From positions 1,084,087-1,148,086 of the forward strand of contig NZ_JABWGO010000001.1 of assembly GCF_013363995.1 (NCBI RefSeq): a DNA stretch of 64,000 bases. The letters are read 5' to 3'. The DNA is from Nonomuraea rhodomycinica. GTDB taxonomy: Bacteria > Actinomycetota > Actinomycetes > Streptosporangiales > Streptosporangiaceae. The notes beneath the pieces were generated by a model, which was given only the letters and a program-made list of their open reading frames with translations, had not been told where the DNA came from and did no database searches. Position numbers and translations under genes: made by a program. Below, one piece after another: positions 1-64,000 of this stretch (position 1 is its first letter; every line of letters begins with the position of its first letter).

Positions 1-706
1 CGACGACGGCCCCGGCCACGGTCGCCCGCACCCAGTCGCGGGTCGCGACGGCGGGAAGCGCGGCCCGCAGCGCGTACGCCTGCGCCAGGCCGAGGACCGT
101 CCCCTCCACGGCCCCCGCCATGACCATCGCCGCGCCCTGCAGGAGCGGCCCGACGCCCGGCATGTCCGAGCCGGGGCCGGCCACCAGTGCCCCGGTCAGG
201 GCGGGCACGGTGAAACCGGCGAGCTCCCCCAGCGTGACCGCTCTCGTCCACCGCCACCACACGTGCTCCGCGCCCGTGGCCGGCCCGGGCTCGCGCGTAC
301 CCAGGCGGATGTCCACCACGACGGCGCCGCCGGGCGGCCCGCCGCCGCGGCCTCGGCGCCCGCCCGCGTCGGCCGGAGCCGGTTCGTCTCTGACGACCGC
401 GTGACCGGTCCACGTCACACCCTCCAGGACCAGGCGCACGGGCGCGCCGCCCTGGAGGTTGCGCCACCACAGCCGCGCCGGTCTGCTGGTCACCGTCAAG
501 GTGTCGCCGCGCCGTTCGTACTGGACGGGCAGCCGGATGGGGGCGCCGCTCCTGCGGCCGGTGACGGTCAGCAGCACGATCCTCTGGGACAGCAGGTCGT
601 GCAGCGGCGTCCGGAGCGCCCAGGCGACGACCGGGTTGACCAGGCGGGTCTGGAGACGGTCCAGCGCCTTCCAGGCCGGCGCCTTCAGGGGCGTGGTCAC
701 GAGCAT
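1..706 (-). CDS. Ddn-like F420 oxidoreductase domain fused to membrane domain (partial)
   Basis: The gene starts with ATG at 706 and runs off the left edge with no stop, giving 235 visible codons. Residues 1-115 resemble the deazaflavin (F420)-dependent nitroreductase family (Ddn), including the stretch TGRRSGAPIRLPVQYERRGD. A low-complexity Gly/Pro/Arg linker follows. From about residue 150 there are hydrophobic Gly/Ala-rich segments (GAVEGTVLGLAQAYALRAAL) like actinobacterial integral membrane proteins. Its ATG overlaps the stop of the upstream small gene by 10 nt, so translation is probably coupled. The family usually reduces quinones or nitro groups with F420H2; the substrate here is unknown. 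The domain fusion is unusual, and the truncated end prevents judging full architecture. Confidence 0.7.
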   Translation of the reverse strand, partial: MLVTTPLKAPAWKALDRLQTRLVNPVVAWALRTPLHDLLSQRIVLLTVTGRRSGAPIRLPVQYERRGDTLTVTSRPARLWWRNLQGGAPVRLVLEGVTWTGHAVVRDEPAPADAGGRRGRGGGPPGGAVVVDIRLGTREPGPATGAEHVWWRWTRAVTLGELAGFTVPALTGALVAGPGSDMPGVGPLLQGAAMVMAGAVEGTVLGLAQAYALRAALPAVATRDWVRATVAGAVV

Positions 707-912
707 GGCCGCCGCCGTCCCCACAGCAGGTAGGCGACGGGCCCGACCGGCTGGATGAAGATCCCCACCCACCACAGCCCCTTCCGCCCGCGCACGTCGT
801 CCCGGTGGCGGCAGGCGAGGTCCACCACGGCGGTCGCGGTCAGCGCGAGCTCCACCGACGCCAGCGTCAGCAGCGTGGCCTGCTGTCTGTTCGACATCTC
901 GTTCCAGCGCAT
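697..912 (-). CDS. PLDc_N-type small membrane protein
   Basis: This 71-residue protein has two hydrophobic segments (about 12-30 and 46-62) separated by a basic loop with RGRKGLWWVGIF and then GPVAYLLWGR. That is the pattern of the phospholipase D N-terminal (PLDc_N) membrane domain found as a stand-alone small protein in actinobacteria. ATG at 912 is preceded by a GAGGAGAAAGGA Shine-Dalgarno region. It lies 75 nt downstream of the phosphoketolase gene on the same strand and overlaps the next gene by 10 nt, so the three may be one transcript. No enzymatic residues are present, and the role is unknown. Confidence 0.75.
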   Translation of the reverse strand: MRWNEMSNRQQATLLTLASVELALTATAVVDLACRHRDDVRGRKGLWWVGIFIQPVGPVAYLLWGRRRPCS

Positions 913-946
913 CGGCGCAGTCCTTTCTCCTCGGGCCGGTCTCTTG

Positions 947-974
947 GGTCTCCTGGGGCCGGTCTCCTGGGGCC
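947..974. repeat. 14-bp perfect tandem duplication
   Basis: GGTCTCCTGGGGCC occurs twice back to back (947-960 and 961-974), just after a partial copy beginning at 938. It lies in the 75-nt gap between the phosphoketolase stop and the downstream PLDc_N gene. It is probably a slippage product. I see no strong terminator hairpin here, which fits read-through into the downstream genes. Confidence 0.7.
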
Positions 975-987
975 AGGTCCAGCTCGC

Positions 988-3285
988 TCAGGGCCAGGTC
1001 CAGCCGCTGATCTCGGGGGCGTCCTCACCGTGCTCGCGGGTGTGGGCGCGGGCGCGCAGGCGGGCGTCGCTCATGCGCTGGCGCAGGTGCGCGGCGGTGG
1101 TGCCGAGCCCGGGGACGCGGTCGATGACGTCCATGACCAGGTGGTAGCGGTCGATGTCGTTGAGCATCGCCATGTCGAAGGGGGTCGTGGTGGTGCCTTC
1201 CTCCTTGTAGCCGCGCACGTGCAGGTTCGCGTGGCCGGTGCGCCGGTAGGTGAGCCGGTGGATCAGCCAGGGGTAGCCGTGGAAGTTGAAGATGACCGGC
1301 TTGTCGGTGGTGAACAGCGCGTCGAACTCGGCGTCCGGCATGCCGTGCGGGTGCTCCGAGCGCGGCTGCAGCCGCATCAGATCCACCACGTTGACGACGC
1401 GCACCCGCAACGAGGGCAGGTGCTCGCGCAGGATGGCGGCGGCGGCCAGCGTCTCCAGCGTGGGCACGTCGCCCGCGCAGGCCAGCACCACGTCCGGCTC
1501 GGCGCCCTGGTCGGTGGAGGCCCAGGGCAGGATCCCGAGGCCACGGGTGCAGTGCGCGATCGCCTCGTCCATGGTGAACAGGTCCAGCACCGGCTGCTTG
1601 CCCGCCACGATCACGTTGACGTAGTCACGGGAGCGCAGGCAGTGGTCGCCGACCGAGAGCAGGGTGTTCGCGTCCGGCGGCAGGTAGACCCGGACGACCT
1701 CGGCCTTCTTGTTCATCACGACGTCGAGGAAGCCCGGGTCCTGGTGGCTGAAGCCGTTGTGGTCCTGCCGCCACACGTGCGACGACAGCAGGTAGTTGAG
1801 AGAGGCCACCGGCCGCCGCCACGGGATCTTCTTCGACGACTCCAGCCACTTGGCGTGCTGGTTGAACATCGCGTCGATGATGTGGATGAACGCCTCGTAG
1901 CAGTTGAACAGCCCGTGCCGGCCGGTCAGCAGGTAGCCCTCCAGCCAGCCCTGGCACAGGTGCTCGCTGAGCACCTCCATCACCCGCCCGCCGGCGGCCA
2001 GGTGCTCGTCGGTCGGCTCCAGCCCGGCGTGCCAGGCCCGGGTGGTGGTCTCGAAGACGGCCTGCAGCCGGTTGGACGCGGTCTCGTCCGGCCCCATCAA
2101 CCGGAAGCTGTGCGGGTTGGCGGCGATCACGTCGCGCAGGAACGCGCCCAGCCTCCGGGTGGGCTCGGTGGACTGCCGCGCGGGTTCCTCGACCTCCACC
2201 GCGTAGTCGCGGAAGTCCGGCAAGGCCAGCGGGCAGAGCAGCTCACCACCGTTGGCGTGCGGGCTGGCGCTCATCCGCAGCGGCCCTTCGGGCACCGTCC
2301 GCAGGACGGCGGGCACCGGGCGGCCGTCCGTGTCGAACAGCTCCTCCGGCCGGTAGGAGCGCATCCAGGCTTCCAGCATCGCCAGATGCTCCGGGTTGTC
2401 GCGCACCCCCGACAGCGGCACCTGGTGGGCCCGCCAGGTGCCCTCCACCGGCACCCCGTCGACCTCCCGCGGCCCCGTCCAGCCCTTCGGCGTCCGCAGA
2501 ACGATCATCGGCAGCCGGTCGGCGCGGCCGTCCTTGTAGGCGGCGATCTGGTCGAAGACCACATCCAGTGTCTTGGCCATCTGCTCGTGGTCGGGGCCGA
2601 CGACGTGCGGCCGGTAGCCGTACCCCTCCATGAGCTTGAGCAGCTCCTCCTCCGGGATGCGGGCCAGCACGGTGGGGTTGGCGATCTTGTAGCCGTTCAG
2701 GTGCAGGATCGGCAGCACCACCCCGTCGCGGTACGGGTCGAGCAGCTTGTTGGAGTGCCAGCTGGCGGCCAGCGGCCCGGTCTCCGCCTCACCGTCGCCG
2801 ACGACGCACGCCACGACCAGACGGGGGTTGTCGAAGGCCGCGCCGAAGGCGTGGGCCAGCGAATAGCCGAGCTCGCCGCCCTCGTGGACGGAGCCGGGCG
2901 TCTCGGGCGCGACGTGGCTCGGGATGCCGCCGGGGAAGGAGAACTGGCGGAACAGCCTGCGCATGCCCGCGGCGTCCTGGGAGACCTCCGGGTATCTCTC
3001 CGAATAGGTGCCCTCCAGCCAGGCGTGCGCGACCGCCGCCGGGCCGCCGTGCCCGGGGCCGGCGATGTAGATCATGTCCTGGCCGCGTTCGGCGATGACC
3101 CGGTTGAGGTGGGCGAAGCAGAAGTTCAGGCCCGGTGTGGTGCCCCAGTGGCCGAGCAGGCGCGGCTTGACGTGCTCCGGCCGCAGCGGCTCGGTCAGCA
3201 GCGGATTGTCGAGCAGGTAGATCTGTCCCACGGACAGATAGTTCGCGGCCCGCCAGTAGGCGTCGATGTGCTGCGTCGTCGTCAT
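988..3285 (-). CDS. xfp: Phosphoketolase (xylulose-5-P/fructose-6-P)
   Basis: A 765-residue thiamine-diphosphate enzyme that cleaves xylulose-5-phosphate or fructose-6-phosphate with phosphate to acetyl phosphate plus glyceraldehyde-3-P or erythrose-4-P. Visible family motifs are [13 protein letters not shown] (43-55), [10 protein letters not shown] (76-85) and the ThDP/Mg loop GDGEAETG (163-170). Length is near the family norm. I chose ATG 3285 ([11 protein letters not shown]) because family proteins begin just before this region; longer in-frame starts only add low-complexity sequence. No strong Shine-Dalgarno is visible. A DosR-type box begins 35 nt upstream of the start. Together with pyruvate formate-lyase nearby it suggests an oxygen-limited acetyl-P/acetyl-CoA supply. 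Confidence 0.95.
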
Positions 3286-3320
3286 GCGCCGATCATGTCT
3301 GGATCCGCCCCCGCCCCCCA

Positions 3321-3335
3321 GGGACCTTGGTCCTC
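3321..3335. promoter_or_regulatory. DosR/DevR-like box upstream of xfp
   Basis: GGGACCTTGGTCCTC. The arms GGACC and GGTCC are perfect inverted repeats around TT. The motif nearly matches the GGGAC-N4-GTCCC core known for mycobacterial DosR boxes. It starts 35 nt upstream of the xfp start codon, the same distance as the box in front of the universal stress protein gene. Binding is inferred, not shown. Confidence 0.55.
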
Positions 3336-3392
3336 TTCTCGTGGGCCGGCGGACTTCATGACGGGGCGCGCTGACCAACGACCACCCCGCTG

Positions 3393-3406
3393 GGGACTTC
3401 CGTCCC
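3393..3406. promoter_or_regulatory. DosR/DevR-like box upstream of CBS-BON gene
   Basis: GGGAC-TTCC-GTCCC is a perfect match to the GGGAC-N4-GTCCC palindromic core. It lies 72 nt before the CBS-BON start at 3479, in the same divergent intergenic region as the xfp box, so each transcription direction has its own site. Confidence 0.6.
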
Positions 3407-3478
3407 TGATCCACCTCCGACGCGCGAGGTGTGATGGAGGTGCCCCGAAGAACCTCGTTCTCCAGAGAGCTGGCCGCC

Positions 3479-4159
3479 ATGCGCATGACCGTCGCCGACG
3501 TGATGACCGGCAAGGTCATCTCCGTCACCGCCGCCACCCCCTTCAAGGACATCGCCCGCAGGCTGGTCGCCGGCGGCATCAGCGCCGTCCCGGTCGTCGA
3601 CGACGACGGGCGGGTGATCGGCATGGTCTCCGAGGCCGACCTGCTGCGTAAGGAGGAGTTCCGCGAGGAGTTCTACCGCGAGGGCTACCGGCCGCCGCTG
3701 CGCGCCCGGCTGCGCCACCCCAAGGGCCGGCGGAAGGCCGACGGCGACACCGCCGCCGAGCTCATGACCAGCCCTGCGATCACCGTCTCCCCCACGGCGT
3801 CAGCGGTCACCGCCGCCCGCCTGATGGACGTCCACGAGGTCAAGCGGCTGGCGGTGGTCGCCCCCAACGGCCGACTGGTCGGCATTGTCAGCCGCCGTGA
3901 CCTGGTCAAGCTGTTCGTCCGCAGCGACGCGGAGATCGCCGCCGAGATCCGCGACGACGTCCTCGGCCGCTCCCTGTGGGTGGACACCGCCGACGTCACC
4001 GTGGCGGTGGACCACGGCGTGGTCACGCTGTCGGGGCGGATGGACCGCCGCAGCGAGGCGGGCATCGCGGTCGGCATGACCGGCCGCGTCAACGGCGTGG
4101 TCGACGTCGTCGACGGCCTGACCTGGAAGATCGACGACAGCGCGTGGGACTTCGGCTAG
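3479..4159 (+). CDS. CBS-pair and BON domain protein 1
   Basis: A 226-residue cytosolic protein. Two CBS motifs (about 5-60 and 95-150) each carry the typical [19 protein letters not shown] / [14 protein letters not shown] pattern. A C-terminal BON domain (about 155-220) follows. Between the CBS motifs is a basic stretch [12 protein letters not shown] that is conserved in the second copy at 10848. CBS pairs usually bind adenine nucleotides and sense energy state; the mycobacterial DosR regulon includes a CBS protein (Hrp1). ATG 3479 is preferred over the in-frame ATG 3431 because the domain starts directly after it. A perfect DosR-type box lies upstream. Confidence 0.85.
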
Positions 4160-4196
4160 CCATGCCGCCCGCCCGGCGTGTTCACGGTGGTCGCCG

Positions 4197-4709
4197 TCAC
4201 CGCGCCTCGGCCAGTTCCGCGGCGGGCGGCTCCGCGGCGGCCAGCTCCGTGGCGGCCGGCCGGCGAGCGCCGGGTCCCGTCGGCGGGACCACGACCACCG
4301 GGCAGGGCGGCCGGCGCAGACACGACAGCACGACGGAGCCCAGCCTGCCGTCCCCGGCGAGCTGGGCGGCCGAGCCGAGCACCAGCAGATCGGCCCCGCG
4401 CGCCTGCTCGGCGAGCACGGACTCGGGCCTGCCGCGGACGACCCGTCCCTCGACGCGAATCCCGGGGAACCGGTCCCCCACCAGGGTCAGCGCACGATCG
4501 AGGGCGGCATCGCCGGACACCCGCCCGTGCGCCGGACCGTCGTTCGCCGGCTGCCGCGCGTACGGCGCCCGGTGCGCGAGACGCGGTTCCCAGGCGTGCA
4601 CGATGAGCAGTCGCCCCCGGCTGCCGACCGCCTGTTCCGCCGCCCACAGCAGGGCGTCCTCGCAGTCCCTGGTGCCGTCGGCGCCGGCCACTATGCGATG
4701 AGATCCCAT
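4197..4709 (-). CDS. Universal stress protein (UspA family)
   Basis: A 170-residue single-domain Usp. It starts with the family pattern [20 protein letters not shown] (6-25), has LLIVHAWEP in strand 2, and ends with the nucleotide-loop region [20 protein letters not shown] plus CPVVVVPP. The canonical G-2x-G-9x-G(S/T) ATP loop is only partly kept ([15 protein letters not shown]), so ATP binding is uncertain. The C-terminal 25 residues are Ala/Glu-rich. Its start codon is 35 nt from a perfect GGGAC-N4-GTCCC box shared with the divergent pflB operon. Usp genes are typical members of DosR-type dormancy regulons. Confidence 0.88.
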
Positions 4710-4744
4710 GCCTCGATGATCGAGTGGAGGGGCTCAGCGCGACA

Positions 4745-4758
4745 GGGACCTTCGTCCC
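4745..4758. promoter_or_regulatory. DosR/DevR-like box between usp and pflB
   Basis: GGGAC-CTTC-GTCCC, a perfect GGGAC-N4-GTCCC core. It begins 35 nt upstream of the usp start and ends 82 nt upstream of pflB, so one site could serve both directions. Confidence 0.6.
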
Positions 4759-4840
4759 GCCTGTCGCCGTCCTTCGGCCGCGGTGGCCGCGCATCCTTTC
4801 GGCGAGATTGAGGACGGACATCCGACGCGAAGGGGTAACG

Positions 4841-7087
4841 ATGACGGTCACGGCGGTGCAGCGCGCGGCATGGCACGGATTCCACGGCACGACCTGGCGG
4901 ACCGACGTGGACGTCCGCGCCTTCATCCAGGACAACGTCACGCCGTACACGGGCGACGAGGGCTTCCTGTCCGGCCCGACGGAACGGACGCGGGCCGTGT
5001 GGGCGAAGGTGACGGCGCTGTTCCCGGAGGAACGACGGCGCGGTGTCCACGACGTGGACCCGGCGACCCCCTCGTCGATCACCGCACACGCGCCCGGCTA
5101 CATCGACCGGGACCATGAGCTGATCGTGGGCCTGCAGACCGACGCGCCGCTGAAGCGGGCGATCATGCCCGCGGGCGGGCTGCGCATGGTGGAGAGCGGC
5201 CTGGCCGCCTACGGCTACAAGCTCGACCCGACGGTGAAGGACATCTTCAGCAAGTACCGCAAGACCCACAACGACGGCGTGTTCGACGCCTACACCCCGG
5301 AGATCCTCGCCGCCCGCCGTTCGGGCGTCATCACCGGGCTGCCGGACGCCTACGGCCGCGGGCGCATCATCGGCGACTACCGCCGCGTCGCGCTCTACGG
5401 CGTGGACCGGCTCGTCGAGGCCAAGCGGGCCGAGCTGCGCTCGCTGGACGACGCCGACGCCACCGAGCCGGTGATCCGCGACCGGGAGGAGCTGGCCGAG
5501 CAGATCCGCGCGCTCGGCGAGCTGAAGGCGATGGCCGCCGCCTACGGTCACGACGTGTCCGGTCCGGCCGGCACCGCGCAGGAGGCGGTCCAATGGCTGT
5601 ACTTCGCCTACCTGGCCGCGGTCAAGGAGCAGAACGGCGCCGCCATGTCGCTGGGCCGCACCTCCACCTTCCTCGACGTCTACCTGGAGCGCGACCTCGC
5701 CGAGGGCCGCATCACCGAGGAACGGGCGCAGGAGCTCGTCGACGACTTCGTCATCAAGCTGCGCATCGTGCGCTTCCTGCGCACACCCGAGTACGACGAG
5801 CTGTTCTCCGGCGACCCGACCTGGGTGACCGAGTCGATCGGCGGCCTCGGCGCCGACGGCCGCCCCCTGGTCACCCGCACCAGCTACCGCTACCTGCAGA
5901 CGCTGCGCAACCTCGGCCCCGCGCCCGAGCCGAACCTGACCGTGTTCTGGTCGCCGCGGCTGCCCGAGCCGTTCAAACGCTTCTGCGCCGCCCTGTCGAT
6001 CGAGACCAGCGCCCTGCAGTACGAAAGCGACGAGCTGATGCGCCCCCGCACCGGCGACGACACCGCCATCGCCTGTTGCGTGTCGGCCGCCCCGGTCGGC
6101 CGGCAGATGCAGTTCTTCGGCGCCCGCGTCAACCTGGCCAAGACCCTGCTGTACGCCATCAACGGCGGCCGCGACGAGCTCACCGGCGTCCAGGTCGGCC
6201 CCGCCCACCCACCCGTCACGGGCGACGTGCTCGACTACGGGCAGGTCACCGAGGCGCTGGACCGGATGATGGACTGGCTGGCCCGGACCTACGTCAACGC
6301 GCTCAACATCATCCACTACATGCACGACAAGTACGCCTACGAGCGTCTCGAGATGGCCCTGCACGACTACCCGGTCAAGCGCACCCTGGCCTGCGGCATC
6401 GCCGGGCTGTCCGTCACCGCCGACAGCCTGTCGGCCATCAAGCACGCCCGCGTCCACGTCGTGCGCGACGCCACCGGTCTGGCCGTCGACTACCGGATCG
6501 AGGGTGACTACCCGGCCTACGGCAACAACGACGAGCGCGCCGACGCCATCGCCGTCGAGCTCGTCCGTTCCTTCATGGCCAAGATCCGCCGGCAGCGCGC
6601 GTACCGCGACGCCGAGCCCACCCAGTCGGTCCTGACGATCACCTCCAACGTCGTCTACGGCAAGCACACCGGCAACACCCCCGACGGCCGCCGCGCCGGC
6701 GAGCCCTTCGCCCCCGGCGCCAATCCGATGAACGGCCGCGACCGCCACGGCATGATCGCCTCCGCCCTGTCGGTCGCCAGGATCCCCTACGACCAGGCCC
6801 TCGACGGCGTCTCCCTGACCAGCACCGCCACCCCCGACGGGCTCGGCCGCACCCCGGACGAACGCGTCGCCAACCTGGTCGGCGTGCTGGACGGCTACTT
6901 CGACGCCGGCGGCTTCCACATGAACGTCAACGTGCTCACCCGCGCCGTCCTCCTGGACGCCATGGAGCATCCCGACCGCTACCCGCACCTGACCATCCGC
7001 GTCTCCGGCTACGCGGTCAACTTCGTCCGCCTCACCCCCGAACAGCAGCGCGACGTCGTCAACCGCACCTTCCACGGTTCGCTGTGA
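4841..7087 (+). CDS. pflB: Pyruvate formate-lyase (glycyl radical enzyme)
   Basis: A 748-residue enzyme converting pyruvate and CoA to acetyl-CoA and formate under anoxia. The catalytic cysteine pair is Cys412-Cys413 (IACCVSA). The glycyl radical site is Gly723 in IRVSGYAV, 25 residues from the C-terminus, as in characterised Pfl. ATG 4841 follows AAGGGG and gives a start close to the E. coli protein; the longer in-frame start at 4724 overlaps the promoter. The last codons overlap pflA (GTGA). PFL is oxygen-labile and uncommon in aerobic filamentous actinomycetes. With phosphoketolase, Usp and CBS neighbours and a DosR-type box upstream, it suggests a hypoxic survival pathway. Confidence 0.95.
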
Positions 7088-7851
7088 ACGCCGCCACCCC
7101 GGCCGGGCCCCTGACCCAGGCGCCCGGCACCGGCGTCATCAGCTCCTGGGACCTGTCGGTCGGCGTGGACGGCCCCGGCACCCGCTTCGTCGTCTTCACC
7201 GCGGGGTGCCCCCTGCGCTGCCGGTACTGCCAGAACCCGGAGACCTGGCGGATGCGCGACGGCCGCGCGTCCACCGCCGACGAGATCATGGACAGGATCG
7301 CCGGGTACCGGCGCTTCATCTCCGTCGCCGGCGGCGGGGTGACCATCAGCGGCGGCGAGCCGCTGCTGCAACCCCGCTTCACCGCCGAGCTGCTGAGCCG
7401 CTGCCACGGCAGCGGCCTGCACACCGCCCTGGACACCTCCGGCCTGCTCGGCGTGCGCGCGACCGACGCCATGTTGGCCGACACCGACCTGGTGCTGCTC
7501 GACATCAAGTCCTACGACCCGGCCACCTATCGCCGGGTCACCGGCGGACCGGTCGAGCCGACGCTGCGCTTCGCCCGCCGGCTCGCGGAGCTGGGCCGGC
7601 CCACCTGGGTGCGTTTCGTCCTGGTCCCCGGGCTGACGGACGCCCCCGAGAACGTGGACGGCCTGGCCCGCTTCGTGGCCGGGCTGGGCAACGTCGAACG
7701 GGTCGACGTCCTGCCCTTCCATCGCATGGCCGCCGCCAAATACGAGCGCCTCGGCCTGCGCTTCCCCCTGGCTCATGTCGCGCCCCCCGACCAGGCGTCG
7801 CTGGACCGGGTCCACGCCCGGTTCCAGGCGCACGGCGTGACGAGCACATGA
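7084..7851 (+). CDS. pflA: Pyruvate formate-lyase activating enzyme (radical SAM)
   Basis: A 255-residue radical SAM protein that installs the glycyl radical on PflB. The 4Fe-4S motif CPLRCRYC gives Cys42, Cys46 and Cys49 (CxxxCxxC). The SAM-binding [15 protein letters not shown] follows at about 84-98, and LLDIKSYDP and [10 protein letters not shown] are typical of PflA. The GTG start overlaps the pflB stop by 4 nt, so the pair is translationally coupled and made at a fixed ratio. Its own stop overlaps the next small ORF as ATGA. Length matches stand-alone PflA, without the extra ferredoxin insert seen in other glycyl-radical activases. Confidence 0.95.
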
Positions 7852-7991
7852 CCGCGAGACCAGCGCCGCATCACGGACCGGGGCAGGCAGTGCCGTTGGT
7901 CCGCGCGTCCGAGGACATTCGCCGCTGCCGGACCATGGTGTCCCTGGACGACCATGGACTTGTCCGCTCCGTGGAGGTGAAGAAATCATGA
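7848..7991 (+). CDS. Small ORF coupled to pflA (47 aa, unknown)
   Basis: ATG at 7848 overlaps the pflA stop (ATGA), and its own stop overlaps the next ATG in the same way. The product is a 47-residue charged protein ending in DDHGLVRSVEVKKS, with one cysteine (RRCRTM) and no membrane segment. I do not recognise a family. The case for a real gene rests on two exact 4-nt overlaps in series and on its position between pflA and another coupled ORF. It could be a PFL accessory factor, for example for radical protection or repair, or simply a leader that delivers ribosomes to the next start. Confidence 0.55.
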   Translation: MTARPAPHHGPGQAVPLVRASEDIRRCRTMVSLDDHGLVRSVEVKKS

Positions 7992-8146
7992 TCGGTGGGC
8001 AACAGATCATGGCGTCGCCGGCCCTCGACGCCGAACTGCTGGCCTTGAAGAAGCGGGTAGGCGCCCTGGAAGAGGAGGTCCGCACGCTGATCGCCGCGAA
8101 CATGGCACTCGTACGAGCGGTTGAGAGCCTCTCCCCCGGCGTCTGA
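7988..8146 (+). CDS. Small coiled-coil ORF at end of pfl operon (52 aa, unknown)
   Basis: A 52-residue protein starting at ATG 7988, which overlaps the preceding stop by 4 nt and has a strong GGAGGTGAAG ribosome site 4 nt upstream. After about ten residues it is a single amphipathic helix with heptad-like Leu/Val spacing (LLALKKRVGALEEEVRTLI), predicting a short coiled coil. No catalytic residues or signal peptide. The strong Shine-Dalgarno and charge pattern make it more convincing than its 47-aa neighbour. It may oligomerise with PflB or act as a scaffold; function is unknown. Confidence 0.65.
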   Translation: MIGGQQIMASPALDAELLALKKRVGALEEEVRTLIAANMALVRAVESLSPGV

Positions 8147-8203
8147 AGGATGTGCCGTCCCGTACCGCCGAGGCGGTCGACGGCTCCGGCGGCTCCCCCC
8201 GCG
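8147..8203. other. Convergent gap between pfl operon and ATPase
   Basis: A 57-bp GC-rich gap between convergent genes. No clear T-tailed terminator hairpin is seen. Confidence 0.4.
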
Positions 8204-10645
8204 TCACGCGCGCCGGGCTCGCCAGGCTTTGTGCGCGGCGTCGGCCAGCACCATGGCCGGGATCGCGAGCGCGGCCAGCGCCCAGCCCGCCGGCGGCGGG
8301 AAGGAGCCCCCGAGCACGCCGGCGACCGGCGGCAGGCCGAGGAAGAGCACCAGCATGACGGCCTCGAAGGCGAGCGCGCCGAGCAGCAGCGGGTTGGTGC
8401 GCCAGCGCAGCCGGCCGACCCAGCGCGTTTCGCTGCGGCAGGCGACGGCGTTGGCGAACTGGCCGAGCACGACGGCGGCGAAGGCGGTCCCGGAGGCGGC
8501 GGCGAGCAGAGCGGGGGACGGGGCGGCGCCGAGGTGCCAGCCGCCCAGCAGGAGGACGGCGATGAAGGCGCCCATCTCCGCCGACGCCTGGGCGGGACCG
8601 AGCACGGCGAAGACGCGGCCGATCAGCCGGCGGTCCACGAGGTTGCCGGTGCGAGCGGGGCCGTGCATGGTGCGGGGGTTGGCGGGCTCGGCGCCGAGGG
8701 CGAGCGCGGGCAGCAGGTCGGTGCCGATGTCGAGGGCGAGCACCTGCAGCACGCTCAGCGCGAGCGGGACGGTGCCGCCGGACAGCGCCCAGACGGCGAA
8801 CGGCGTGAGCTCCGCGACGTTGTCGGTCAGGTGGTAGGTGAGGAAGCGGCGCACGTTGGCGTAGGTGGCGCGGCCCAGCTCCACGGCGGTGACGATGGTG
8901 GCGAAGTGGTCGTCGAGCAGCACCAGGTCGGCGGCCTCGCGGGCGACGTCGGTGCCGGACGCGCCCATGGCGATGCCGATGTCGGCCTCGCGCAGGGCGG
9001 GACCGTCGTTGACGCCGTCGCCCGTCATGGCGACGACGTGGCCGCGTGAGCGCAGAGCGCGGGCGATGCGCAGCTTGTCCTCGGGGGTCACGCGGGCCAC
9101 GACGACGCCGTCGCGGTCGAGCAGTTCGCCCAGCGCCGCGTCGTCGGCGGGCAGGTCGGCGCCCGTGACCACGAGTTCCTCCGCACCGAGCAGGCCCACC
9201 TCCTCGGCGACGGCGCGGGCGGTGCCGGGGTGATCGCCGGTGATCATGGCCAGCTTGATGCCGGCGATCCGGCACTTCCCGATGGCCTCGGCGACGTCGT
9301 CCCGAGGAGGGTCGTGCAGGCCGACCAGGCCGAGGAAGTCGAGATCGCGTTCCTCCGCCGCGTCCGCACCGGCGACCGCCAGCACGCGCAACCCTTGCGC
9401 GCTCATCCGGGTCAGCGCCTCCTCCACCCCGGGCACATCGCCGCAGAGCGGGAGCACGGTGTCGGGGGCGCCCTTGAGGTGCAGGTGACCGTCGGCCACG
9501 ACGGAGGCGCGGCGCCGTACCGGGTCGAAGGGGAAGCGGCGGGTGATCTCCCCGGACAGGTCGGCGCCGAGCCTCAGCGCCTCCACGTGTAAGGCGACCT
9601 CCATCGGGTCGCCGACCGGCTTGCCGTCGCTCATCCGGCCGGTGGAGCTCAGCACGGCCGAGCGCATGACCTCGGCCGGTGAACGGCCCGGAGCCCACAC
9701 GTCGGCGACGGCCATCTCGTTGCGGGTCAGCGTGCCGGTCTTGTCGGTGCAGATGAACGTGGCCGAGCCGAGCGTCTCGACCGCCTCCAGGTGGCGGACC
9801 AGCGCGTTCTTGGCCGCCATGCGCTGCGCGGCGCGGGCCAGCGACAGGGTCACGGTCGGCAGCAGGCCCTCGGGGACCAGGGCCACGGTGACGCCGATGG
9901 CGAACAGGAAGCCCTGCCCGGGGTCCATGCCCAGCAGCAGGGCCAGTCCGAAGAAGGCGGCGCCGACGACCAGGGCGATCCCGGCGACGATCCTGACCAC
10001 CTTGCCGAGCTGGACGGCCAGCGGGCTCGGCGGCCGGCTCGCCTCCCGCGTCAGCTCGGCGATCGCGGCCAGCCGGGTACGCGGTCCGGTGACCAGCACG
10101 ACGGCCTCCGCCTGGCCCTCCACCACGAACGTGCCCGCGTACGCGTGGTCGCCGTGCTGGGGCCGGACCGGGCGGCTCTCCCCGGTGAGCATTGACTCGT
10201 TGACGGCGAGCGCGTGCACGTCCGCCAGTTCGAGGTCGGCCGACACGCGGTCGCCCGCCTCCAGCAGCACCACGTCGCCTGTCACGAGTTCGGCCGCGCT
10301 GATCTGCAGCCGTCTGCCGTCCCGGCGGACCACCGCGTTGGCCGGGATCAGCTCGCCCAGCCGCTGGGCGGCCCTGTCGGCGCGGTACTCCTGGGCGAAG
10401 GCGAACACCCCGTTCAGCAGCACCACGACGACGATGGCGACGGCGAGCTGCGGCATCCCGGCCAGCAGGGCCAGCCCGGACGCGCCCCACAGCAGCAGGG
10501 CGAAGAAGTGCACCATCTGACGCAGCAGCAGCACCACGGGACGGGTGCGGCGGGCGGCGGGCAGCGTGTTCGGCCCGTCGGCGGCCAGCCGGGCCGCGGC
10601 TTCGGCGGCGGTGAGCCCGGACCCGGCCCGTGACACGCTTGTCAT
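8204..10645 (-). CDS. P2-type cation-transporting ATPase, Na,K-ATPase-like core
   Basis: An 813-residue P-type ATPase. It has the actuator TGES (154-157), the phosphorylation site Asp301 in CTDKTGTLT and the hinge GDGVND. The M4 motif PEGLL (258-262), followed by RMAAKN and HLEAVETLGS, resembles P2C Na,K/H,K-ATPase alpha subunits more than the PEGLP of Ca pumps. No CPx motif or N-terminal metal domain, so not a heavy-metal pump. ATG 10645 (MTSVSRAGS) is chosen because it starts just before the cation ATPase N-terminal domain. The DosR regulon of M. tuberculosis contains the P2 ATPase CtpF, a plausible functional parallel. A degenerate box lies 37 nt upstream. The ion is unproven. Confidence 0.9.
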   Translation of the reverse strand: MTSVSRAGSGLTAAEAAARLAADGPNTLPAARRTRPVVLLLRQMVHFFALLLWGASGLALLAGMPQLAVAIVVVVLLNGVFAFAQEYRADRAAQRLGELIPANAVVRRDGRRLQISAAELVTGDVVLLEAGDRVSADLELADVHALAVNESMLTGESRPVRPQHGDHAYAGTFVVEGQAEAVVLVTGPRTRLAAIAELTREASRPPSPLAVQLGKVVRIVAGIALVVGAAFFGLALLLGMDPGQGFLFAIGVTVALVPEGLLPTVTLSLARAAQRMAAKNALVRHLEAVETLGSATFICTDKTGTLTRNEMAVADVWAPGRSPAEVMRSAVLSSTGRMSDGKPVGDPMEVALHVEALRLGADLSGEITRRFPFDPVRRRASVVADGHLHLKGAPDTVLPLCGDVPGVEEALTRMSAQGLRVLAVAGADAAEERDLDFLGLVGLHDPPRDDVAEAIGKCRIAGIKLAMITGDHPGTARAVAEEVGLLGAEELVVTGADLPADDAALGELLDRDGVVVARVTPEDKLRIARALRSRGHVVAMTGDGVNDGPALREADIGIAMGASGTDVAREAADLVLLDDHFATIVTAVELGRATYANVRRFLTYHLTDNVAELTPFAVWALSGGTVPLALSVLQVLALDIGTDLLPALALGAEPANPRTMHGPARTGNLVDRRLIGRVFAVLGPAQASAEMGAFIAVLLLGGWHLGAAPSPALLAAASGTAFAAVVLGQFANAVACRSETRWVGRLRWRTNPLLLGALAFEAVMLVLFLGLPPVAGVLGGSFPPPAGWALAALAIPAMVLADAAHKAWRARRA

Positions 10646-10682
10646 GTCCCCCACCCTCCCGGTCCGCGCGGGCGGCCCGGCA

Positions 10683-10696
10683 GGGACCTTGGGCCT
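10683..10696. promoter_or_regulatory. Degenerate DosR-like box between ATPase and CBS-BON 2
   Basis: GGGAC-CTTG-GGCCT. The left half-site is perfect and the right one is degraded. It begins 37 nt upstream of the ATPase start, close to the 35 nt seen for xfp and usp, which is the main reason to keep it. Confidence 0.4.
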
Positions 10697-10730
10697 CAAG
10701 GGCGGGGCCGTCCGGCACTGCCGGCGCGCC

Positions 10731-10745
10731 GGTTTCTGGGAAACC
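10731..10745. promoter_or_regulatory. Perfect 6-3-6 inverted repeat
   Basis: GGTTTC-TGG-GAAACC, about 103 nt before CBS-BON 2 in the divergent intergenic region. It differs from the GGGAC boxes and could be an operator for another regulator. No known consensus is recognised. Confidence 0.35.
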
Positions 10746-10847
10746 CTCGGTGGTGTAAGCCGTTCCAGGTCCACGCCGGCCACCTCGCCGGCCTGCTCCT
10801 CCGTCCCGTGCCCGGCGTCGTCCGGGTCTCCCCTGCAGGAGATGACC

Positions 10848-11531
10848 ATGAGAACCACCGTCCAGGACGTGATGACCACCGACGTGGCCGCCGTCAACGA
10901 GAAGGCCTCCTTCCACACCGTGGCCGACCTGCTCATCGAGCGGGGCGTCAGCGGCGTGCCCGTGGTGGACGACGACAACCGGGTGCTCGGTGTCGTGTCC
11001 GAGACCGACCTGCTGGCCAAGGAGGAGTTCAAGGAGCGCTACTACGGTGACGCCTACCGGCCGCCGCTGCGCGCCCGCCTGCGCCACACGGCCGGCAGCG
11101 AGGGCAGCGGCTACCGCAAGGCGCAGGGCGAGACCGCCGGCGCGCTGATGACCTCCCCGGCCCGCACCACCACCCCGGACGCCTCGGTCGTGCTCGCCGC
11201 CCGGCGGATGGACCGGTACGGCGTCAAGCGCCTGCCCGTGGTCGACGACGGCGGCCGCCTGGTCGGCATCGTCAGCCGCCGCGACCTGATCAAGGTCTTC
11301 CTCCGTTCGGACGGCGACATCGAGCGCCGGATCCGCGACGCCCTGCCGGGTGAGCCGGGCATCGCGGTGTCCGAAGGGGTGGTGACCTTGTCCGGGGTGC
11401 TCGACGAGCACAGCCACGCCATCAGGGCGGTCCGCCTGGCCGAGAACGTCGACGGCGTCGTGGCCGTGCACGACGAGCTCAGCTGGAAGCACGACGACAT
11501 CGTGGAGATGCCCATGTGGGGCGGAGCCTGA
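10848..11531 (+). CDS. CBS-pair and BON domain protein 2
   Basis: A 227-residue paralogue of the protein at 3479 with the same order: CBS (GVSGVPVVDDDNRVLGVV), the basic linker [14 protein letters not shown] ([20 protein letters not shown]), then BON. Of the two ATGs at 10842 and 10848, the second is favoured because AGGAG at 10836 is then 7 nt away. The two copies flank the usp-pfl-ATPase block, suggesting duplication inside the island. Likely an adenylate-sensing stress protein; the partner of the BON domain is unknown. Confidence 0.85.
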   Translation: MRTTVQDVMTTDVAAVNEKASFHTVADLLIERGVSGVPVVDDDNRVLGVVSETDLLAKEEFKERYYGDAYRPPLRARLRHTAGSEGSGYRKAQGETAGALMTSPARTTTPDASVVLAARRMDRYGVKRLPVVDDGGRLVGIVSRRDLIKVFLRSDGDIERRIRDALPGEPGIAVSEGVVTLSGVLDEHSHAIRAVRLAENVDGVVAVHDELSWKHDDIVEMPMWGGA

Positions 11532-11532
11532 G

Positions 11533-12222
11533 TCACCGTCCTGTCGTGCTGCGGCGTACCATCTCGGTGATCCAGACCGGCGCGAACGGGGACGTGCAGC
11601 CCGGCGGAGTCGGGTAGTCCTTGAGCACCCCCAGCCGTTCACCGATGTCGATCGCACGGGCGCGGTGCTCGGCGTGCTCGATCCCGATCTGCGCCAGGCA
11701 GTGGTTCATCGCCCACTGCAGGCGGTCCGGGGCGTCCTTCATCTCCGCCTCGATGACGTCGAGCAGTCCGGCGAGGTCGAGCCCTGCGGGCTTCCTGGCC
11801 ACGCGTTCGGTGGTCAGCGCCCAGCCGGCGCCGGCGACCACGGGGTCCGGGTCGGCGGACCAGGCCAGGCGCAGCTCTTCGGAGTGCGGGCTCTTCTTCA
11901 CCACGTAGTTCACGAGCCAGTCGTGCACCTTGGGGGTGCGCGCCTCGCGCACCATGACGTCCAGCTCGTCGCGCTCGAACGCCTTCGGGCGGCAGATCAG
12001 GATCGCCAGCAGCCGCGCCGCGGTGTCGCCCGTCTCCCAGAGCCGGCACGCCAGCTCCTGCCGCGTCTTCAGCCGCTTCGCCAGCGCGCGCAGCTCGCCG
12101 AGGTTCACCCCGTGATCGTCGCCGTGTCTCTCGTTCACCTCGCGGGTCCTCGGGTCCTGGAGTGCGGCCAGCTCGGCCATCACCTCGGCCACCTCGCTCT
12201 CCGTCGGCGCCGTCTCCGCCAC
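11533..12222 (-). CDS. DNA alkylation repair protein (AlkD-like)
   Basis: A 229-residue all-helical protein with the AlkD/HEAT-like pattern: LGELRALAKRLKT, RLLAILICRP, VHDWLVNYVV, GWALTTERV and a C-terminal WITEMVRR. Family members are DNA glycosylases for N3- and N7-alkylpurines, although many actinobacterial members are uncharacterised. I prefer GTG 12222, which has AGGAGAGGAGG immediately upstream; an in-frame ATG at 12285 has no ribosome site and adds 21 residues outside the domain. It is convergent with CBS-BON 2, with stops 1 nt apart. Confidence 0.8.
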   Translation of the reverse strand: MAETAPTESEVAEVMAELAALQDPRTREVNERHGDDHGVNLGELRALAKRLKTRQELACRLWETGDTAARLLAILICRPKAFERDELDVMVREARTPKVHDWLVNYVVKKSPHSEELRLAWSADPDPVVAGAGWALTTERVARKPAGLDLAGLLDVIEAEMKDAPDRLQWAMNHCLAQIGIEHAEHRARAIDIGERLGVLKDYPTPPGCTSPFAPVWITEMVRRSTTGR

Positions 12223-12324
12223 CTCGGCCTCCTCTCCTTCACATGCCACTCCGACCGTACGGCCGGACTCAGGAGGTACGCGCATTGCCGCGGCGGACGC
12301 GCGTCGTTCGCCGCCGCCGCGCGG

Positions 12325-13017
12325 CTAATGACGCACGCCGTCGGGGGTGGTCTCCGTGCCGGGAGTGACGAGCCCGGTCTCGTACGCCAGCGCCACTGCC
12401 TGCGCCCGGCTGCCGAGGTCGAGTTTGGCCATGGCGCGGTTGAGGTGCGTCTTGACGGTGGCCTCGCTGACGTTCAGGCGCGCCGCGATCTCGGCGTTCG
12501 GCAGGGCGTGGCCCACGAGCTTGAGGACCTCGGCTTCGCGGGCGGTCAGGACGTCGAGCTGGGGCGCGGGCCGGGGGGCGGCGGGGTCCGGCCGGTGGGT
12601 GTAGGCCTTGACGAGGCGCTGGATGACGGTGGGCGCGAAGAGCATGTCGCCGGAGGCGACGGTGTGGATGGCGGCGATGAGCCGTTCGGGCGGGGTGTCC
12701 TTGAGCAGGAATCCCGAGGCGCCGGCGCGCAGCGCGTTGTAGACGTATTCGTCCAGGTCGAAGGTGGTCAGGATGACCACGCGGGGTGGCTGGTCGCGGT
12801 GCGCGGACAGGATGCGCTCGGTGGCGGTGACCCCGTTCATGCCCGGCATCCTGACGTCCATGAGGATCACGTCGGGCCGGGCGGCGGCCGTCAGGGCGAT
12901 GGCCTCCTGGCCGCTCGCCGCTTCGCCGACGACGTCGAGGCCGGGGGCGGCGCGGATCAGCGCCGCCAGGCCGGCGCGGACGAGGACCTGGTCGTCGACG
13001 ACGAGTACTTTGATCAT
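12325..13017 (-). CDS. NarL/LuxR-type response regulator
   Basis: A 230-residue two-domain regulator. The receiver domain (1-120) has the acidic pair DD near residues 8-9 and the phosphoacceptor Asp in VILMDVRMPG. The LuxR-type HTH (about 155-215) reads LTAREAEVLKLV...NAEIAARLNVSEATVKTHL. Its ATG overlaps the kinase stop (ATGA), so the pair is coupled. Architecture is DesR/LiaR-like. It lies next to the GGGAC-box island, and DosR is also NarL-type, but nothing in its sequence proves it binds those boxes. Confidence 0.92.
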   Translation of the reverse strand: MIKVLVVDDQVLVRAGLAALIRAAPGLDVVGEAASGQEAIALTAAARPDVILMDVRMPGMNGVTATERILSAHRDQPPRVVILTTFDLDEYVYNALRAGASGFLLKDTPPERLIAAIHTVASGDMLFAPTVIQRLVKAYTHRPDPAAPRPAPQLDVLTAREAEVLKLVGHALPNAEIAARLNVSEATVKTHLNRAMAKLDLGSRAQAVALAYETGLVTPGTETTPDGVRH

Positions 13018-14276
13018 CCGCTCGGTTCACCGGCCGGGGCGAGGGGCGGGGTGTCCGTGCCCGGGGAGGGCAGCGGCAGAGTGACCACGACCTCGAATCC
13101 TCCTGACGGCTTCGACCCGCTTCTGACCGTTCCCTTGTAGAGCTTGACGCGTTCGCGCATGCCGATCAAGCCGTGGCCGTCCCCCTCCGGGGAGGGCGGG
13201 GCCCCGCGTCCGTCGTCGCTGACGCGCAGTTCGAGGTCGGCGCCGTAGTCGAGGGAGACCCGCGCCGTGGCGGGGCCGGCGTGTTTGAGCACGTTGGTGA
13301 GGCATTCCTGGACGATGCGGTAGGCGCACAGGTCGATCCCGGGCGGCAGCGGGCGTACGGTGCCGGTGATCGACACCTCCACCGGGACGCCGGCGGAGCG
13401 CACCCGTTCCGTCAGCTGATCGAGCCGGCCCAGGCCCGGCGCCGGGTCGTAGCTGTCGGCGCACTCGTCGGCGCCGTCGCCGGCGTCGTCGCCGGCGTCG
13501 ATGCGCAGGACGGCCAGCAGCCGCCGCATCTCGCCCATGACCTCGCTGCCCGTGTCGGCGATGGTGGCGAGGGCGCCGCGCGCGGTGGCGGGGTCGGAGC
13601 CGAAGACGTAGCGGGCCAGCCCCGCCTGGATCACGATGACCGACATGTGGTGGGCGACCACGTCATGCAGTTCCCGGGCGATGCGCACGCGTTCCTCGGT
13701 GACGGCACGCCGCGCCCTGTCCTCCTGGTCGCGCCGTAAGCGCTCGGTGAGGGCGGCGAGCTGCCCGTTGCGCTCGACGACCGTCCGGGTCCGGTTGCCG
13801 AACGACCACACGACGACCACGATGAGGCTGACCTGCGCGATGTTGGGCCAGGTGAAGTCGTCGGGTGCGAGGAACGCCGCGTGCCACCAGGAGGCCGCCA
13901 CGGCGAGGCCGCAGGCGACGGACACGGCCGGGGGCCGGCGCACGGCGACCGTGTAGAGGGCCAGCACCGGCGCCGCCTCGTTGAGCCGGGTGTCGTAGCC
14001 GGCCAGGTGGAAGACGATCGCGAGGAGCAGGGCGACGCCCAGCACGGTCAGCGGAGCGCGCCGCCGCCAGGCCAGGACGAGGTTGGCCGCCAGCGTCAGC
14101 CCCACGGCGGCGGCGTCCCAGGGGCGCTGCGCGTAGCCGGACGGCACCGCGTCCTCGGCCAGCACGAAGCCGAACACCACGGTGGTGACGGCGACCACCA
14201 CGCTGAAGATCAGGTCGACGACGAAGGGGTTCATCCCGGCGAGCCACCGGAGCGACGACAGCATCTTCGCGCGCAT
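13014..14276 (-). CDS. NarL-family sensor histidine kinase
   Basis: A 420-residue membrane kinase. The N-terminal part (about 20-165) has several TM segments. A short coiled linker leads into HisKA_3 with the phosphoacceptor His in ARELHDVVAHHMSVI. A HATPase_c domain follows with N-box ECLTNVLKHA and G-box DGRGAPP/GHGLIGMRER. There are no GAF, PAS or haem-type domains, so it is not a DosS/DosT-type oxygen sensor by sequence; such kinases often sense membrane state. Coupled to the response regulator by ATGA. Confidence 0.9.
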   Translation of the reverse strand: MRAKMLSSLRWLAGMNPFVVDLIFSVVVAVTTVVFGFVLAEDAVPSGYAQRPWDAAAVGLTLAANLVLAWRRRAPLTVLGVALLLAIVFHLAGYDTRLNEAAPVLALYTVAVRRPPAVSVACGLAVAASWWHAAFLAPDDFTWPNIAQVSLIVVVVWSFGNRTRTVVERNGQLAALTERLRRDQEDRARRAVTEERVRIARELHDVVAHHMSVIVIQAGLARYVFGSDPATARGALATIADTGSEVMGEMRRLLAVLRIDAGDDAGDGADECADSYDPAPGLGRLDQLTERVRSAGVPVEVSITGTVRPLPPGIDLCAYRIVQECLTNVLKHAGPATARVSLDYGADLELRVSDDGRGAPPSPEGDGHGLIGMRERVKLYKGTVRSGSKPSGGFEVVVTLPLPSPGTDTPPLAPAGEPSG

Positions 14277-14468
14277 CAGCGCATGCTAACCGGCGCGAGC
14301 GGCGCTCCTCATCGCCTGAGCGCCTGGTCCGCCACTGCGACTTCGGCGGTAGGGACGCCCATCATGTACAGCAGAGGTTTACCTCTCAGGCCGGGCCGTA
14401 CCGCGGATGGCGGAATGATCTCTACCCCAGAGTTTGACGCCGAGGATGACCGCTTTTTCCTATAAATG

Positions 14469-14491
14469 GTGCCGGTTCGAGTCGCCGGCAC
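14469..14491. repeat. Hairpin GTGCCGG...CCGGCAC
   Basis: A perfect 7-bp stem with a 9-nt loop (TTCGAGTCG). The loop resembles a tRNA T-loop, but no D-arm, anticodon arm or acceptor stem surrounds it, so it is not called as a tRNA. It could be an RNA leader structure for the LamG mRNA. Confidence 0.45.
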
Positions 14492-14510
14492 TGGCAGCGA
14501 GCGGCACGCC

Positions 14511-14535
14511 CGTACGGGACGGACCGTCCCGTACG
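14511..14535. promoter_or_regulatory. 25-bp perfect palindrome (operator candidate)
   Basis: The arms CGTACGGGACGG and CCGTCCCGTACG are perfect inverted repeats separated by a single A. Without a loop it is more likely a dimeric-repressor operator than an RNA hairpin. It is 58 nt upstream of the LamG gene start, placing it at or near that gene's promoter. It contains GGGAC and GTCCC half-sites at 5-nt rather than 4-nt spacing, so it is not a standard DosR-type box. Confidence 0.6.
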
Positions 14536-14593
14536 TGGTGGAACCGATGAGCAGCTCACGCAAGCACACTCAGCCGCACCTCCAGGAGACTCG

Positions 14594-17500
14594 ATGCGCC
14601 GCCGCACCCCCCGCAGCGTCCTCAGCCGTGTCCTCGCCATGGCCATGTCGCTGGTCCTGTCACTGGTCATGTCCCTGCTGGTCCGCTGTCCGGACGCCGT
14701 CGCCGCCTCGCCGGGTGGGTTCCCCGCGCGGGCGGCGACGGGCGGGCCGCCCGCACCGTCCGAACGCGAGGCCCAGGAGCTGGCGCGCGGCAGCGGGCGG
14801 CGCGTCGAGGTGCTGCCGCTGCGCACGGAGACCCGCCAGGTGTTCGCCAACCCCGACGGCTCGTACACCTCCGAGACCTCGGCGCTGCCCGAGCGGGTAC
14901 GGCGCGGCGGCGGCTGGGCCGACGTCGATCCGACCCTGGTCTTCGCCGAGGACGGAAGCGTGCGCACCGTGGCGACGCCGCTCGACCTGACCTTCTCGGG
15001 CGGCGGAAGAGGCCCGCTGGCGGCGATCGGCGAGGGGGGACGTTCGGTCGCGATGAGCTGGCCGGGGAGCCTGCCGAAGCCGGTGCTCGACGGGGACACC
15101 GCCACCTACGGCGAGGTGCTGCCGGGCGTCGACCTGAAGGTGACCGCGTCGGTGCTCGGCTTCTCCGAGGTCCTCGTGGTCAAGAACCGGGACGCCGCCG
15201 CCGACCCCGCACTGGACAGGATCGGCTTCGGCATGCGCGCGACCGGGCTGACGGTGCGCAGGACGGCGAGCGGCGGCCTGAGCGCCGTCACCGAGTCGGG
15301 AACCGAGCTGTTCCACGCCCCGGCGCCGCGCATGTGGGACTCGTCGGGCACGGCGGCGGCCCCCGCCTCGCTGACGGCCGGGCCCTCCCGCCAGGGCCGG
15401 CAGGCCGTGATGGCCGTGGACCTGGACCGGGACCGCATCGCGATCACACCGGACAAGGGCCTGCTGACCTCCCCCGCCACGACCTACCCCGTCTACATCG
15501 ACCCGCAGTGGTCGGGCTCGAAGCTGGCCTGGACGTACGTGGACCAGGCCTACCCCTCCCAGGAGTACTGGAACTCCAGCCACATGCCGGAGGCCGGCAA
15601 CTACGGCAGCGGCCTGAAGCGGTCGTTCTTCCGGATGGACTCCGACAACGTCAACGGCAAGCACATCCTCAAGGCCACGTTCCGCATCACGCAGGTCAAG
15701 TCCTGGGGCTGCACCTCCAGCCCGCAGGCCGTGCAGCTCTGGCTCACCGGCGGCATCTCCAGCTCGACGAACTGGAGTCATCAGCCGTCCTGGAGCGACC
15801 ACCAGGACAGCGTGGCCTCCGACGCCGGCTACAGCTCCTCCTGCCCGGACAAGGGCATCGAGTTCAACGTGACGGGCGCGATCGTCAAGGCCGCCAAGGC
15901 CGGCTGGTCGAACACGACGTTCGGGTTGCGGGACTCCAACGACACCAGCAGCGGCGTGTGGGGGTGGAAGGGCTTCAGCGCCTCTCCGAAGCTCGTCATC
16001 GACTACAACACCCCGCCGGCCGCTCCCTCGGGCATCGGCACCTACCCGGCCACCCCCTGCGTCACGGGCGCCGCCCGACCGGCGGTCAACGCCGGCGACG
16101 CCGCCAGCCCGCTCCAGCTCAAGGCCCGGATCTACGACCCGGACAAGGCCGGCGACGGCGTGCGGGCCGAGTTCGTCCTGCACCACTACAACGCCGCCAC
16201 CGGCGGGTGGGACGACATCACCTCGACCATGCCCGGCGACGGGAAGACCGCCTACAAGTACACCACCTCGGCCACCGACCACTCGGTCAAGCTGGCCGGG
16301 CTCACCACCGGCCACACCTACGGCTACAAGGTCAGGGCGTACGACGGCACGGACTCCAGCGCGTGGAGCAAGTGGTGCGAGTTCACCGTGGACACGATCG
16401 ACCCGGCCACCCTGCCCAAGGTCAGCTCCCTCGACTACCCGGCCGACACTCCGGACGCCTGGCAGGGCAGCGTGGGCTGGGCGGGCGGATTCACGCTGGC
16501 CCCCGGCGACGGTGAGACCGACGTGACGGCCTTCCGATGGGCGCTCGACGACCCGGCGCTGGCCACCGCCGCCACCCAGGTGACGATCCCCGCCGGGCAG
16601 CCCTCCGTGAACGTGCGGCTCGCGCCCCGCCACGACTGGCTCAACGCCCTGTACGTCTACCCGGTCGACCGGGCCGGCAACGTCGGCAAGACCCCGGCCG
16701 TCTACAGCTTCTACGTCAGGGCGGGCTTCGACCCGGTGGGGCACTGGCGGATGGACGAGGGCGGCGGGTTCACGGCCGGCGACTCCGCGGCGACGCCGCA
16801 CCCGGTGACGTTCACCGGCGGCGCGAGCTGGAGCGGCGGCCGCGTGGCCGGCGGCGTGCACTTCGACGGCGCCACCGGGTACGGAAGCACGGACGGCCCG
16901 GTGGTGCACACCGACAGGAGCATGTCCGTCGGCGCCTGGGTGCTGCTGTCCGACAAGAGCAAGAACTCCACCGTGGCCAGCCAGTCGGCCACGCGCTCCT
17001 CGGGCTTCCAGCTCTACTACTCCGCCAGCTCCAAGCGCTGGATCTTCAGCAAGTACGACGCCGACACCGACAACGAGACCGCCGTCCGCGCGGTGAGCGA
17101 CGCCGAACCGGTGACCGGCATCTGGACCCATCTGGTGGGCGTGTGGGACGCGCCGCACCGGCAGCTGCGCCTGTACGTCAACGGCATCCGCCAGTCGGCG
17201 CCGGCCGCCTTCCCGTACGCTCCGTGGGACGCGACCGGCCCGCTGCAGGTGGGGCGGATGAAGTGGCGCAGCACGTTCATCGAGAACTTCGCCGGCGACA
17301 TCGACGAGCTGAAGGTCTGGAACCGGGAGCTGTCCGACGACCCGCGCACCGTCAACGATCCCGCGCTCGGCAACGAGATCGCCGCCATGGCCAAGCAGCC
17401 GCCCATCCAGCGTGGCTGGTGGAAGTTCGAGGAGACGGCGGGCACCACCGCGGTCAACACGACCGACAGCCGCTGGCCCGCGACGCTCGGCGGCGGCGCC

Positions 17501-18097
17501 GCCTGGACCGGTGACGGCTTCGACGGCGGCGGCGCGCTCAGCCTGAACGGCGCCACCGGCTACGCGGCCACCCCGTCGGCGCCGCTCCGCACCGACCACA
17601 GCTACGCCGTGTCGGCCTGGGTGCGCCTGTCGGGAGACGACACCTGCGTGCTGCCGAGCCACGCGATGACCGTCCTCGCCCAGGACGGAGCCACCTACAG
17701 CTCCTTCTACCTCGGCTACCGGCTCATCGCCGAGAACGGCGTCGCGGTGCCGCACTGGTCGTTCTCGACCAGCCCCAACGCCGCCAGCGGCACCCTGACG
17801 CACGCCGTCTCGGCCGAGCGCGTCGACTGCTCGGCGCTCAACACCTGGACGCACCTGGCCGGCGTGTACGACGAGCAGGCCAAGCAGATCCGCCTCTACG
17901 TCAACGGCCAGCTCAACGACCAGCGCCCCGTCACCGGCGGCTGGGCGGCCGGCGCGCTGCAGATCGGCCGCGCCAGGTACAACAGCGCCGCCGTGGACTA
18001 CTTCGGCGGTGACATCGACGACGTCCGCGCCTACACCGGCACCCTGACCGACCGCCAGGTCGTCAACATCGCGATGAACCTGCCCATCGACGGCTAG
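14594..18097 (+). CDS. Secreted LamG-repeat protein
   Basis: A 1167-residue exported protein. A basic N-terminus plus a hydrophobic core ending near AVAA (about 38) is a signal peptide. Residues about 290-475 resemble a DNRLRE-type beta domain (YVDQAYPSQEYW, SPKLVIDY). An Fn3-like module follows at about 480-605. Two LamG/concanavalin-like domains (about 714-915 and 935-1160) each carry GHWRMDEG/GWWKFEE, DRSMSVGAWV/DHSYAVSAWV and LRLYVNG motifs. ATG 14594 has AGGAG 5 nt upstream. Such proteins often precede RHS toxins in actinobacteria and are thought to bind glycans or the RHS shell; that role here is inference. Confidence 0.85.
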   Translation: MRRRTPRSVLSRVLAMAMSLVLSLVMSLLVRCPDAVAASPGGFPARAATGGPPAPSEREAQELARGSGRRVEVLPLRTETRQVFANPDGSYTSETSALPERVRRGGGWADVDPTLVFAEDGSVRTVATPLDLTFSGGGRGPLAAIGEGGRSVAMSWPGSLPKPVLDGDTATYGEVLPGVDLKVTASVLGFSEVLVVKNRDAAADPALDRIGFGMRATGLTVRRTASGGLSAVTESGTELFHAPAPRMWDSSGTAAAPASLTAGPSRQGRQAVMAVDLDRDRIAITPDKGLLTSPATTYPVYIDPQWSGSKLAWTYVDQAYPSQEYWNSSHMPEAGNYGSGLKRSFFRMDSDNVNGKHILKATFRITQVKSWGCTSSPQAVQLWLTGGISSSTNWSHQPSWSDHQDSVASDAGYSSSCPDKGIEFNVTGAIVKAAKAGWSNTTFGLRDSNDTSSGVWGWKGFSASPKLVIDYNTPPAAPSGIGTYPATPCVTGAARPAVNAGDAASPLQLKARIYDPDKAGDGVRAEFVLHHYNAATGGWDDITSTMPGDGKTAYKYTTSATDHSVKLAGLTTGHTYGYKVRAYDGTDSSAWSKWCEFTVDTIDPATLPKVSSLDYPADTPDAWQGSVGWAGGFTLAPGDGETDVTAFRWALDDPALATAATQVTIPAGQPSVNVRLAPRHDWLNALYVYPVDRAGNVGKTPAVYSFYVRAGFDPVGHWRMDEGGGFTAGDSAATPHPVTFTGGASWSGGRVAGGVHFDGATGYGSTDGPVVHTDRSMSVGAWVLLSDKSKNSTVASQSATRSSGFQLYYSASSKRWIFSKYDADTDNETAVRAVSDAEPVTGIWTHLVGVWDAPHRQLRLYVNGIRQSAPAAFPYAPWDATGPLQVGRMKWRSTFIENFAGDIDELKVWNRELSDDPRTVNDPALGNEIAAMAKQPPIQRGWWKFEETAGTTAVNTTDSRWPATLGGGAAWTGDGFDGGGALSLNGATGYAATPSAPLRTDHSYAVSAWVRLSGDDTCVLPSHAMTVLAQDGATYSSFYLGYRLIAENGVAVPHWSFSTSPNAASGTLTHAVSAERVDCSALNTWTHLAGVYDEQAKQIRLYVNGQLNDQRPVTGGWAAGALQIGRARYNSAAVDYFGGDIDDVRAYTGTLTDRQVVNIAMNLPIDG

Positions 18098-18143
18098 ACC
18101 CGCCGACACCCCCACGTTCACTGACGCCCCCTCGGAGGAAGCC

Positions 18144-21100
18144 GTGCCCGGTTCAAGGCGAGGCTGGACCCAGATCGCCGCCGTCCTGGCCGTCGTGGTC
18201 CCGGCCACGCTGGCCGCACCGATCGCCGCCCGGGCCAGCGGCGACGACCCGGCCTGGCACCAGGCTCAGCGACAGCACGCGGTGCCCGGCCACGCCGTCA
18301 AGGCCCGCCGGCCCTCGGCCGACCCCGGCGCCGCGTACGACCTCAAGGGCGCGCCCGCCGTGACCTGGCCCCGGCCGGGAACCGCGACGGTGACCCTCCC
18401 GGCGGCACCCGCCGGCGGCACGCCGGACGTGGCGGCGCGCGACGGCGGCACGCAGGACGTGGCGGCCCGCGCGGACGGCACCGCCAGGGTGCGGGCCGGA
18501 GCGCTGCCGATCTGGCTGAGCCCGGGCGCACCGCGGAACGACGGCGGTCCGGCGCTGCGAACCTCCGCCGTCACCGGCGTCCAGGTGCGCGCGCTGGACG
18601 CCGCCACAGCGGGCAGGTCCCGCATCACCGGCCTCGGCATCCAGCTCACCCCGCAGGCTGCGCCCGCCGCCGGGTCCCGCATGACGGTCGAGGTCGACTA
18701 CTCGGGCTTCCGGTACGCCTACGGCGGCGACTGGGCCTCCCGGCTGCGCCTGGTCCAGTTGCCTCCGTGCGCGGCCGCCACGCCCGACCTGCCTCAGTGC
18801 CAGGCCCGGAAGCCGCTGCCCACGCGCAACGACGTCAAGACCGGCCGCCTGTCCGCCGACGTCGGCTTCGCCACCGCCGAGACGATGACGCTGGCCGCCG
18901 AGGCCGCGCCGTCCGGTTCGGCCGGCACGTACGAGGCGACGTCGCTGTCGCCGTCGGCGACGTGGAACGTGAGCAACCAGAGCGGCGCGTTCTCCTGGTC
19001 CTATCCGCTGCGCCTGCCCCCGACGCCGGGCGGCCCGACCCCGAACATCGGCTTCGTCTACTCCTCGGGCGGCGTCGACGGCCGTACGGTCGCCACCAAC
19101 AACCAGGCGTCCTGGATCGGCGAGGGCTTCGACTACTGGCCCGGTTTCATCGAGCGCCGGTACAAGGCGTGCGCCGACGACGGCGTCACCCCCAAGCGCA
19201 ACGACCAGTGCTGGGGCAACCACAACGCCACCCTCTCGCTCAACGGCCAGGCCACCGAACTGGTGCTGGACGACGCGAGCGGCACCTGGCAACCCAAGGA
19301 CGACGACGGCTCCAAGGTCGAGCGGCTCACCGGCGCCGACAACGGTGACAACGACGGCGAGTACTGGCGGGTCACCACCCCCGACGGCACCCAGTACTAC
19401 TTCGGCCGCAACCACCTGCCCGGCTGGACCGAGGGCGGGGCCGAGACGCAGTCGACGTGGACCGTCCCGGTGTTCGGCGACGACGACGGCGAGCCCTGCC
19501 ACAAAGACTCCTTCTCCGACTCCTGGTGCAGGCAGGCGTGGCGGTGGAACCTCGACCACGTCGTGGACCCGCACGGCACGGTGAGCACCTTCTGGTACGG
19601 CCGTGAGACGAACTACTACCGCCGTGACGTCACCACCCTGACCGACGGCGTCCCGAACGGCACCCCCACCGCCTACGACCGGGGCGGCTACCTCAAGCGC
19701 GTCGACTACGGGCAGCGCTCGAACGCGATCTTCTCCTCCTCGGCCCCGGCCCGGGTGGTCTTCGACGTCAAGGAGCGGTGCATCGCGACGTCGAGCTTCG
19801 ACTGCGCGGAGAGCAAGTTCACCAAGGACAACGCCAAGTACTGGCCCGACGTCCCCTACGACCAGAACTGCGACTCCGGCGACAAGTGCCTCGACCGGTA
19901 CTCGCCCACGTTCTGGACGCGCAAGCGGCTGGCCGCCGTCACCACGCAGGTGCTGTCCGGGAGCGCGTACAAGGACGTCGACACCTGGACCCTCGACCAG
20001 CAGATGCGCGCGCCCGGCGACGGCACGGCGCCGGCGCTGTGGCTGGCCGGCATCCAGCACACCGGCAAGGTCGGCGGGACCGCGTCCCTGCCGCCGGTGA
20101 AGTTCGCCGGCGTGCAGCGGCCCAACCGGGTCGACGCGCTGGAAGGACGCCCGCCGCTGACCAAGTGGCGGATCTCCGCGATCGACAACGAGACCGGCGG
20201 CGCCCTGTCCGTCACGTACTCCGACGAGGACTGCGCCGCCGGCAACACCCCCGCGCCGGACTCCAACACCCGCCGCTGCTACCCGCAGTACTGGTCGCCC
20301 GAGGGCGCCACCTCGCCCAAGCTCGACTGGTTCCACAAGTACGTCGTCACCCAGATCCAGCAGATCGACCGCACCGGCGGCGCCCCCGACACGCTGGAGA
20401 CGTACGAATACCTCGGCGGCGGCGCCTGGCACCATGACGACGACGACGGGCTGACCAAGGAGAAGTACAAGACCTGGTCGCAGTGGCGCGGCTACGGCAA
20501 GGTGCGGGTGCTGCGCGGCGCCCCGGGCGAGCAGCGCTCCAAGGCCGAGTTCACCTACTTCCGCGGCATGGACGGCGACGAACTGTCCGGCGGCGGCACC
20601 CGCGACGTCAAGGTCACCGACTCGCAGGGCACGGCCGTCGCGGACGCCGAACCGCTGCAGGGCCGCCTGCGGGAGGAGATCCGCTACGACGGCCCCTCCG
20701 GCCCCGCTCTGACCGGCACCATCACCGGCTACTGGTCCAGGCAGACCGCCAGACGCGTCCGCTCCTGGGGCACCACCACGGCGCACATGGTCCGCACCGA
20801 CAAGGAACGCGCCCGTACCGCGCTGGCCTCGGGCGGCTGGCGGTACACCACGACGGACACGGACTACAACGCCGACGGGCTGCCCGCCCAGATCAACGAC
20901 CTCGGAGACGAGGCCACGGCGGATGACGACCAGTGCGTCCGCACCTCCTACGCCCGCGACGACACCCGCTGGATGATCTCCTACGCCACCCGGGTGGAGA
21001 CCGTCACCAAGGCGTGCACGCTCACGCCCGAACGTCCGGCGGACGTGGTCTCCGACGTGCGCAAGTACTACGACGGCAAGGCGTTCGGCGTGGCGCCGTC

Positions 21101-24100
21101 CGCGGGCGACGTCACCAGGACCGAGAGGCTCGGCTCGTGGAACGGCGGCCCCCAGTACGTCACCGCCGGCTCCACCACCTTCGACGGCTACGGCCGCCCG
21201 CTGGTGGTCACCGACGTCAACGGCACCACGACCAAGACCTCCTACACCCCGGCCACCGGCCTGGTCACCGCGAAGCGGGAGACCAACGCGCTGGGCCACG
21301 TCACCACCACCGAGATCGAGCCCGCCTGGGGCCTGGCCACCGCGACCACCGACGCCAACGGCAAGCGCGCCGACCTCGCCTACGACCCGCTCGGCCGGCT
21401 CACCGGCGTGTGGCTGCCCGGCCACGCCAAGGGCAGCTACGCCTCGACCCCGAACATGAAGTTCGGCTACCAGATCCGCACCGACGGCCCGACCACCGTC
21501 TCCACCTCGACGCTGCGCGCCGACAACGCCACCTACACCACCGGGTACGCCCTCTACGACGGACTCCTGCGCCCCCGGCAGAAGCAGGAGCCCGCGCCGG
21601 GCGGCGGCCGGCTGATCAACGACACCCTCTACGACACCCGTGGCCTGGTCGACAAGACCAACGCCGACTACTACACCGACGGCGATCCCGGCAGCACGCT
21701 GTGGGTCCCGGCCAGCGACGACGACGTCCCCGGCCAGAACGTCACCGTCCACAACGGCATGGAGTGGCCGACCGCGCAGATCTTCCGCAGGCGCGGCACC
21801 GAGCAGTGGCGCACCACCACGACGTACGGCGGCGACCGCGTCAGCGTCGACCCGCCCGCCGGCGCGACCCCCACCACCACCATCACCAACGGTCAGGGCG
21901 AGACCGTCGAGGTCCGCCAGTACAAGGGCGACGCCCCCAGCGGCGACTACGACGCCACCACGTACACCTACACCCGCGCCGGGAAGCCGGCCACCGTCAC
22001 CGACACCGCGGGCAACGTCTGGACCTACCACTACGACCTGCGCGGCCGGATGATCCAGGTCGACGACCCCGACAAGGGCACCGCCAAGCTCACCTACGAC
22101 GACAAGAACGACCTGCTCACGACGGTCACCGACGCCCGCGGCTCCAGCCTGTTCCTCACCTACGACGCCCTCGGCCGCAAGACCGCCGAATACGCCGGCA
22201 CCTCCGCCGCGGGCACCAAGCTCGCCGAGTGGACCTTCGACAAGCTGGCCGACGGCACCGTGGTCAACGGCCAGCCGACCGGCTCCACCCGGTACGTCAA
22301 GAACGCGGCCACCGGCGCCATGGACGCGTACACCGACTCGGTGACCGGCTACGACAACGCCTACCGGCCCACCGGCGCCCAGACCGTCATCCCCGCCGCC
22401 GAGGGCGCCCTGGCCGGCACGTACAAGACCACCACCGACTACAACCCCGACGGCACCGTCCACCGCACCGTGCTGCCCGCCGCCGGCGGCCTGCTCGGCG
22501 AGACCCTGCTGTACGACTACGACCAGCTCGGCAACCCGACCACGATGCGGGGCCTGACCAACTACGTCACCTCGACGACCTACGGCAAGCTCGGCCAGGT
22601 CCTCGACATGACGCTGAGCACCGGCCTCAAGCGGGTCAAGCAGACCAACTTCTACGAGGAGGGCACCAACCGGCTCACCCGCTCGGTGTTCGAACGGGAG
22701 ACCGCCCCGATCTCGGTGGCCGACACCCACTACACCTACGACCAGTCCGGCAACATCACCAAGATCGCCGACACGCCCTCCGGCCAGACCCCCGACGTGC
22801 AGTGCTTCCGTCAGGACTGGCTGCAACGCCTCACCGACGCCTGGACCTCCACCGACGACTGCGCCACCGGACCCTCGCCGGACATCGTCGGCGGGCCCGC
22901 ACCGTACTGGCAGTCCTTCGCCTACGACAGCGTCGGCAACCGCACCAAGGAGATCGACCACCAGGCGACCGGCGACATCACCAAGACCTACACCTACGCC
23001 GGACCGGGCAGACCGCAACCGCACACGCTGACCTCCGTCGCCTACGACGGCGGCCCGCGCGACGGCCAGATCGACACCTACACCTACGACAAGTCCGGCA
23101 ACACCACCGAACGCGGCTCGGGCCGCCTGCTGGAATGGGACGTCGAAGGCCACCTCGCGAAGTCGACCGACCCCTCCGGCGTCAGCACCTTCGTCTACGA
23201 CGCCGGGGGCGAGCGGCTCATCCGCCGCGACCCCACCTCCACCACCCTGTACGTCGCCGGCATGGAGATCCGGCTCGACGCCAAGACCGGCGCCAAGAGC
23301 GCGACCCGGTACTACGACTTCGGCGGGCAGACCATCGCCGCCCGTACCGGCAAGGGCGTGACCTGGCTCGGCGCCGACCACCACGGCACCGCCGACACCT
23401 CCGTGGACGACACCTCCACGCAGGCGACGAGCCGCCGCCGCTTCACCCCGTTCGGCCGGCAGCGCGGTCTCGCACCGGTGTCCTGGCCCGGCCAGAAGGG
23501 GTTCGTGGGCGGCGTCATCGACGAGGCCACCGCCCTGACCCACCTCGGCGCCCGCGAGTACGACGCCGAGACCGGCCGCTTCATCTCCGTCGACCCCGTC
23601 TTCGACGTCTCCGACCCGCAGAGCTGGAACGGCTACGCCTACGCCGACAACAACCCGGTCACCGGCTCCGACCCCACCGGCCTGATGTACGACGGCGGCA
23701 CCCAGTGCGGGATCATCCCGTCGAACCCGTGCAACCCGCCTTCCGGAGGCGGAGGGGGCGGCGGCGGGGGCGGAGGAGGCAGCTCCTACTCGCCGCCTCC
23801 TCCGCCGACCAGCCCTCCCCACTGCGGCCGCTGGAGCTTCGGCTGCAAGGCCAAGAAGATCTGGCACGAGCACAAGGCCACCATCGTCAACGTCACCGTC
23901 GCGGTCGTCGTCACGGTCGGCTGCGAGGCGGCCACGGCCGGCGCCGGCAGCATCGGCTGCGCCGCCGCCGGCGGAGCCGCCGGCAACCTGGCGGGCTACC
24001 TGGTCTCGACACCGCGCGACGAGTGGAGCGCCGGGGGCGCCTTCAAGGCCGCGGCGGTCGGCGCCATCACCGGCGCGGCAGGCGGCGTCGTCGGCAAGGG

Positions 24101-25127
24101 CGTGAGCGCGGCACTCGGCAAACTCGCCACCACAGCCACCGGCAGGACCGTCGCCGGAGCGGCGAGCAAGGCAGCCGGCAAGGCCAGGAACGTCCTGGGC
24201 CGCGGCGGCGGCGCGGCGGCGGAAGGCGGCGAATCCGCGGGCGCCGCGGCGGGCAGGGCAGGGGCGGGCCGGGCAGCGGGCAAGGCACGGGCCACGTCCG
24301 GGTCAGGACCCAGGTGCAACAGCTTCGCGGCGGGCACCATGGTCAAGCTGGCGGACGGCACCAGCAAGGCGATCGAGCAGATCAGACCTGGCGACAAGGT
24401 CCTGGCCACCGACCCGCTGACCGGCAGGACCGCGCCGAAACTGGTCCTCGCCGCCTTCTCCGGTGCCGCTTACCTCAACCTCGTCCAGATCACGGTCGAC
24501 ACCGACGGCAAGAGGGGCGACGAGACCGGCGTCATCCTCGCCACCGAGCACCACCTGTTCTGGGACACCAAGGACCGCGCGTGGGTCCGCGCCGACCATC
24601 TGACGCGTGCCGACCACCTCCGCACCCCGACCGGCACCACCGTCCAGGTGGTCGGCACCACGAAGCAGCCGAACCACCCCACGGTCCACGACCTCACGGT
24701 CGCCGACACCCATACGTTCTACGTGGAGGCCGGAGACAAGTCTGTTCTTGTCCATAACTGCGGCTTCATCGGTCCGAAGGACCACGTCGCTCTCGGAAGG
24801 GAGAGCAGTGATGTCACGAACTTCGCGAGGCACGTCGGCGCGCGCCATTTGATGGGCGTCACCGGCGACTGGAAACAGGAGGTCTACAAAGTCCTTCGCC
24901 GCACGGTCGAAGGCGGAGGCGAGATCTCCTTCCTGCTCGACGGTCTTCCGGGGGCCAACCGCGGCCCCGCGATGGCGCTCCAGAGAGCACGCGAGGCGGC
25001 CGCCGCCGACGATGGCAGCCTGCTGGCCACCCAGTGGGAACTGATCCAGGTCGCCAACCACGGCTTGATGGATACCGTGAATTTCTACCGGATGAATGGC
25101 CGGCTGGGCACGTGGGGGCAACTGTGA
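18144..25127 (+). CDS. RHS-repeat polymorphic toxin with Hint domain
   Basis: A 2327-residue exported protein. A signal peptide (about 1-32) is followed by a beta-rich N-terminal region and YD/RHS repeats (about 1000-1790). The RHS core LTHLGAREYDAETGRFISVD lies near residue 1798. A Gly-rich linker (about 1866-1880) and a hydrophobic Ala/Gly segment (about 1912-1995) follow. The Hint domain runs from Cys2058 (CNSFAAGT) to the HNC junction at Cys2206, so it has both intein-like ends for autocleavage. The last 121 residues are a separate tip (HVALG, FARHVGARHLM, ISFLLDGL) that resembles, from memory, the family annotated polymorphic toxin type 27. GTG start with GGAGGAAG. The next gene overlaps by 4 nt and is the likely immunity gene. 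Confidence 0.9.
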   Translation: MPGSRRGWTQIAAVLAVVVPATLAAPIAARASGDDPAWHQAQRQHAVPGHAVKARRPSADPGAAYDLKGAPAVTWPRPGTATVTLPAAPAGGTPDVAARDGGTQDVAARADGTARVRAGALPIWLSPGAPRNDGGPALRTSAVTGVQVRALDAATAGRSRITGLGIQLTPQAAPAAGSRMTVEVDYSGFRYAYGGDWASRLRLVQLPPCAAATPDLPQCQARKPLPTRNDVKTGRLSADVGFATAETMTLAAEAAPSGSAGTYEATSLSPSATWNVSNQSGAFSWSYPLRLPPTPGGPTPNIGFVYSSGGVDGRTVATNNQASWIGEGFDYWPGFIERRYKACADDGVTPKRNDQCWGNHNATLSLNGQATELVLDDASGTWQPKDDDGSKVERLTGADNGDNDGEYWRVTTPDGTQYYFGRNHLPGWTEGGAETQSTWTVPVFGDDDGEPCHKDSFSDSWCRQAWRWNLDHVVDPHGTVSTFWYGRETNYYRRDVTTLTDGVPNGTPTAYDRGGYLKRVDYGQRSNAIFSSSAPARVVFDVKERCIATSSFDCAESKFTKDNAKYWPDVPYDQNCDSGDKCLDRYSPTFWTRKRLAAVTTQVLSGSAYKDVDTWTLDQQMRAPGDGTAPALWLAGIQHTGKVGGTASLPPVKFAGVQRPNRVDALEGRPPLTKWRISAIDNETGGALSVTYSDEDCAAGNTPAPDSNTRRCYPQYWSPEGATSPKLDWFHKYVVTQIQQIDRTGGAPDTLETYEYLGGGAWHHDDDDGLTKEKYKTWSQWRGYGKVRVLRGAPGEQRSKAEFTYFRGMDGDELSGGGTRDVKVTDSQGTAVADAEPLQGRLREEIRYDGPSGPALTGTITGYWSRQTARRVRSWGTTTAHMVRTDKERARTALASGGWRYTTTDTDYNADGLPAQINDLGDEATADDDQCVRTSYARDDTRWMISYATRVETVTKACTLTPERPADVVSDVRKYYDGKAFGVAPSAGDVTRTERLGSWNGGPQYVTAGSTTFDGYGRPLVVTDVNGTTTKTSYTPATGLVTAKRETNALGHVTTTEIEPAWGLATATTDANGKRADLAYDPLGRLTGVWLPGHAKGSYASTPNMKFGYQIRTDGPTTVSTSTLRADNATYTTGYALYDGLLRPRQKQEPAPGGGRLINDTLYDTRGLVDKTNADYYTDGDPGSTLWVPASDDDVPGQNVTVHNGMEWPTAQIFRRRGTEQWRTTTTYGGDRVSVDPPAGATPTTTITNGQGETVEVRQYKGDAPSGDYDATTYTYTRAGKPATVTDTAGNVWTYHYDLRGRMIQVDDPDKGTAKLTYDDKNDLLTTVTDARGSSLFLTYDALGRKTAEYAGTSAAGTKLAEWTFDKLADGTVVNGQPTGSTRYVKNAATGAMDAYTDSVTGYDNAYRPTGAQTVIPAAEGALAGTYKTTTDYNPDGTVHRTVLPAAGGLLGETLLYDYDQLGNPTTMRGLTNYVTSTTYGKLGQVLDMTLSTGLKRVKQTNFYEEGTNRLTRSVFERETAPISVADTHYTYDQSGNITKIADTPSGQTPDVQCFRQDWLQRLTDAWTSTDDCATGPSPDIVGGPAPYWQSFAYDSVGNRTKEIDHQATGDITKTYTYAGPGRPQPHTLTSVAYDGGPRDGQIDTYTYDKSGNTTERGSGRLLEWDVEGHLAKSTDPSGVSTFVYDAGGERLIRRDPTSTTLYVAGMEIRLDAKTGAKSATRYYDFGGQTIAARTGKGVTWLGADHHGTADTSVDDTSTQATSRRRFTPFGRQRGLAPVSWPGQKGFVGGVIDEATALTHLGAREYDAETGRFISVDPVFDVSDPQSWNGYAYADNNPVTGSDPTGLMYDGGTQCGIIPSNPCNPPSGGGGGGGGGGGGSSYSPPPPPTSPPHCGRWSFGCKAKKIWHEHKATIVNVTVAVVVTVGCEAATAGAGSIGCAAAGGAAGNLAGYLVSTPRDEWSAGGAFKAAAVGAITGAAGGVVGKGVSAALGKLATTATGRTVAGAASKAAGKARNVLGRGGGAAAEGGESAGAAAGRAGAGRAAGKARATSGSGPRCNSFAAGTMVKLADGTSKAIEQIRPGDKVLATDPLTGRTAPKLVLAAFSGAAYLNLVQITVDTDGKRGDETGVILATEHHLFWDTKDRAWVRADHLTRADHLRTPTGTTVQVVGTTKQPNHPTVHDLTVADTHTFYVEAGDKSVLVHNCGFIGPKDHVALGRESSDVTNFARHVGARHLMGVTGDWKQEVYKVLRRTVEGGGEISFLLDGLPGANRGPAMALQRAREAAAADDGSLLATQWELIQVANHGLMDTVNFYRMNGRLGTWGQL

Positions 25128-25561
25128 CGAAGAAGACCGTCGAACTCCGGGATTCCCGGACGTTCCGCCTGATGGATTATCGCTACGGTCACGGGTACGC
25201 GCTGCTGCGCGGATACCCGGAGATCGACGACGATGCTCCAGGAGATTCTCCCCTCCGGGTCATGGACGTGGCGTTCGCCGGAGCGAGCCGGCTGTCCTGC
25301 TGGAAGGATGTAGGCGCCCTTCACCTTCGCGAGGCGTCGGGCGACGACCTCGCCGACCTGGTCGCCAGGATCGGCCGCCTTCGAGCCGGCCAGAAGGTGT
25401 TTCTGCTTCGCGACGGCTCGCTCGAGGATCACATCGTCTGCTACGGCGTCCAGTGGGCGGAGTTCGATCTCCGCGGTGGGGCACAGAGCCCTCTCGTCTC
25501 AGACGACCTCGAATATCGCCGGATTCATCAGCCGGTCAATGGAGAGACGTACTGTGCCTGA
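25124..25561 (+). CDS. Probable immunity protein for RHS toxin
   Basis: A 145-residue cytosolic protein with no signal peptide or TM segment, starting at GTG 25124 overlapping the toxin stop (GTGA). The longer in-frame ORF starting at 25034 lies inside the toxin reading region and is not used. The composition is acidic (pI looks low) with conserved-looking motifs RLMDYRYGHGYALLRGYPEI and DVAFAGASRLSCWKD. I do not recognise a Pfam immunity family. Position, size and coupling are those of cognate immunity genes, which usually sit directly after the toxin tip; the function is inferred from context. Confidence 0.7.
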   Translation: MTKKTVELRDSRTFRLMDYRYGHGYALLRGYPEIDDDAPGDSPLRVMDVAFAGASRLSCWKDVGALHLREASGDDLADLVARIGRLRAGQKVFLLRDGSLEDHIVCYGVQWAEFDLRGGAQSPLVSDDLEYRRIHQPVNGETYCA

Positions 25562-25576
25562 CCGGCCTCCGGCTCC

Positions 25577-25616
25577 CGGCCGGCCCGTCCCCGGTCGATC
25601 GAGGAAGGGCCGGCCG
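25577..25616. terminator. Bidirectional terminator hairpin
   Basis: A perfect 10-bp stem (CGGCCGGCCC / GGGCCGGCCG) with a 20-nt loop in the 71-bp gap between the convergent immunity gene and the secreted-protein gene. There is no long T-tract, as is common in high-GC genomes. Confidence 0.6.
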
Positions 25617-25632
25617 CAAGCACCAACTGCTC

Positions 25633-26487
25633 CTAGTCGTGGAAGCGGCCCTCACGCGTGTACATGCAGAGGGTGCAGTCAGGGTGGGAGTCCCAGGTGT
25701 CGCTCTGGATGATCCTGCGGTAGCGGTTGGCGATGCCCTTCTCGATGTGCTGCTCCTCCCCCGGGCGCACGAGGGTGTCGCTCTGCTCCACCCACTTGTT
25801 CAGGGCGCCGCTGTAGTAGAAGAGCCGATGGCGGGCGGCGAGGTGGGACGGGCTGCCGACCGGAAGGCAATTGTGGAGCCAGCTGTCGGCGTTGATGTAC
25901 TTGCCGCCGTAGTTGGAGGAGTAGGAGTCCCTGGGCGCCATGCCGGGGTGGCCCACGTCGCGCCAGTGGTACCAGGGGTAGTAGGTCTTGTTGCAGTCGA
26001 CCTCGCCGGACATGGTCGGGACCGCGGGAGTGGCGAGGCCGTCGGCCTCCACCGGTTCCGTGGTGACCGTCCGGCGCTGCAGCTCAGCCGGCAGGGGCTC
26101 GCTGCCATGGGCCTCCACGAGCCGCTGCGGGACCGCGACCGAGGCCGGGGTGATCTTCAGGTACGTCTCCAGGAAGCTGTCGCCACGGTCGCGGGCGAAC
26201 AGGCCGGCGCGGCCGATGGGGGCGGTCTGGACGATGCCCACGTCGCCGGAGGGCCGGCTGTCGTTGAACTCCACGGTCAGCCCGTTGCCGTAGCGGAGCA
26301 GCGCGAGCTTCACCTCGACCTCCGCCTCGTCGGCGATCGGCGCCGCCCTCAGCTCCTCCGCTGTGGGCTCCGTCATGGCCTTCGTCGTGGCCTCCGTCGT
26401 GGCGGTCGTCGTGGCGGTGGCGGTGGCTGGGGCGGTGAGCAGGAGGGCGCCGGCGCTCGCCGCGAGCAGAGCTGGAATCAGTCTCAC
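25633..26487 (-). CDS. Secreted protein of unknown function
   Basis: 284 residues. GTG 26487 follows AGAGGGGAAA; the signal peptide is the hydrophobic run RLIPALLAASAGALLLTAPATA. A Thr/Ala-rich linker (about 22-45) follows. The mature part is acidic and has four cysteines, two in DCNKTYYPWYHWRDVG and LHNCLPVGSP and two close together in the C-terminal CTLCMY. Many aromatic residues suggest a disulfide-stabilised extracellular fold. I do not recognise a family. It is convergent with the RHS immunity gene and divergent from a STAND regulator, which could control it. Confidence 0.75.
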   Translation of the reverse strand: MRLIPALLAASAGALLLTAPATATATTTATTEATTKAMTEPTAEELRAAPIADEAEVEVKLALLRYGNGLTVEFNDSRPSGDVGIVQTAPIGRAGLFARDRGDSFLETYLKITPASVAVPQRLVEAHGSEPLPAELQRRTVTTEPVEADGLATPAVPTMSGEVDCNKTYYPWYHWRDVGHPGMAPRDSYSSNYGGKYINADSWLHNCLPVGSPSHLAARHRLFYYSGALNKWVEQSDTLVRPGEEQHIEKGIANRYRRIIQSDTWDSHPDCTLCMYTREGRFHD

Positions 26488-26586
26488 GAATTTCCCCTCT
26501 TTCTCTTCTTTGTTCGGGACTGAGCACAACGGTAAAAATGGATCTTTCAGTTGCCTTAAAGTCCAGCTCGGCGGATACTTCTGGCT
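26488..26586. promoter_or_regulatory. Divergent promoter region, AT-rich
   Basis: A 99-bp gap between the secreted-protein gene and the STAND regulator. It is noticeably AT-rich for this genome, with GGTAAAAATGG and TTTCAGTTGCC, suitable for promoters in both directions. No palindrome seen. Confidence 0.4.
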
Positions 26587-29500
26587 GTGACGGCGACCGA
26601 GCCTCTGCTGGCACGAGCGCAACTCACCGCCTTTTTCGATCAGATCCCGCGGCACCGGCTCACCGTGGTGACCGCCGGCCCGGGTGGCGGCAAGACCTCG
26701 GCCGTACGCGGCTGGACGCGAGCCAGGCCTGATCGTCCGGTGGCGTGGCTGACCTGGGCCGACGACGCCACCCTCGTCGAAGAGATGTGCCAAGCCCTGG
26801 GCGCGCCGGCTGGATGGATCCGCTCCGCGGGACTCGCCGCCGAGCTGGCCGCCGCCGTCTCCCGGCCGACCGTCCTCGTCATCGACGAGGTGGAGCGGAT
26901 CGAGCCGGGCACCCCTGGGGCGCGCCTGCTCGAAGAGCTCTGTCACCACGGCGGCGACGACCTTCACCTGGTGCTGATCTCACGCTCCGCCGTGCCCTTC
27001 CCGATCCAACGCCTGCGCGGCCTGGGGCACGTCTTCCAGGTGTCGGCGGAACACCTGGCCTTCACCCCTGCCGAGACCCGCTCACTCACCTCGATCGTTC
27101 TCGGGTCGCACGACCTGGCGGAGGAGGTTCACGAGCTCACCGAGGGGTGGCCGGTCGCCGTACGGCTCACGCTGAGCTGGCTGAGCGGCCTGCCCTCGTC
27201 GGACCGTGCCAGGCGGATCGCCGCCACGCCCCTGTTCGACTACCTGGTCGAGGAGGTGGTGAAGGACGAGCACGAGGAGTTCCTCCGCGCCACCGCTCGG
27301 CTGCCCTGGTTCACGTACGAGCTGTGCCGGGCGATGGGGGTCGCCGTCTCCCGCGAGGAGCTCCGCGCGCTGGCCGCTCAGCACATCCTGATCATGCCCT
27401 GCGATCAAGGTTATGTGGTGTCGACCTTGGTCCGGGAGTTCATGGGCGATGTCGGCCGGACGTCGGTGGCGGCCCACTGGTACGAGTCGCAGGGGTTCGT
27501 CCGGGAGGCGCTGGCGGTCTGCGAGGATCCCGGCCATCGGGTGGCGATGATCGAAAGGTGGCACGCGTCGCTGCTCGCCGAGGGTCACGCAGCTGAGCTT
27601 GTCCGGGCTTGCGCCGCCGTGCCGGAGGGGTCGCGGACGTGTGCCGTGGATCTGGCCGAGGGTCAGGCTCGCCAGGTCCAGGGGGACTGGGCCGGCGCGT
27701 TGGAGTGCCTCGGCCGTGCCGACGCCACCGACCCTGCGGTGGCCTGGCGGATGGGGATGATCCATTACCAGCGGGGGGACTACAAGACGGCGTTGTCGAC
27801 CTTTGAGCGGGCCGGCGGCTTCGACGGCTCGGCGTTCCCCCTTCCCGCCTCGCGTTCGCCCTCCTCCCGCTCCTCCGACCGGGCGATGTTGCTCGCCTGG
27901 TCCGCCAGCGCTCGCTGGCTGGTCGGCGAGAGCGCGGAGGCGACCCGGCTGGCGGAACAGGCCCTGGCGATGGCCACCCTCTGCACGGACGAACGCGCTG
28001 CCGCCTGCGCCCACACCGCGCTGGCCATGGTCACCCACGACGCCGGCGACGGGGCCGGCAGCGAACGGCACAGCGCCCTCGCCCTCGCCGCCGCGGAGAG
28101 CTCGGGAGACCTGCTGCTGTCCGCCCGCGTCCTGGCCAACCGGGCCGCGAGCCGCGTGGAGGAGGCCCGCTACGAAGAGGCCATCGCCGACTCCGACCTC
28201 TCGGTACGGCGAGCGGACCTGGTCGGAGCCCCCGTCAGCGCCGCGATCGCCCTGCACAACCGCGCCGAGGCACTCATGGGCCTGGGCAGGCTCGACGAGG
28301 CCCTGGCCGACTTCCAACGGGCACGCGACATCTTCAGCCGGGTAGGCAGCGACAAGCTCGGCCACCCCCTGGCCGGACTCGGCAAGGTCCATCTGGAGCG
28401 CGGGGAGCTGATGCACGCACGCATCAGCTTCGAGAACTCCCTGAAGCACGCCGAACAGCTCCAGAACGCCCATCTGACCCAGACAGCCCTGGCCGGGCTG
28501 GCCCGGGTCCACGCGGTCGACGATCCGGCGTCAGCCGTACGACTGGCCGAACGCGCGGTCGCGGCAGGGGGCGGCTCCAGCCGGGTGGACGCGCTGCTGG
28601 CCGCCGGCTGGGTCTGGGCGGAGGCCGGCGACCGGACCAAGGCCGGCGCCTACACCCGATCCGCCCGCGAGGCGGCTGTCGGCCGCCGCGACCGGGCCAT
28701 GATGGCGGAGGCCTTGGAGCTGTCGGCCTTCACTGTGGCCGAATCCGCTGGCGAGCGAGCGGATCTGCTGGCGTCCGCAGCGGAGATCTGGGCGCAGATC
28801 GGCAGCCCGGTGGGCCTCGCGCGGAACGCCTTCGCCCGGGCGCGGCTCACCGGCTCCGGCGTTCACGAGGCGGAGCAGGAGCTCCGCCGCGTCGGCATCC
28901 GCGGGCCGCACAGCTCCGGCGCCGGCCTGGTCCGCGCGATCACGCTCCTCGACCACGGCGCTGCGCGGTTCTGCATGCTGGGCGCGGTACGGCTCAGCCG
29001 CCGCGGCAGCGCTGTCGAATGGCAGTCCCGTAAGGCGCGCGACCTGCTGACCTGGCTGGCGTGCCAGCGCGGCCGCGCTGTCGCCCGGGAAGCGGCGATG
29101 GAGATCCTCTGGCCGGGCGAGGACCCCGCGTCCTGCTCCAACCGGCTGTCGGTCGCCCTGTCCACCGTGCGCTCGGTCCTGGATCCGCAACGCAAGTTCG
29201 GCCCTGGGGAGTTCGTCCGCGCCGACAAGTACAGCATCCAGCTGGTCGGACTCCGTACCGATGTCGAGGAGTTCCTCTGCGCCGCCGCTGAGGCGCTCGC
29301 CTCCCAGGACGAGGAGCTCCTTGTCGCGGCCGAGGCTCGCTACACCGGCGATGTCTGCGAGGACTCCCCGTACGCCGAGTGGCTGGAGCCCCTTCGTGAA
29401 GAGGCCCGTGCCGTGCACCAGGCCCTGCTCCGGGAACTGGCCTCGCGCGCGGAGAAGGACGACGACCCCGACCGAGCGGTTCGCTACCTGCTCCGGCTGC

Positions 29501-29652
29501 TCGAACGGGACGCCTACGACGAGGCGGCCCACCTGGACCTGGTCCGAACGTTGACCGGGGCCCGCCGCCATGGTGAGGCTCGTCGACGCTACCGGCTCTA
29601 CGCCGAGGCGATGAGGGAGCTCGACGTGGAACCGGCCCCGCTCAGCCTCTAG
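26587..29652 (+). CDS. STAND-TPR-BTAD transcriptional regulator
   Basis: 1021 residues. Starts GTG 26587. The N-terminal NTPase has Walker A GPGGGKTS (31-38) and Walker B VLVIDEVERI, like MalT/LAL STAND ATPases. A TPR-rich middle (about 360-780) follows. The C-terminus is a winged helix (FCMLGAVRLSRRGSAVEWQS...LTWLACQRGR) plus bacterial transcriptional activator domain (BTAD) ending in AEAMRELDVEP. In classical SARPs the winged helix and BTAD are N-terminal; here they are at the C-terminus. A ligand or protein signal would open the STAND domain and allow DNA binding. The target is unknown; the divergent secreted protein is a candidate. Confidence 0.85.
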   Translation: MTATEPLLARAQLTAFFDQIPRHRLTVVTAGPGGGKTSAVRGWTRARPDRPVAWLTWADDATLVEEMCQALGAPAGWIRSAGLAAELAAAVSRPTVLVIDEVERIEPGTPGARLLEELCHHGGDDLHLVLISRSAVPFPIQRLRGLGHVFQVSAEHLAFTPAETRSLTSIVLGSHDLAEEVHELTEGWPVAVRLTLSWLSGLPSSDRARRIAATPLFDYLVEEVVKDEHEEFLRATARLPWFTYELCRAMGVAVSREELRALAAQHILIMPCDQGYVVSTLVREFMGDVGRTSVAAHWYESQGFVREALAVCEDPGHRVAMIERWHASLLAEGHAAELVRACAAVPEGSRTCAVDLAEGQARQVQGDWAGALECLGRADATDPAVAWRMGMIHYQRGDYKTALSTFERAGGFDGSAFPLPASRSPSSRSSDRAMLLAWSASARWLVGESAEATRLAEQALAMATLCTDERAAACAHTALAMVTHDAGDGAGSERHSALALAAAESSGDLLLSARVLANRAASRVEEARYEEAIADSDLSVRRADLVGAPVSAAIALHNRAEALMGLGRLDEALADFQRARDIFSRVGSDKLGHPLAGLGKVHLERGELMHARISFENSLKHAEQLQNAHLTQTALAGLARVHAVDDPASAVRLAERAVAAGGGSSRVDALLAAGWVWAEAGDRTKAGAYTRSAREAAVGRRDRAMMAEALELSAFTVAESAGERADLLASAAEIWAQIGSPVGLARNAFARARLTGSGVHEAEQELRRVGIRGPHSSGAGLVRAITLLDHGAARFCMLGAVRLSRRGSAVEWQSRKARDLLTWLACQRGRAVAREAAMEILWPGEDPASCSNRLSVALSTVRSVLDPQRKFGPGEFVRADKYSIQLVGLRTDVEEFLCAAAEALASQDEELLVAAEARYTGDVCEDSPYAEWLEPLREEARAVHQALLRELASRAEKDDDPDRAVRYLLRLLERDAYDEAAHLDLVRTLTGARRHGEARRRYRLYAEAMRELDVEPAPLSL

Positions 29653-30617
29653 TCGAGCCAGCCCAGCCGCGCCGCGCGTACACCGGCGTGGAAGCGGCTG
29701 GTCGCCCCGAGCATCGCGGTCAGCTCGCCCACCACCCGGGTGACCGTACGGGTGGAAACGCCGAGGCTGCGGGCGATGGCGGAGTCCTTGGCCCCGGCCG
29801 CCAGCATCCGCAGGACGGCGCGCTGCTGGTCGGTGAGCGCGCCGAAGTCGGAGGAGTGGGGCACGTCGCTGAGCTCCGAGGCGGTCATCCAGCAGTAGTC
29901 GTAGATCGCCGCCAGGGATCGCACCACCGCGCCGCCCCGGATCAGCACGGCTCCGGCCTCCAGGTCGTCGGGGTCCGCCTGGATGATCGCGGTGTGCCTG
30001 TCGTAGACGAGCATCCGCGTCGGGATCACCGGAGTCCCTCGCACCTCCATGCCGGCCCGTACCCACCTCCGCGCGAAGTCCCGCAACAACGGATCACCGA
30101 AGGCGCGCTGAGCATGGAGGCTGCGCACCCGGACACCCTTGGCGATCACGAACTCGTTGCGTGCCAGCGCTTCCCCCAGCGACTCCTGGGTCCAGGCGGA
30201 CACCGGGTGCATGCCCACGATCTCGTCCCTGGCCAGCTCGCTCAGCTCGTGCATCCGCCTGCTGAGCCGTCCGCGCGTGTCCTGGCGGGGGAAGAACTCG
30301 ACGTGCGCGTTCTCATCCGGCCGGCCGGGCAGGGTCAGGTACCCGCCTGCCAGCGCAGCCGCCTTGACCTGCTGCTCCACCAGGCGGTCCAGCAGGCGGT
30401 GGCTTTCCTGGAGACTGCGTCCGAGCGCCGCGACGGCCTCCACGGACGTGCCGGTCTCCGTGTGCAGGAGGTGCAGCCGATCGAGCGTCTCCCGGGCCCG
30501 GGCCACCTCGGCCGCCGTCAGGTCCATGGCCGCGGCCGCTTCGGGCAGTGACTCGTTCCGCTCCCGCATGCGGGCGTAGAGCGTCCTGGCGGCTTCGTCA
30601 TCGGCTGCGTACGGCAC
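29649..30617 (-). CDS. LuxR-type HTH regulator with N-terminal HTH
   Basis: 322 residues. I prefer GTG 30617, which has GAGGTGGGGGA upstream; an in-frame start at 30773 adds 52 residues of low-complexity basic sequence. The N-terminus has a TrmB-like winged helix (LPEAAAAMDLTAAEVARARETL). A long helical linker follows, then a middle domain and a C-terminal LuxR-type HTH (LTDQQRAVLRMLAAGAKDSA...VSTRTVTRVV). No receiver domain, so it is not a response regulator. The stop overlaps the convergent STAND regulator stop by 4 nt. Similar proteins occur beside secondary-metabolism and toxin genes in actinomycetes. Confidence 0.8.
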   Translation of the reverse strand: MPYAADDEAARTLYARMRERNESLPEAAAAMDLTAAEVARARETLDRLHLLHTETGTSVEAVAALGRSLQESHRLLDRLVEQQVKAAALAGGYLTLPGRPDENAHVEFFPRQDTRGRLSRRMHELSELARDEIVGMHPVSAWTQESLGEALARNEFVIAKGVRVRSLHAQRAFGDPLLRDFARRWVRAGMEVRGTPVIPTRMLVYDRHTAIIQADPDDLEAGAVLIRGGAVVRSLAAIYDYCWMTASELSDVPHSSDFGALTDQQRAVLRMLAAGAKDSAIARSLGVSTRTVTRVVGELTAMLGATSRFHAGVRAARLGWLD

Positions 30618-30793
30618 CTGTCCCCCACCTCTTCCGGCCTCTCCGAACGATGGCAGACGCCTGTCCCCCGCCCGGCACGGGGGCTTCCGGTTCGCGCCAT
30701 GGCGCACTGTGGACACCGCTCCGGCATTCCATCCGGCCGCGCGCTCCACGACGATCGTGACCGAGCGACTCACGTTGTCGAAGGAGACCTCTC

Positions 30794-31027
30794 ATGATCA
30801 CTGTTGCCTACAGTCTTGTCGCGTACCAGGTCACCGGCCTCCTCCCGGACGCCTGCGACCACTGTGTGGCCGACATCAAGGCGGAGCTCATCCAGGTGCC
30901 CGGTGTCGTCGGAGTGGATGTCACACCGGCCACCTCACGGATCAGCGTCCTCACCGACGGCCCTGTCGACGAGGCGGCGATCCGTACGGCGATGGAGGCG
31001 GCGGGCTGCGGGGTGATCCCGCGGTAG
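30794..31027 (+). CDS. HMA-like metal-binding protein
   Basis: A 77-residue protein of heavy-metal-associated fold: beta strand YSLVAYQVTG, a CDHC loop (Cys21, Cys24), a helix, VPGVVGVDVTPATSRISVLTD and a C-terminal DEAAIRTAMEAAGCGV. The usual MxCxxC loop is replaced by DACDHC. Good ribosome site AAGGAG at 30780. Likely a copper or other soft-metal chaperone in the cytosol. It stands alone between two other regulatory groups and is divergent from the LuxR regulator. Confidence 0.8.
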   Translation: MITVAYSLVAYQVTGLLPDACDHCVADIKAELIQVPGVVGVDVTPATSRISVLTDGPVDEAAIRTAMEAAGCGVIPR

Positions 31028-31084
31028 GAGGGCGGGCGTGCGGAGCGCGAGAACGGCGTCGGGCTCAGGAGCCGCGGCACGGCG

Positions 31085-31801
31085 CTATTCGTCGGGCGCG
31101 AACCGATAGGTGGCCGGAGGAGTGAAGGAGGGGTCGGGTGTCCCATGGACGAGGGCGATCTCCATGTGCGGCTTGAACACGATGGCGGCCGGGTCGCCGC
31201 CCGTCTTCCTCCCGTTGACGTAGGCGGCCAGCACCTCGCCTCCTCCGGTCTTGAGCGCACCGATCTGGCCGGCGGTCAGAGCGACGTCCCACTCCTTGAA
31301 GAGCTGGCCCAGGGTGTAGGTGGCACCCGGCTCGTCGGTCTCGATGTGGATCACGCCGCGGGTGTCATGGGTGTGCAGCGGGGACAGGTTCCCGGTCTTC
31401 GGATCCACCCCGATACCGGCCGCCACGGGGACCGGCTTCCGATCGACGAAGACGTCGAGATGGGCGTGGTAATGCTCGGCCATGCCCTCCTCCGGCCCGA
31501 GGCTCAGACCCGCCGCTCTGACGCCGGCGGCGGGATCGGCCGGGGCCGGCCACGGAGGCGACCCGCCATCGGGGGGCCGCGTCGCGGCAACCGTGACGGC
31601 CGCCACGGAGTGACCTGCCGAGGCCGCCTGCGCGCTCCGCGGGTCCGGCGCATGGCCGTGGACCCATCCCATCAGGACGAGCGCCGCGGCGGCGGCTCCC
31701 AACCCGGGGTGCGAACAGTGACGCCGCCGCCGCGGTGGCTGGTGTGGTGAGCGCACCCATGTCCGGCTGTGCCGAACCCGGCCGGCCTGCTTCACGCTCA
31801 T
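31085..31801 (-). CDS. Exported His-rich protein of unknown function
   Basis: 238 residues. ATG 31801 follows GAGGAGG. The basic N-terminus and a short hydrophobic segment (about 34-47) suggest a signal anchor. The mature part contains HYHAHLDVFVDRKPVPV and LSPLHTHDTRGVIHIE; the clustered histidines look like a metal site. Related actinobacterial proteins are annotated only as hypothetical. It shares a small region with an HMA protein and an M56/BlaI pair, which makes metal handling a reasonable guess. A perfect CCTAAG-CTT-CTTAGG repeat sits 42 nt upstream. Confidence 0.7.
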   Translation of the reverse strand: MSVKQAGRVRHSRTWVRSPHQPPRRRRHCSHPGLGAAAAALVLMGWVHGHAPDPRSAQAASAGHSVAAVTVAATRPPDGGSPPWPAPADPAAGVRAAGLSLGPEEGMAEHYHAHLDVFVDRKPVPVAAGIGVDPKTGNLSPLHTHDTRGVIHIETDEPGATYTLGQLFKEWDVALTAGQIGALKTGGGEVLAAYVNGRKTGGDPAAIVFKPHMEIALVHGTPDPSFTPPATYRFAPDE

Positions 31802-31843
31802 CAGGCGCCTCCTCGCGGTATGCCCCCGTGCACCCTCGTCACA

Positions 31844-31858
31844 CCTAAGCTTCTTAGG
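31844..31858. promoter_or_regulatory. Inverted repeat CCTAAG-CTT-CTTAGG (operator candidate)
   Basis: A perfect 6-3-6 palindrome, 42 nt upstream of the His-rich protein start and 45 nt past the stop of the M56 protease gene. BlaI-type repressors bind short palindromes of this size and a BlaI gene lies 1 kb away. A related CCTAAGG occurs at 33435 in the blaI upstream region. A shared regulator is inferred only. Confidence 0.45.
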
Positions 31859-31903
31859 CGAATCGACGAACCTCGGTGAGTCCGTGACTCCATGTCCCGT
31901 GCG

Positions 31904-32854
31904 TCAGCGCGTAGGGCAGCAGTCGACGCCGATCGTCGCCACCGCCGGCATGGCCGCGGCCACCAGAGGGGCCGCCATCGCCGTCCAGGCCAGGAGAGCG
32001 ATGACGAGGGTGACGACCGGGTGCAGCGGTGGCGTTCGCTTCAGCAGCCGGCGGACCCGCTGCCCTGTGTCATGAGGGGTGGTCCCCAGGGCGGGCCCCG
32101 GTAGCACGTGATCGTCGGCCAGCGTGAGCAGAGCATCGGCGACGGTCAGCCGGTCGGACGCGTGGACGGCGGCGTCGTCGGCCGCCAGCTCGGCCAGTCG
32201 GTCGATCTCCCGTTCGGCCGTGGCGAACAGCGTGATGAGCGGAAAGGCCCGCCTGAGTCCCCGAGCGGTGGCGGTGAGCAGATGATGACGGCCGCGTAGG
32301 TGCGCCCGTTCGTGGGCGAGCACCGCCGCCAGCCGCCGGTCGCCGAGAGCGGACAGCGCGGAGCTGCTCAGCACGATGGAGCCGCCACGACCTGGCAGGC
32401 AGTAGGCGATGGCCGCGCGGTGATGAACGACCAGGACGTCGAGCCGGACATCGCGGCGGGCCACCATGCGCAGCACGGCCATGTGCCGGCGCCGCTCCCA
32501 CCAGGCACGGCCCAGCTCCACGCCGACGCCGTACGCCACCCGCGTGATGATCGCGACGGACAGCAGCAGGGCCACCATGATGATCAGCACCCTTTGGGGG
32601 GTGGCGTACGAGTCCTGCATCATCATCACGCAGGCGTCGAGCGCGCGGGCCAGCGGGGCGCCGAGCGGGCTGGCGGGCACCACCATCGTCAGCCCGGCCA
32701 GCAGCGCCGCGCCGGGCACCGCGACCGTCAGGGAACGCCAGGCGGCCATCGCCAGCCGCGGCGCCCGCTCCACCCACGAGGCCCGCTGGAGCATCGCCGG
32801 TGCCACCGCGCCCAGCACGACCGCATAGGTCAGCAGCAGCATCGCCGTGTTCAT
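31904..32854 (-). CDS. M56-family sensor metalloprotease (BlaR1-like)
   Basis: 316 residues, polytopic membrane protein. The gluzincin site is HERAH (His181, Glu182, His185), with a third ligand expected in AELAADDAAV. Four TM segments are visible (about 5-22, 44-62, 88-112, 283-305). There is no penicillin-binding sensor domain at the C-terminus, unlike staphylococcal BlaR1, so the signal is unknown. ATG 32854 overlaps the BlaI stop (ATGA). It probably cleaves the BlaI partner, or starts the cascade, in response to an envelope or metal signal. Confidence 0.88.
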   Translation of the reverse strand: MNTAMLLLTYAVVLGAVAPAMLQRASWVERAPRLAMAAWRSLTVAVPGAALLAGLTMVVPASPLGAPLARALDACVMMMQDSYATPQRVLIIMVALLLSVAIITRVAYGVGVELGRAWWERRRHMAVLRMVARRDVRLDVLVVHHRAAIAYCLPGRGGSIVLSSSALSALGDRRLAAVLAHERAHLRGRHHLLTATARGLRRAFPLITLFATAEREIDRLAELAADDAAVHASDRLTVADALLTLADDHVLPGPALGTTPHDTGQRVRRLLKRTPPLHPVVTLVIALLAWTAMAAPLVAAAMPAVATIGVDCCPTR

Positions 32855-33222
32855 GGCGGCGGCTCCCCCGTCCGAGCGGCCTCCAGGGCGGCGCGCAGCT
32901 CCTCGACCTCGGCCGGGTTCATCCGCTCGACGAATCGTGCGAGCGCGGCGGCACGGTCCGGGCTGGACTTCAGGGCGCTGGACATCAGACCGGCCACGTA
33001 GTCGTCCCGGCCGGCCGTGGCCCAGTAGCGGTAGCCACGCCCCTCGAGCCGGCGGTCCACCCACCCTTTGCGGTACAGGATGTCCATGACCGTCTGGACC
33101 GTGGTGAAGGCCGGCTCGCGGTCGGGGCGCAGCCGGTTCAGGACCTCGCGCACGGGCAGCGCCGCCTCGGCGGCCCACATCACGTCCATGATCGCGGCCT
33201 CCAGCTCACCGAATCCGCGCAC
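32851..33222 (-). CDS. BlaI/MecI/CopY-family repressor
   Basis: 123 residues from GTG 33222, which has AGGAG 7 nt upstream; the in-frame GTG at 33237 lacks a site. The winged-helix domain shows LEAAIMDVMWAA, VREVLNRL, AFTTVQTVMDILYRKGWVDRR and GRGYRYWA. The C-terminal helix forms the dimer and contains the expected cleavage region. It is coupled to the downstream M56 protease. Partners of such actinobacterial pairs include copper and cell-envelope stress genes; the nearby HMA and His-rich genes fit, but regulation is unproven. Confidence 0.92.
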   Translation of the reverse strand: MRGFGELEAAIMDVMWAAEAALPVREVLNRLRPDREPAFTTVQTVMDILYRKGWVDRRLEGRGYRYWATAGRDDYVAGLMSSALKSSPDRAAALARFVERMNPAEVEELRAALEAARTGEPPP

Positions 33223-33727
33223 CGCGACTCTCCTCACGACTCCAGGTCACCTTGCGCTGCGGGAACGCTTCGCATGCGATCTGACCGGCCGCGTACCGGC
33301 GGCGCGGTTCCTCCACGAGCACCGCCAGAGCACTCGCGGTCCAGGGGAGCACGGCCGCTCGGCTGCTCCCATCACGCCCCATGTCGCACATCACGGTCAC
33401 CCCCGGAGACCGCACGGCACTTCCAGCGAAGCCCCTAAGGCCAATCTAACCCTCAGGTCCCCGCCTGCCCGAGTCGAAGGGAGCAACGAATCCTCCGCGC
33501 CGGCGACCGCTCTCGGCTGGCCACCTGGACCACCGCCGGCCCCCGCCACCATCGCGATGCGACCACTCATCGCCCCACGTCGCATGGCGTCCTCGCCCTC
33601 GGGCTCCTTCGCGGCTCTCCCGTGATGCGGTCCGAGGTCAGGAGGGGCACCGCGGCGGGCGCATCGGCGAAGTCGCCGGTCTCGGGGCGCTTTGTCACGA
33701 GTACCAGGGGGTTCCTATGCTCGGCGT
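33223..33727. other. 505-bp intergenic region, blaI to LAL regulator
   Basis: Divergent promoter region. It contains CCTAAGG at 33435 and ATG-poor GC-rich sequence. A short antisense ORF at 33206-33415 overlaps blaI and has no support. I recognise no RNA gene, repeat or terminator. Confidence 0.5.
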
Positions 33728-36448
33728 GTGCTGGGGAGAGACGACGAGACGGATCTGCTCGAGTCGTTGCTGCGGCACGCCGCCGAGGGACGCGGCGGCG
33801 GGCTGATCCTCCTCGGAGAGCCGGGAATCGGCAAGACCACCCTGCTGTCCCACGCGGAGGAGCGGGCGGCCGGCTTCCTGGTGCTGCGCGCCGTCGGCGC
33901 CGCGCCCGAGTCCGATCTCGCGTACGCGACCCTGCACCAGTTGCTGTTCCCCGTGCTCGGCTCGGTGGACGAGCTGCCGGGCCCCCAGGCGCGGGCCCTG
34001 AACATCCTGTTCGGACGCGCGCATGGAGCACCACCCGATCCGTTCCTGGTGGCGTTGTCGACGCTGTCGTTGCTGTCGCTGCTGGCCGGCGCCCGCCCCG
34101 TGCTGTGCGTCGTCGACGACGCGCACTGGGCGGACCAGCCGACGCTGAAGACGCTGGCGTTCGTCGCCCGCCGCCTGGACGACGAGCCCGTCGCGCTGGC
34201 GCTGGCCGCGCGGGCCGACGAGGGGCACGACGCCGACCTGCCCGACGTGCGCCGCGTCCCGCTCATGGGCCTCGGCCGTGCGGCGGCCGAGGCGCTGCTC
34301 GCCGAGCGCCTGGGCGAGCGGCGGCTGACCGACAGCGAGCAGAACCACCTGCTGACCGCCACGGGCGGGAACCCCCTGGCCCTGATCGAGCTCGCCGGAA
34401 GACGTCCGCCCCCGGAGGGCACGCACGAGCCTCTCGCCATGACCGACGCGTTGCAGCGGTCGTTCCTGGCCAGGGTCCGGGCGCGGCACGCCGAGTCGCT
34501 GCCGCTGCTGCAGCTCATCGCCGCCCATGGCACGGGCGGCGTCGACACCCTGGAGAAGGCGGCCGCGACGCTGCGGGCGGACACCGGCCCGCTGCACCGC
34601 GCCGAGCTCGACGAGCTCCTGACCTACGACGGGACGCGGCTGGTGTTCCGGCACCCGCTGATCCGGTCCGCGATCTATCACAGCGCCACGCCTGACCGGC
34701 GGGCCGCCATCCATCGGGCCCTCGCCGCGGCCTTCGACAGCCTGGCCGACCAGCATCGCCGTGCCTGGCATCTCGGCCAGGCCGCCGTGGGACCCGACGA
34801 GCAGGCCGCCGAGGAGCTGGAGCGCTCGGCTGAGCAGGCCGCCCTGCGCGGTGGCCCCGCCGCGGCCATGGCCGCGTTGGCGCGGGCGGCCGAGCTCACC
34901 GCGGACGGTCCGCGGCGGGGACGGCGGCTGTGGTCCGCCGCGCACGCCGCCGCCCTGGGCGGGTTCACCGGGAAGGCGGCCGAACTGCTCGACCGGGCGG
35001 AGCGCGAGCCCCACCTCGACGAGGAGGACCGGATCCCGCTGGCCGTGATGCGCGCCATCGTGGCCGAGTTCGCCGGCTCGCCCGAGGACGCGATGGACCT
35101 CATCAGGCCGTGGATGCCCCGCGTGCTGCGCCTCGATCGGCGCCGGTTCACGCCCACCGTCGCGATGTACGCCGACCTGGGCAGCCGCGCCAACCGGCCC
35201 GGCGCATGGTCCGAGCTCGCCGGCTGGCTGGAGAACCTCGCGCTGGCGCCGGACGACCCGGAGGACGCGGTGCTGCTGCTCCTGCGCCGTGCTTGCCGGG
35301 CCCGTTCCGGCCGCGACGCGGCACCCGCCACGGCGGAGGAGGGCGCCGCGATCGGGTCGCTCACCGATCCGATCTTGATGACTCTGGCCGGAGCCCTGGC
35401 TCGCGGACTCGGCGAGCACGAGCTGAGCAGGCGCCTGTACCGCGACGCCGGCCGGCGGGCGCGTACCGACGGATCGCTGGGCGCGCTCGCCTGGAACCTG
35501 GAGTATCAGGCCGCCGACGAGATCGCGCGTGGCAGATTCGGCCTGGCCCAGGCGTATGCGGAGGAGGGCTACCAGTTCGCCAGGGAGGTGGGCCAGCCGA
35601 GTACGGCCTGCCGTAATCGGGGGCTGCTGGCCTTGTGCGCGGCCCTCCAGGGCCGTCCCGACGCCGCCGAACTCGCCGCGGACGTCCTGGCTGAGGCGAG
35701 CAGCCGCGGGCTGGCCGACGCGAGGTCCTATGCCCTGCGCGCGCTCGGCCTCATCGAGCTGGGCGCGGGCAGATATCGGGAGGCCGCGCGGCACCTGGAG
35801 GCGGTCGGCGACTGGGACACCGACACACCCCCGGACCTGGTCGTGGGAGTCGTCCCCGACCTCGTCGAAGCGCTGGTCCGCGCCGGCGAGCACGAGCGGG
35901 CGGCCACGGCCACGGCCCGCTACGTCGGGTGGGCCGGGCACGCGGTCTCGCCGGAGCCGGCCGCGCTCGCGGCCCGTTGCCGGGCGCTGATCAGCACCGA
36001 CGGCACCGCCGACGACCACTACGCGCAGAGCCTGAGGGTGCACGCCGCCCTGGACGCCCCGCTGGAGCATGCCAGGACCCAGCTGCTGCTCGGCGAGCGG
36101 TTGCGGCGTGACCGGCGACGTTCGGAGGCACAGCATCACCTGCGCGGCGCGGTGGAGACCTTCCGCCGGATCGGCGCGCTCGCCTGGGCCGGCCGTGCGC
36201 TGAGCGAGCTACGCGCGACAGGGGAGTCGGTACGCACCCCCGAAGCGGGAGCGTTGAGCACGCTCACCGCGCAGGAGCTGCGCATCGCGCTGGCCGTCGG
36301 CGAAGGGTTGACCAACCGGGAGATCGCCGCCCAGCTGTTCCTCAGCCCGCGGACGGTGGACTACCACCTGCGCAAGGTCTTCCAGAAGACCGACATCACC
36401 TCGCGGGCCGAGCTCATGCGGCTGGTCCTCGCCGAGCGCCCGGCCTGA
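33728..36448 (+). CDS. LAL-type LuxR regulator (AAA/STAND ATPase)
   Basis: 906 residues. I prefer GTG 33728, giving MLGRDDETDLLESLL at the usual family N-terminus; an in-frame TTG at 33692 is possible but less likely. Walker A GEPGIGKTT is at 30-38, Walker B VLCVVDDAHWAD near 130. A TPR-like helical region (about 430-830) follows. A C-terminal LuxR HTH reads LTAQELRIALAVGEGLTNREIAAQLFLSPRTVDYHL. There is no clear ribosome site next to the GTG, so a leaderless start is possible. LAL proteins often control secondary metabolism or sugar use; the next gene, a DHA2 transporter, is a candidate target. Confidence 0.85.
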   Translation: MLGRDDETDLLESLLRHAAEGRGGGLILLGEPGIGKTTLLSHAEERAAGFLVLRAVGAAPESDLAYATLHQLLFPVLGSVDELPGPQARALNILFGRAHGAPPDPFLVALSTLSLLSLLAGARPVLCVVDDAHWADQPTLKTLAFVARRLDDEPVALALAARADEGHDADLPDVRRVPLMGLGRAAAEALLAERLGERRLTDSEQNHLLTATGGNPLALIELAGRRPPPEGTHEPLAMTDALQRSFLARVRARHAESLPLLQLIAAHGTGGVDTLEKAAATLRADTGPLHRAELDELLTYDGTRLVFRHPLIRSAIYHSATPDRRAAIHRALAAAFDSLADQHRRAWHLGQAAVGPDEQAAEELERSAEQAALRGGPAAAMAALARAAELTADGPRRGRRLWSAAHAAALGGFTGKAAELLDRAEREPHLDEEDRIPLAVMRAIVAEFAGSPEDAMDLIRPWMPRVLRLDRRRFTPTVAMYADLGSRANRPGAWSELAGWLENLALAPDDPEDAVLLLLRRACRARSGRDAAPATAEEGAAIGSLTDPILMTLAGALARGLGEHELSRRLYRDAGRRARTDGSLGALAWNLEYQAADEIARGRFGLAQAYAEEGYQFAREVGQPSTACRNRGLLALCAALQGRPDAAELAADVLAEASSRGLADARSYALRALGLIELGAGRYREAARHLEAVGDWDTDTPPDLVVGVVPDLVEALVRAGEHERAATATARYVGWAGHAVSPEPAALAARCRALISTDGTADDHYAQSLRVHAALDAPLEHARTQLLLGERLRRDRRRSEAQHHLRGAVETFRRIGALAWAGRALSELRATGESVRTPEAGALSTLTAQELRIALAVGEGLTNREIAAQLFLSPRTVDYHLRKVFQKTDITSRAELMRLVLAERPA

Positions 36449-36513
36449 CACCGCCTGACACCGTCTGAGACCACTGAGACCGACTGCGATCGGCTGAGAC
36501 CGGCTGAGACCGG
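36445..36513. repeat. Short degenerate tandem repeats (about 10 bp x 7)
   Basis: Seven 9-10-bp units related to CTGAGACCGG run directly from the LAL stop codon. The last two are identical and the middle ones differ by one or two bases. They lie in the 163-bp gap before the DHA2 transporter. The pattern looks like replication slippage or a decaying iteron. Confidence 0.7.
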
Positions 36514-36611
36514 CGACTTCACTGATTCGGCGACCGCCGGCGCCTTCCTACCGTTGGCGACGTCATGGTCCTCGCGTCAGGACTGTCAGAACCCGCTGAA
36601 GGAGGACGTCC

Positions 36612-38165
36612 GTGTCGTCCGCAGAGACAATCCCGGGGGCGCGCACCGGCGCCAGAGCCTGGCTCGGGCTGGCCGTGCTGGTCCTGCCCGCCATGTTGTT
36701 GTTCATGATGCTGACCGTCTTGTTCCTGGCCATTCCCCAGATGTCCGCGGACCTGAAGCCGAGCAGCACCCAGACGTTGTGGATCATCGACATCTACGGC
36801 TTTCTCATGGCCGGGCTCCTGGTCACCATGGGCACCCTGGGCGACCGCATCGGTCACCGCCGGCTGCTGATCGCGGGCGCGGCCGTCTTCGCCGTCGTGT
36901 CGGTCGTCGCCGCCAACACCTCGGACCCCGCCCTGATGATCGTCTGGCGGGCGCTGCTGGGTATCGCCGCGGCCACCCAGATGCCCGCCACCCTGGGACT
37001 GATCTTCTCCACCTTCGCCGACCCGCGGCAGCGCGGCATCGCCGTCGGCGTCTGGTCGGGCGGCATCGCCGTCGGCACCGGGCTCGGCCCGGTGATCGGC
37101 GGCGCGCTGCTGGAGGCGTTCTCCTGGCGCGCGGCCTTCCTCGTCGCGGTGCCCGTCATGGCGGTCGTCGTGATCGGAGCTCCGCTGCTGCTGCCCAACC
37201 CCCGCAACCCGGCCGCCGGTCGCCTGGACCTGTTCAGCGTGCTGCTGTCGCTGGCGACGCTGCTGCCGATCGTCTACGGCGTCAAGGAGCTGGCCCGGCC
37301 CGACTCGCTGCCGCCCGCGCTGGCCGGCATCGCGGCGGGGCTGGCGTTCGGCGCGTGGTTCGTGCTGCGGCAGTTGCGCCTGCCCGAGCCGCTGCTGGAC
37401 GTGCGGCTGTTCGCCAACCGCACGGTCGGCGGCGCGCTGGGCGTCTTCCTGCTGGCGGCCACCGCGCTCGGCGGCGTCTACCTGCTGTTCACCCAGTACC
37501 TGCAGCTCGTCGAGGGGCTCTCCCCGCTCAGGGCCGGGTTGTGGGTGCTGCCCGGGGCCGCGCTGCTGGTGGTCGTCTCCACCCTCTCCCCCGCTCTGGT
37601 ACGGCGTGTCCGTCCCGGTCACCTGATCGCGGCCGGGCTGGCCGTGCAGGTGATCGGCTACCTGACGCTCACTCAGGTCGACGCCGCCGGCGGGCTTCCG
37701 CTGCTGGTCGCGGGCTTCGTCGTGCTGTATCCGGCTGTCGCGCCGTCCATGGCCCTGACCACGAACCTGGTGGTCGCCTCCGTGCCGCCGCAGAAGGCGG
37801 GGGCGGCCTCCGGGCTGGCCACCACCTGCAGCGACCTGGGCATCTCGCTCGGCATCGCGATCATCGGCAGCATCGCCGCCGCCGTCTACCGCGCCCAGGT
37901 CGCCACCACGATCCCGACCGGCCTGCCGCCCGGGGCCTCCGCGGCCGGCCGCGAGAGCCTGGACGGCGCGGTCTCGGCCGCGCGGAGCCTGCCGGCCGAA
38001 GCCGCCACGGCGCTGCTCACCCCGGCCCGCGACGCCTTCACCAGCGGGCTCAACACCGCCGCCGTGATCGCCGCGGCCATCGCAGCCGGCGCGGCGATCC
38101 TGGCGATCGCCAAGCTCCGCCACATCCCCGCGACCGGCCCCGCCGCCGAGGCCGAGCAGTCGTGA
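36612..38165 (+). CDS. DHA2-family MFS drug transporter
   Basis: 517 residues, about 14 TM segments, QacA/SmvA-like. Motif A appears as GTLGDRIGHRRLL, motif C as VIGGALLEAFSWR. GTG 36612 follows GAAGGAGGA. It exports drugs or metabolites by proton antiport. It is 28 nt before a MalY/PatB gene on the same strand, so they are probably an operon. The preceding LAL regulator may control it. Confidence 0.9.
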   Translation: MSSAETIPGARTGARAWLGLAVLVLPAMLLFMMLTVLFLAIPQMSADLKPSSTQTLWIIDIYGFLMAGLLVTMGTLGDRIGHRRLLIAGAAVFAVVSVVAANTSDPALMIVWRALLGIAAATQMPATLGLIFSTFADPRQRGIAVGVWSGGIAVGTGLGPVIGGALLEAFSWRAAFLVAVPVMAVVVIGAPLLLPNPRNPAAGRLDLFSVLLSLATLLPIVYGVKELARPDSLPPALAGIAAGLAFGAWFVLRQLRLPEPLLDVRLFANRTVGGALGVFLLAATALGGVYLLFTQYLQLVEGLSPLRAGLWVLPGAALLVVVSTLSPALVRRVRPGHLIAAGLAVQVIGYLTLTQVDAAGGLPLLVAGFVVLYPAVAPSMALTTNLVVASVPPQKAGAASGLATTCSDLGISLGIAIIGSIAAAVYRAQVATTIPTGLPPGASAAGRESLDGAVSAARSLPAEAATALLTPARDAFTSGLNTAAVIAAAIAAGAAILAIAKLRHIPATGPAAEAEQS

Positions 38166-38193
38166 CGCATCCATTCGCGAAAGAAGTCCCCTG

Positions 38194-39384
38194 TTGACCA
38201 CGGACCCGAACACCGTCCTCACCGCCTGCAGCACCGAGCAGCTCCTCCAGCGGCGCAGCGTCAAGTGGCGGGAGTTCCCGCCGGACGTCCTGCCCCTGCG
38301 CATCGCCGAGATGGACACCCCGCTCGCCGAGCCCATCTCCTCGGCGCTGATCGCCGCCGTCGGACGCGGCGACACCGGTTACGCGCTCGCCGGCCGGCTC
38401 CCCGAGGCCTTCGCCGGCTTCGCCGCACGACACTACGGCTGGAACCCCGAGCCGTCCGCCGCGCGCCTGGTCCCGGACGTCATGTCCGGCATCGTGGAGA
38501 TCCTGCGGATCATCTCCGAGCCCGGCGACCGCGTGGTCGTCAACACCCCCGGATACCCGCCGTTCTTCTACTGGATCGAGCGCATCGGCCGCCAGGTGGT
38601 CCCCAGCCCGCTGGCCGCCGGGCCGGACGGGCCGCGCCTGGACCTGGACCGGCTGGAGCGCGACTTCGCCGCCGGCGCGCGGGCGTACCTGCTCTGCAAC
38701 CCGCACAACCCCACCGGCCTGGTCCTCACCCGCGAGGAGCTGGCGCAGGTGGCCGCGCTGGCCGACCGCCACGACGTGCGGGTCGTCGTGGACGAGATCC
38801 TCGCCCCTCTCACCTACCCCGGCCACCGGCACGTCCCGTTCCCGTCCCTGGACAGCCCGGCCGCGGCCCGCTCCGTCGCCCTCGTCTCGGCCTCCAAGGC
38901 CTGGAACATCGCCGGGCTCAAGGCCGCGCTCGCGGTGCCCGGGCCGGACGCCCGCGCCGAGGTGGCGGCGATCCACGAGGAGGTCAGCGAGGGCGCCGGC
39001 CTGTTCGGCGTGCTCGCCTCCGAGGCGGCCTTCACCCATGGTCGCCCCTGGCTCCAGGAGGTGATCGCCGGCCTGGACGAGAACCGCCGCAGCCTGGCCG
39101 CCCAGCTCGCCGACCGCCTGCCCGGCATCGCTTATCACCTGCCCCAGGCGGGCTACGTGGCCTGGCTCGACTGCCGCGCGCTCGGCTGGGGCGCCGACCC
39201 CGCTCAGATCTTCCTGCGTCACGGCAGGGTCGGCCTGTCGTCCGGCACCAGGTTCGGGCCGCCCGGGCAGGGGTTCGTCCGCCTCAACTTCGCCACCGCG
39301 CCGGACCGGCTCACCGAGGCCGTTCACCGCATGGCCATCGCCCGCGATCGGGTGGGTGACCATCCCCGTTCACGTGACCTCTGA
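38194..39384 (+). CDS. MalY/PatB-type PLP C-S lyase or aminotransferase
   Basis: 396 residues, fold-type I PLP enzyme. The PLP lysine is Lys235 in SASKAWNIAG; NPHNPTG (169-175) and the IAEMDTP N-terminus are typical for MalY/PatB cystathionine beta-lyases. Such enzymes cleave cysteine S-conjugates or cystathionine to pyruvate, ammonia and a thiol. The start is TTG 38194 with only a weak AAAGAAG upstream. The gene follows a drug transporter and precedes, convergently, a LysR regulator. The physiological substrate cannot be told from sequence. Confidence 0.85.
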   Translation: MTTDPNTVLTACSTEQLLQRRSVKWREFPPDVLPLRIAEMDTPLAEPISSALIAAVGRGDTGYALAGRLPEAFAGFAARHYGWNPEPSAARLVPDVMSGIVEILRIISEPGDRVVVNTPGYPPFFYWIERIGRQVVPSPLAAGPDGPRLDLDRLERDFAAGARAYLLCNPHNPTGLVLTREELAQVAALADRHDVRVVVDEILAPLTYPGHRHVPFPSLDSPAAARSVALVSASKAWNIAGLKAALAVPGPDARAEVAAIHEEVSEGAGLFGVLASEAAFTHGRPWLQEVIAGLDENRRSLAAQLADRLPGIAYHLPQAGYVAWLDCRALGWGADPAQIFLRHGRVGLSSGTRFGPPGQGFVRLNFATAPDRLTEAVHRMAIARDRVGDHPRSRDL

Positions 39385-39416
39385 CTGAGGAAGGCGGACG
39401 GCCGACCCGGATCGCC

Positions 39417-40316
39417 CTAGTCGTGTCCGGCCAGGTCGACAAAGGCCCGGCCCTGCGGGGAGAGGCGATCGCGGCGCCAGACCAGCGCCAGTCGCCGGCT
39501 CGGGGCGGGCGGCCGCAGGGGGACGGCGACCACGTGCGGGTGGGCCCGCTCTGCGGCCGACCGGGGCATGAGGGCCACTCCGAAACCGTGCCGGACCAGA
39601 TCGACCAGCACGGTGAGCTCGTCGCTCTCGGCCCTGACCTCGGGGAGGAAGCCTTCCTCGGCACAGGCGGCCTCGAGTGCGGCGCGCAGCCCGGTGCCCC
39701 AGGTGAGGGTGACCATCGGCTCGCCACGCAGGTCGGACAGGCTCATTGATGCCTGCGCGGCGAGCGGATGCCCGGGGGCGACCACGATCACGAGTGGCTC
39801 CTCGGCGACGTCGCGGGTCGCCAGGCCGGCCGGCAGACGCTGTCCGGCCGGTCCTGCGGGAAGGCGGGTGCCGAGAACACCGATGACGGCCGCGTCCAAG
39901 GCGCCCGCCACCACCTGCGCCGTCAGCTCCTCCGGAGCGCCGGTGCGCAGGGTGAGCCGGACGCCGGGATGACGGCGCCGGAAGCATGCGAGGTGATCCA
40001 GCAGCGACGACGGCGGCGAAGAAACGGTCCCCACCATGAGCTGCCCGGCCAGGACGCCGTGCAGCGCGGTGACCGCGTCCCGTCCAGAGGCTGCCGCATC
40101 GACGGCCGCACGGGCGTGCGGAAGGAAGGCCTCCCCCGCCGGGGTCAGCCGGATCCGGCGCCCGGACCGGTCGAAGAGCCGCTCTCCGAGCTCGCGTTCG
40201 AGTTGCGCGATCTGCTGGCTGATCGCGGGCTGGGCGACGTGGACGCGAGCGGCGGCGCGGGTGAAGCTGCCCTCTTCCACGATGGCCAGCAGATAGTGCA
40301 ACTGACGCAGTTCCAT
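39417..40316 (-). CDS. LysR-family transcriptional regulator
   Basis: 299 residues. The N-terminal HTH (1-60) reads MELRQLHYLLAIVEEGSFTR and VAQPAISQQIAQLERELGERLFDR. The rest is a periplasmic-binding-like effector domain ending in LSPQGRAFVDLAGHD. The start codon lies inside a perfect ATAAGG-CTC-CCTTAT repeat, suggesting autorepression. Its target could be the convergent MalY gene or the divergent two-TM peptide. Confidence 0.92.
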   Translation of the reverse strand: MELRQLHYLLAIVEEGSFTRAAARVHVAQPAISQQIAQLERELGERLFDRSGRRIRLTPAGEAFLPHARAAVDAAASGRDAVTALHGVLAGQLMVGTVSSPPSSLLDHLACFRRRHPGVRLTLRTGAPEELTAQVVAGALDAAVIGVLGTRLPAGPAGQRLPAGLATRDVAEEPLVIVVAPGHPLAAQASMSLSDLRGEPMVTLTWGTGLRAALEAACAEEGFLPEVRAESDELTVLVDLVRHGFGVALMPRSAAERAHPHVVAVPLRPPAPSRRLALVWRRDRLSPQGRAFVDLAGHD

Positions 40317-40329
40317 AAGGCTCCCTTAT
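40315..40329. promoter_or_regulatory. ATAAGG-CTC-CCTTAT repeat overlapping LysR start
   Basis: A perfect 6-3-6 palindrome that includes the LysR start codon (40314-40316). It fits the short dyad (T-N11-A) of LysR operators and would block both the lysR start and the divergent promoter. Confidence 0.5.
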
Positions 40330-40424
40330 GAGAGGGCAGAGGAACCATATCTTGGACTTGTGCGACGGAGAACGGCAGGGTGTAGCCACACCCAACCGTC
40401 CCGATCCGTCCAGGGAGGCGGCCG

Positions 40425-40628
40425 ATGTCCCGTCATCACCAGGCCCTGATGGTGTGGGTCGCAGTCTTGCCGACCCTCACCGTCGTACAGCTCGCCCTCA
40501 GCGGCCTCTTGGAGGCGGTCCCGCCGCTCCTGCGCCCCCCGGTCGTCGCCACCGTGGTGGTGCCCATCGTCGTCTACGTGCTGCTGCCGCTGCTGCAGCG
40601 GGTGCGCAGCCGGGTGACCAAGCGCTGA
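40425..40628 (+). CDS. Two-TM small membrane protein
   Basis: 67 residues with two hydrophobic helices (about 8-28 and 35-59) and a basic C-terminal tail (QRVRSRVTKR). ATG 40425 is 108 nt from the LysR start in the divergent direction, so it may be the LysR target. No catalytic motifs. It may be a regulatory or subunit peptide of a membrane complex. I do not recognise a named family. Confidence 0.65.
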   Translation: MSRHHQALMVWVAVLPTLTVVQLALSGLLEAVPPLLRPPVVATVVVPIVVYVLLPLLQRVRSRVTKR

Positions 40629-40654
40629 ACCGCCGCGCGCCCCCCTCGATATCC

Positions 40655-40670
40655 ACCCCCTCAAGGGGTA
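40655..40670. promoter_or_regulatory. CsoR-like box upstream of the Cu ATPase
   Basis: ACCCCCTCAAGGGGTA, a degenerate CsoR-type dyad, 36 nt before the ATPase start. It resembles the boxes near csoR at 43.4-43.6 kb, suggesting one copper sensor controls both. Confidence 0.45.
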
Positions 40671-40706
40671 GGGACAGCTAGAGCCAGGCGTGTGGGGGGA
40701 CCGTTC

Positions 40707-43094
40707 ATGAGCGACCACACCCGGGGGCACCATGACCGAGGAAAGGAACGCAGCACCGCGATCCTGGACGTCAGCGGGCTGCAGTGGGCCTCCGAGCAGA
40801 ACGTCGTCGCCGCCCGGCTGGGCCGCCGCCCCGGTGTGCTGCGCGTGGAGGCCAACCCCGTCGCCCAGACGGCGACGGTGAGCTTCGACCCGCGCCGGAC
40901 CTCTCTCGCCGAGTTGCGCGCATGGGTGATCGAGTGCGGGTATCACTGCGCCGGGCAGTCGGTCCCCTCCCACATCTGCGATCCGATGGCCGAGCCCGAC
41001 CCGCCGGGCACGGCTCCGGCGGAGGCTCCGCACGCCGGTCACCCGGCTCACACGGAAGAGGAGGCCTCCCCCCACGACCGGATGGGGCACGGCGGGCATG
41101 CCGGCATGTCGATGGCCTCCATGGTGGCCGACATGCGGAACCGCTTCCTGGTCGCCGCGCTCTTCTCCATCCCGATCGTGCTGTGGTCGCCGATCGGCAC
41201 CGAGGTGTTCGGGCTGGACCTGCCCGTCCCGTTCGGGCTTCGCCAAGACGTGTGGGCGCTGCTGCTCAGCCTGCCCGTGATCTTCTACTCGTGCTGGATC
41301 TTCTTCGACGGAGCGGTACGGGCGCTTCGGGCACGGACCCTGGACATGATGGTGCTGGTGGCCGTCGCGGTCGGCGCGGGCTGGCTGTACTCGCTCATCG
41401 TGACCCTCACCGGGGGCGGCGAGGTGTTCTACGAGGCCGCGACCGTGCTCGCCGCTTTCGTGCTGCTCGGCCACTGGTTCGAGATGCGGGCACGGGGTGG
41501 CGCCAACGACGCCATCCGCGCCCTGCTCGACCTGGCGCCCCCGAAGGCGACCGTCATGCGCGGCGGCCAGGCCGTCGAGGTGCCGACGGCCGAGGTGACG
41601 GTCGGCGACCTGCTCCTGGTACGCCCCGGCGCGAAGATCCCGGTCGACGGAACGGTCGAGGAGGGCCAGAGCGAGGTCGACGAGTCGATGGTCACCGGTG
41701 AGAGCCTGCCGGTGCACAAGGAGGCCGGCTCGGCGGTCGTCGGCGCGACCATCAACCGCAACGGCACCCTGCGGGTACGTGCCACCAAGGTCGGGGCGGA
41801 CACCGCGCTGGCACAGATCGTCAAGCTGGTCCAGCAGGCTCAGAACTCCAAGGCGCCGGGACAGCGGCTGGCCGATCGGGCGGCGTTCTGGCTGGTGCTG
41901 GTCGCCTTGGCCGGGGGCGCTCTCACGTTCGCGGTCTGGCTGCTGCCGGCCGGTCAGCCGTTCGGCGTCGCGATCCTGTTCGCCATCACGGTCGTGGTCA
42001 TCACCTGCCCGGACGCGCTGGGCCTGGCGACCCCCACGGCGATCATGGTCGGCACCGGCCTCGGAGCCAGGCGCGGGGTGCTGTTCAAGAACGCGATGGC
42101 GCTGGAGACCTCCGCCCGCGTCCAGGTCGTGGTCATGGACAAGACCGGCACCTTGACCAAGGGCGAGCCGGAGGTCACCGACGTCGTCGTCGGCGACACC
42201 GTGACGCAGGAGGAGCTGCTGCGCCTGGTCGCGGCCGTGGAGCGGGAGTCGGAGCATCCGCTGGCCGAGGCGATCGTCCGGCACGCCGGCGATCTGGGCC
42301 TGGAGCCGAGGAGAGCCGAGCGATTCGAGAACGTCCCGGGCCATGGCGCCGTCGCGGAGGTCGGCGGCCGGAAGGTGGCGGTCGGCAACCGCCGGCTGAT
42401 GGAGCGCGAGGGTGTGCCGCTCGGGAAGCTGGCGGGCAGGAGGCAGGAGCTGGCGGAGGGCGGCCGTACGGCCGTCATGGTCGCCGTCGACGGCACGGCG
42501 GCCGGGGTCGTCGGCATCGCCGACGCGGCCCGCGAAACCTCACCGGCGGCGGTGGCCGCTCTGCACGAGCTCGGCGTCGAGGTGGTCATGCTCACGGGGG
42601 ACAATGCCGCCACCGCCGAACGGATCGCCCGGCAGCTCGGCATCGACACCGTGATCGCCGAGGTGCTGCCGGGAGACAAGGCGGCCAAGGTGGCCGAGCT
42701 TCAGGGGGGCGGGCGCAAGGTCGCCATGGTGGGAGACGGCGTCAACGACGCGCCGGCTCTGGCCCGGGCCGATCTGGGCATCGCCATCGGGGCCGGCACC
42801 GACGTGGCCATCGAGACGGCCGACGTGGTGCTGATGCGGTCGGATCCGCTGGACGTCCCCACGGCGCTCCGGATCGGCCGGGGCACCCTGCGCAAGATGC
42901 GGCAGAACCTCGGCTGGGCGATCGGCTACAACGCGCTCGCGCTGCCCGTCGCCGCCGGAGTGTTCCAGCCGGCGTTCGGGCTCGTCCTCCGGCCGGAGAT
43001 CGCCGCGCTGTCGATGTCCGGCTCCAGCCTCATCGTCGCCGTCAACGCCTTGGCGCTCAAACGACTGCGTCTGCCCGGCGCGCACGTCCGCTGA
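40707..43094 (+). CDS. P1B-type heavy-metal ATPase with CPD motif
   Basis: 795 residues from ATG 40707, with GGGGGGA 6 nt upstream. The N-terminal HMA-like domain (20-80) lacks the CxxC loop; instead it ends with Cys77, Cys81 and Cys91. A His/Met-rich stretch ([10 protein letters not shown], 128-137) and a P1B core follow: TGES, DKTGT with Asp478, and the C-terminal MSGSS element typical of CopA. The sixth TM motif is CPD (Cys434-Pro435-Asp436, [10 protein letters not shown]), where Cu(I) pumps have CPC. This changes the metal-coordination site and the specificity is uncertain. Convergent with csoR. Confidence 0.9.
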
Positions 43095-43117
43095 GACATC
43101 GGGCCGGTCCGGCGCGG

Positions 43118-43399
43118 TCAGGAACGGACGAGTCTGGCGATGGCGTCGGTGGCTTCCTTGACCTTCGCCTGAGCCTCCGGGCCGCCCTTCAGCGTCGCCT
43201 CAGCGACGCAGTGGGCCAGGTGCTCTTCGAGCAGCGACAGGGAGAACGACCGCAGCGCGCTGGTGGCCGCCGACACCTGGGTCAGGATGTCGATGCAGTA
43301 CTTGTCCTCGTCCACCATGCGCTGAAGGCCGCGGATCTGGCCTTCGACGCGGCGCAGTCGCACCGCGCTGTCGTGCTTGATGGTGGCATGTCCGGGCAT
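43118..43399 (-). CDS. csoR: CsoR-family copper-sensing repressor
   Basis: 93 residues, all-helical CsoR/RcnR family. The Cu(I)-site fingerprint is Cys35 (YCIDIL), His60 and Cys64 (EEHLAHC), the C-H-C pattern of copper CsoR. RRVEGQIRGLQRMV is the family N-terminal helix. Dimeric or tetrameric CsoR releases DNA when Cu(I) binds. It is convergent with the P1B ATPase and divergent from a DHA2 transporter, with several ATACC...GGTAT-type boxes in its promoter region, so both neighbours are likely part of its regulon. Confidence 0.92.
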   Translation of the reverse strand: MPGHATIKHDSAVRLRRVEGQIRGLQRMVDEDKYCIDILTQVSAATSALRSFSLSLLEEHLAHCVAEATLKGGPEAQAKVKEATDAIARLVRS

Positions 43400-43436
43400 G
43401 TCGTTCCTCCCTCGGGCTCCTCACCCAGAAAACACT

Positions 43437-43453
43437 ATACCCCCCTACCGTAT
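43437..43453. promoter_or_regulatory. CsoR-type box 1
   Basis: ATACCCCCCTACCGTAT: ATAC and GTAT ends with a C/G-rich core. It is 37 nt upstream of csoR, the position for autorepression. Confidence 0.55.
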
Positions 43454-43486
43454 TGCGACGACGGCGCTCGTCATCCGCCTTGACAT

Positions 43487-43503
43487 ATACCCCTGGGTGG
43501 TAT
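43487..43503. promoter_or_regulatory. CsoR-type box 2
   Basis: ATACCCCTGGGTGGTAT, best conserved of the group, with ATACC/GGTAT ends. Confidence 0.6.
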
Positions 43504-43521
43504 TTATTACCGGTCACCGCG

Positions 43522-43538
43522 ATACCCCTCATAGGTAT
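43522..43538. promoter_or_regulatory. CsoR-type box 3
   Basis: ATACCCCTCATAGGTAT, ATACC/GGTAT ends, about 35 nt from box 2 centre to centre. Together they could support cooperative binding. Confidence 0.6.
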
Positions 43539-43556
43539 CGAGGAACCAGTTGGGCT

Positions 43557-43575
43557 ATACCCTACCCCCGTAGGG
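43557..43575. promoter_or_regulatory. CsoR-type half-site plus dyad
   Basis: ATACCCTACCCCCGTAGGG contains a perfect CCCTAC-CCCC-GTAGGG dyad. Only one ATACC end is kept. It lies 20 nt before the DHA2 transporter start. Confidence 0.45.
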
Positions 43576-43594
43576 CTCATCGTGGAGAGTACTC

Positions 43595-45010
43595 ATGTCC
43601 GCACCATCCCCCAGGCGATGGACCGCCCTCGCCCTGATCGCCGCCGCGCAGTTCATCGTCATCATGGACACGTCGATCATCGGCGTGGCCCTCCCCCGCA
43701 TCCAGGAGGACCTGGGCTTCACCCAGGAGAGCCTGTCCTGGGTGTTCAACGCCTACGTCGTCGCCTTCGGTGGGCTGCTGCTGCTGGGTGGCCGCCTGTC
43801 CGACCTGTTCGGCGCCCGTCGCCTGTTCGGGGCGGGCTGGCTGATCCTGCTGGTCGGCTCGCTCGTCGCCGGCGTCGCGCCCGAGGTGTGGGTCGAGCTG
43901 ACCGGCCGCGCCGTGCAAGGAGTGGGCGCCGCCCTGATCGCTCCCTCCGCGCTCACCTTGCTGATGATGCTGTTCGGCCACGACCCCAAGGAACTGACCA
44001 AGGCCCTGGCGTTGTACGGTGCCGCCGCACCGGCGGGCGGCACGGCCGGGGTGTTCCTCGGCGGCGTCATCACCGAGTACCTGAGCTGGCCGTGGGTGTT
44101 CTACATCAACATCCCCATCGCGCTGGTCGCGCTGCTGGCCACCGGCCCGCTCATGCCCGCCGCCCAGGCCCGGCGCGGCTCCGTCGACGTCGCCGGCGCC
44201 CTCACCGTCACCCTCGGCCTCGGCGCCGCCGTCTACGCCGTCGTCCGCGCGCCGGAGATCGGCTGGGGCTCCGCGCAGACCTGGCTCGTGCTCGCCGCCG
44301 CCGTGGTGCTGCTGGGCGCGTTCGTCACCGTCCAGGCCCGCCGCCGCGAGCCGCTGATGCGGCTGTCCATCTTCCGCACCCCGAACCTCGCCGCCGCCAA
44401 CGTCACCCAGCTGCTGCTCGGCGGGGCCTGGATCCCGATGTGGTTCTTCCTCAACCTCTACCTGCAGCAGGTCCTCGGCTACAGCGCCTTCCCCAGCGGC
44501 GCCGCCCTGCTCCCGATGACCGTCCTCATCATGATCGGCATGATCGTCCTGGCGCCTCGCGCCATCAACCGGTTCGGCCCCAAGACCACGACCGTCATCG
44601 GCCTGGCCCTGCTGGCCGCCGGCATGGGATGGCTGTCACTGATCAGCCCGGACGGCAGCTTCGCCGCCGACGTGCTGCCCGCCAGCCTGGTGGCCGCCCT
44701 CGGCATGTCGCTCGCCTTCATCCCCTCCCTCGGCACCGCCATCTCCTCCGCGCCGCCGCAGGAGGGCGGCCTGGCCTCCGGCATCGTCAACACCAGCTAC
44801 CAGGTCGGCTCCGCGCTCGGCCTGGCCGCGATGACCGCCGTGGCCGCCGCCAACGGCGCCGCCCAGCTCGGCGACCTCCCGGCCATGACCAGCGGCTTCT
44901 CCGCCGCGTTCGTCGGAGCCGCCGGCGTCGCCCTGGTGGGTGCGCTCCTGGCCGCGGCGACCCTGCGCTCGCCCGCGCCCGCCGACGAGGTCGCCGCCTC
45001 CCGCGACTGA
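43595..45010 (+). CDS. DHA2-family MFS transporter, probably copper-regulated
   Basis: 471 residues, about 14 TM segments. Motif D1 DTSIIGVALPRIQEDL, motif A GGRLSDLFGARRL and motif C VFLGGVITEYLSWPW are typical of QacA-like DHA2 proteins. ATG 43595 has GGAGAG upstream. The promoter carries several CsoR-type boxes. A CsoR-controlled DHA2 transporter could export copper complexes or a metallophore; this is inferred from the boxes only. Confidence 0.88.
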   Translation: MSAPSPRRWTALALIAAAQFIVIMDTSIIGVALPRIQEDLGFTQESLSWVFNAYVVAFGGLLLLGGRLSDLFGARRLFGAGWLILLVGSLVAGVAPEVWVELTGRAVQGVGAALIAPSALTLLMMLFGHDPKELTKALALYGAAAPAGGTAGVFLGGVITEYLSWPWVFYINIPIALVALLATGPLMPAAQARRGSVDVAGALTVTLGLGAAVYAVVRAPEIGWGSAQTWLVLAAAVVLLGAFVTVQARRREPLMRLSIFRTPNLAAANVTQLLLGGAWIPMWFFLNLYLQQVLGYSAFPSGAALLPMTVLIMIGMIVLAPRAINRFGPKTTTVIGLALLAAGMGWLSLISPDGSFAADVLPASLVAALGMSLAFIPSLGTAISSAPPQEGGLASGIVNTSYQVGSALGLAAMTAVAAANGAAQLGDLPAMTSGFSAAFVGAAGVALVGALLAAATLRSPAPADEVAASRD

Positions 45011-45441
45011 CGCTCCGCGCGTGAAAGGAAGGACCTCATGTCCACGCCCGCCGGCCGCTGGAGAGCCTGGCAGCCCGCATCGAGGGCCGGCCCTTGGCTC
45101 CCGCGGGCGGCACGGAGTGCGGGCGGCGCTGACCGGCAGCACGTCCACCCGCGTCACGCACTCCACCGACCGGCCCACGCCGGTCGTCCCGTCCGCACCA
45201 CTCGCGGCTGCCCGCCGCGCCGATCGCTGAGGCGGCGTGCCCCCGGCTCCGGTACTCCCGCGGAGCGGGGGGCACGCCGCTGAACGTCGAGTCGCCCCTG
45301 CCCCTCGGTGACCGGTGCACCACGACCCTGGGGCTGGGGCGCCGGGTCGGTCCTCGCCCACCACGGCCAGGTCGTCGCCTGTCTCCACCGCCCGGGAACG
45401 ATCGTCCAGCCGTCGCGTCAGGTAGGCCGCATGAGACAACG
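45011..45441. other. 431-bp region without convincing gene
   Basis: A strong ribosome-site look-alike (GAAAGGAAGGACCTC) precedes ATG 45038 of an 81-codon ORF rich in Arg/Pro with no recognisable domain, typical of a shadow or a decayed gene. No frame reads coherently across the region. Possibly the remnant of a gene once cotranscribed with the transporter. Confidence 0.5.
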
Positions 45442-46356
45442 TCACCGCTGGGCTTTGGGAAGCTTGTCGGGATTGGTGATCGAGTAGATGCTCGCGATCC
45501 GGTCGCCGTCCGGGGCGAGGTCGACGATGACCACGGCCATCGGGCTGTCTCCGGAGAAGACCAGCGCGCACGGGTCGCCGGCGACGCGCCGGTAGCGGAT
45601 GTGCAGCCCACCGGCCGGCAGCGTCGCGGCGACCGACATGAACAGCGCGGCCACCTGGTCGCGGCCGTGCACGGGGCGCAGGCTGGTGGCGGGACCCTTG
45701 CCGCCGCCGTCGGTCCACAGGGTCACGTCGGGGGCGAGCAGTTCCAGCAGGGCGCGCAGGTCGCCGCCGAGGGCCGCCGCGGCGAACCGTTCGGTGACCT
45801 GGGAGTGCACGTCGGGCGCGGCCCGATGCCGGGGGCGGCGGGCCTGGACGTGGCGGCGGGCGCGGGCGGCGAGCTGCCGGACGGCCGCCGGGGAACGGCC
45901 GAGGATGTCGGCGGTCTCCGGGTGACCGAAGCCGAACACCTCGTGCAGCAAGAACACCGCCCGTTCCAGCGGCGACAGCGTCTCCAGCACCACCAGCATC
46001 GCCATGGACAGCGATTCGGCGCGTTCGGCGGCGTCGGCGACGTCCTCCTGAGGGGTGACCAGCGGTTCGGGCAGCCAGGGGCCGACGTAGGTCTCCTGCC
46101 GGCGGACGACTTCCGCGCGGCGGGCGAGCGCCTGATTCATGGCGATCCGCACCAGGTAGGCCCGGGGGTTCTCGACCGGTGCGGCGTCCGGCGTCCGGTG
46201 CCGGGCGGACCAGGCCAGCCAGACCTCCTGCAGCGCGTCCTCGGTGTCGGCCAGGCTGCCGAGCATGTTGTAGACCACCGAGAACAGGAGTTCGCGATGG
46301 CCGAGGAACTGCTCGGTGACGGCTTCGTCGGTCGGGTGCTGTGGAGCCGGTGTCAT
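45442..46356 (-). CDS. ECF41-type sigma factor (SigJ-like) with SnoaL-like extension
   Basis: 304 residues. Sigma region 2 shows YNMLGSLADTEDALQEVWL, region 4 has LSPLERAVFLLHEVFGFGHPETADILGRSPAAVRQL. The C-terminal about 110 residues form a SnoaL-like fold (LLAPDVTLWTDGGGKG...GRDQVAALF), which in ECF41 proteins modulates activity instead of an anti-sigma factor. ECF41 genes are often next to a carboxymuconolactone or oxidoreductase target. Here the divergent gene is an amidohydrolase. TGTCACA (-35-like) appears upstream of both genes. Confidence 0.9.
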   Translation of the reverse strand: MTPAPQHPTDEAVTEQFLGHRELLFSVVYNMLGSLADTEDALQEVWLAWSARHRTPDAAPVENPRAYLVRIAMNQALARRAEVVRRQETYVGPWLPEPLVTPQEDVADAAERAESLSMAMLVVLETLSPLERAVFLLHEVFGFGHPETADILGRSPAAVRQLAARARRHVQARRPRHRAAPDVHSQVTERFAAAALGGDLRALLELLAPDVTLWTDGGGKGPATSLRPVHGRDQVAALFMSVAATLPAGGLHIRYRRVAGDPCALVFSGDSPMAVVIVDLAPDGDRIASIYSITNPDKLPKAQR

Positions 46357-46401
46357 GGTGTCCCCTCTTCATCTCTCGTACCGAAGAGTTCCCTGACCCC
46401 G

Positions 46402-46466
46402 CGAGTGTGACATGGACGCCCCCCATGTGATCCAGGACACGATCTGCCGCGGCGATGTCACACTCG
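46402..46466. promoter_or_regulatory. Inverted TGTCACACTCG elements in divergent promoter
   Basis: CGAGTGTGACA (46402-46412) and TGTCACACTCG (46456-46466) are perfect inverses, 43 bp apart. TGTCACA is the known ECF41 -35 element. Neither copy has a matching CGTC -10 at the expected 15-16-nt spacing (one CGTC lies 28 nt away), so promoter assignment is tentative. Confidence 0.5.
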
Positions 46467-46522
46467 GCGGCCGGCATCCCTCTCTGGTGGCGTCCGAAAT
46501 GACGATCCACAGGAGATGTTCG

Positions 46523-47674
46523 ATGCGTACTTTGATCCGTAACGCCAACGTGTTCGACGGCGAGCGCACCATCGCGCCGGCCGACGTGGTGCTGGAGGAC
46601 GACCGGATCGCCTCGTTCGGCGCCGACGCCGGCGCCGGCCTTCAGGCCGACGTCGAGGTCGACGGGACCGGCAGGACGCTGCTTCCGGGGCTGATCGACG
46701 CACACACGCACGTCTTCGACGGCAGCCTGGCCGAAGCCCTGCGGTACGGGGTCACCACCGAGCTCGACATGTTCTGCCTTCCGCAGACGCTGCCGCGGCA
46801 GCGGCGACTGGCCGCCGAGAACGACGACGTCGCCGACTTCCGCAGCGCGGGCACCCTGGCCACCGCGCCCGGCGGACACCCCACGCAACTCCTCGCGGCC
46901 CTGGCCGGCACCGTCCTGGACGGCCTCGACGCGACGGCGATCGATTTCGTCGCCGATCCGGCGCAGGCGCCGGCCTTCGTGGCAGCCAGGCTGGCCGAAG
47001 GAGCCGACTACCTCAAGATCGTCATCGACGACGGCGCGGTGCACGGCGCCGACCTTCCCGTGATGACGCCGAAGATCGCCGCCGCCCTCACCACGGCCGC
47101 GCACAAGGCGGGGCTGCAGGTGATCGCCCACGCGATCACCGCCGCCGAAGCGGCGATCGCGCTCGATGCCGGCGTGGACGGCCTGGCCCACGTGTGGACC
47201 GACCTGGCGCCGGACGACCCCGCCTCGCGGCTGCTGGCCGAAAGGGTTCGCGCCCAGGGGGTCTTCGTGGTCACCACGCTCGCCTACTTCGAGGCGATCA
47301 CCGCCCAGCACGTCCAGACCGCCGACTGCGCTCGGCCCGGCAGCTCCGCCAACGCCGCCGGCGCGGTGCGCGCCCTGCGGCACGCCGGCGCACCGCTGCT
47401 CGCCGGAACCGACGCCACTCCGTTCGCACCCGCCCACGGCGCCGGCATGCACCAGGAACTGCGCCTCCTCACCGAGGCCGGGCTCAGCCCGCAAGAAGCG
47501 CTCGCCGCGGCGACCAGCCTTCCCGCACACCACTTCGGCCTGTCCGACCGCGGCCGCATCGCCGCCGGTCTCCGCGCCGACCTGATTCTGGTCGAAGGTG
47601 ATCCCACACAGGACATCGCCACCATCGCCGCCATCACCGAGGTCTGGCGGCGCGGCGTCAGGCAGTCCCGCTGA
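46523..47674 (+). CDS. Amidohydrolase-family metal-dependent hydrolase
   Basis: 383 residues. ATG 46523 has AGGAG 8 nt upstream; an upstream in-frame start at 46412 overlaps the promoter. A metal ligand motif is LIDAHTHVFDG; later ligands include His in QVIAHAIT and GLAHVW and Asp in LLAGTDATPF. This matches imidazolonepropionase-like amidohydrolases. A hydrolysed C-N bond is expected but the substrate is unknown. It is the first gene downstream of the ECF41 divergent promoter, so probably part of that sigma factor's regulon. Confidence 0.85.
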   Translation: MRTLIRNANVFDGERTIAPADVVLEDDRIASFGADAGAGLQADVEVDGTGRTLLPGLIDAHTHVFDGSLAEALRYGVTTELDMFCLPQTLPRQRRLAAENDDVADFRSAGTLATAPGGHPTQLLAALAGTVLDGLDATAIDFVADPAQAPAFVAARLAEGADYLKIVIDDGAVHGADLPVMTPKIAAALTTAAHKAGLQVIAHAITAAEAAIALDAGVDGLAHVWTDLAPDDPASRLLAERVRAQGVFVVTTLAYFEAITAQHVQTADCARPGSSANAAGAVRALRHAGAPLLAGTDATPFAPAHGAGMHQELRLLTEAGLSPQEALAAATSLPAHHFGLSDRGRIAAGLRADLILVEGDPTQDIATIAAITEVWRRGVRQSR

Positions 47675-47706
47675 CCACCTCCCGTACCCGTCCTGGAGTG
47701 ACCTTC

Positions 47707-48117
47707 ATGTTTGACTGGCACACCCGTGATCCACTACGGCTGATGCGCGTCACCACAGTTCTGCAATCGGCCGCCCTCCTCGCGCAGGCGGTGACGGCCG
47801 GTCTGCTGCTGGCCTCGGTGCCCGCCGGCCGGACGGCGCACGGCGTCCTGGCTGGAGTCGTCATCCTCGCCGTGCTGCTCAACCTCCTGGCCGCCGTCCT
47901 GGCCTGGCGGCCAGGCGGCGAATCCGCGCGGTTCATCCTCAGAAGTCTGCCCATGCTGGTGTTCGCCCTGGTGCAGACCGCCCTCGGCTACGCCCACGTG
48001 CGAGAGCTGCACGTGCCCATCGGCGTCCTGATGTTCGCCGCGAGCGTCCTGTTGCTGACGCAGGTGAGATCCGCGAAACCGGCGCGCCCCGCCGTCGGCT
48101 CCGGAGCCGTGTCGTGA
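47707..48117 (+). CDS. Four-TM membrane protein of unknown function
   Basis: 136 residues with four hydrophobic segments (about 14-36, 45-66, 77-96, 103-122). ATG 47707 follows GGAGTGA. No conserved catalytic residues. The stop overlaps the multicopper oxidase start (GTGA), so the two are coupled and may work together, for example as a membrane partner for electron transfer. I do not recognise a family. Confidence 0.7.
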   Translation: MFDWHTRDPLRLMRVTTVLQSAALLAQAVTAGLLLASVPAGRTAHGVLAGVVILAVLLNLLAAVLAWRPGGESARFILRSLPMLVFALVQTALGYAHVRELHVPIGVLMFAASVLLLTQVRSAKPARPAVGSGAVS

Positions 48118-49613
48118 ACCTCACCCGGAGGCATGTGCTGCGGCTGCTCGGGGCGTCCGCCGTGGCGGTGCCGGCCACAGGACTGCTGGTGGCCGCCGGA
48201 CGCGACCGGGTCGACACCGTCGGCCGGGTCGCCTTCACCAACCGGCTCCAGGCGCCACCGCTCGCCCCGTCGCGGCTGGACCCCACCGGGCGCCGGGTGT
48301 TCGACCTGGGAATCCGGGCGGGACGGCGTGAGTTCGTGCCCGGCCGTCCGTCACCCACCTGGGGCGTCAACGGCGACTACCTCGGCCCCACGCTGCGGGC
48401 ACGGCGCGGTGAACGCGTGCTCGTCAACGTCGCCAACGGGGTGGACGAGACGACCACCCTGCACTGGCACGGCATGCACCTGCCGCCGGAGATGGACGGC
48501 GGCCCCTACCAACCGATCGCACCCGGTGCCACCTGGTCCCCCACCTGGACGATCGACCAGCCCGCCGCGTCCCTGTGGTACCACCCGCACCCCCACGGAC
48601 GGACCGCCCGGCACCTCTACCGAGGACTGGCGGGCATGTTCCTGATCGACGACGACACCGTTCCCGGTCTGCCGCACCGGTACGGGATCGATGACGTCCC
48701 GCTCATCGTGCAGGACCGGCGACTGGACGGCGGAAAGCTGAATCCGGACGAGCCGATGTCCGGCACCACCGGCTTCCTCGGCGATCGTCTGCTGGTCAAC
48801 GGGGTCCTCGACCCCTACCTGGTGGTCACCACGACGAGGATCCGGCTGCGGCTGCTCAACGGCTCCAACGCACGCGTGTACAACTTCTCCTTCGCCGACG
48901 GACGCTCGTTCGCCCAGATCGCCTCCGACGGGGGCCTGCTGAGCGCTCCGCACGTCACCCACCACGTCCAGCTCGCCCCCGGCGAACGCGCCGAGATCGT
49001 GGTCACCCTCACACCGGGTGAGCGGATCGTGCTGCGCAGCGCCTCCCCGGCCCGCGGGGCGGGCCTCGTCCAAGGCGACGGCGGCGACGACCGCTTCGAC
49101 GTCCTGGAGCTGCGCGCGGCGCCGAACCTGACCAGCTCGCCCGAACTGCCCGACCGCCTGGCGACCATACCGCCGCTGCCGGCGCACACGGCCGTCCGCA
49201 CCCGGACCTTCGAACTCGCCGAACACCACATCAACGGCAGGAAGATGGATCTCCGCCGGATCGACGCGCAGGTCGGCAAGGACACCACCGAGATCTGGGA
49301 GGTGCGCAGCGGCGACGGCACCCTGCACACCTTCCACGTGCACGACGTGCAGTTCCAGGTCCTGGCGGTCGACGACCGAAGGCCGCCTCCGGAACTGTCG
49401 GGCTGGAAGGACACCGTCCTGCTCCCGCCGGGGTCGCGGATGCGGCTCATCATGCGCTTCGCCGACTACGCCGACCCCCACCGGCCCTACATGTTCCACT
49501 GCCACATGCTGTACCACGAGGACGAGGGAATGATGGGCCAGTTCCTCGTCCTCGCCCCAGGTCAGGCCGCCGCACCGGCGCCCCTCCCTGGCGAACACCC
49601 GTCACATCACTGA
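48114..49613 (+). CDS. Tat-exported multicopper oxidase
   Basis: 499 residues, three cupredoxin domains, CueO/SpoA-like. The N-terminus NLTRRHVLRLLG is a twin-arginine signal. Copper ligands: HWHGMH (T2/T3), WYHPHPHG, HTFHVHDVQF and C-terminal HCHMLYHEDEGMMGQF, with the T1 Cys in HCH. GTG 48114 overlaps the previous stop. It could oxidise Cu(I), metals or phenols outside the cell. A strong terminator follows directly. Confidence 0.92.
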   Translation: MNLTRRHVLRLLGASAVAVPATGLLVAAGRDRVDTVGRVAFTNRLQAPPLAPSRLDPTGRRVFDLGIRAGRREFVPGRPSPTWGVNGDYLGPTLRARRGERVLVNVANGVDETTTLHWHGMHLPPEMDGGPYQPIAPGATWSPTWTIDQPAASLWYHPHPHGRTARHLYRGLAGMFLIDDDTVPGLPHRYGIDDVPLIVQDRRLDGGKLNPDEPMSGTTGFLGDRLLVNGVLDPYLVVTTTRIRLRLLNGSNARVYNFSFADGRSFAQIASDGGLLSAPHVTHHVQLAPGERAEIVVTLTPGERIVLRSASPARGAGLVQGDGGDDRFDVLELRAAPNLTSSPELPDRLATIPPLPAHTAVRTRTFELAEHHINGRKMDLRRIDAQVGKDTTEIWEVRSGDGTLHTFHVHDVQFQVLAVDDRRPPPELSGWKDTVLLPPGSRMRLIMRFADYADPHRPYMFHCHMLYHEDEGMMGQFLVLAPGQAAAPAPLPGEHPSHH

Positions 49614-49645
49614 GTGGGTGATGGAGGGTGTCTCCGGACCCACTC
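49612..49645 (+). terminator. Terminator hairpin overlapping MCO stop
   Basis: An 8-bp perfect stem (GAGTGGGT / ACCCACTC) with an inner GGAG/CTCC stem, beginning at the last two bases of the multicopper oxidase stop codon. Confidence 0.55.
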
Positions 49646-49676
49646 TTGCGAAGTTGATCCGGTAGTTGCACCCCGC

Positions 49677-49704
49677 GGACCGCCTTCCCCCGGGAAGGCG
49701 GTCC
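49677..49704 (+). terminator. Strong terminator hairpin
   Basis: A perfect 13-bp stem (GGACCGCCTTCCC / GGGAAGGCGGTCC) with a CC loop, 64 nt after the multicopper oxidase. It insulates the Liv operon behind it. Confidence 0.75.
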
Positions 49705-50050
49705 TGCCACTTCCTCGGCCGGCCGGCCGACCACGCCTGCGGCGATCCGGACGCTCCCGCCCAGCACCCCGTCAAGCCGAGTGCGCGGGCGCGATCAAGT
49801 GCAATTTCACCAGCGTCATGCCGCACAGCCACACCGGTCCAAGCGCCGGCATGTGTGACGTATCCCACCGCCATCCCTGGGCTCGCCACCATCCCCGCCT
49901 TCGATTGGGACAGCTCCAAAAGAGCGTCGCGGACTTTCCCAAAACTTTACGAATCGGACAGATCGGACGTTAACGGTATGGTCTCGACCCTTGACCTGCT
50001 CCCGAAGGCATATGTGAAATATCACACATCACCCACTCGAGGAGAGTTTC
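49705..50050. promoter_or_regulatory. Liv operon upstream region with TGTGA-AATA-TCACA dyad
   Basis: A 346-bp gap, AT-richer near its 3' end. TGTGA-AATA-TCACA (50013-50026) lies 24 nt before the binding-protein gene; a weaker TGTGACGTATCCCA is at 49855. They look like CRP/GntR-type sites but with a 4-nt rather than 6-nt spacer. TTTACG/TAACGGTATG could be promoter elements. Confidence 0.5.
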
Positions 50051-51193
50051 ATGCGTAAGACGCACATCCTCTCCCTGGCCGCGACCGCGATGATGCTGGC
50101 GGGTTGTGGACAGGGTCTCCTTGGCAATGGGGGCGGCGCCCAGGACGAGGCCAAGGGCCCCATCCGCCTTGGCATGCTCGTCCCGCAGTCAGGCAGCGAG
50201 GCCGCGATCGGCCCCTACATGACGAACGCGGCCCAGCTGGCCATCGACGAGATCAACGCCAAGGGCGGCGTCCTCGGCAGGCAGCTCCAGCTCAAGGCCG
50301 CTGACGACGCCTGCGACGCCCAGACGGCCGTCGCGGCCGCGAACAAGGTGGTCACCGAGGGCGTCGAGGTGTCCATCGGCGGATACTGCTCCGGCGCCAC
50401 GCTGCCCACGCTGCCGGTGTTCGGCAAGGCGAACATTCCGATGATCATCCCTGCGGCCAACTCGCAGGAACTGGTCGACCAGAAGCTGAAGCACGTCTTC
50501 CTGATCAACGGCACCGGCACCCAGCAGGCCGAGGCGGCCAGCAAGTGGATCGCCAAGCAGGGCGCCACCAGGGTCGCGCTCATGCACGACAACACCAGCT
50601 ACTCCAAGGACATCGCGGTCCGCACCCAGCCGATGCTGGGCGACAAGGCCGTCATCACCGAGGCCGTCACCCCCAAGGAGAGCGACTACAGCGCCAACAT
50701 CCACAACGTCCTGCAGAAGAAGCCCGACTTCGTCTACTGGACGGGCTACTTCCAGGAGGGCGGCCTGATCATCAGGCAGCTGCGCCAGGCAGGGTTCAAG
50801 GGCTCGATCATGGTCGGCGACGGCTCGGTCTCCGCCAAGCTCGGTGAGATCGCCGGGCCCGAGGTCGACGGCGTCTTCGCCACCATGACGCCGATCCCCG
50901 ACACGCTGCCCGACGCCAAGGGCTGGATCGACTCCTACACCAAGAAGTTCGGCTCGGCTCCCGGCCCGTACTCCAACCAGGCCTACGATGCCGTGCGGCT
51001 CGCGGCCGAGGCGATCACCAAGGCGGGCTCCACCGACGGCGCCAAGGTCATCTCGGCGCTGGAGGGGATCAACGGCTTCGCGATGTTCTCCGGCCCGTTG
51101 AAGTTCACCCCCGAGCACACGCTTTCCGCCGGAGGCTTCCAGATCCTGGTGTGGAAGGACGGCAAGTTCGCCCTGCAGGACGCCCTGTCATGA
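50051..51193 (+). CDS. Branched-chain amino acid-type ABC substrate-binding lipoprotein
   Basis: 380 residues, LivK family (periplasmic-binding fold I). Lipobox LAGC with lipid-modified Cys19. Ligand-domain motifs: IRLGMLVPQSGSEAAIGPYM, QLAIDEINAKGGVLGRQLQL and YSNQAYDAVRLAAEAI. Captures branched-chain or related amino acids (or small amides) outside the membrane for the downstream Liv transporter. Its stop overlaps the permease start (ATGA). The dyad upstream may be its operator. Confidence 0.92.
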   Translation: MRKTHILSLAATAMMLAGCGQGLLGNGGGAQDEAKGPIRLGMLVPQSGSEAAIGPYMTNAAQLAIDEINAKGGVLGRQLQLKAADDACDAQTAVAAANKVVTEGVEVSIGGYCSGATLPTLPVFGKANIPMIIPAANSQELVDQKLKHVFLINGTGTQQAEAASKWIAKQGATRVALMHDNTSYSKDIAVRTQPMLGDKAVITEAVTPKESDYSANIHNVLQKKPDFVYWTGYFQEGGLIIRQLRQAGFKGSIMVGDGSVSAKLGEIAGPEVDGVFATMTPIPDTLPDAKGWIDSYTKKFGSAPGPYSNQAYDAVRLAAEAITKAGSTDGAKVISALEGINGFAMFSGPLKFTPEHTLSAGGFQILVWKDGKFALQDALS

Positions 51194-52083
51194 CCCAGCT
51201 CGTCTGGAACGGCCTGTTCGTCGGCTCGTTCTACGCTCTGGTGGCGCTGGGCTACAGCATGGTCTACGGCATCATCAAGCTGCTCAACTTCGCTCATGGC
51301 GATCTCTACATGCTCGGCGCCTTCAGCGGCTTCGCCGTTCTGTCGGCGCTGGGCGGGGTCGCCACCGCGATGACGCTGCCCGTGCTGCTGGCCGTCCTGC
51401 TGATGACCATGGTGAGCACCGGCCTGGCGGGCGTGGTCCTGGAGCGGGTGGCCTACCGCCCGCTGCGCGGCGCGCCCCGCCTGTCGCTGCTCATCACGGC
51501 CGTCGGCGCGTCCTTCGCCATCGAGTACGGCATGCGCATCGTCGCCGGCCCGGACCCCCAGGTCTACCCCGTACGGCTCAGCGGCACCGCGATCGAGGTG
51601 TTCGGCGCCTGGTTCACCCTGCAGCAGCTCGTGCTCATCGGCGTCGCCGTCGTCCTCATGGTCGGTCTCAACCTCCTGGTCACCAGGACCCGCGAGGGCA
51701 GGGCCATGCGCGCGATCGCCCTGGACCCGCGCACCAGCTCGCTGATGGGCATCGACGTCAACGCCGTCATCTCCAGGACCTTCTTCATCGGCTCCGCGCT
51801 GGCCGGCGCCGCGGGCGTGATGGCCGGCGCCTACTACGGGAAGATCGACTTCCTGATGGGCTTCCTCATCGGGCTGAAGGCCTTCACCGCGGCGGTCATC
51901 GGCGGCATCGGCAACATCTCCGGCACCATGCTCGGCGGCCTTGTGCTCGGCCTGCTGGAGTCGTTCGGCACCTACTGGCTCGGCGGCGAGTGGCGGGACG
52001 TGTTCGCCTTCGGCGTGCTGATCCTCTTCCTGACCGTGAGACCGACGGGTCTGCTCGGCGAGCGCGTGACGGAGCGGGTGTGA
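51190..52083 (+). CDS. livH: LivH-type ABC permease
   Basis: 297 residues, about 8 TM segments. Family motifs SMVYGIIKLLNFAHGDLYMLGAF and IGGIGNISGTMLGGLVLGL. ATG 51190 overlaps the binding protein stop; the longer frame starting at 51151 is not used. One of two membrane subunits of the transporter. Confidence 0.93.
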   Translation: MTQLVWNGLFVGSFYALVALGYSMVYGIIKLLNFAHGDLYMLGAFSGFAVLSALGGVATAMTLPVLLAVLLMTMVSTGLAGVVLERVAYRPLRGAPRLSLLITAVGASFAIEYGMRIVAGPDPQVYPVRLSGTAIEVFGAWFTLQQLVLIGVAVVLMVGLNLLVTRTREGRAMRAIALDPRTSSLMGIDVNAVISRTFFIGSALAGAAGVMAGAYYGKIDFLMGFLIGLKAFTAAVIGGIGNISGTMLGGLVLGLLESFGTYWLGGEWRDVFAFGVLILFLTVRPTGLLGERVTERV

Positions 52084-53057
52084 ACGAGACCAAAGCCCCC
52101 GAAGCCCCTCGCAAGCTCGGCGCCAAAGCTCCTCGGACCCGGCTGTCCAAGCTGTTCGACAACCGCTGGGCCGGCCTGGCGGGACTGCTGATCGCGCTGC
52201 TCGCACCGTTCGTGAACGCCAGCAACTACGCACTGTCCATCATGACCAGCGCGGCGATCTTCGCGATGCTCGCCTCGGGCCTGAACATCGTGGTCGGCTA
52301 CACCGGCCTGCTCGACCTGGGCTACGCGGCCTTCTTCGCGGTCGGCGCCTACACCAGCGGCGTCCTGGCGACCCGCTTCGATCTGCCGCTGCTGGTCACC
52401 GTGCCCGCCGTCATCGTGGTCACGGTCATCGCCGGGATCATCATCGGTGCGCCGACACTGCGGCTGCGCAGCGACTACCTGGCCATCGTGACGCTGGGCT
52501 TCGGCGAGATCATCCGCATCACCGCCAACAACCTGCCCGTCACGGGCGGCCCCTCCGGCATCTACGGCATCCCGAGCCTGACCGACAGCCCGGTGACCTT
52601 CTACTACGTCACCGTGGTGATCGTCGCGGTCGCGATCATCGGCGCCTCGCGCCTGGGCCGGTCGCGACTGGGCAGGGCGATGCGCTTCGTGCGCGAGGAC
52701 GAGGACGCCGCCGAGGCGACAGGCGTGCACACCTACCGGGTCAAGCTGGCCGCCTACATCGCGGGCGCGGTCTGGGGCGGCCTCGCGGGCGTGCTGTTCG
52801 CCGGCCACCTGTCGGCGATCTCGCCCAACAGCTTCACCTTCCTGCAGTCGGCCCTCGTCCTGATGGCCGTGGTCCTCGGCGGCATGGGCTCGGTGCCCGG
52901 CGTCGTGCTCGGCGCGATCGTCATCAGCCTGCTGCCCGAACTGCTGCGCGGCGTGGCCGACTACCGGTACTTCGTCTTCGGCGTGCTGCTGATCATCGTG
53001 ATGCTCGTCCGGCCGCAGGGGCTGTGGCCCGCTCGATCGAAGGAGGCCCTCAAGTGA
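52080..53057 (+). CDS. livM: LivM-type ABC permease
   Basis: 325 residues, about 9 TM segments with LNIVVGYTGLLDLGYAAFFAVGAY and MAVVLGGMGSVPGVVLGA typical of LivM. GTG 52080 overlaps the livH stop (GTGA). The N-terminus (about 25 residues) is charged and cytoplasmic. The second membrane subunit. Confidence 0.93.
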   Translation: MNETKAPEAPRKLGAKAPRTRLSKLFDNRWAGLAGLLIALLAPFVNASNYALSIMTSAAIFAMLASGLNIVVGYTGLLDLGYAAFFAVGAYTSGVLATRFDLPLLVTVPAVIVVTVIAGIIIGAPTLRLRSDYLAIVTLGFGEIIRITANNLPVTGGPSGIYGIPSLTDSPVTFYYVTVVIVAVAIIGASRLGRSRLGRAMRFVREDEDAAEATGVHTYRVKLAAYIAGAVWGGLAGVLFAGHLSAISPNSFTFLQSALVLMAVVLGGMGSVPGVVLGAIVISLLPELLRGVADYRYFVFGVLLIIVMLVRPQGLWPARSKEALK

Positions 53058-53821
53058 CGCTCCTGGAGGTGAGCGAGCTCCGCCTGGCCTTCGGCGGGCT
53101 GGTGGCCATCGACGGCCTCAGCTTCTCGGTGGGCGAGGCTGAGATCGTCTCGGTCATCGGCCCGAACGGCGCGGGCAAGACCTCCGCCTTCAACTGCGTG
53201 ACCGGCTTCTACCGGCCCACGGGCGGCACCATCGCCTTCGACGGTCAGTCGCTGCTCGGCAAGCGGCCCTCGGCCGTGGCGGCGGCCGGCATCAGCCGGA
53301 CGTTCCAGAACCTGCGGCTCTTCGGCGAGCTGTCCGTGCTGGACAACGTCCGCGCGGGCAGCCACCTGCGGCTGAAGCAGAGCGTCTTCGACGCGCTCCT
53401 GCACACCCCGCGCTACCGCCGCACCGAGCGCGCATGCACCGCCGAGGCCAACCACTGGCTGGACTTCGTCGGCCTGCGCGGCGACCGCTACTCCGAGGCC
53501 CGCAACCTGCCGTACGGTGAGCAGCGCCGCGTGGAGATCGCCCGCGCGCTGGCCCGCGAGCCGCGCCTGCTCCTGCTCGACGAGCCCGCCGCGGGGCTCA
53601 ACCACGCGGAGAAGACCGAGATGCTCGACCTGATCAGGCGCATCCGCGACCTCGGCATCGCGATCGTGCTGATCGAGCATGACATGGGGCTGGTCATGCA
53701 GGTCTCCGAACGCATCGTGGTCCTCAACTTCGGCAAGGAGATCGCCGACGGCCGCCCCGAAGAGGTGCGCCGCGACCCCGCCGTCATCGAGGCCTACCTG
53801 GGGAGCGATACCCATGCTTGA
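53054..53821 (+). CDS. livG: LivG-type ABC ATPase
   Basis: 255 residues. Walker A GPNGAGKTS, Q-loop region, an ABC signature YGEQRRVEIARAL and Walker B LLLLDEPAAGLNHAEK, plus H-loop IEHD. GTG 53054 overlaps livM (GTGA) with GAAGGAGG upstream. Energises the Liv transporter with LivF. Confidence 0.95.
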   Translation: MTLLEVSELRLAFGGLVAIDGLSFSVGEAEIVSVIGPNGAGKTSAFNCVTGFYRPTGGTIAFDGQSLLGKRPSAVAAAGISRTFQNLRLFGELSVLDNVRAGSHLRLKQSVFDALLHTPRYRRTERACTAEANHWLDFVGLRGDRYSEARNLPYGEQRRVEIARALAREPRLLLLDEPAAGLNHAEKTEMLDLIRRIRDLGIAIVLIEHDMGLVMQVSERIVVLNFGKEIADGRPEEVRRDPAVIEAYLGSDTHA

Positions 53822-54521
53822 GATCAGTGACCTCGACGTCCACTACGACGGCGTGCACGCGCTGCGCGGCCTGTCGCTGACCATCGCCGCCCACGAGATC
53901 GTCGCTCTGCTCGGCAACAACGGCGCGGGCAAGACGACGACGCTGTCGGCGATCTCGGGCCTGGTACGGCCCAGCGGCGGCAAGGTCGTCTTCGAGGACA
54001 AGGACATCACCGGCCTCGCCGCGCACAAGATCACCAGCTGCGGGCTCGTCCACTGCCCCGAGGGCCGCAGGATCTTCAGCACGTTGACCGTGCACGACAA
54101 CCTGCTGCTCGGCGGCTACCTCGTGCGCGACCAGGCGGAGGTCAGGAAGCGCATCGACCGCGTGTACGACCTGCTGCCGCGCCTGGCGGAGCGCCGCGCC
54201 CAGCAGGGCGGCACGCTGTCCGGCGGCGAGCAGCAGATGCTCGCCATCGGCCGTGCGCTGGTGACGGGCCCTCGCCTGCTGCTGCTCGACGAGCCGTCGA
54301 TGGGCCTGGCGCCCCTGGTCGTCGCCCAGGTGATGGAGCTGATCGCCGACATCAACGCCTCGGGCACCGCCGTGCTGCTGGTGGAGCAGAACGCCTCCGC
54401 CGCGCTGAAGATCGCCCATCGGGGTTACGTGCTGGAGAGCGGCCAGGGCACCCTGTCGGGCACCGCTGACGCGCTGCGCTCCGACCCCCGTGTGGTCGAG
54501 GCCTACCTCGGAGGGGCATGA
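53814..54521 (+). CDS. livF: LivF-type ABC ATPase
   Basis: 235 residues. Walker A GNNGAGKTT, signature LSGGEQQMLAIGRAL, Walker B LLLLDEPSMGLAP, H-loop VEQN as in LivF. ATG 53814 overlaps livG by 8 nt. The 3' end overlaps a convergent small gene by 19 bp. Completes a five-gene uptake operon with every junction overlapping. Confidence 0.95.
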   Translation: MLEISDLDVHYDGVHALRGLSLTIAAHEIVALLGNNGAGKTTTLSAISGLVRPSGGKVVFEDKDITGLAAHKITSCGLVHCPEGRRIFSTLTVHDNLLLGGYLVRDQAEVRKRIDRVYDLLPRLAERRAQQGGTLSGGEQQMLAIGRALVTGPRLLLLDEPSMGLAPLVVAQVMELIADINASGTAVLLVEQNASAALKIAHRGYVLESGQGTLSGTADALRSDPRVVEAYLGGA

Positions 54522-54895
54522 TCCGAACGGCGACTGTCACACCGGCGGCGAGTCGTGCGGAATCGTCGCCGGCGGGACAGGACCGGCGCGGAAGCCCCCT
54601 CCGAAAGCAGCCCCACCTCCCTGAGCCCCTCCTCGTATCCGCCCTCCGTGCAGGTCCAGAATCGCTCGGCGGCATCGACGACCACCAGCCGCCGGCCTGT
54701 GGTCCAGGCTGCGATCATGTCCAGCAAGGCGCGCCCCTCGGCCGCCCAGATCTCCGGTGAGCCCAGCGCGATCACCGCGGCCACTTCCCGCTCCAGCAGC
54801 CGCGCCTTGGCCGTGCGTTCCGCGGCGCCCAGCCCGTTCACCGCATCCACGATCAGCAGGCCCTGACGCAGGGTGAGCGGCGGCATCGTGGTCAT
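54503..54895 (-). CDS. Small protein coupled to TetR (unknown)
   Basis: 130 residues; ATG 54895 overlaps the TetR stop (ATGA). The first 95 residues (LIVDAVNGLGAAERTAKARLLEREV, RRLVVVDAAERFWTCTEGGYEEG) look like a folded domain; the last 30, which overlap livF, are Arg-rich and low complexity. I do not recognise the family. Coupling to TetR suggests it may act with the regulator. Confidence 0.55.
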   Translation of the reverse strand: MTTMPPLTLRQGLLIVDAVNGLGAAERTAKARLLEREVAAVIALGSPEIWAAEGRALLDMIAAWTTGRRLVVVDAAERFWTCTEGGYEEGLREVGLLSEGASAPVLSRRRRFRTTRRRCDSRRSDHAPPR

Positions 54896-55437
54896 CCGCC
54901 GGCGCCGACCCGTACGGCACGCAGCGCCTCCGTCAGCGTTTCAGCGGTGGGGGCGCGGTCGGGATCGATGAGGTGCTGCAGGACGAGCCCCGTCAGCAGA
55001 GTCAGGCACAAGGCCCCGATCGCCCGCCGCGTGGCTTGCGGCAACGCCGCCTCGGCCAGCCAGTGAGACAGCTCCAGGCGGGCGGTCTCCTGCGCGTCGG
55101 CCAGTGCCTGCCGCAGCTGTGGCCGGCGCTCGGCCTGGGCGAAGACCTCGATGCCGGCCACGAAGACGGGGCGGTGCAGGTCGAGCAGCTCGATCGCCCG
55201 CTGCCACACGGACTCCGGCACGTCCTCCACCAGGGCTTGGCGCAGCTTGTCGGCCCAATCGGCGGTCGCCTCGATCATGGCCTCGACCAGCAGAGCGTCC
55301 TTCGAGCCGAAGTGGTAACCGATGGATGCCAGGTTGGCGCCACTGGCCCTGGCGATGTCGCGTGCCGTGGTGTGGGCGTAGCCGCGTTCCTGCAGGCAGC
55401 GTTTGGCGCCTTCGATCAGCTTGTCTCGCTCCTTCAT
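54892..55437 (-). CDS. TetR-family repressor 1
   Basis: 181 residues. HTH: KRCLQERGYAHTTARDIARASGANLASIGYHFGSKDALL (tetR motif), followed by an all-helical ligand domain. It is divergent from the desaturase gene. The 76-bp gap contains AAACA-AG-TGTTT (55466-55477) and two CAAACAAG copies, likely its operator, so it probably controls the desaturase-transporter operon and itself. Confidence 0.88.
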   Translation of the reverse strand: MKERDKLIEGAKRCLQERGYAHTTARDIARASGANLASIGYHFGSKDALLVEAMIEATADWADKLRQALVEDVPESVWQRAIELLDLHRPVFVAGIEVFAQAERRPQLRQALADAQETARLELSHWLAEAALPQATRRAIGALCLTLLTGLVLQHLIDPDRAPTAETLTEALRAVRVGAGG

Positions 55438-55452
55438 GCGGTCACTCTATCC

Positions 55453-55480
55453 AAACAAGCGTCACAAACAAGTGTTTTGT
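55453..55480. promoter_or_regulatory. TetR operator candidate
   Basis: AAACA-AG-TGTTT dyad (55466-55477) with a second CAAACAAG at 55452, in the 76-bp divergent gap. It is distinctly AT-rich for this genome. Confidence 0.5.
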
Positions 55481-55513
55481 ACGATCGTGCCAAACGTGTG
55501 TATGTTCGGCGGC

Positions 55514-56542
55514 ATGGCACAAGCACCCGCAACGGCCACGGCCGTGAGCGACTTCAGCCGCCTGTCCAGACGCATCAGGCAAGCCGGACTCCTCGACCGC
55601 CGCCCCCGCTACTACCTGGTACGGCTCAGCGCCGTGACAGGTCTCCACCTGGCAGGTGTGGCGGCGTTCTTCCTGCTCGGCGACTCCTGGCTTCAGGTGC
55701 CGCTGGCCGCCCTCCTCGCGATCGTCTTCGCGCAGGTCGCGCTCGTCCTGCACGATCTGGCCCACCGGCAGATCTTCACCGGCCGGCGCCCGAGCGAGGT
55801 CCTCGGGCTCCTCGGCGGCAACCTCGCCATCGGGCTCGGCTACGGCTGGTGGATGAACAAGCACACCCGCCACCACGCCAACCCCAACCACGAGGACCTC
55901 GATCCGGACGTCGTGCCCGACGTCCTGGTGTGCTCACAGGAGCAGGCACGCGTCAGCCGCGGCCTGGCCCGGCTCATCGGCGGCAGGCAGGCGCTGCTGT
56001 TCTACCCGCTGCTGCTGCTGGAGGGGCTCAACCTGCACGTGAGCGGCCTCCGCGCCCTGCGCCGGCCCTGGCTGAGACACCGCGTCGTGGAGGGCGCGTT
56101 GCTGCTCGCCCACTTCGTCCTCTATCTGGGCGCGCTGGCCTGGGTCCTGTCGCCGGGCAAGGCGCTGGTCTTCTTCGCCGTACACCAAGGACTTTTCGGC
56201 CTCTACATGGGCTGCGTCTTCGCCCCGGGCCACAAGGGCATGCCGACGCTGACCGGGAAGGCCGACCTGGACTTCCTGCGCAAGCAGGTGCTCACCACCC
56301 GCAACGTGCGCGGCGGCCGGTTCGTCGACCTCGCCATGGGCGGACTCAACTACCAGATCGAGCACCACCTGTTTCCCCATATGCCCACCCCCAACCTGCG
56401 CAAGGCGCGACCCATCGTGCGGGCCTACTGCCGCCGGCTCGGCCTGCCGTACCACGAAGTCGGTTTCCTGGCCTCGCACGGCGAGGCCCTCCGCCACCTG
56501 CACCACGCCGGTGCTCCCCTCCGCGAGAAAGGCCGCCCATGA
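55514..56542 (+). CDS. Membrane fatty acid desaturase
   Basis: 342 residues with the three histidine boxes of acyl-lipid/acyl-CoA desaturases: HDLAH (80-84), HTRHH (117-121) and QIEHH (281-285). These bind two irons. Several TM segments. It introduces double bonds into acyl chains and so alters membrane fluidity. ATG 55514 (MAQAPATATAV); in-frame ATG 55502 is possible. Coupled to a DHA2 transporter by ATGA. Confidence 0.92.
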   Translation: MAQAPATATAVSDFSRLSRRIRQAGLLDRRPRYYLVRLSAVTGLHLAGVAAFFLLGDSWLQVPLAALLAIVFAQVALVLHDLAHRQIFTGRRPSEVLGLLGGNLAIGLGYGWWMNKHTRHHANPNHEDLDPDVVPDVLVCSQEQARVSRGLARLIGGRQALLFYPLLLLEGLNLHVSGLRALRRPWLRHRVVEGALLLAHFVLYLGALAWVLSPGKALVFFAVHQGLFGLYMGCVFAPGHKGMPTLTGKADLDFLRKQVLTTRNVRGGRFVDLAMGGLNYQIEHHLFPHMPTPNLRKARPIVRAYCRRLGLPYHEVGFLASHGEALRHLHHAGAPLREKGRP

Positions 56543-58065
56543 GAGCCGGACGCAAGCAATGGATCGGGCTGGCCGTCCTGGTCCTGCCCGTACTTCTGAT
56601 CTCCGTCGACCTGCACGTGTTGTCGTACGCGCTGCCGTTCATCAGCGCCGGCCTGGCGCCGAGCGGCTCCCAGCTGCTGTGGATCATTGACATCTACCCG
56701 TTCATGCTGGCCGGGCTGCTGTTGCCGATGGGCGCGCTGGGCGATCGGGTGGGACGGCGACGGCTGCTGATGGCCGGCGCCGCCGCGTTCGGCGGGGCCT
56801 CGGCGGTCGCCGCGTTCTCCCCCAGCGCCGACCTGCTGATCGCCACCCGGGCCCTGCTCGGGGTGGGCGGCGCCACCCTGATGCCCTCGACGTTGTCGCT
56901 GATCCGCAACATGTTCCACGACGACGGCCAGCGCCGGATCGCCATCTCCATCTGGACCGGCGCGTTCGCCGGCGGCGCCATGCTGGGGCCGCTGATGGGC
57001 GGCGCGCTGCTGGAACACTTCTGGTGGGGCTCGGTGTTCCTGGCCAACCTGCCGGTGATGGCGCTGCTGCTGATCCTGGCGCCGCTCCTGCTGCCCGAAT
57101 TCCGTGATCCGCACCCGAGCCGGTTCGACCTGCTCAGCGTGGCCCTGTCGCTGGGCGCGATCCTCCCCACGATCTACGGCATCCAGCACATCGCCCAGGA
57201 CGGCCTCGGCCTGCCGCCCGTCCTGGGCGTCGTCGCCGGGCTCTGCCTCGGCGTCGCCTTCGTCCGCCGCCAGCGCGCGACGGCCCGGCCGATGCTGGAC
57301 GTGCGCCTGTTCGGCAGCCGCGCCTTCACCGCCGCCATCGGCACCAACACGCTCGGCGTCTTCGCCATGGTCGGTTCCAGCCTCTTCACCACCCAGTACC
57401 TGCAGATGGTCATGGGCGCCCGGCCGCTGATCGCCGGCCTGTACGCGCTGCCCTCGGCGGGGACGGCGATGCTCGCCGCCGGGCTGGCCCCGGTACTGGT
57501 GCGCAGGATCCGTCCCGGGCTGGTGGTCTGCGCCGGGTTGCTCGTCGGCGCGAGCGGCTTCGCACTGCTGTCCAGGCTGGACGTGACCGGCCAGGGCGGC
57601 CTGCTCATCGCCGGGATCATGTTGATGGCCGGCGGTGTGACCCTCGTCCTGACCGTCTCCGCCGACCTGATCATCGCCACCGCGCCGCCGGAGAGCGCGG
57701 GGTCGGTCGCCGGGTTGTCGCAGGTGGCCACCGAGTTCGGCGGTGCGCTCGGCATCTCGCTGCTGGGCAGTATCGGCACCGCCGTCTACCGGGGACACCT
57801 CAGCGACGCCGGCGCCCCCGCATCGGCCCGCGACACCCTCGGCGGCGCCCTGGAGACGGCGCGGCAGCTGGCGGAACCGGACGCGACCGCCCTCGCCGCC
57901 GCCGCCCGCGCGGCCTTCACGCAGGGCCAGCACCACGCCATGATCGCCGCGGCCGCCGGCCTGTGCCTGATGGCGCTGGTCGCGCCCGTCCTGCTGCGTT
58001 CCGTACGGCGGGCGAGCCGGCCGCGACCTGACCCGGATCGCTCCGGGCGGCACGCGATGCGCTAG
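56539..58065 (+). CDS. DHA2-family MFS transporter
   Basis: 508 residues, about 14 TM segments. WIIDIYPFMLAGLLLPMGALGDRVGRRRLL (motif A region) and GPLMGGALLEHFWWGSV (motif C). Closely similar in motifs to the transporter at 36612, so a paralogue. ATG overlaps the desaturase stop. The 3' end overlaps the convergent second TetR stop by 4 nt. It likely exports an antimicrobial or lipid-like compound sensed by TetR. Confidence 0.9.
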   Translation: MRAGRKQWIGLAVLVLPVLLISVDLHVLSYALPFISAGLAPSGSQLLWIIDIYPFMLAGLLLPMGALGDRVGRRRLLMAGAAAFGGASAVAAFSPSADLLIATRALLGVGGATLMPSTLSLIRNMFHDDGQRRIAISIWTGAFAGGAMLGPLMGGALLEHFWWGSVFLANLPVMALLLILAPLLLPEFRDPHPSRFDLLSVALSLGAILPTIYGIQHIAQDGLGLPPVLGVVAGLCLGVAFVRRQRATARPMLDVRLFGSRAFTAAIGTNTLGVFAMVGSSLFTTQYLQMVMGARPLIAGLYALPSAGTAMLAAGLAPVLVRRIRPGLVVCAGLLVGASGFALLSRLDVTGQGGLLIAGIMLMAGGVTLVLTVSADLIIATAPPESAGSVAGLSQVATEFGGALGISLLGSIGTAVYRGHLSDAGAPASARDTLGGALETARQLAEPDATALAAAARAAFTQGQHHAMIAAAAGLCLMALVAPVLLRSVRRASRPRPDPDRSGRHAMR

Positions 58066-58598
58066 CCGGCGGCCGCCGCGGCCACCGACCGGATACCGGC
58101 GGCCAGCTCGTGAGCCGTGGGGGCGTGGTCCGGATCGATCTGCCACCGCACCAGCAGGCCGATGAACAGCGTCAGCAGCACCTGCGCGCCCGCCTCGTCC
58201 TGGCGCGGCAGGCGCTGCGCCAGCTCGCGCTGGGCCAGCGCCTGCCCTTCGGCCAGGCCGGCTCGCACGTCGGGGAGATGCGGCGCCTGCGCCAGCGTCT
58301 CGACGTTGGCCCGCCACACCATCGGCTTGGCCTGGAAGGATGCGATCAGCTCCCCCCAGAAGGTCTCGAACCATGCTGTGGAGTCGTCCGGGAACGCCTT
58401 GAGGACCTCCGCGACGGCTTCGCCGGTCACTTCGATCATCGCCTGGGTGAGCAGGGCGTCTTTGGAGCGGAAGTGATAGTTGATCGCGGCGAGGTTGCTG
58501 CCGGACACGGCCACGATGTCCCGGACGGTTGTGCGTGCGTACCCACGCTCGGACAGGCACTGCTTGGCCGCGGCCAGCAGATCCTCAGGAACTCCCAC
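58062..58598 (-). CDS. TetR-family repressor 2
   Basis: 178 residues from GTG 58598. HTH: KQCLSERGYARTTVRDIVAVSGSNLAAINYHFRSKDALL, similar to TetR 1 (KRCLQERGYAHTTARDI). A PDHAPT tail pattern is also shared (DPDRAPT in TetR 1). They are probably paralogues flanking one operon. Start has AGGAACTCC-like sequence but no ideal ribosome site. Confidence 0.85.
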   Translation of the reverse strand: MGVPEDLLAAAKQCLSERGYARTTVRDIVAVSGSNLAAINYHFRSKDALLTQAMIEVTGEAVAEVLKAFPDDSTAWFETFWGELIASFQAKPMVWRANVETLAQAPHLPDVRAGLAEGQALAQRELAQRLPRQDEAGAQVLLTLFIGLLVRWQIDPDHAPTAHELAAGIRSVAAAAAG

Positions 58599-59006
58599 GC
58601 GGGCGATCCTACCAAGGCCACCAACAACCGTTTAAAACATCCGTTCCGTTCCACCGGGCCGACCTCCTGTTCACCCCGCCGGACAGCATGGACCCGGAAC
58701 GGCTCGACCAGCTCGATCAGCTCCTCGATCTCAAGCCCACCCCGCCGAAGCGCGCATGCTCCTCCATCGAGGAGGACAGGGCGGCCCGGGACGATCGTCA
58801 TGCCACCCCTTGTCGTGAGCACCTTGCGACTACGGCCTTCGGCTCAACAGAGCAGTTGTTCCGGGCTAATAGGGTTGGTCTGGGCTGCTGATGACGTCCG
58901 GCCTGTGACTGTCTGCGTTCCTTCAGGTGCGGTTCGGTGAACGCTGCGGGACACCCTGACCGCTGCCGCTCCGGCGCGTGGGCTCTGAACTGGGAGAACA
59001 GGAAAC
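58599..59006. other. 408-bp intergenic region upstream of ilvA
   Basis: Contains an AT-rich start (AACCGTTTAAAACATCC near 58627) likely used as promoter/operator for TetR 2. Two overlapping ORFs on opposite strands (58529-58891 and 58436-58822) lack domains. The later part (58860-58990) precedes ilvA and has no obvious attenuator. Confidence 0.5.
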
Positions 59007-60272
59007 ATGACGGTAGAGGCTTCGCTGGTCGACGCGGCGGCGGTGGAAGCGGCGGCGCAGCGGCTGGCCGGCGTGGTGACGACGACGCCGTTGGAGCGCA
59101 GTCCGCGGCTGTCCGCGCTGCGAGGCGCGCACGTATGGCTCAAGCGCGAGGACATGCAGACCGTGCGCTCCTACAAGGTCCGCGGCGCGTACAACCTGAT
59201 CGCGCAGCTCGATGACGCCGCGCGCGCGGCGGGCGTGGTGGCCGCCAGCGCGGGCAACCACGCCCAGGGCGTCGCCTATGCCTGTGCGACGCTGGGCGTC
59301 CACGGCCGGGTTTTCCTGCCGCGCACCACGCCCCGGCAGAAGCGGGACCGGATCGCGGCTCTGGGCGGCTCGGCGATCGAGATCGTGCTGGAAGGCGACA
59401 CCTATGACGAGGCGTCCGCCGCCGCCGCCGCGGACGTGGCCCGCACAGGCGCGACCTTGGTCCCGGCCTTCGACGACCCGCGGACCATCGCCGGCCAGGG
59501 CACGGTCGTCCACGAGGCCGTGACTCAACTGGGCCATGCCCCCGACGTGGTGATCGTCCCCGTCGGCGGAGGAGGTCTGCTGGCCGGCACACTGGCCTGG
59601 CTGGGCAAGCATCACCCGCAGACCCGGATCATCGGGGTGGAGCCGGCCGGAGCCGCGTGCATGGCGGCGGCCCTGCTTGCCGGCCACCCGGTCACCTTGC
59701 CGGAGATCGACACCTTCGTCGACGGCGCGGCCGTGCGCCGAGCCGGCGACGTGACCGTGCCGATCGTGGCCGCCGCAGAGGTGGAGATGGTCGCCGTGTC
59801 CGAAGGCCGGGTGTGCAGCGAGATGCTGGCGCTCTACCAGTCCGACGGGATCATCGCCGAACCGGCCGGGGCGCTGGCGACGGCCGTCCTCGGCTCTCCC
59901 GAGGCGGTCGACATCCCGGCCGGGGCCAGCGTGGTGTGTGTGCTGTCCGGGGGTAACAACGACGTCAGCCGTTACGCCGAGATCGTCGAACGCTCCCTCG
60001 TCCACGAGGGGCGCAAGCACTACTTCCTCGTGGAGTTCGCGCAGGAGCCGGGCGCACTGCGCCGCTTCCTCGACGAGGTCCTCGGCCCCAACGACGACAT
60101 CACCTTGTTCGAGTACATCAAACGCAGCAACCGCGAGACCGGGCCCGCGCTGGTCGGCATCGAGCTGGCCAGCCCCGCCGACCTGCCCGGCCTGCTGGCC
60201 CGCATGGACGAGGCACCGCCGCGGATCGAGCGCATCGAGACCGGGAGCCCGCTGTTCAGGTTCCTTCTCTGA
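59007..60272 (+). CDS. ilvA: Threonine ammonia-lyase
   Basis: 421 residues. PLP lysine Lys57 in RSYKVRGAYN; phosphate loop VGGGGLLAG (about 189); SAGNHAQG. A C-terminal ACT-like domain (about 340-420; FLVEFAQEPGALRRFLDEVLGPND) gives allosteric control. Makes 2-oxobutanoate for isoleucine synthesis. Short single-ACT form. ATG 59007 with AGGAAAC upstream. Not in an ilv operon here. Confidence 0.95.
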   Translation: MTVEASLVDAAAVEAAAQRLAGVVTTTPLERSPRLSALRGAHVWLKREDMQTVRSYKVRGAYNLIAQLDDAARAAGVVAASAGNHAQGVAYACATLGVHGRVFLPRTTPRQKRDRIAALGGSAIEIVLEGDTYDEASAAAAADVARTGATLVPAFDDPRTIAGQGTVVHEAVTQLGHAPDVVIVPVGGGGLLAGTLAWLGKHHPQTRIIGVEPAGAACMAAALLAGHPVTLPEIDTFVDGAAVRRAGDVTVPIVAAAEVEMVAVSEGRVCSEMLALYQSDGIIAEPAGALATAVLGSPEAVDIPAGASVVCVLSGGNNDVSRYAEIVERSLVHEGRKHYFLVEFAQEPGALRRFLDEVLGPNDDITLFEYIKRSNRETGPALVGIELASPADLPGLLARMDEAPPRIERIETGSPLFRFLL

Positions 60273-60434
60273 TCCTCTGATGGCGGGGCTGGTGCCCGTC
60301 GGGCGAGCTGGAGGCGGAGAACGACCCCGCCGATGCCGATCAGCACGTACACGCCGCACCGAGGATCAGCAGAACAGCCGGCGCCGCAAGCCCTGGCCGC
60401 CGCCGGCGAGCGATGTGACGGCCGTGAAAGAGGG
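60273..60434. other. Gene-poor segment after ilvA
   Basis: No supported gene. On the minus strand a hydrophobic stretch (VLIGIGGVVLRLQLARRA) can be read only with a frameshift, so it may be a gene remnant. Confidence 0.35.
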
Positions 60435-60492
60435 ACGGCCATCGCGTGATCCTTTGAGTGCTATCCGAGATCAAAGGAGAGGCGATGGCCGT
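60435..60492. repeat. Long stem-loop near transposase relic
   Basis: ACGGCCATCGC (60435-60445) pairs perfectly with GCGATGGCCGT (60482-60492), and TCCTTTGA (60450) with TCAAAGGA (60471). The two-part stem sits exactly at the start of the transposase fragment and includes its ATG, so it may be part of the element or its regulatory hairpin. Confidence 0.55.
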
Positions 60493-60660
60493 GGACAACA
60501 GTGTGGCGCCTGGGCAGTGGCCGGCGAAGCAGATCGAGACAAGAAACCTGGCACTCCCGAAGCTGCGTCAGGGCTCGTACTTTCCGGACTGACTGCTCGA
60601 ACGCAGGCGGCGGGCCGAGCAGGCGCTGGTCAGCGTCGCGCCCACCTCGAATCTGCGGCC
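60485..60660 (+). pseudogene. IS256-family transposase fragment (decayed)
   Basis: Frame from ATG 60485 reads LALPKLRQGSYFPD then TGA (60590-60592) in place of the expected Trp, then LLERRRRAEQALVSV. The combination PKLRxGxYFPxWLLERRxRAExAL is diagnostic of IS256-family transposases of actinobacteria. Both ends are missing; after VSV the match to the family breaks down. A dead relic of an insertion between ilvA and lrp. Confidence 0.75.
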
Positions 60661-60661
60661 G

Positions 60662-61135
60662 TCATGGTGTGCGGCGGCGAGGCGACGTGAGGCTGTCGCG
60701 GGTCCACGACCCGAGCACCAGCAGGGTCTTCGTCCCCGTGACGTCGCCCGCCCGGCGCAGCCGGTCGATCACCTGCTGCAGATGGCCGAGGTCACGGACG
60801 CGGATCTGGATGAGCGCGTCCGGGTCGCCGGCGATCGTGTAGACGGCCTGCACCTCCGGCGCGTCGGTGGCCGTGCGGACGATCTCGCTGACCGGGGTGG
60901 TGCCCGGATAGCGAAGCTCGGTGAACGCCTCGATGCCCCATCCCAGTTTGGCGTAGTCGATCTGCACGGCGAATCCGGTGATCACCCCGATCTCGCGCAG
61001 CCGGTCCACGCGCCGCTTGACCGCCGCCACCGACAGCCCGACCTCCGTGGCCATCTCGGAGAAGGTCCTGCGCCCGTCCTCGCGCAGCAGGCGCAGCAAC
61101 CGGTGATCGGTGGCGTCCACGGCCGGCTCGTTCAT
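60662..61135 (-). CDS. Lrp/AsnC-family regulator
   Basis: 157 residues. N-terminal HTH (LLREDGRRTFSEMATEVGLSVAAVKRRVDRL) and a C-terminal RAM/ACT ligand domain (VQAVYTIAGDPDALIQIRV). ATG 61135 has GGAGGAGG 5 nt upstream; an earlier in-frame ATG at 61159 is not needed. Divergent from the indolepyruvate oxidoreductase gene, whose expression it probably controls in response to an amino acid. Confidence 0.92.
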   Translation of the reverse strand: MNEPAVDATDHRLLRLLREDGRRTFSEMATEVGLSVAAVKRRVDRLREIGVITGFAVQIDYAKLGWGIEAFTELRYPGTTPVSEIVRTATDAPEVQAVYTIAGDPDALIQIRVRDLGHLQQVIDRLRRAGDVTGTKTLLVLGSWTRDSLTSPRRRTP

Positions 61136-61186
61136 GGGATCCTCCTCCATGGCACACAAACAAAACTATCCTGTCGCGGATTTCGT

Positions 61187-61199
61187 GCAAAGCTTTTGC
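61187..61199. promoter_or_regulatory. Lrp operator candidate
   Basis: GCAAAGCTTTTGC, a near-palindrome in the 156-bp divergent gap between the Lrp gene and the oxidoreductase. Size and position fit an Lrp-type site. Confidence 0.4.
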
Positions 61200-61291
61200 G
61201 CAGGAGTCGCAGTTTGTCCTTCGATGCTTGCGCCTGCTCGGCCGTCGTTGCTGTGCTTGGGGTCACACATACCAGCCAGGAGGTGCGCCGC

Positions 61292-64000
61292 GTGAGCGCG
61301 AATCCCGCCACCGTGTCGCTCGACGACAAGTACACGGCCCCGGACGGCCGCGTGCTGATCTCCGGCATTCAGGCCCTCGTCCGCCTGACGCTGGAGCAGC
61401 GGCGGCTCGACGGGGAGCGCGGCCTCGACACCCGCGTCTTCGTGTCCGGCTACCAGGGCTCGCCGCTGGGCGGGGTGGACCTGGAGATGGGCCGGGCCGC
61501 GGCGTTCCTGGACGCGGCGGGCGTGGTCTTCCGCCCCGGGCTGAACGAGGAGCTGGCCGCCACCGCGGTGGCCGGGACCCAGCTCCTCGACCGGGTGCCC
61601 GGGCGGCGGCACGACGGGGTGACCGGCTTCTGGTACGGCAAGAACCCCGGCCTGGACCGGGCCGCCGACGCCATCCGGCACGGCAACCTGGCGGGCACCG
61701 CGCCCCTCGGCGGCGCCGTGGCCTGGATCGGCGACGACCCGGGCAGCAAGTCCTCGACCGTCCCCAGCTCGTGCGAGCCGATGTGCCAGAGCCTGTCGAT
61801 GCCGCTGCTCTCTCCCGGCTCCGTGGCGGAGATCGTCGAGCTCGGCCTGCACGCCGTCGCCCTGTCGCGGGCCACCGGCCTGTGGACCGGTCTGAAGATC
61901 GTCGCCGACGTCGCGGACGCCTCGGCCACCGTCGACCTCGGCCCGCTGCGCGACGGCGTCCCCGCGCCCGAGCGGACCGGCCGCGGCGGGCGCGGGCAGG
62001 CGGCCGTGCTGGTCGGCCCGAACTCGCTCGACGCCGAGCACGACATGCTCACCCGCAGGCTCGACCTCGCCCGCGCCTACGCCCGCGCGCACGGCCTCAA
62101 CAGGGTGACGTTCGACGCCGGGCGGGCCACGCTCGGGGTCCTCGCCTCAGGCACCGGCTACGCGGTGGTCCGGCGCGCCCTGGACGATCTCGGCCTGGAC
62201 GAGGCGGCGATGGACGACCTCGGGCTGCGGCTCATCAAGATCGCGATGCCGTTCCCCCTCGACCACGACGAACTGGCCGCGATGACCGGCGACCTGGACC
62301 GCGTGCTCGTCGTGGAGGACAAGGTGCCCTTCCTGGAGGGCCAGCTCAAGCAGGCCCTGTACGCCGCCGAACGCCGGCCCGCCGTGGTGGGGCGGGAGCT
62401 GCTGACCGCCCGCGGCACCCTCGGCGCGGACGACGTGGCCAAGGCCCTGGCCGCCTGCGTCGCGCCCGGCCGGCTGCCCCGCACGGCCGTGCGCCTGACA
62501 CGCCCCGAGGAAGCGCGCCGCCTGCTGCCGGTGGTCGCCGCGCGCGCCCCGTACTTCTGCTCGGGCTGCCCGCACAACGCCTCCACCCGTACCGCCGACG
62601 ACACGCTCGTCGGCGTCGGCATCGGCTGCCACACCATGATCGCCCTCGACGGGGCGGGACGCGGCACCCAGGTCGGCATCACCCAGATGGGCGGTGAGGG
62701 CGCTCAGTGGATCGGCCTGTCGCCGTTCACCGACGACCGGCACTTCGTGCAGAACCTCGGCGACGGCACGTTCCACCACTCCGGCTCCCTTGCCATCCGC
62801 GCCGCCGTCGCCGCCGGCGTGTCCATCACGTACAAGCTGCTCTACAACGACGCCGTCGCCATGACCGGAGGCCAGCGCGCCGAGGGCCGTCTCGACGTGC
62901 CCGCGCTGACGCGGGCGCTGGCCGTCGAGGGTGTCCGCCGCGTCATCGTCACCACGGCCGAGCCGCAGGCCTACCGGGGTGTCCGGCTCGCGCCGATCGC
63001 CACCGTGCGGCACCGCGACGACCTGCCCGAGGCGGAGAGGGAGCTCGCCGCTCTCGACGGGGTCACCGTGCTGGTCCACGACGACCGCTGCGCCGCCGAG
63101 GAACGGCGGCTGCGCAAGCGGGGCGAGCTTCCCGCCCCCACGGCCAAGGTCGTCGTCAACGAGCGCGTCTGCGAGGGCTGCGGCGACTGCGGGGACGTCT
63201 CGTCCTGCCTGTCGGTGCAGCCGGTGGAGACCGAGTTCGGCCGCAAGACCCGCATCCACCAGCCGTCCTGCAACTCCGACCTGAGCTGCCTCAAGGGCGA
63301 CTGCCCGTCGTTCCTGCTCGTCGAGCCGGGCACGCGCCGAGCCCGCCCCGTGCCGCCGCTGCCGGTGGAGCTCACCGAACCCGTGCCCAGGTTCGCCGAC
63401 CGGCCGGTGCTGCTGCGGATGCCCGGCATCGGCGGCACCGGTGTCGTCACGGTCTCGCAGATCCTGCAGATGGCCGCGCACCTCGACGGCCTGCACGCCG
63501 CCGGGCTGGAGCAGACGGGGCTCGCGCAGAAGGGCGGCCCCGTCGTCAGCGACGTGCGCATCTCGCCGCGGCCCGTCACCGGGGCGGTGCGCGCCTCGAA
63601 CGGCGCCGCCGACGTCCTGATCGGCTTCGACCTGCTCGGAGCCGCCGCCGACGGAAACCTCGCCGTCGCCTCCGCCGAACGCACGATCGCGGTGGTCAAC
63701 ACGGCCCTGGTGCCCACCGCCGCCATGGTCACCGGCCGGGCCACGCTGCCCGGCTCGCCCGCCGACGCGATCGTGCGCGTCGAGTCGGCCACCCGCGGCG
63801 CCGACAACCTCTACCTGGACGCCCACGGCCTGGCCGAGGCGCTGTTCGCCGACCACATGCCGGCCAACATGCTCCTCCTCGGCGCCGCCTACCAGCACGG
63901 CTGTCTGCCCGTTTCGGCCGGTTCCATCGAGCGGGCCATCCGGCTGAACAAGGCCGCCGCCGAGCAGAACCTGGCCGCCTTCCGGTGGGGCCGTGCGGCC
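61292..64000 (+). CDS. Indolepyruvate ferredoxin oxidoreductase (partial, fused form)
   Basis: 903 codons visible, open at the right edge; the family is about 1150 residues. Fused alpha-beta-type 2-oxoacid:ferredoxin oxidoreductase acting on indolepyruvate and other aryl pyruvates to give acyl-CoA. N-terminal pyrimidine-binding domain (SGYQGSPLGGVDLEMG, GFWYGKNPGLDR). A central ThDP domain (SGCPHNAST, GGEGAQWIG) follows. Fe-S cysteines lie in VCEGCGDCGDVSSC and SCNSDLSCLKGDCPSF. A gamma-like domain starts with MPGIGGTGVVTVSQ. GTG 61292 with CCAGGAGG. Next to an Lrp gene, it fits aromatic amino acid catabolism. Confidence 0.92.
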   Translation, partial: MSANPATVSLDDKYTAPDGRVLISGIQALVRLTLEQRRLDGERGLDTRVFVSGYQGSPLGGVDLEMGRAAAFLDAAGVVFRPGLNEELAATAVAGTQLLDRVPGRRHDGVTGFWYGKNPGLDRAADAIRHGNLAGTAPLGGAVAWIGDDPGSKSSTVPSSCEPMCQSLSMPLLSPGSVAEIVELGLHAVALSRATGLWTGLKIVADVADASATVDLGPLRDGVPAPERTGRGGRGQAAVLVGPNSLDAEHDMLTRRLDLARAYARAHGLNRVTFDAGRATLGVLASGTGYAVVRRALDDLGLDEAAMDDLGLRLIKIAMPFPLDHDELAAMTGDLDRVLVVEDKVPFLEGQLKQALYAAERRPAVVGRELLTARGTLGADDVAKALAACVAPGRLPRTAVRLTRPEEARRLLPVVAARAPYFCSGCPHNASTRTADDTLVGVGIGCHTMIALDGAGRGTQVGITQMGGEGAQWIGLSPFTDDRHFVQNLGDGTFHHSGSLAIRAAVAAGVSITYKLLYNDAVAMTGGQRAEGRLDVPALTRALAVEGVRRVIVTTAEPQAYRGVRLAPIATVRHRDDLPEAERELAALDGVTVLVHDDRCAAEERRLRKRGELPAPTAKVVVNERVCEGCGDCGDVSSCLSVQPVETEFGRKTRIHQPSCNSDLSCLKGDCPSFLLVEPGTRRARPVPPLPVELTEPVPRFADRPVLLRMPGIGGTGVVTVSQILQMAAHLDGLHAAGLEQTGLAQKGGPVVSDVRISPRPVTGAVRASNGAADVLIGFDLLGAAADGNLAVASAERTIAVVNTALVPTAAMVTGRATLPGSPADAIVRVESATRGADNLYLDAHGLAEALFADHMPANMLLLGAAYQHGCLPVSAGSIERAIRLNKAAAEQNLAAFRWGRAA

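Follow-up and report, generated by a model that had tools for sequence, protein, structure and literature searches.

The closest described relative of the locus considered here is the CsoR regulon of Streptomyces lividans (csoR, copZA1 and copZA2), in which repressor binding requires a TAC-N9-GTA inverted repeat, with ATATACCCCTNAGGGGTATAT as the published consensus, and for which three operators have been reported, serving csoR and copZA (PMC3902906). Further CsoR targets predicted in Streptomyces are SCO1044, SCO3280, SCO4137, SCO6710 and SCO7265; PMC6414726 names the product of one of them, a glycosyl hydrolase. In Bradyrhizobium, csoR and the P-type ATPase gene cueA are divergent and have a common control region (PMC5057107). 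Among MFS proteins, CcoA is a copper importer with MxxxM and HxxxM motifs (PMC8406296). A near miss is found in Streptomyces tsukubaensis, where an MFS transporter is among the SigG1 targets and sigG1 mutants are copper-sensitive (PMC7730460), and no copper exporter of the MFS type is named in the export passage of a review from 2020 (PMC7558416). In the open-access literature searched, no description was found of an MFS copper exporter nor, with the S. lividans regulon paper outside the scope of that search, of a CsoR-controlled DHA2 transporter.

The locus lies in a 64-kb window (the whole stretch of Nonomuraea rhodomycinica DNA that was analysed, C11:1084087-1148086 of a 9.6-Mb genome), in which a csoR gene on the minus strand and a DHA2-type transporter gene on the plus strand diverge from a gap of 195 bp (43400-43594; Table 1). 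With the S. lividans regulon it shares the sensor type, type-2 operators, a likely autoregulation and the link to copZA (PMC3902906). It differs in that four candidate operators are gathered in one gap and in that the divergent target is a DHA2 gene, the words MFS and transporter being absent from the main text of PMC3902906. The divergence of csoR and an exporter gene from a common control region recalls Bradyrhizobium csoR-cueA, although a DHA2-type MFS protein takes the place of the P-type ATPase (PMC5057107). The 14-helix DHA2 fold is that of the mycobacterial efflux pump EfpA (8ufd), beside which the clade of the transporter can be set by its CsoR operators, its copper-gene neighbours and its clade-specific methionines (features scored in the clade). 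Like the copper importer CcoA/CalT, the transporter is an MFS protein with methionines in transmembrane helices; unlike it, it is a 14-helix DHA2 protein, predicted to be under a high-copper repressor and devoid of MxxxM/HxxxM. The arrangement is also that of the Rhodococcus plasmid cop clusters (pROB01 and R. pseudokoreensis), in which the transporter is divergent from cop-type genes; it is annotated there merely as 'MFS transporter', with no copper role given in the tables. CsoR, CsoR operators and csoR-exporter divergons are already known, and what appears to be new, within the open-access literature apart from the full S. lividans target list, is the regular inclusion of a DHA2 clade in the CsoR regulon.

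The sequence evidence set out below makes it likely that the locus is a CsoR-controlled divergon whose DHA2 transporter is a copper-efflux accessory of the CsoR-CopZ-CopA module. CsoR-type control of the DHA2 gene is held to be highly probable, and a role of its product in copper efflux or detoxification is considered fairly likely; that Cu(I) itself is the substrate is proposed tentatively, somewhat short of an even chance.

Table 1. Features of the csoR/DHA2 locus and related sites (positions are those of the window, except where another locus is named).
Feature	Position	Strand	Sequence or match	Remark
P1B-type Cu ATPase, TM6 motif CPD	40707-43094	+	TIGR01511, 591 bits	longer frame 40692-43094
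csoR, Cu(I)-type CsoR/RicR repressor by assignment, 93 aa	43118-43399	-	PF02583, 4adz	
Candidate CsoR-type operator 1	43437-43453		ATACCCCCCTACCGTAT	1 mismatch, TAC-N9-GTA; nearest csoR
Putative csoR -10	overlaps operator 1	-	TATAGT	inferred by inspection
Putative -35 of DHA2 promoter	43480-43485	+	TTGACA	from sequence
Candidate CsoR-type operator 2	43487-43503		ATACCCCTGGGTGGTAT	0 mismatches; gap centre
Putative -10 of DHA2 promoter	43503-43508	+	TTTATT	inferred by inspection
Candidate CsoR-type operator 3	43522-43538		ATACCCCTCATAGGTAT	0 mismatches; 35 bp past operator 2
Candidate CsoR-type operator 4, partial dyad	43557-43573		ATACCCTACCCCCGTAG	2 mismatches, TAC-N9-GTA kept; 35 bp past operator 3
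DHA2-type (14-helix) MFS transporter, 471 aa	43595-45010	+	Pfam MFS_1, EfpA fold	
SigJ-type ECF sigma factor, C-terminal SnoaL_2 domain	45442-46356	-		downstream of transporter
CueO-like multicopper oxidase	48114-49613			~3 kb downstream of transporter
copZ/oxidoreductase pair	L132 5303-6811; C11 ~1000.5 kb	divergent	oxidoreductase PF07992, PF14759	
Box before His-rich DUF4396 gene	L133 3578; C22, 725577			1 mismatch
Second genomic clade member, upstream region	L130 7964-8197; C77 ~18 kb			boxes and CopZ-like leader

Boxes were scored against the 17-bp pattern ATACC-N7-GGTAT, with TAC-N9-GTA as its core. The initial annotation had proposed three ATACC...GGTAT boxes and a partial fourth dyad in the csoR/DHA2 gap, and this description stands, as four candidate operators are found in numbers beyond those of shuffled sequence. 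TAC-N9-GTA occurs four times in the whole 64-kb window, each time in one of these four operators. From operator 2 it is 87 bp to csoR and 91 bp to the start of the DHA2 gene, and operator 4 lies directly 5' of the likely DHA2 ribosome-binding site. Two exact sites (shuffle mean 0.0014), three sites at up to one mismatch (0.026) or four sites at up to two mismatches (0.245) were never reached when the gap was dinucleotide-shuffled 5000 times, and at the loose limit of up to three mismatches the five sites of the gap were matched by 0.78% of the shuffles. A chance origin of the boxes is rejected on these shuffles, on the genome-wide counts and on the clade-wide presence of boxes given below.

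The positions of the operators suggest what they may control. Operator 2 begins one base past TTGACA and sits in the -35/-10 spacer of a putative DHA2 promoter, its 3' end merging into an AT-rich -10-like stretch, and operator 1 overlaps a putative -10 of csoR. A generic sigma-70 consensus scan returned no promoter in the gap, and the DHA2 hexamers are therefore inferred from their position and from a conserved TTGAC-plus-box layout: of 100 upstream regions from the clade, that of the window among them, 28 have TTGAC 0-7 bp 5' of a box, and in 14 of the 100 the distance is exactly 1 bp. Start-to-start spacings of 32-36 bp account for 43 of 90 box spacings across the clade.

The Cu ATPase gene converges with csoR. 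A degenerate CsoR box had been claimed in front of it, which is not a credible operator: the best upstream 17-mer has three mismatches, no TAC-N9-GTA occurs in 40500-40720, and the ACCCC/GGGGT arms appear by inspection to be two bases wider apart than in the consensus. The ATPase is best taken as a neighbour, its membership in the CsoR regulon being unsupported by an upstream box. Its TM6 motif is CPD, not CPC/CPH, and is kept in six of six sequences examined (window copy included); among the 80 best of at least 412 DHA2 loci, motif matches were 21 for CPC and eight for CPH. The multicopper oxidase farther downstream (Table 1) has no CsoR box upstream.

The csoR product matches Pfam PF02583 (Trns_repr_metal) at 99.1 bits against a cut-off of 22.8, and its best PDB match is S. 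lividans CsoR 4adz (125.5 bits, E 6.4e-36), with which its Cu(I) ligand pattern YC...H...C aligns. By inspection it also fits the CsoR/RicR motif R.{13}M.....YC.D...H...C as given in PMC4531530. The best NCBIfam model is RicR NF052430, at 135.3 bits and below its cut-off of 175, so that the repressor is filed as CsoR-type and not as RicR itself; the FrmR and RcnR models are far under their cut-offs. By its closest solved structure and its ligand alignment, the repressor of the window is assigned as a Cu(I)-type CsoR.

The initial annotation had regarded the arrangement as unusual, whereas it proved to be a conserved trait of one DHA2 clade across Actinomycetota. A scan of 84,980 species genomes gave at least 412 DHA2 relatives, of which the best 80 (73-93% identity) were taken, the closest named relatives by the transporter protein being Nonomuraea; one was dropped from the box counts for having 7 bp of upstream sequence. 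Since these best-scoring loci are mutually related, the counts are not independent events: within 400 bp, a box with up to one mismatch was found in 71 of 79 members and TAC-N9-GTA in 73 of 79, against 46 of 2686 random 400-bp windows with a box from the same loci. Boxed members of this best-80 set fall into 28 of 32 genus-level groups (four groups being MAGs). Within 200 bp, 68 of 79 were boxed and 46 had at least two boxes, where shuffles predict 0.5 and 0. Eight of the 79 had no such box within 400 bp (L027, L033, L035, L045, L048, L069, L079 and L082), six of them lacking TAC-N9-GTA as well. In 176 boxes at up to one mismatch, C occupied the free positions 6, 7 and 8 in 170, 151 and 115, and G the free positions 12 and 11 in 119 and 92. 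A phylum sample of 296 genomes added three relatives of at least 67% identity, all boxed (two at up to one mismatch and one at two), and none of 26 fetched relatives of 48% identity or less had a box at up to two mismatches within 400 bp. In a family sample, a clade member at E of 1e-150 or below occurred in 19 of 120 genomes, and 15 of 18 newly fetched loci carried a box at up to one mismatch within 500 bp, the other three having none. Control DHA2 orthologues from one genus were boxed within 200 bp in 0 of 30 cases. The gene is patchy and most of its members are boxed, which suggests that the copper operator travels with the transporter gene.

Copper genes also accompany the clade. A homologue of CsoR, CopZ or a Cu ATPase lies within 1.5 kb in 39 of the 80 loci (best of at least 412) and no copper gene was detected within that distance in the other 41, compared with none in either control DHA2 set (0 of 30 and 0 of 53, that is 0 of 83); a second control DHA2 protein gave six matches and was left out. 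csoR is adjacent in 13 of the 80 loci, divergent in 11, upstream and co-directional in L061 and downstream in L079 (a partial csoR match in L086 was excluded), so that most boxed loci have no adjacent csoR. Of the conserved neighbour clusters, which were identified by eye, the largest is that of a membrane-anchored protein, with 29 loci; an ATPase follows with 26, CopZ with 24 and CsoR with 21. The membrane-anchored protein resembles the hypothetical protein of the cop cluster described below and usually accompanies CopZ, CsoR and the P-type ATPase. Visual inspection of the 22 listed clusters revealed no genes recognisable as part of a biosynthetic cluster.

Sixteen upstream regions, picked mainly for distant or missing boxes, were read out to 700 bp, and in nine of these selected loci (L039, L056, L170, L171, L172, L174, L176, L179 and L180) an HMA-type copZ with a CxxC motif lies between the boxes and the transporter gene, as supported by a Pfam run for L179 only. 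An interposed copZ appears degraded in L097 and L173, its end alone is in view in L177, and there is none in L035, L178, L181 and L182. A plasmid search for the transporter gave 13 records, seven of them from Rhodococcus. In two Rhodococcus plasmids (pROB01 and the R. pseudokoreensis plasmid) the transporter gene is boxed and is divergent from genes for a heavy-metal-associated CopZ-like protein, a hypothetical protein, a P-type ATPase and a metal-sensitive regulator. On Paenibacillus plasmids, two near-identical DHA2 copies (L184 and L187; 58% identity) have YdhK and multicopper oxidase genes in their vicinity, neither copy having a box, and the clade or a close sister thus appears to reach Bacillota. 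Taken at the level of sequence, which establishes the operators, the identity of the CsoR, the clade-wide conservation and the copper-gene neighbourhood, the window locus would be one case of a widespread, patchy, partly plasmid-borne and CsoR-controlled DHA2 clade.

In the 9.6-Mb genome, exact ATACC-N7-GGTAT occurs at five places, and at up to one mismatch there are 18 forward matches against six for the reversed control pattern, so that some of the 13 one-mismatch matches are expected by chance. Two of the five exact boxes are those of the csoR/DHA2 gap. The fifth lies about 300 bp 5' of the only other clade member in the genome, a DHA2 gene with 68% identity. Of the 30 best among 48 genomic DHA2-type matches, two have a box at up to one mismatch within 400 bp in a strand-aware scan, and these are the two clade members; the paralogues L101 and L102 have 17-mers of two mismatches at best. 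The thirteen one-mismatch sites include operator 1 of the window, one site before the cop cluster and one before a DUF4396 gene. The surroundings were read for the sites in L001/L002, L003/L004/L012, L005, L008, L009, L013 and L014, and no evident copper gene was seen around those of L009 and L013. The genome has four CsoR-family members. One heads a csoR-copZ-hypothetical-copA cluster, with a one-mismatch box 10 bp before its predicted start and a hypothetical protein that is weakly YtkA-like, under the Pfam cut-off; another lies, as judged by eye, near sulfurtransferase-like and persulfide-oxidising-like genes. A copZ (HMA domain) and a pyridine-nucleotide oxidoreductase gene that diverge from each other have two exact boxes and one with a single mismatch between them, and this pair is likely to be a further CsoR target. 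The His-rich DUF4396 gene, with its box directly in front, is possibly another copper gene.

The transporter itself matches Pfam MFS_1 at 169.9 bits (cut-off 33.4) and the NCBIfam efflux_EmrB model TIGR00711 at 225.8 bits, just under the cut-off of 230.2, and is therefore called DHA2-type from its fold and its closest relatives. The AlphaFold2 model (81 proteins, that of the window and those of the 80 loci) has a mean pLDDT of 85.5 and 14 helical stretches of at least 15 residues by manual count. Its closest PDB structure is EfpA 8ufd_A (Z 42.2, rmsd 3.1 over 459 residues, 30% identity), with NorC and QacA as other close structures and EmrB among the sequence matches; the fold predicted to be shared with EfpA would not in itself indicate a function. 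Methionines stand at 1, 24, 124, 125, 187, 255, 282, 308, 313, 316, 344, 371, 413 and 431, there is no Cys, and the single His, at 129, is unconserved. CcoA-type MxxxM/HxxxM motifs are absent from the sequence. Seven methionines (24, 124, 308, 313, 316, 371 and 413) are clade-specific and near-invariant in a comparison of 100 clade sequences with 54 other DHA2 sequences (hypergeometric P 6.5e-4). The control DHA2 orthologue set of 30 sequences gave four such methionines (P 0.15), but as it comes from one genus and is less diverse than the copper clade, the comparison is suggestive at most. By inspection, the Paenibacillus copy keeps apparent methionines 24, 124, 125, 308, 316, 371 and 413 and has lost 313. 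The pattern is compatible with Cu(I) handling but falls short of proof.

In the mechanism that we infer for the promoters, the binding of CsoR to DNA and copper, the copper induction and the substrate, apo-CsoR would bind the four type-2 operators distributed over the csoR and DHA2 promoters. Operator 1 would overlap the putative csoR promoter, operator 2 would lie in the spacer of the putative DHA2 promoter, and operators 3 and 4 would continue in 35-bp steps to the DHA2 ribosome-binding site; since both promoters would be covered, apo-CsoR is expected to keep csoR and the DHA2 gene off. As Cu(I) rises, CsoR would release the DNA and the transporter would be made along with the cop genes, and it would most likely lower cytoplasmic copper beside CopA by exporting Cu(I), free or in a small complex, in a proton-coupled manner. 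CsoR-type control, which the initial annotation had put forward, is thus upheld as a prediction by the operator sequence, the neighbouring Cu(I)-type CsoR, the promoter overlap and phylogenetic footprinting. Several observations count against the mechanism as a whole: the sigma-70 scan that returned no promoter, the unboxed members (eight of 79, and three of 18 in the family sample), the boxless Paenibacillus copies, the 41 of 80 loci in which no copper gene was detected within 1.5 kb, the lack of Cys and of CcoA-type motifs, and drug or lipid transporters as closest solved relatives. The clade as a whole may be viewed as a distinct, partly mobile and recurrent accessory of the actinobacterial CsoR-CopZ-CopA module; its most likely role is that of a copper-efflux component, and it may be a Cu(I) exporter of the MFS type. 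In the exporter version, for which the chances are put slightly against, CopZ would hand Cu(I) over at the cytoplasmic side, at Met124/125. The ion would then follow a path in both protein halves via the helix methionines Met24, Met308/313/316, Met371 and Met413, and would leave in exchange for protons.

It is also conceivable, if rather unlikely, that what the DHA2 protein exports is not the copper ion but a small molecule that binds copper (a metallophore, a Cu complex or a copper-damaged metabolite), a reading that overlaps with the small Cu(I) complex allowed for above. DHA2 proteins typically export organic compounds, and EfpA, NorC and QacA as nearest structures, EmrB in the sequence matches, the lack of Cys and the one unconserved His would suit such a substrate. 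However, no biosynthetic genes were recognised among the neighbour clusters (22 listed), of which the four largest are the membrane-anchored protein, an ATPase, CopZ and CsoR, and copZ as a likely operon partner in nine of the 16 selected loci points to the ion itself. The metallophore suggested in the initial annotation is without support, the main neighbours being CopZ, CsoR, the P-type ATPase and the membrane-anchored protein and no biosynthetic cluster having been recognised; it is more plausible that Cu(I) or a small Cu complex is exported directly.

That the protein is a general drug exporter which copper control has turned against copper-activated toxicants or membrane damage is considered improbable. 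Metal stress can induce general efflux, and the DHA2 fold and the likeness to EfpA would agree with this reading. Against it stand the 28 other proteins among the 30 best genomic DHA2-type matches, which have no box at up to one mismatch, the 83 control loci without copper neighbours and the clade-specific methionines.

The CsoR family includes CstR, FrmR, RcnR and InrS sensors, and the neighbouring family member might answer a non-copper signal (persulfide, formaldehyde or nickel), which we regard as very improbable. One of the four genomic members does lie near sulfurtransferase- and persulfide-oxidising-like genes, and CsoR-family and MFS genes occur in sulfur-metabolism modules on Arthrobacter plasmids according to PMC6305408. 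The match to the Cu(I)-sensing CsoR of S. lividans, ligands YC...H...C included, the fit to the motif of PMC4531530, the FrmR and RcnR models far under cut-off and a box of the same kind in front of the csoR-copZ-copA cluster nevertheless argue for a copper sensor. Finally, that the boxes serve csoR autoregulation alone, with the DHA2 gene as a bystander, is hardly credible. In its favour, csoR is autoregulated in Streptomyces (PMC6414726), operator 1 is placed towards csoR and operator 2 lies midway in the gap. Against it, operators 3 and 4 are on the DHA2 side, operator 2 follows a DHA2-directed TTGACA, and boxes are present before the transporter gene in 71 of 79 loci, while 13 of 80 have csoR next to it (best 80 of at least 412).

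If the copper-efflux reading is true, a CsoR-linked and often CopZ-linked DHA2 clade present in at least 28 genus-level groups would be a missing component of actinobacterial copper resistance, and some genes annotated as MFS or drug exporters would be copper genes. As a part of bacterial copper defence, the clade has probably been overlooked. Were it a Cu(I) exporter, it would be a non-ATPase inner-membrane copper pump, partly spread by plasmids across Actinomycetota and reaching Bacillota, and the clade offers a sharp and inexpensive way of testing whether copper can be expelled by an MFS protein.

The second genomic clade member has boxes and a CopZ-like leader upstream (Table 1). The leader has the N-terminal sequence MCTACTCG, without an MTCxxC metal site and with no Pfam match; MTCxxC is present in the leaders of several of its relatives. 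In many members of this subgroup, a strong inverted repeat, GTGGGCGTGC..GCACGCCCAC, precedes the DHA2 gene by inspection.
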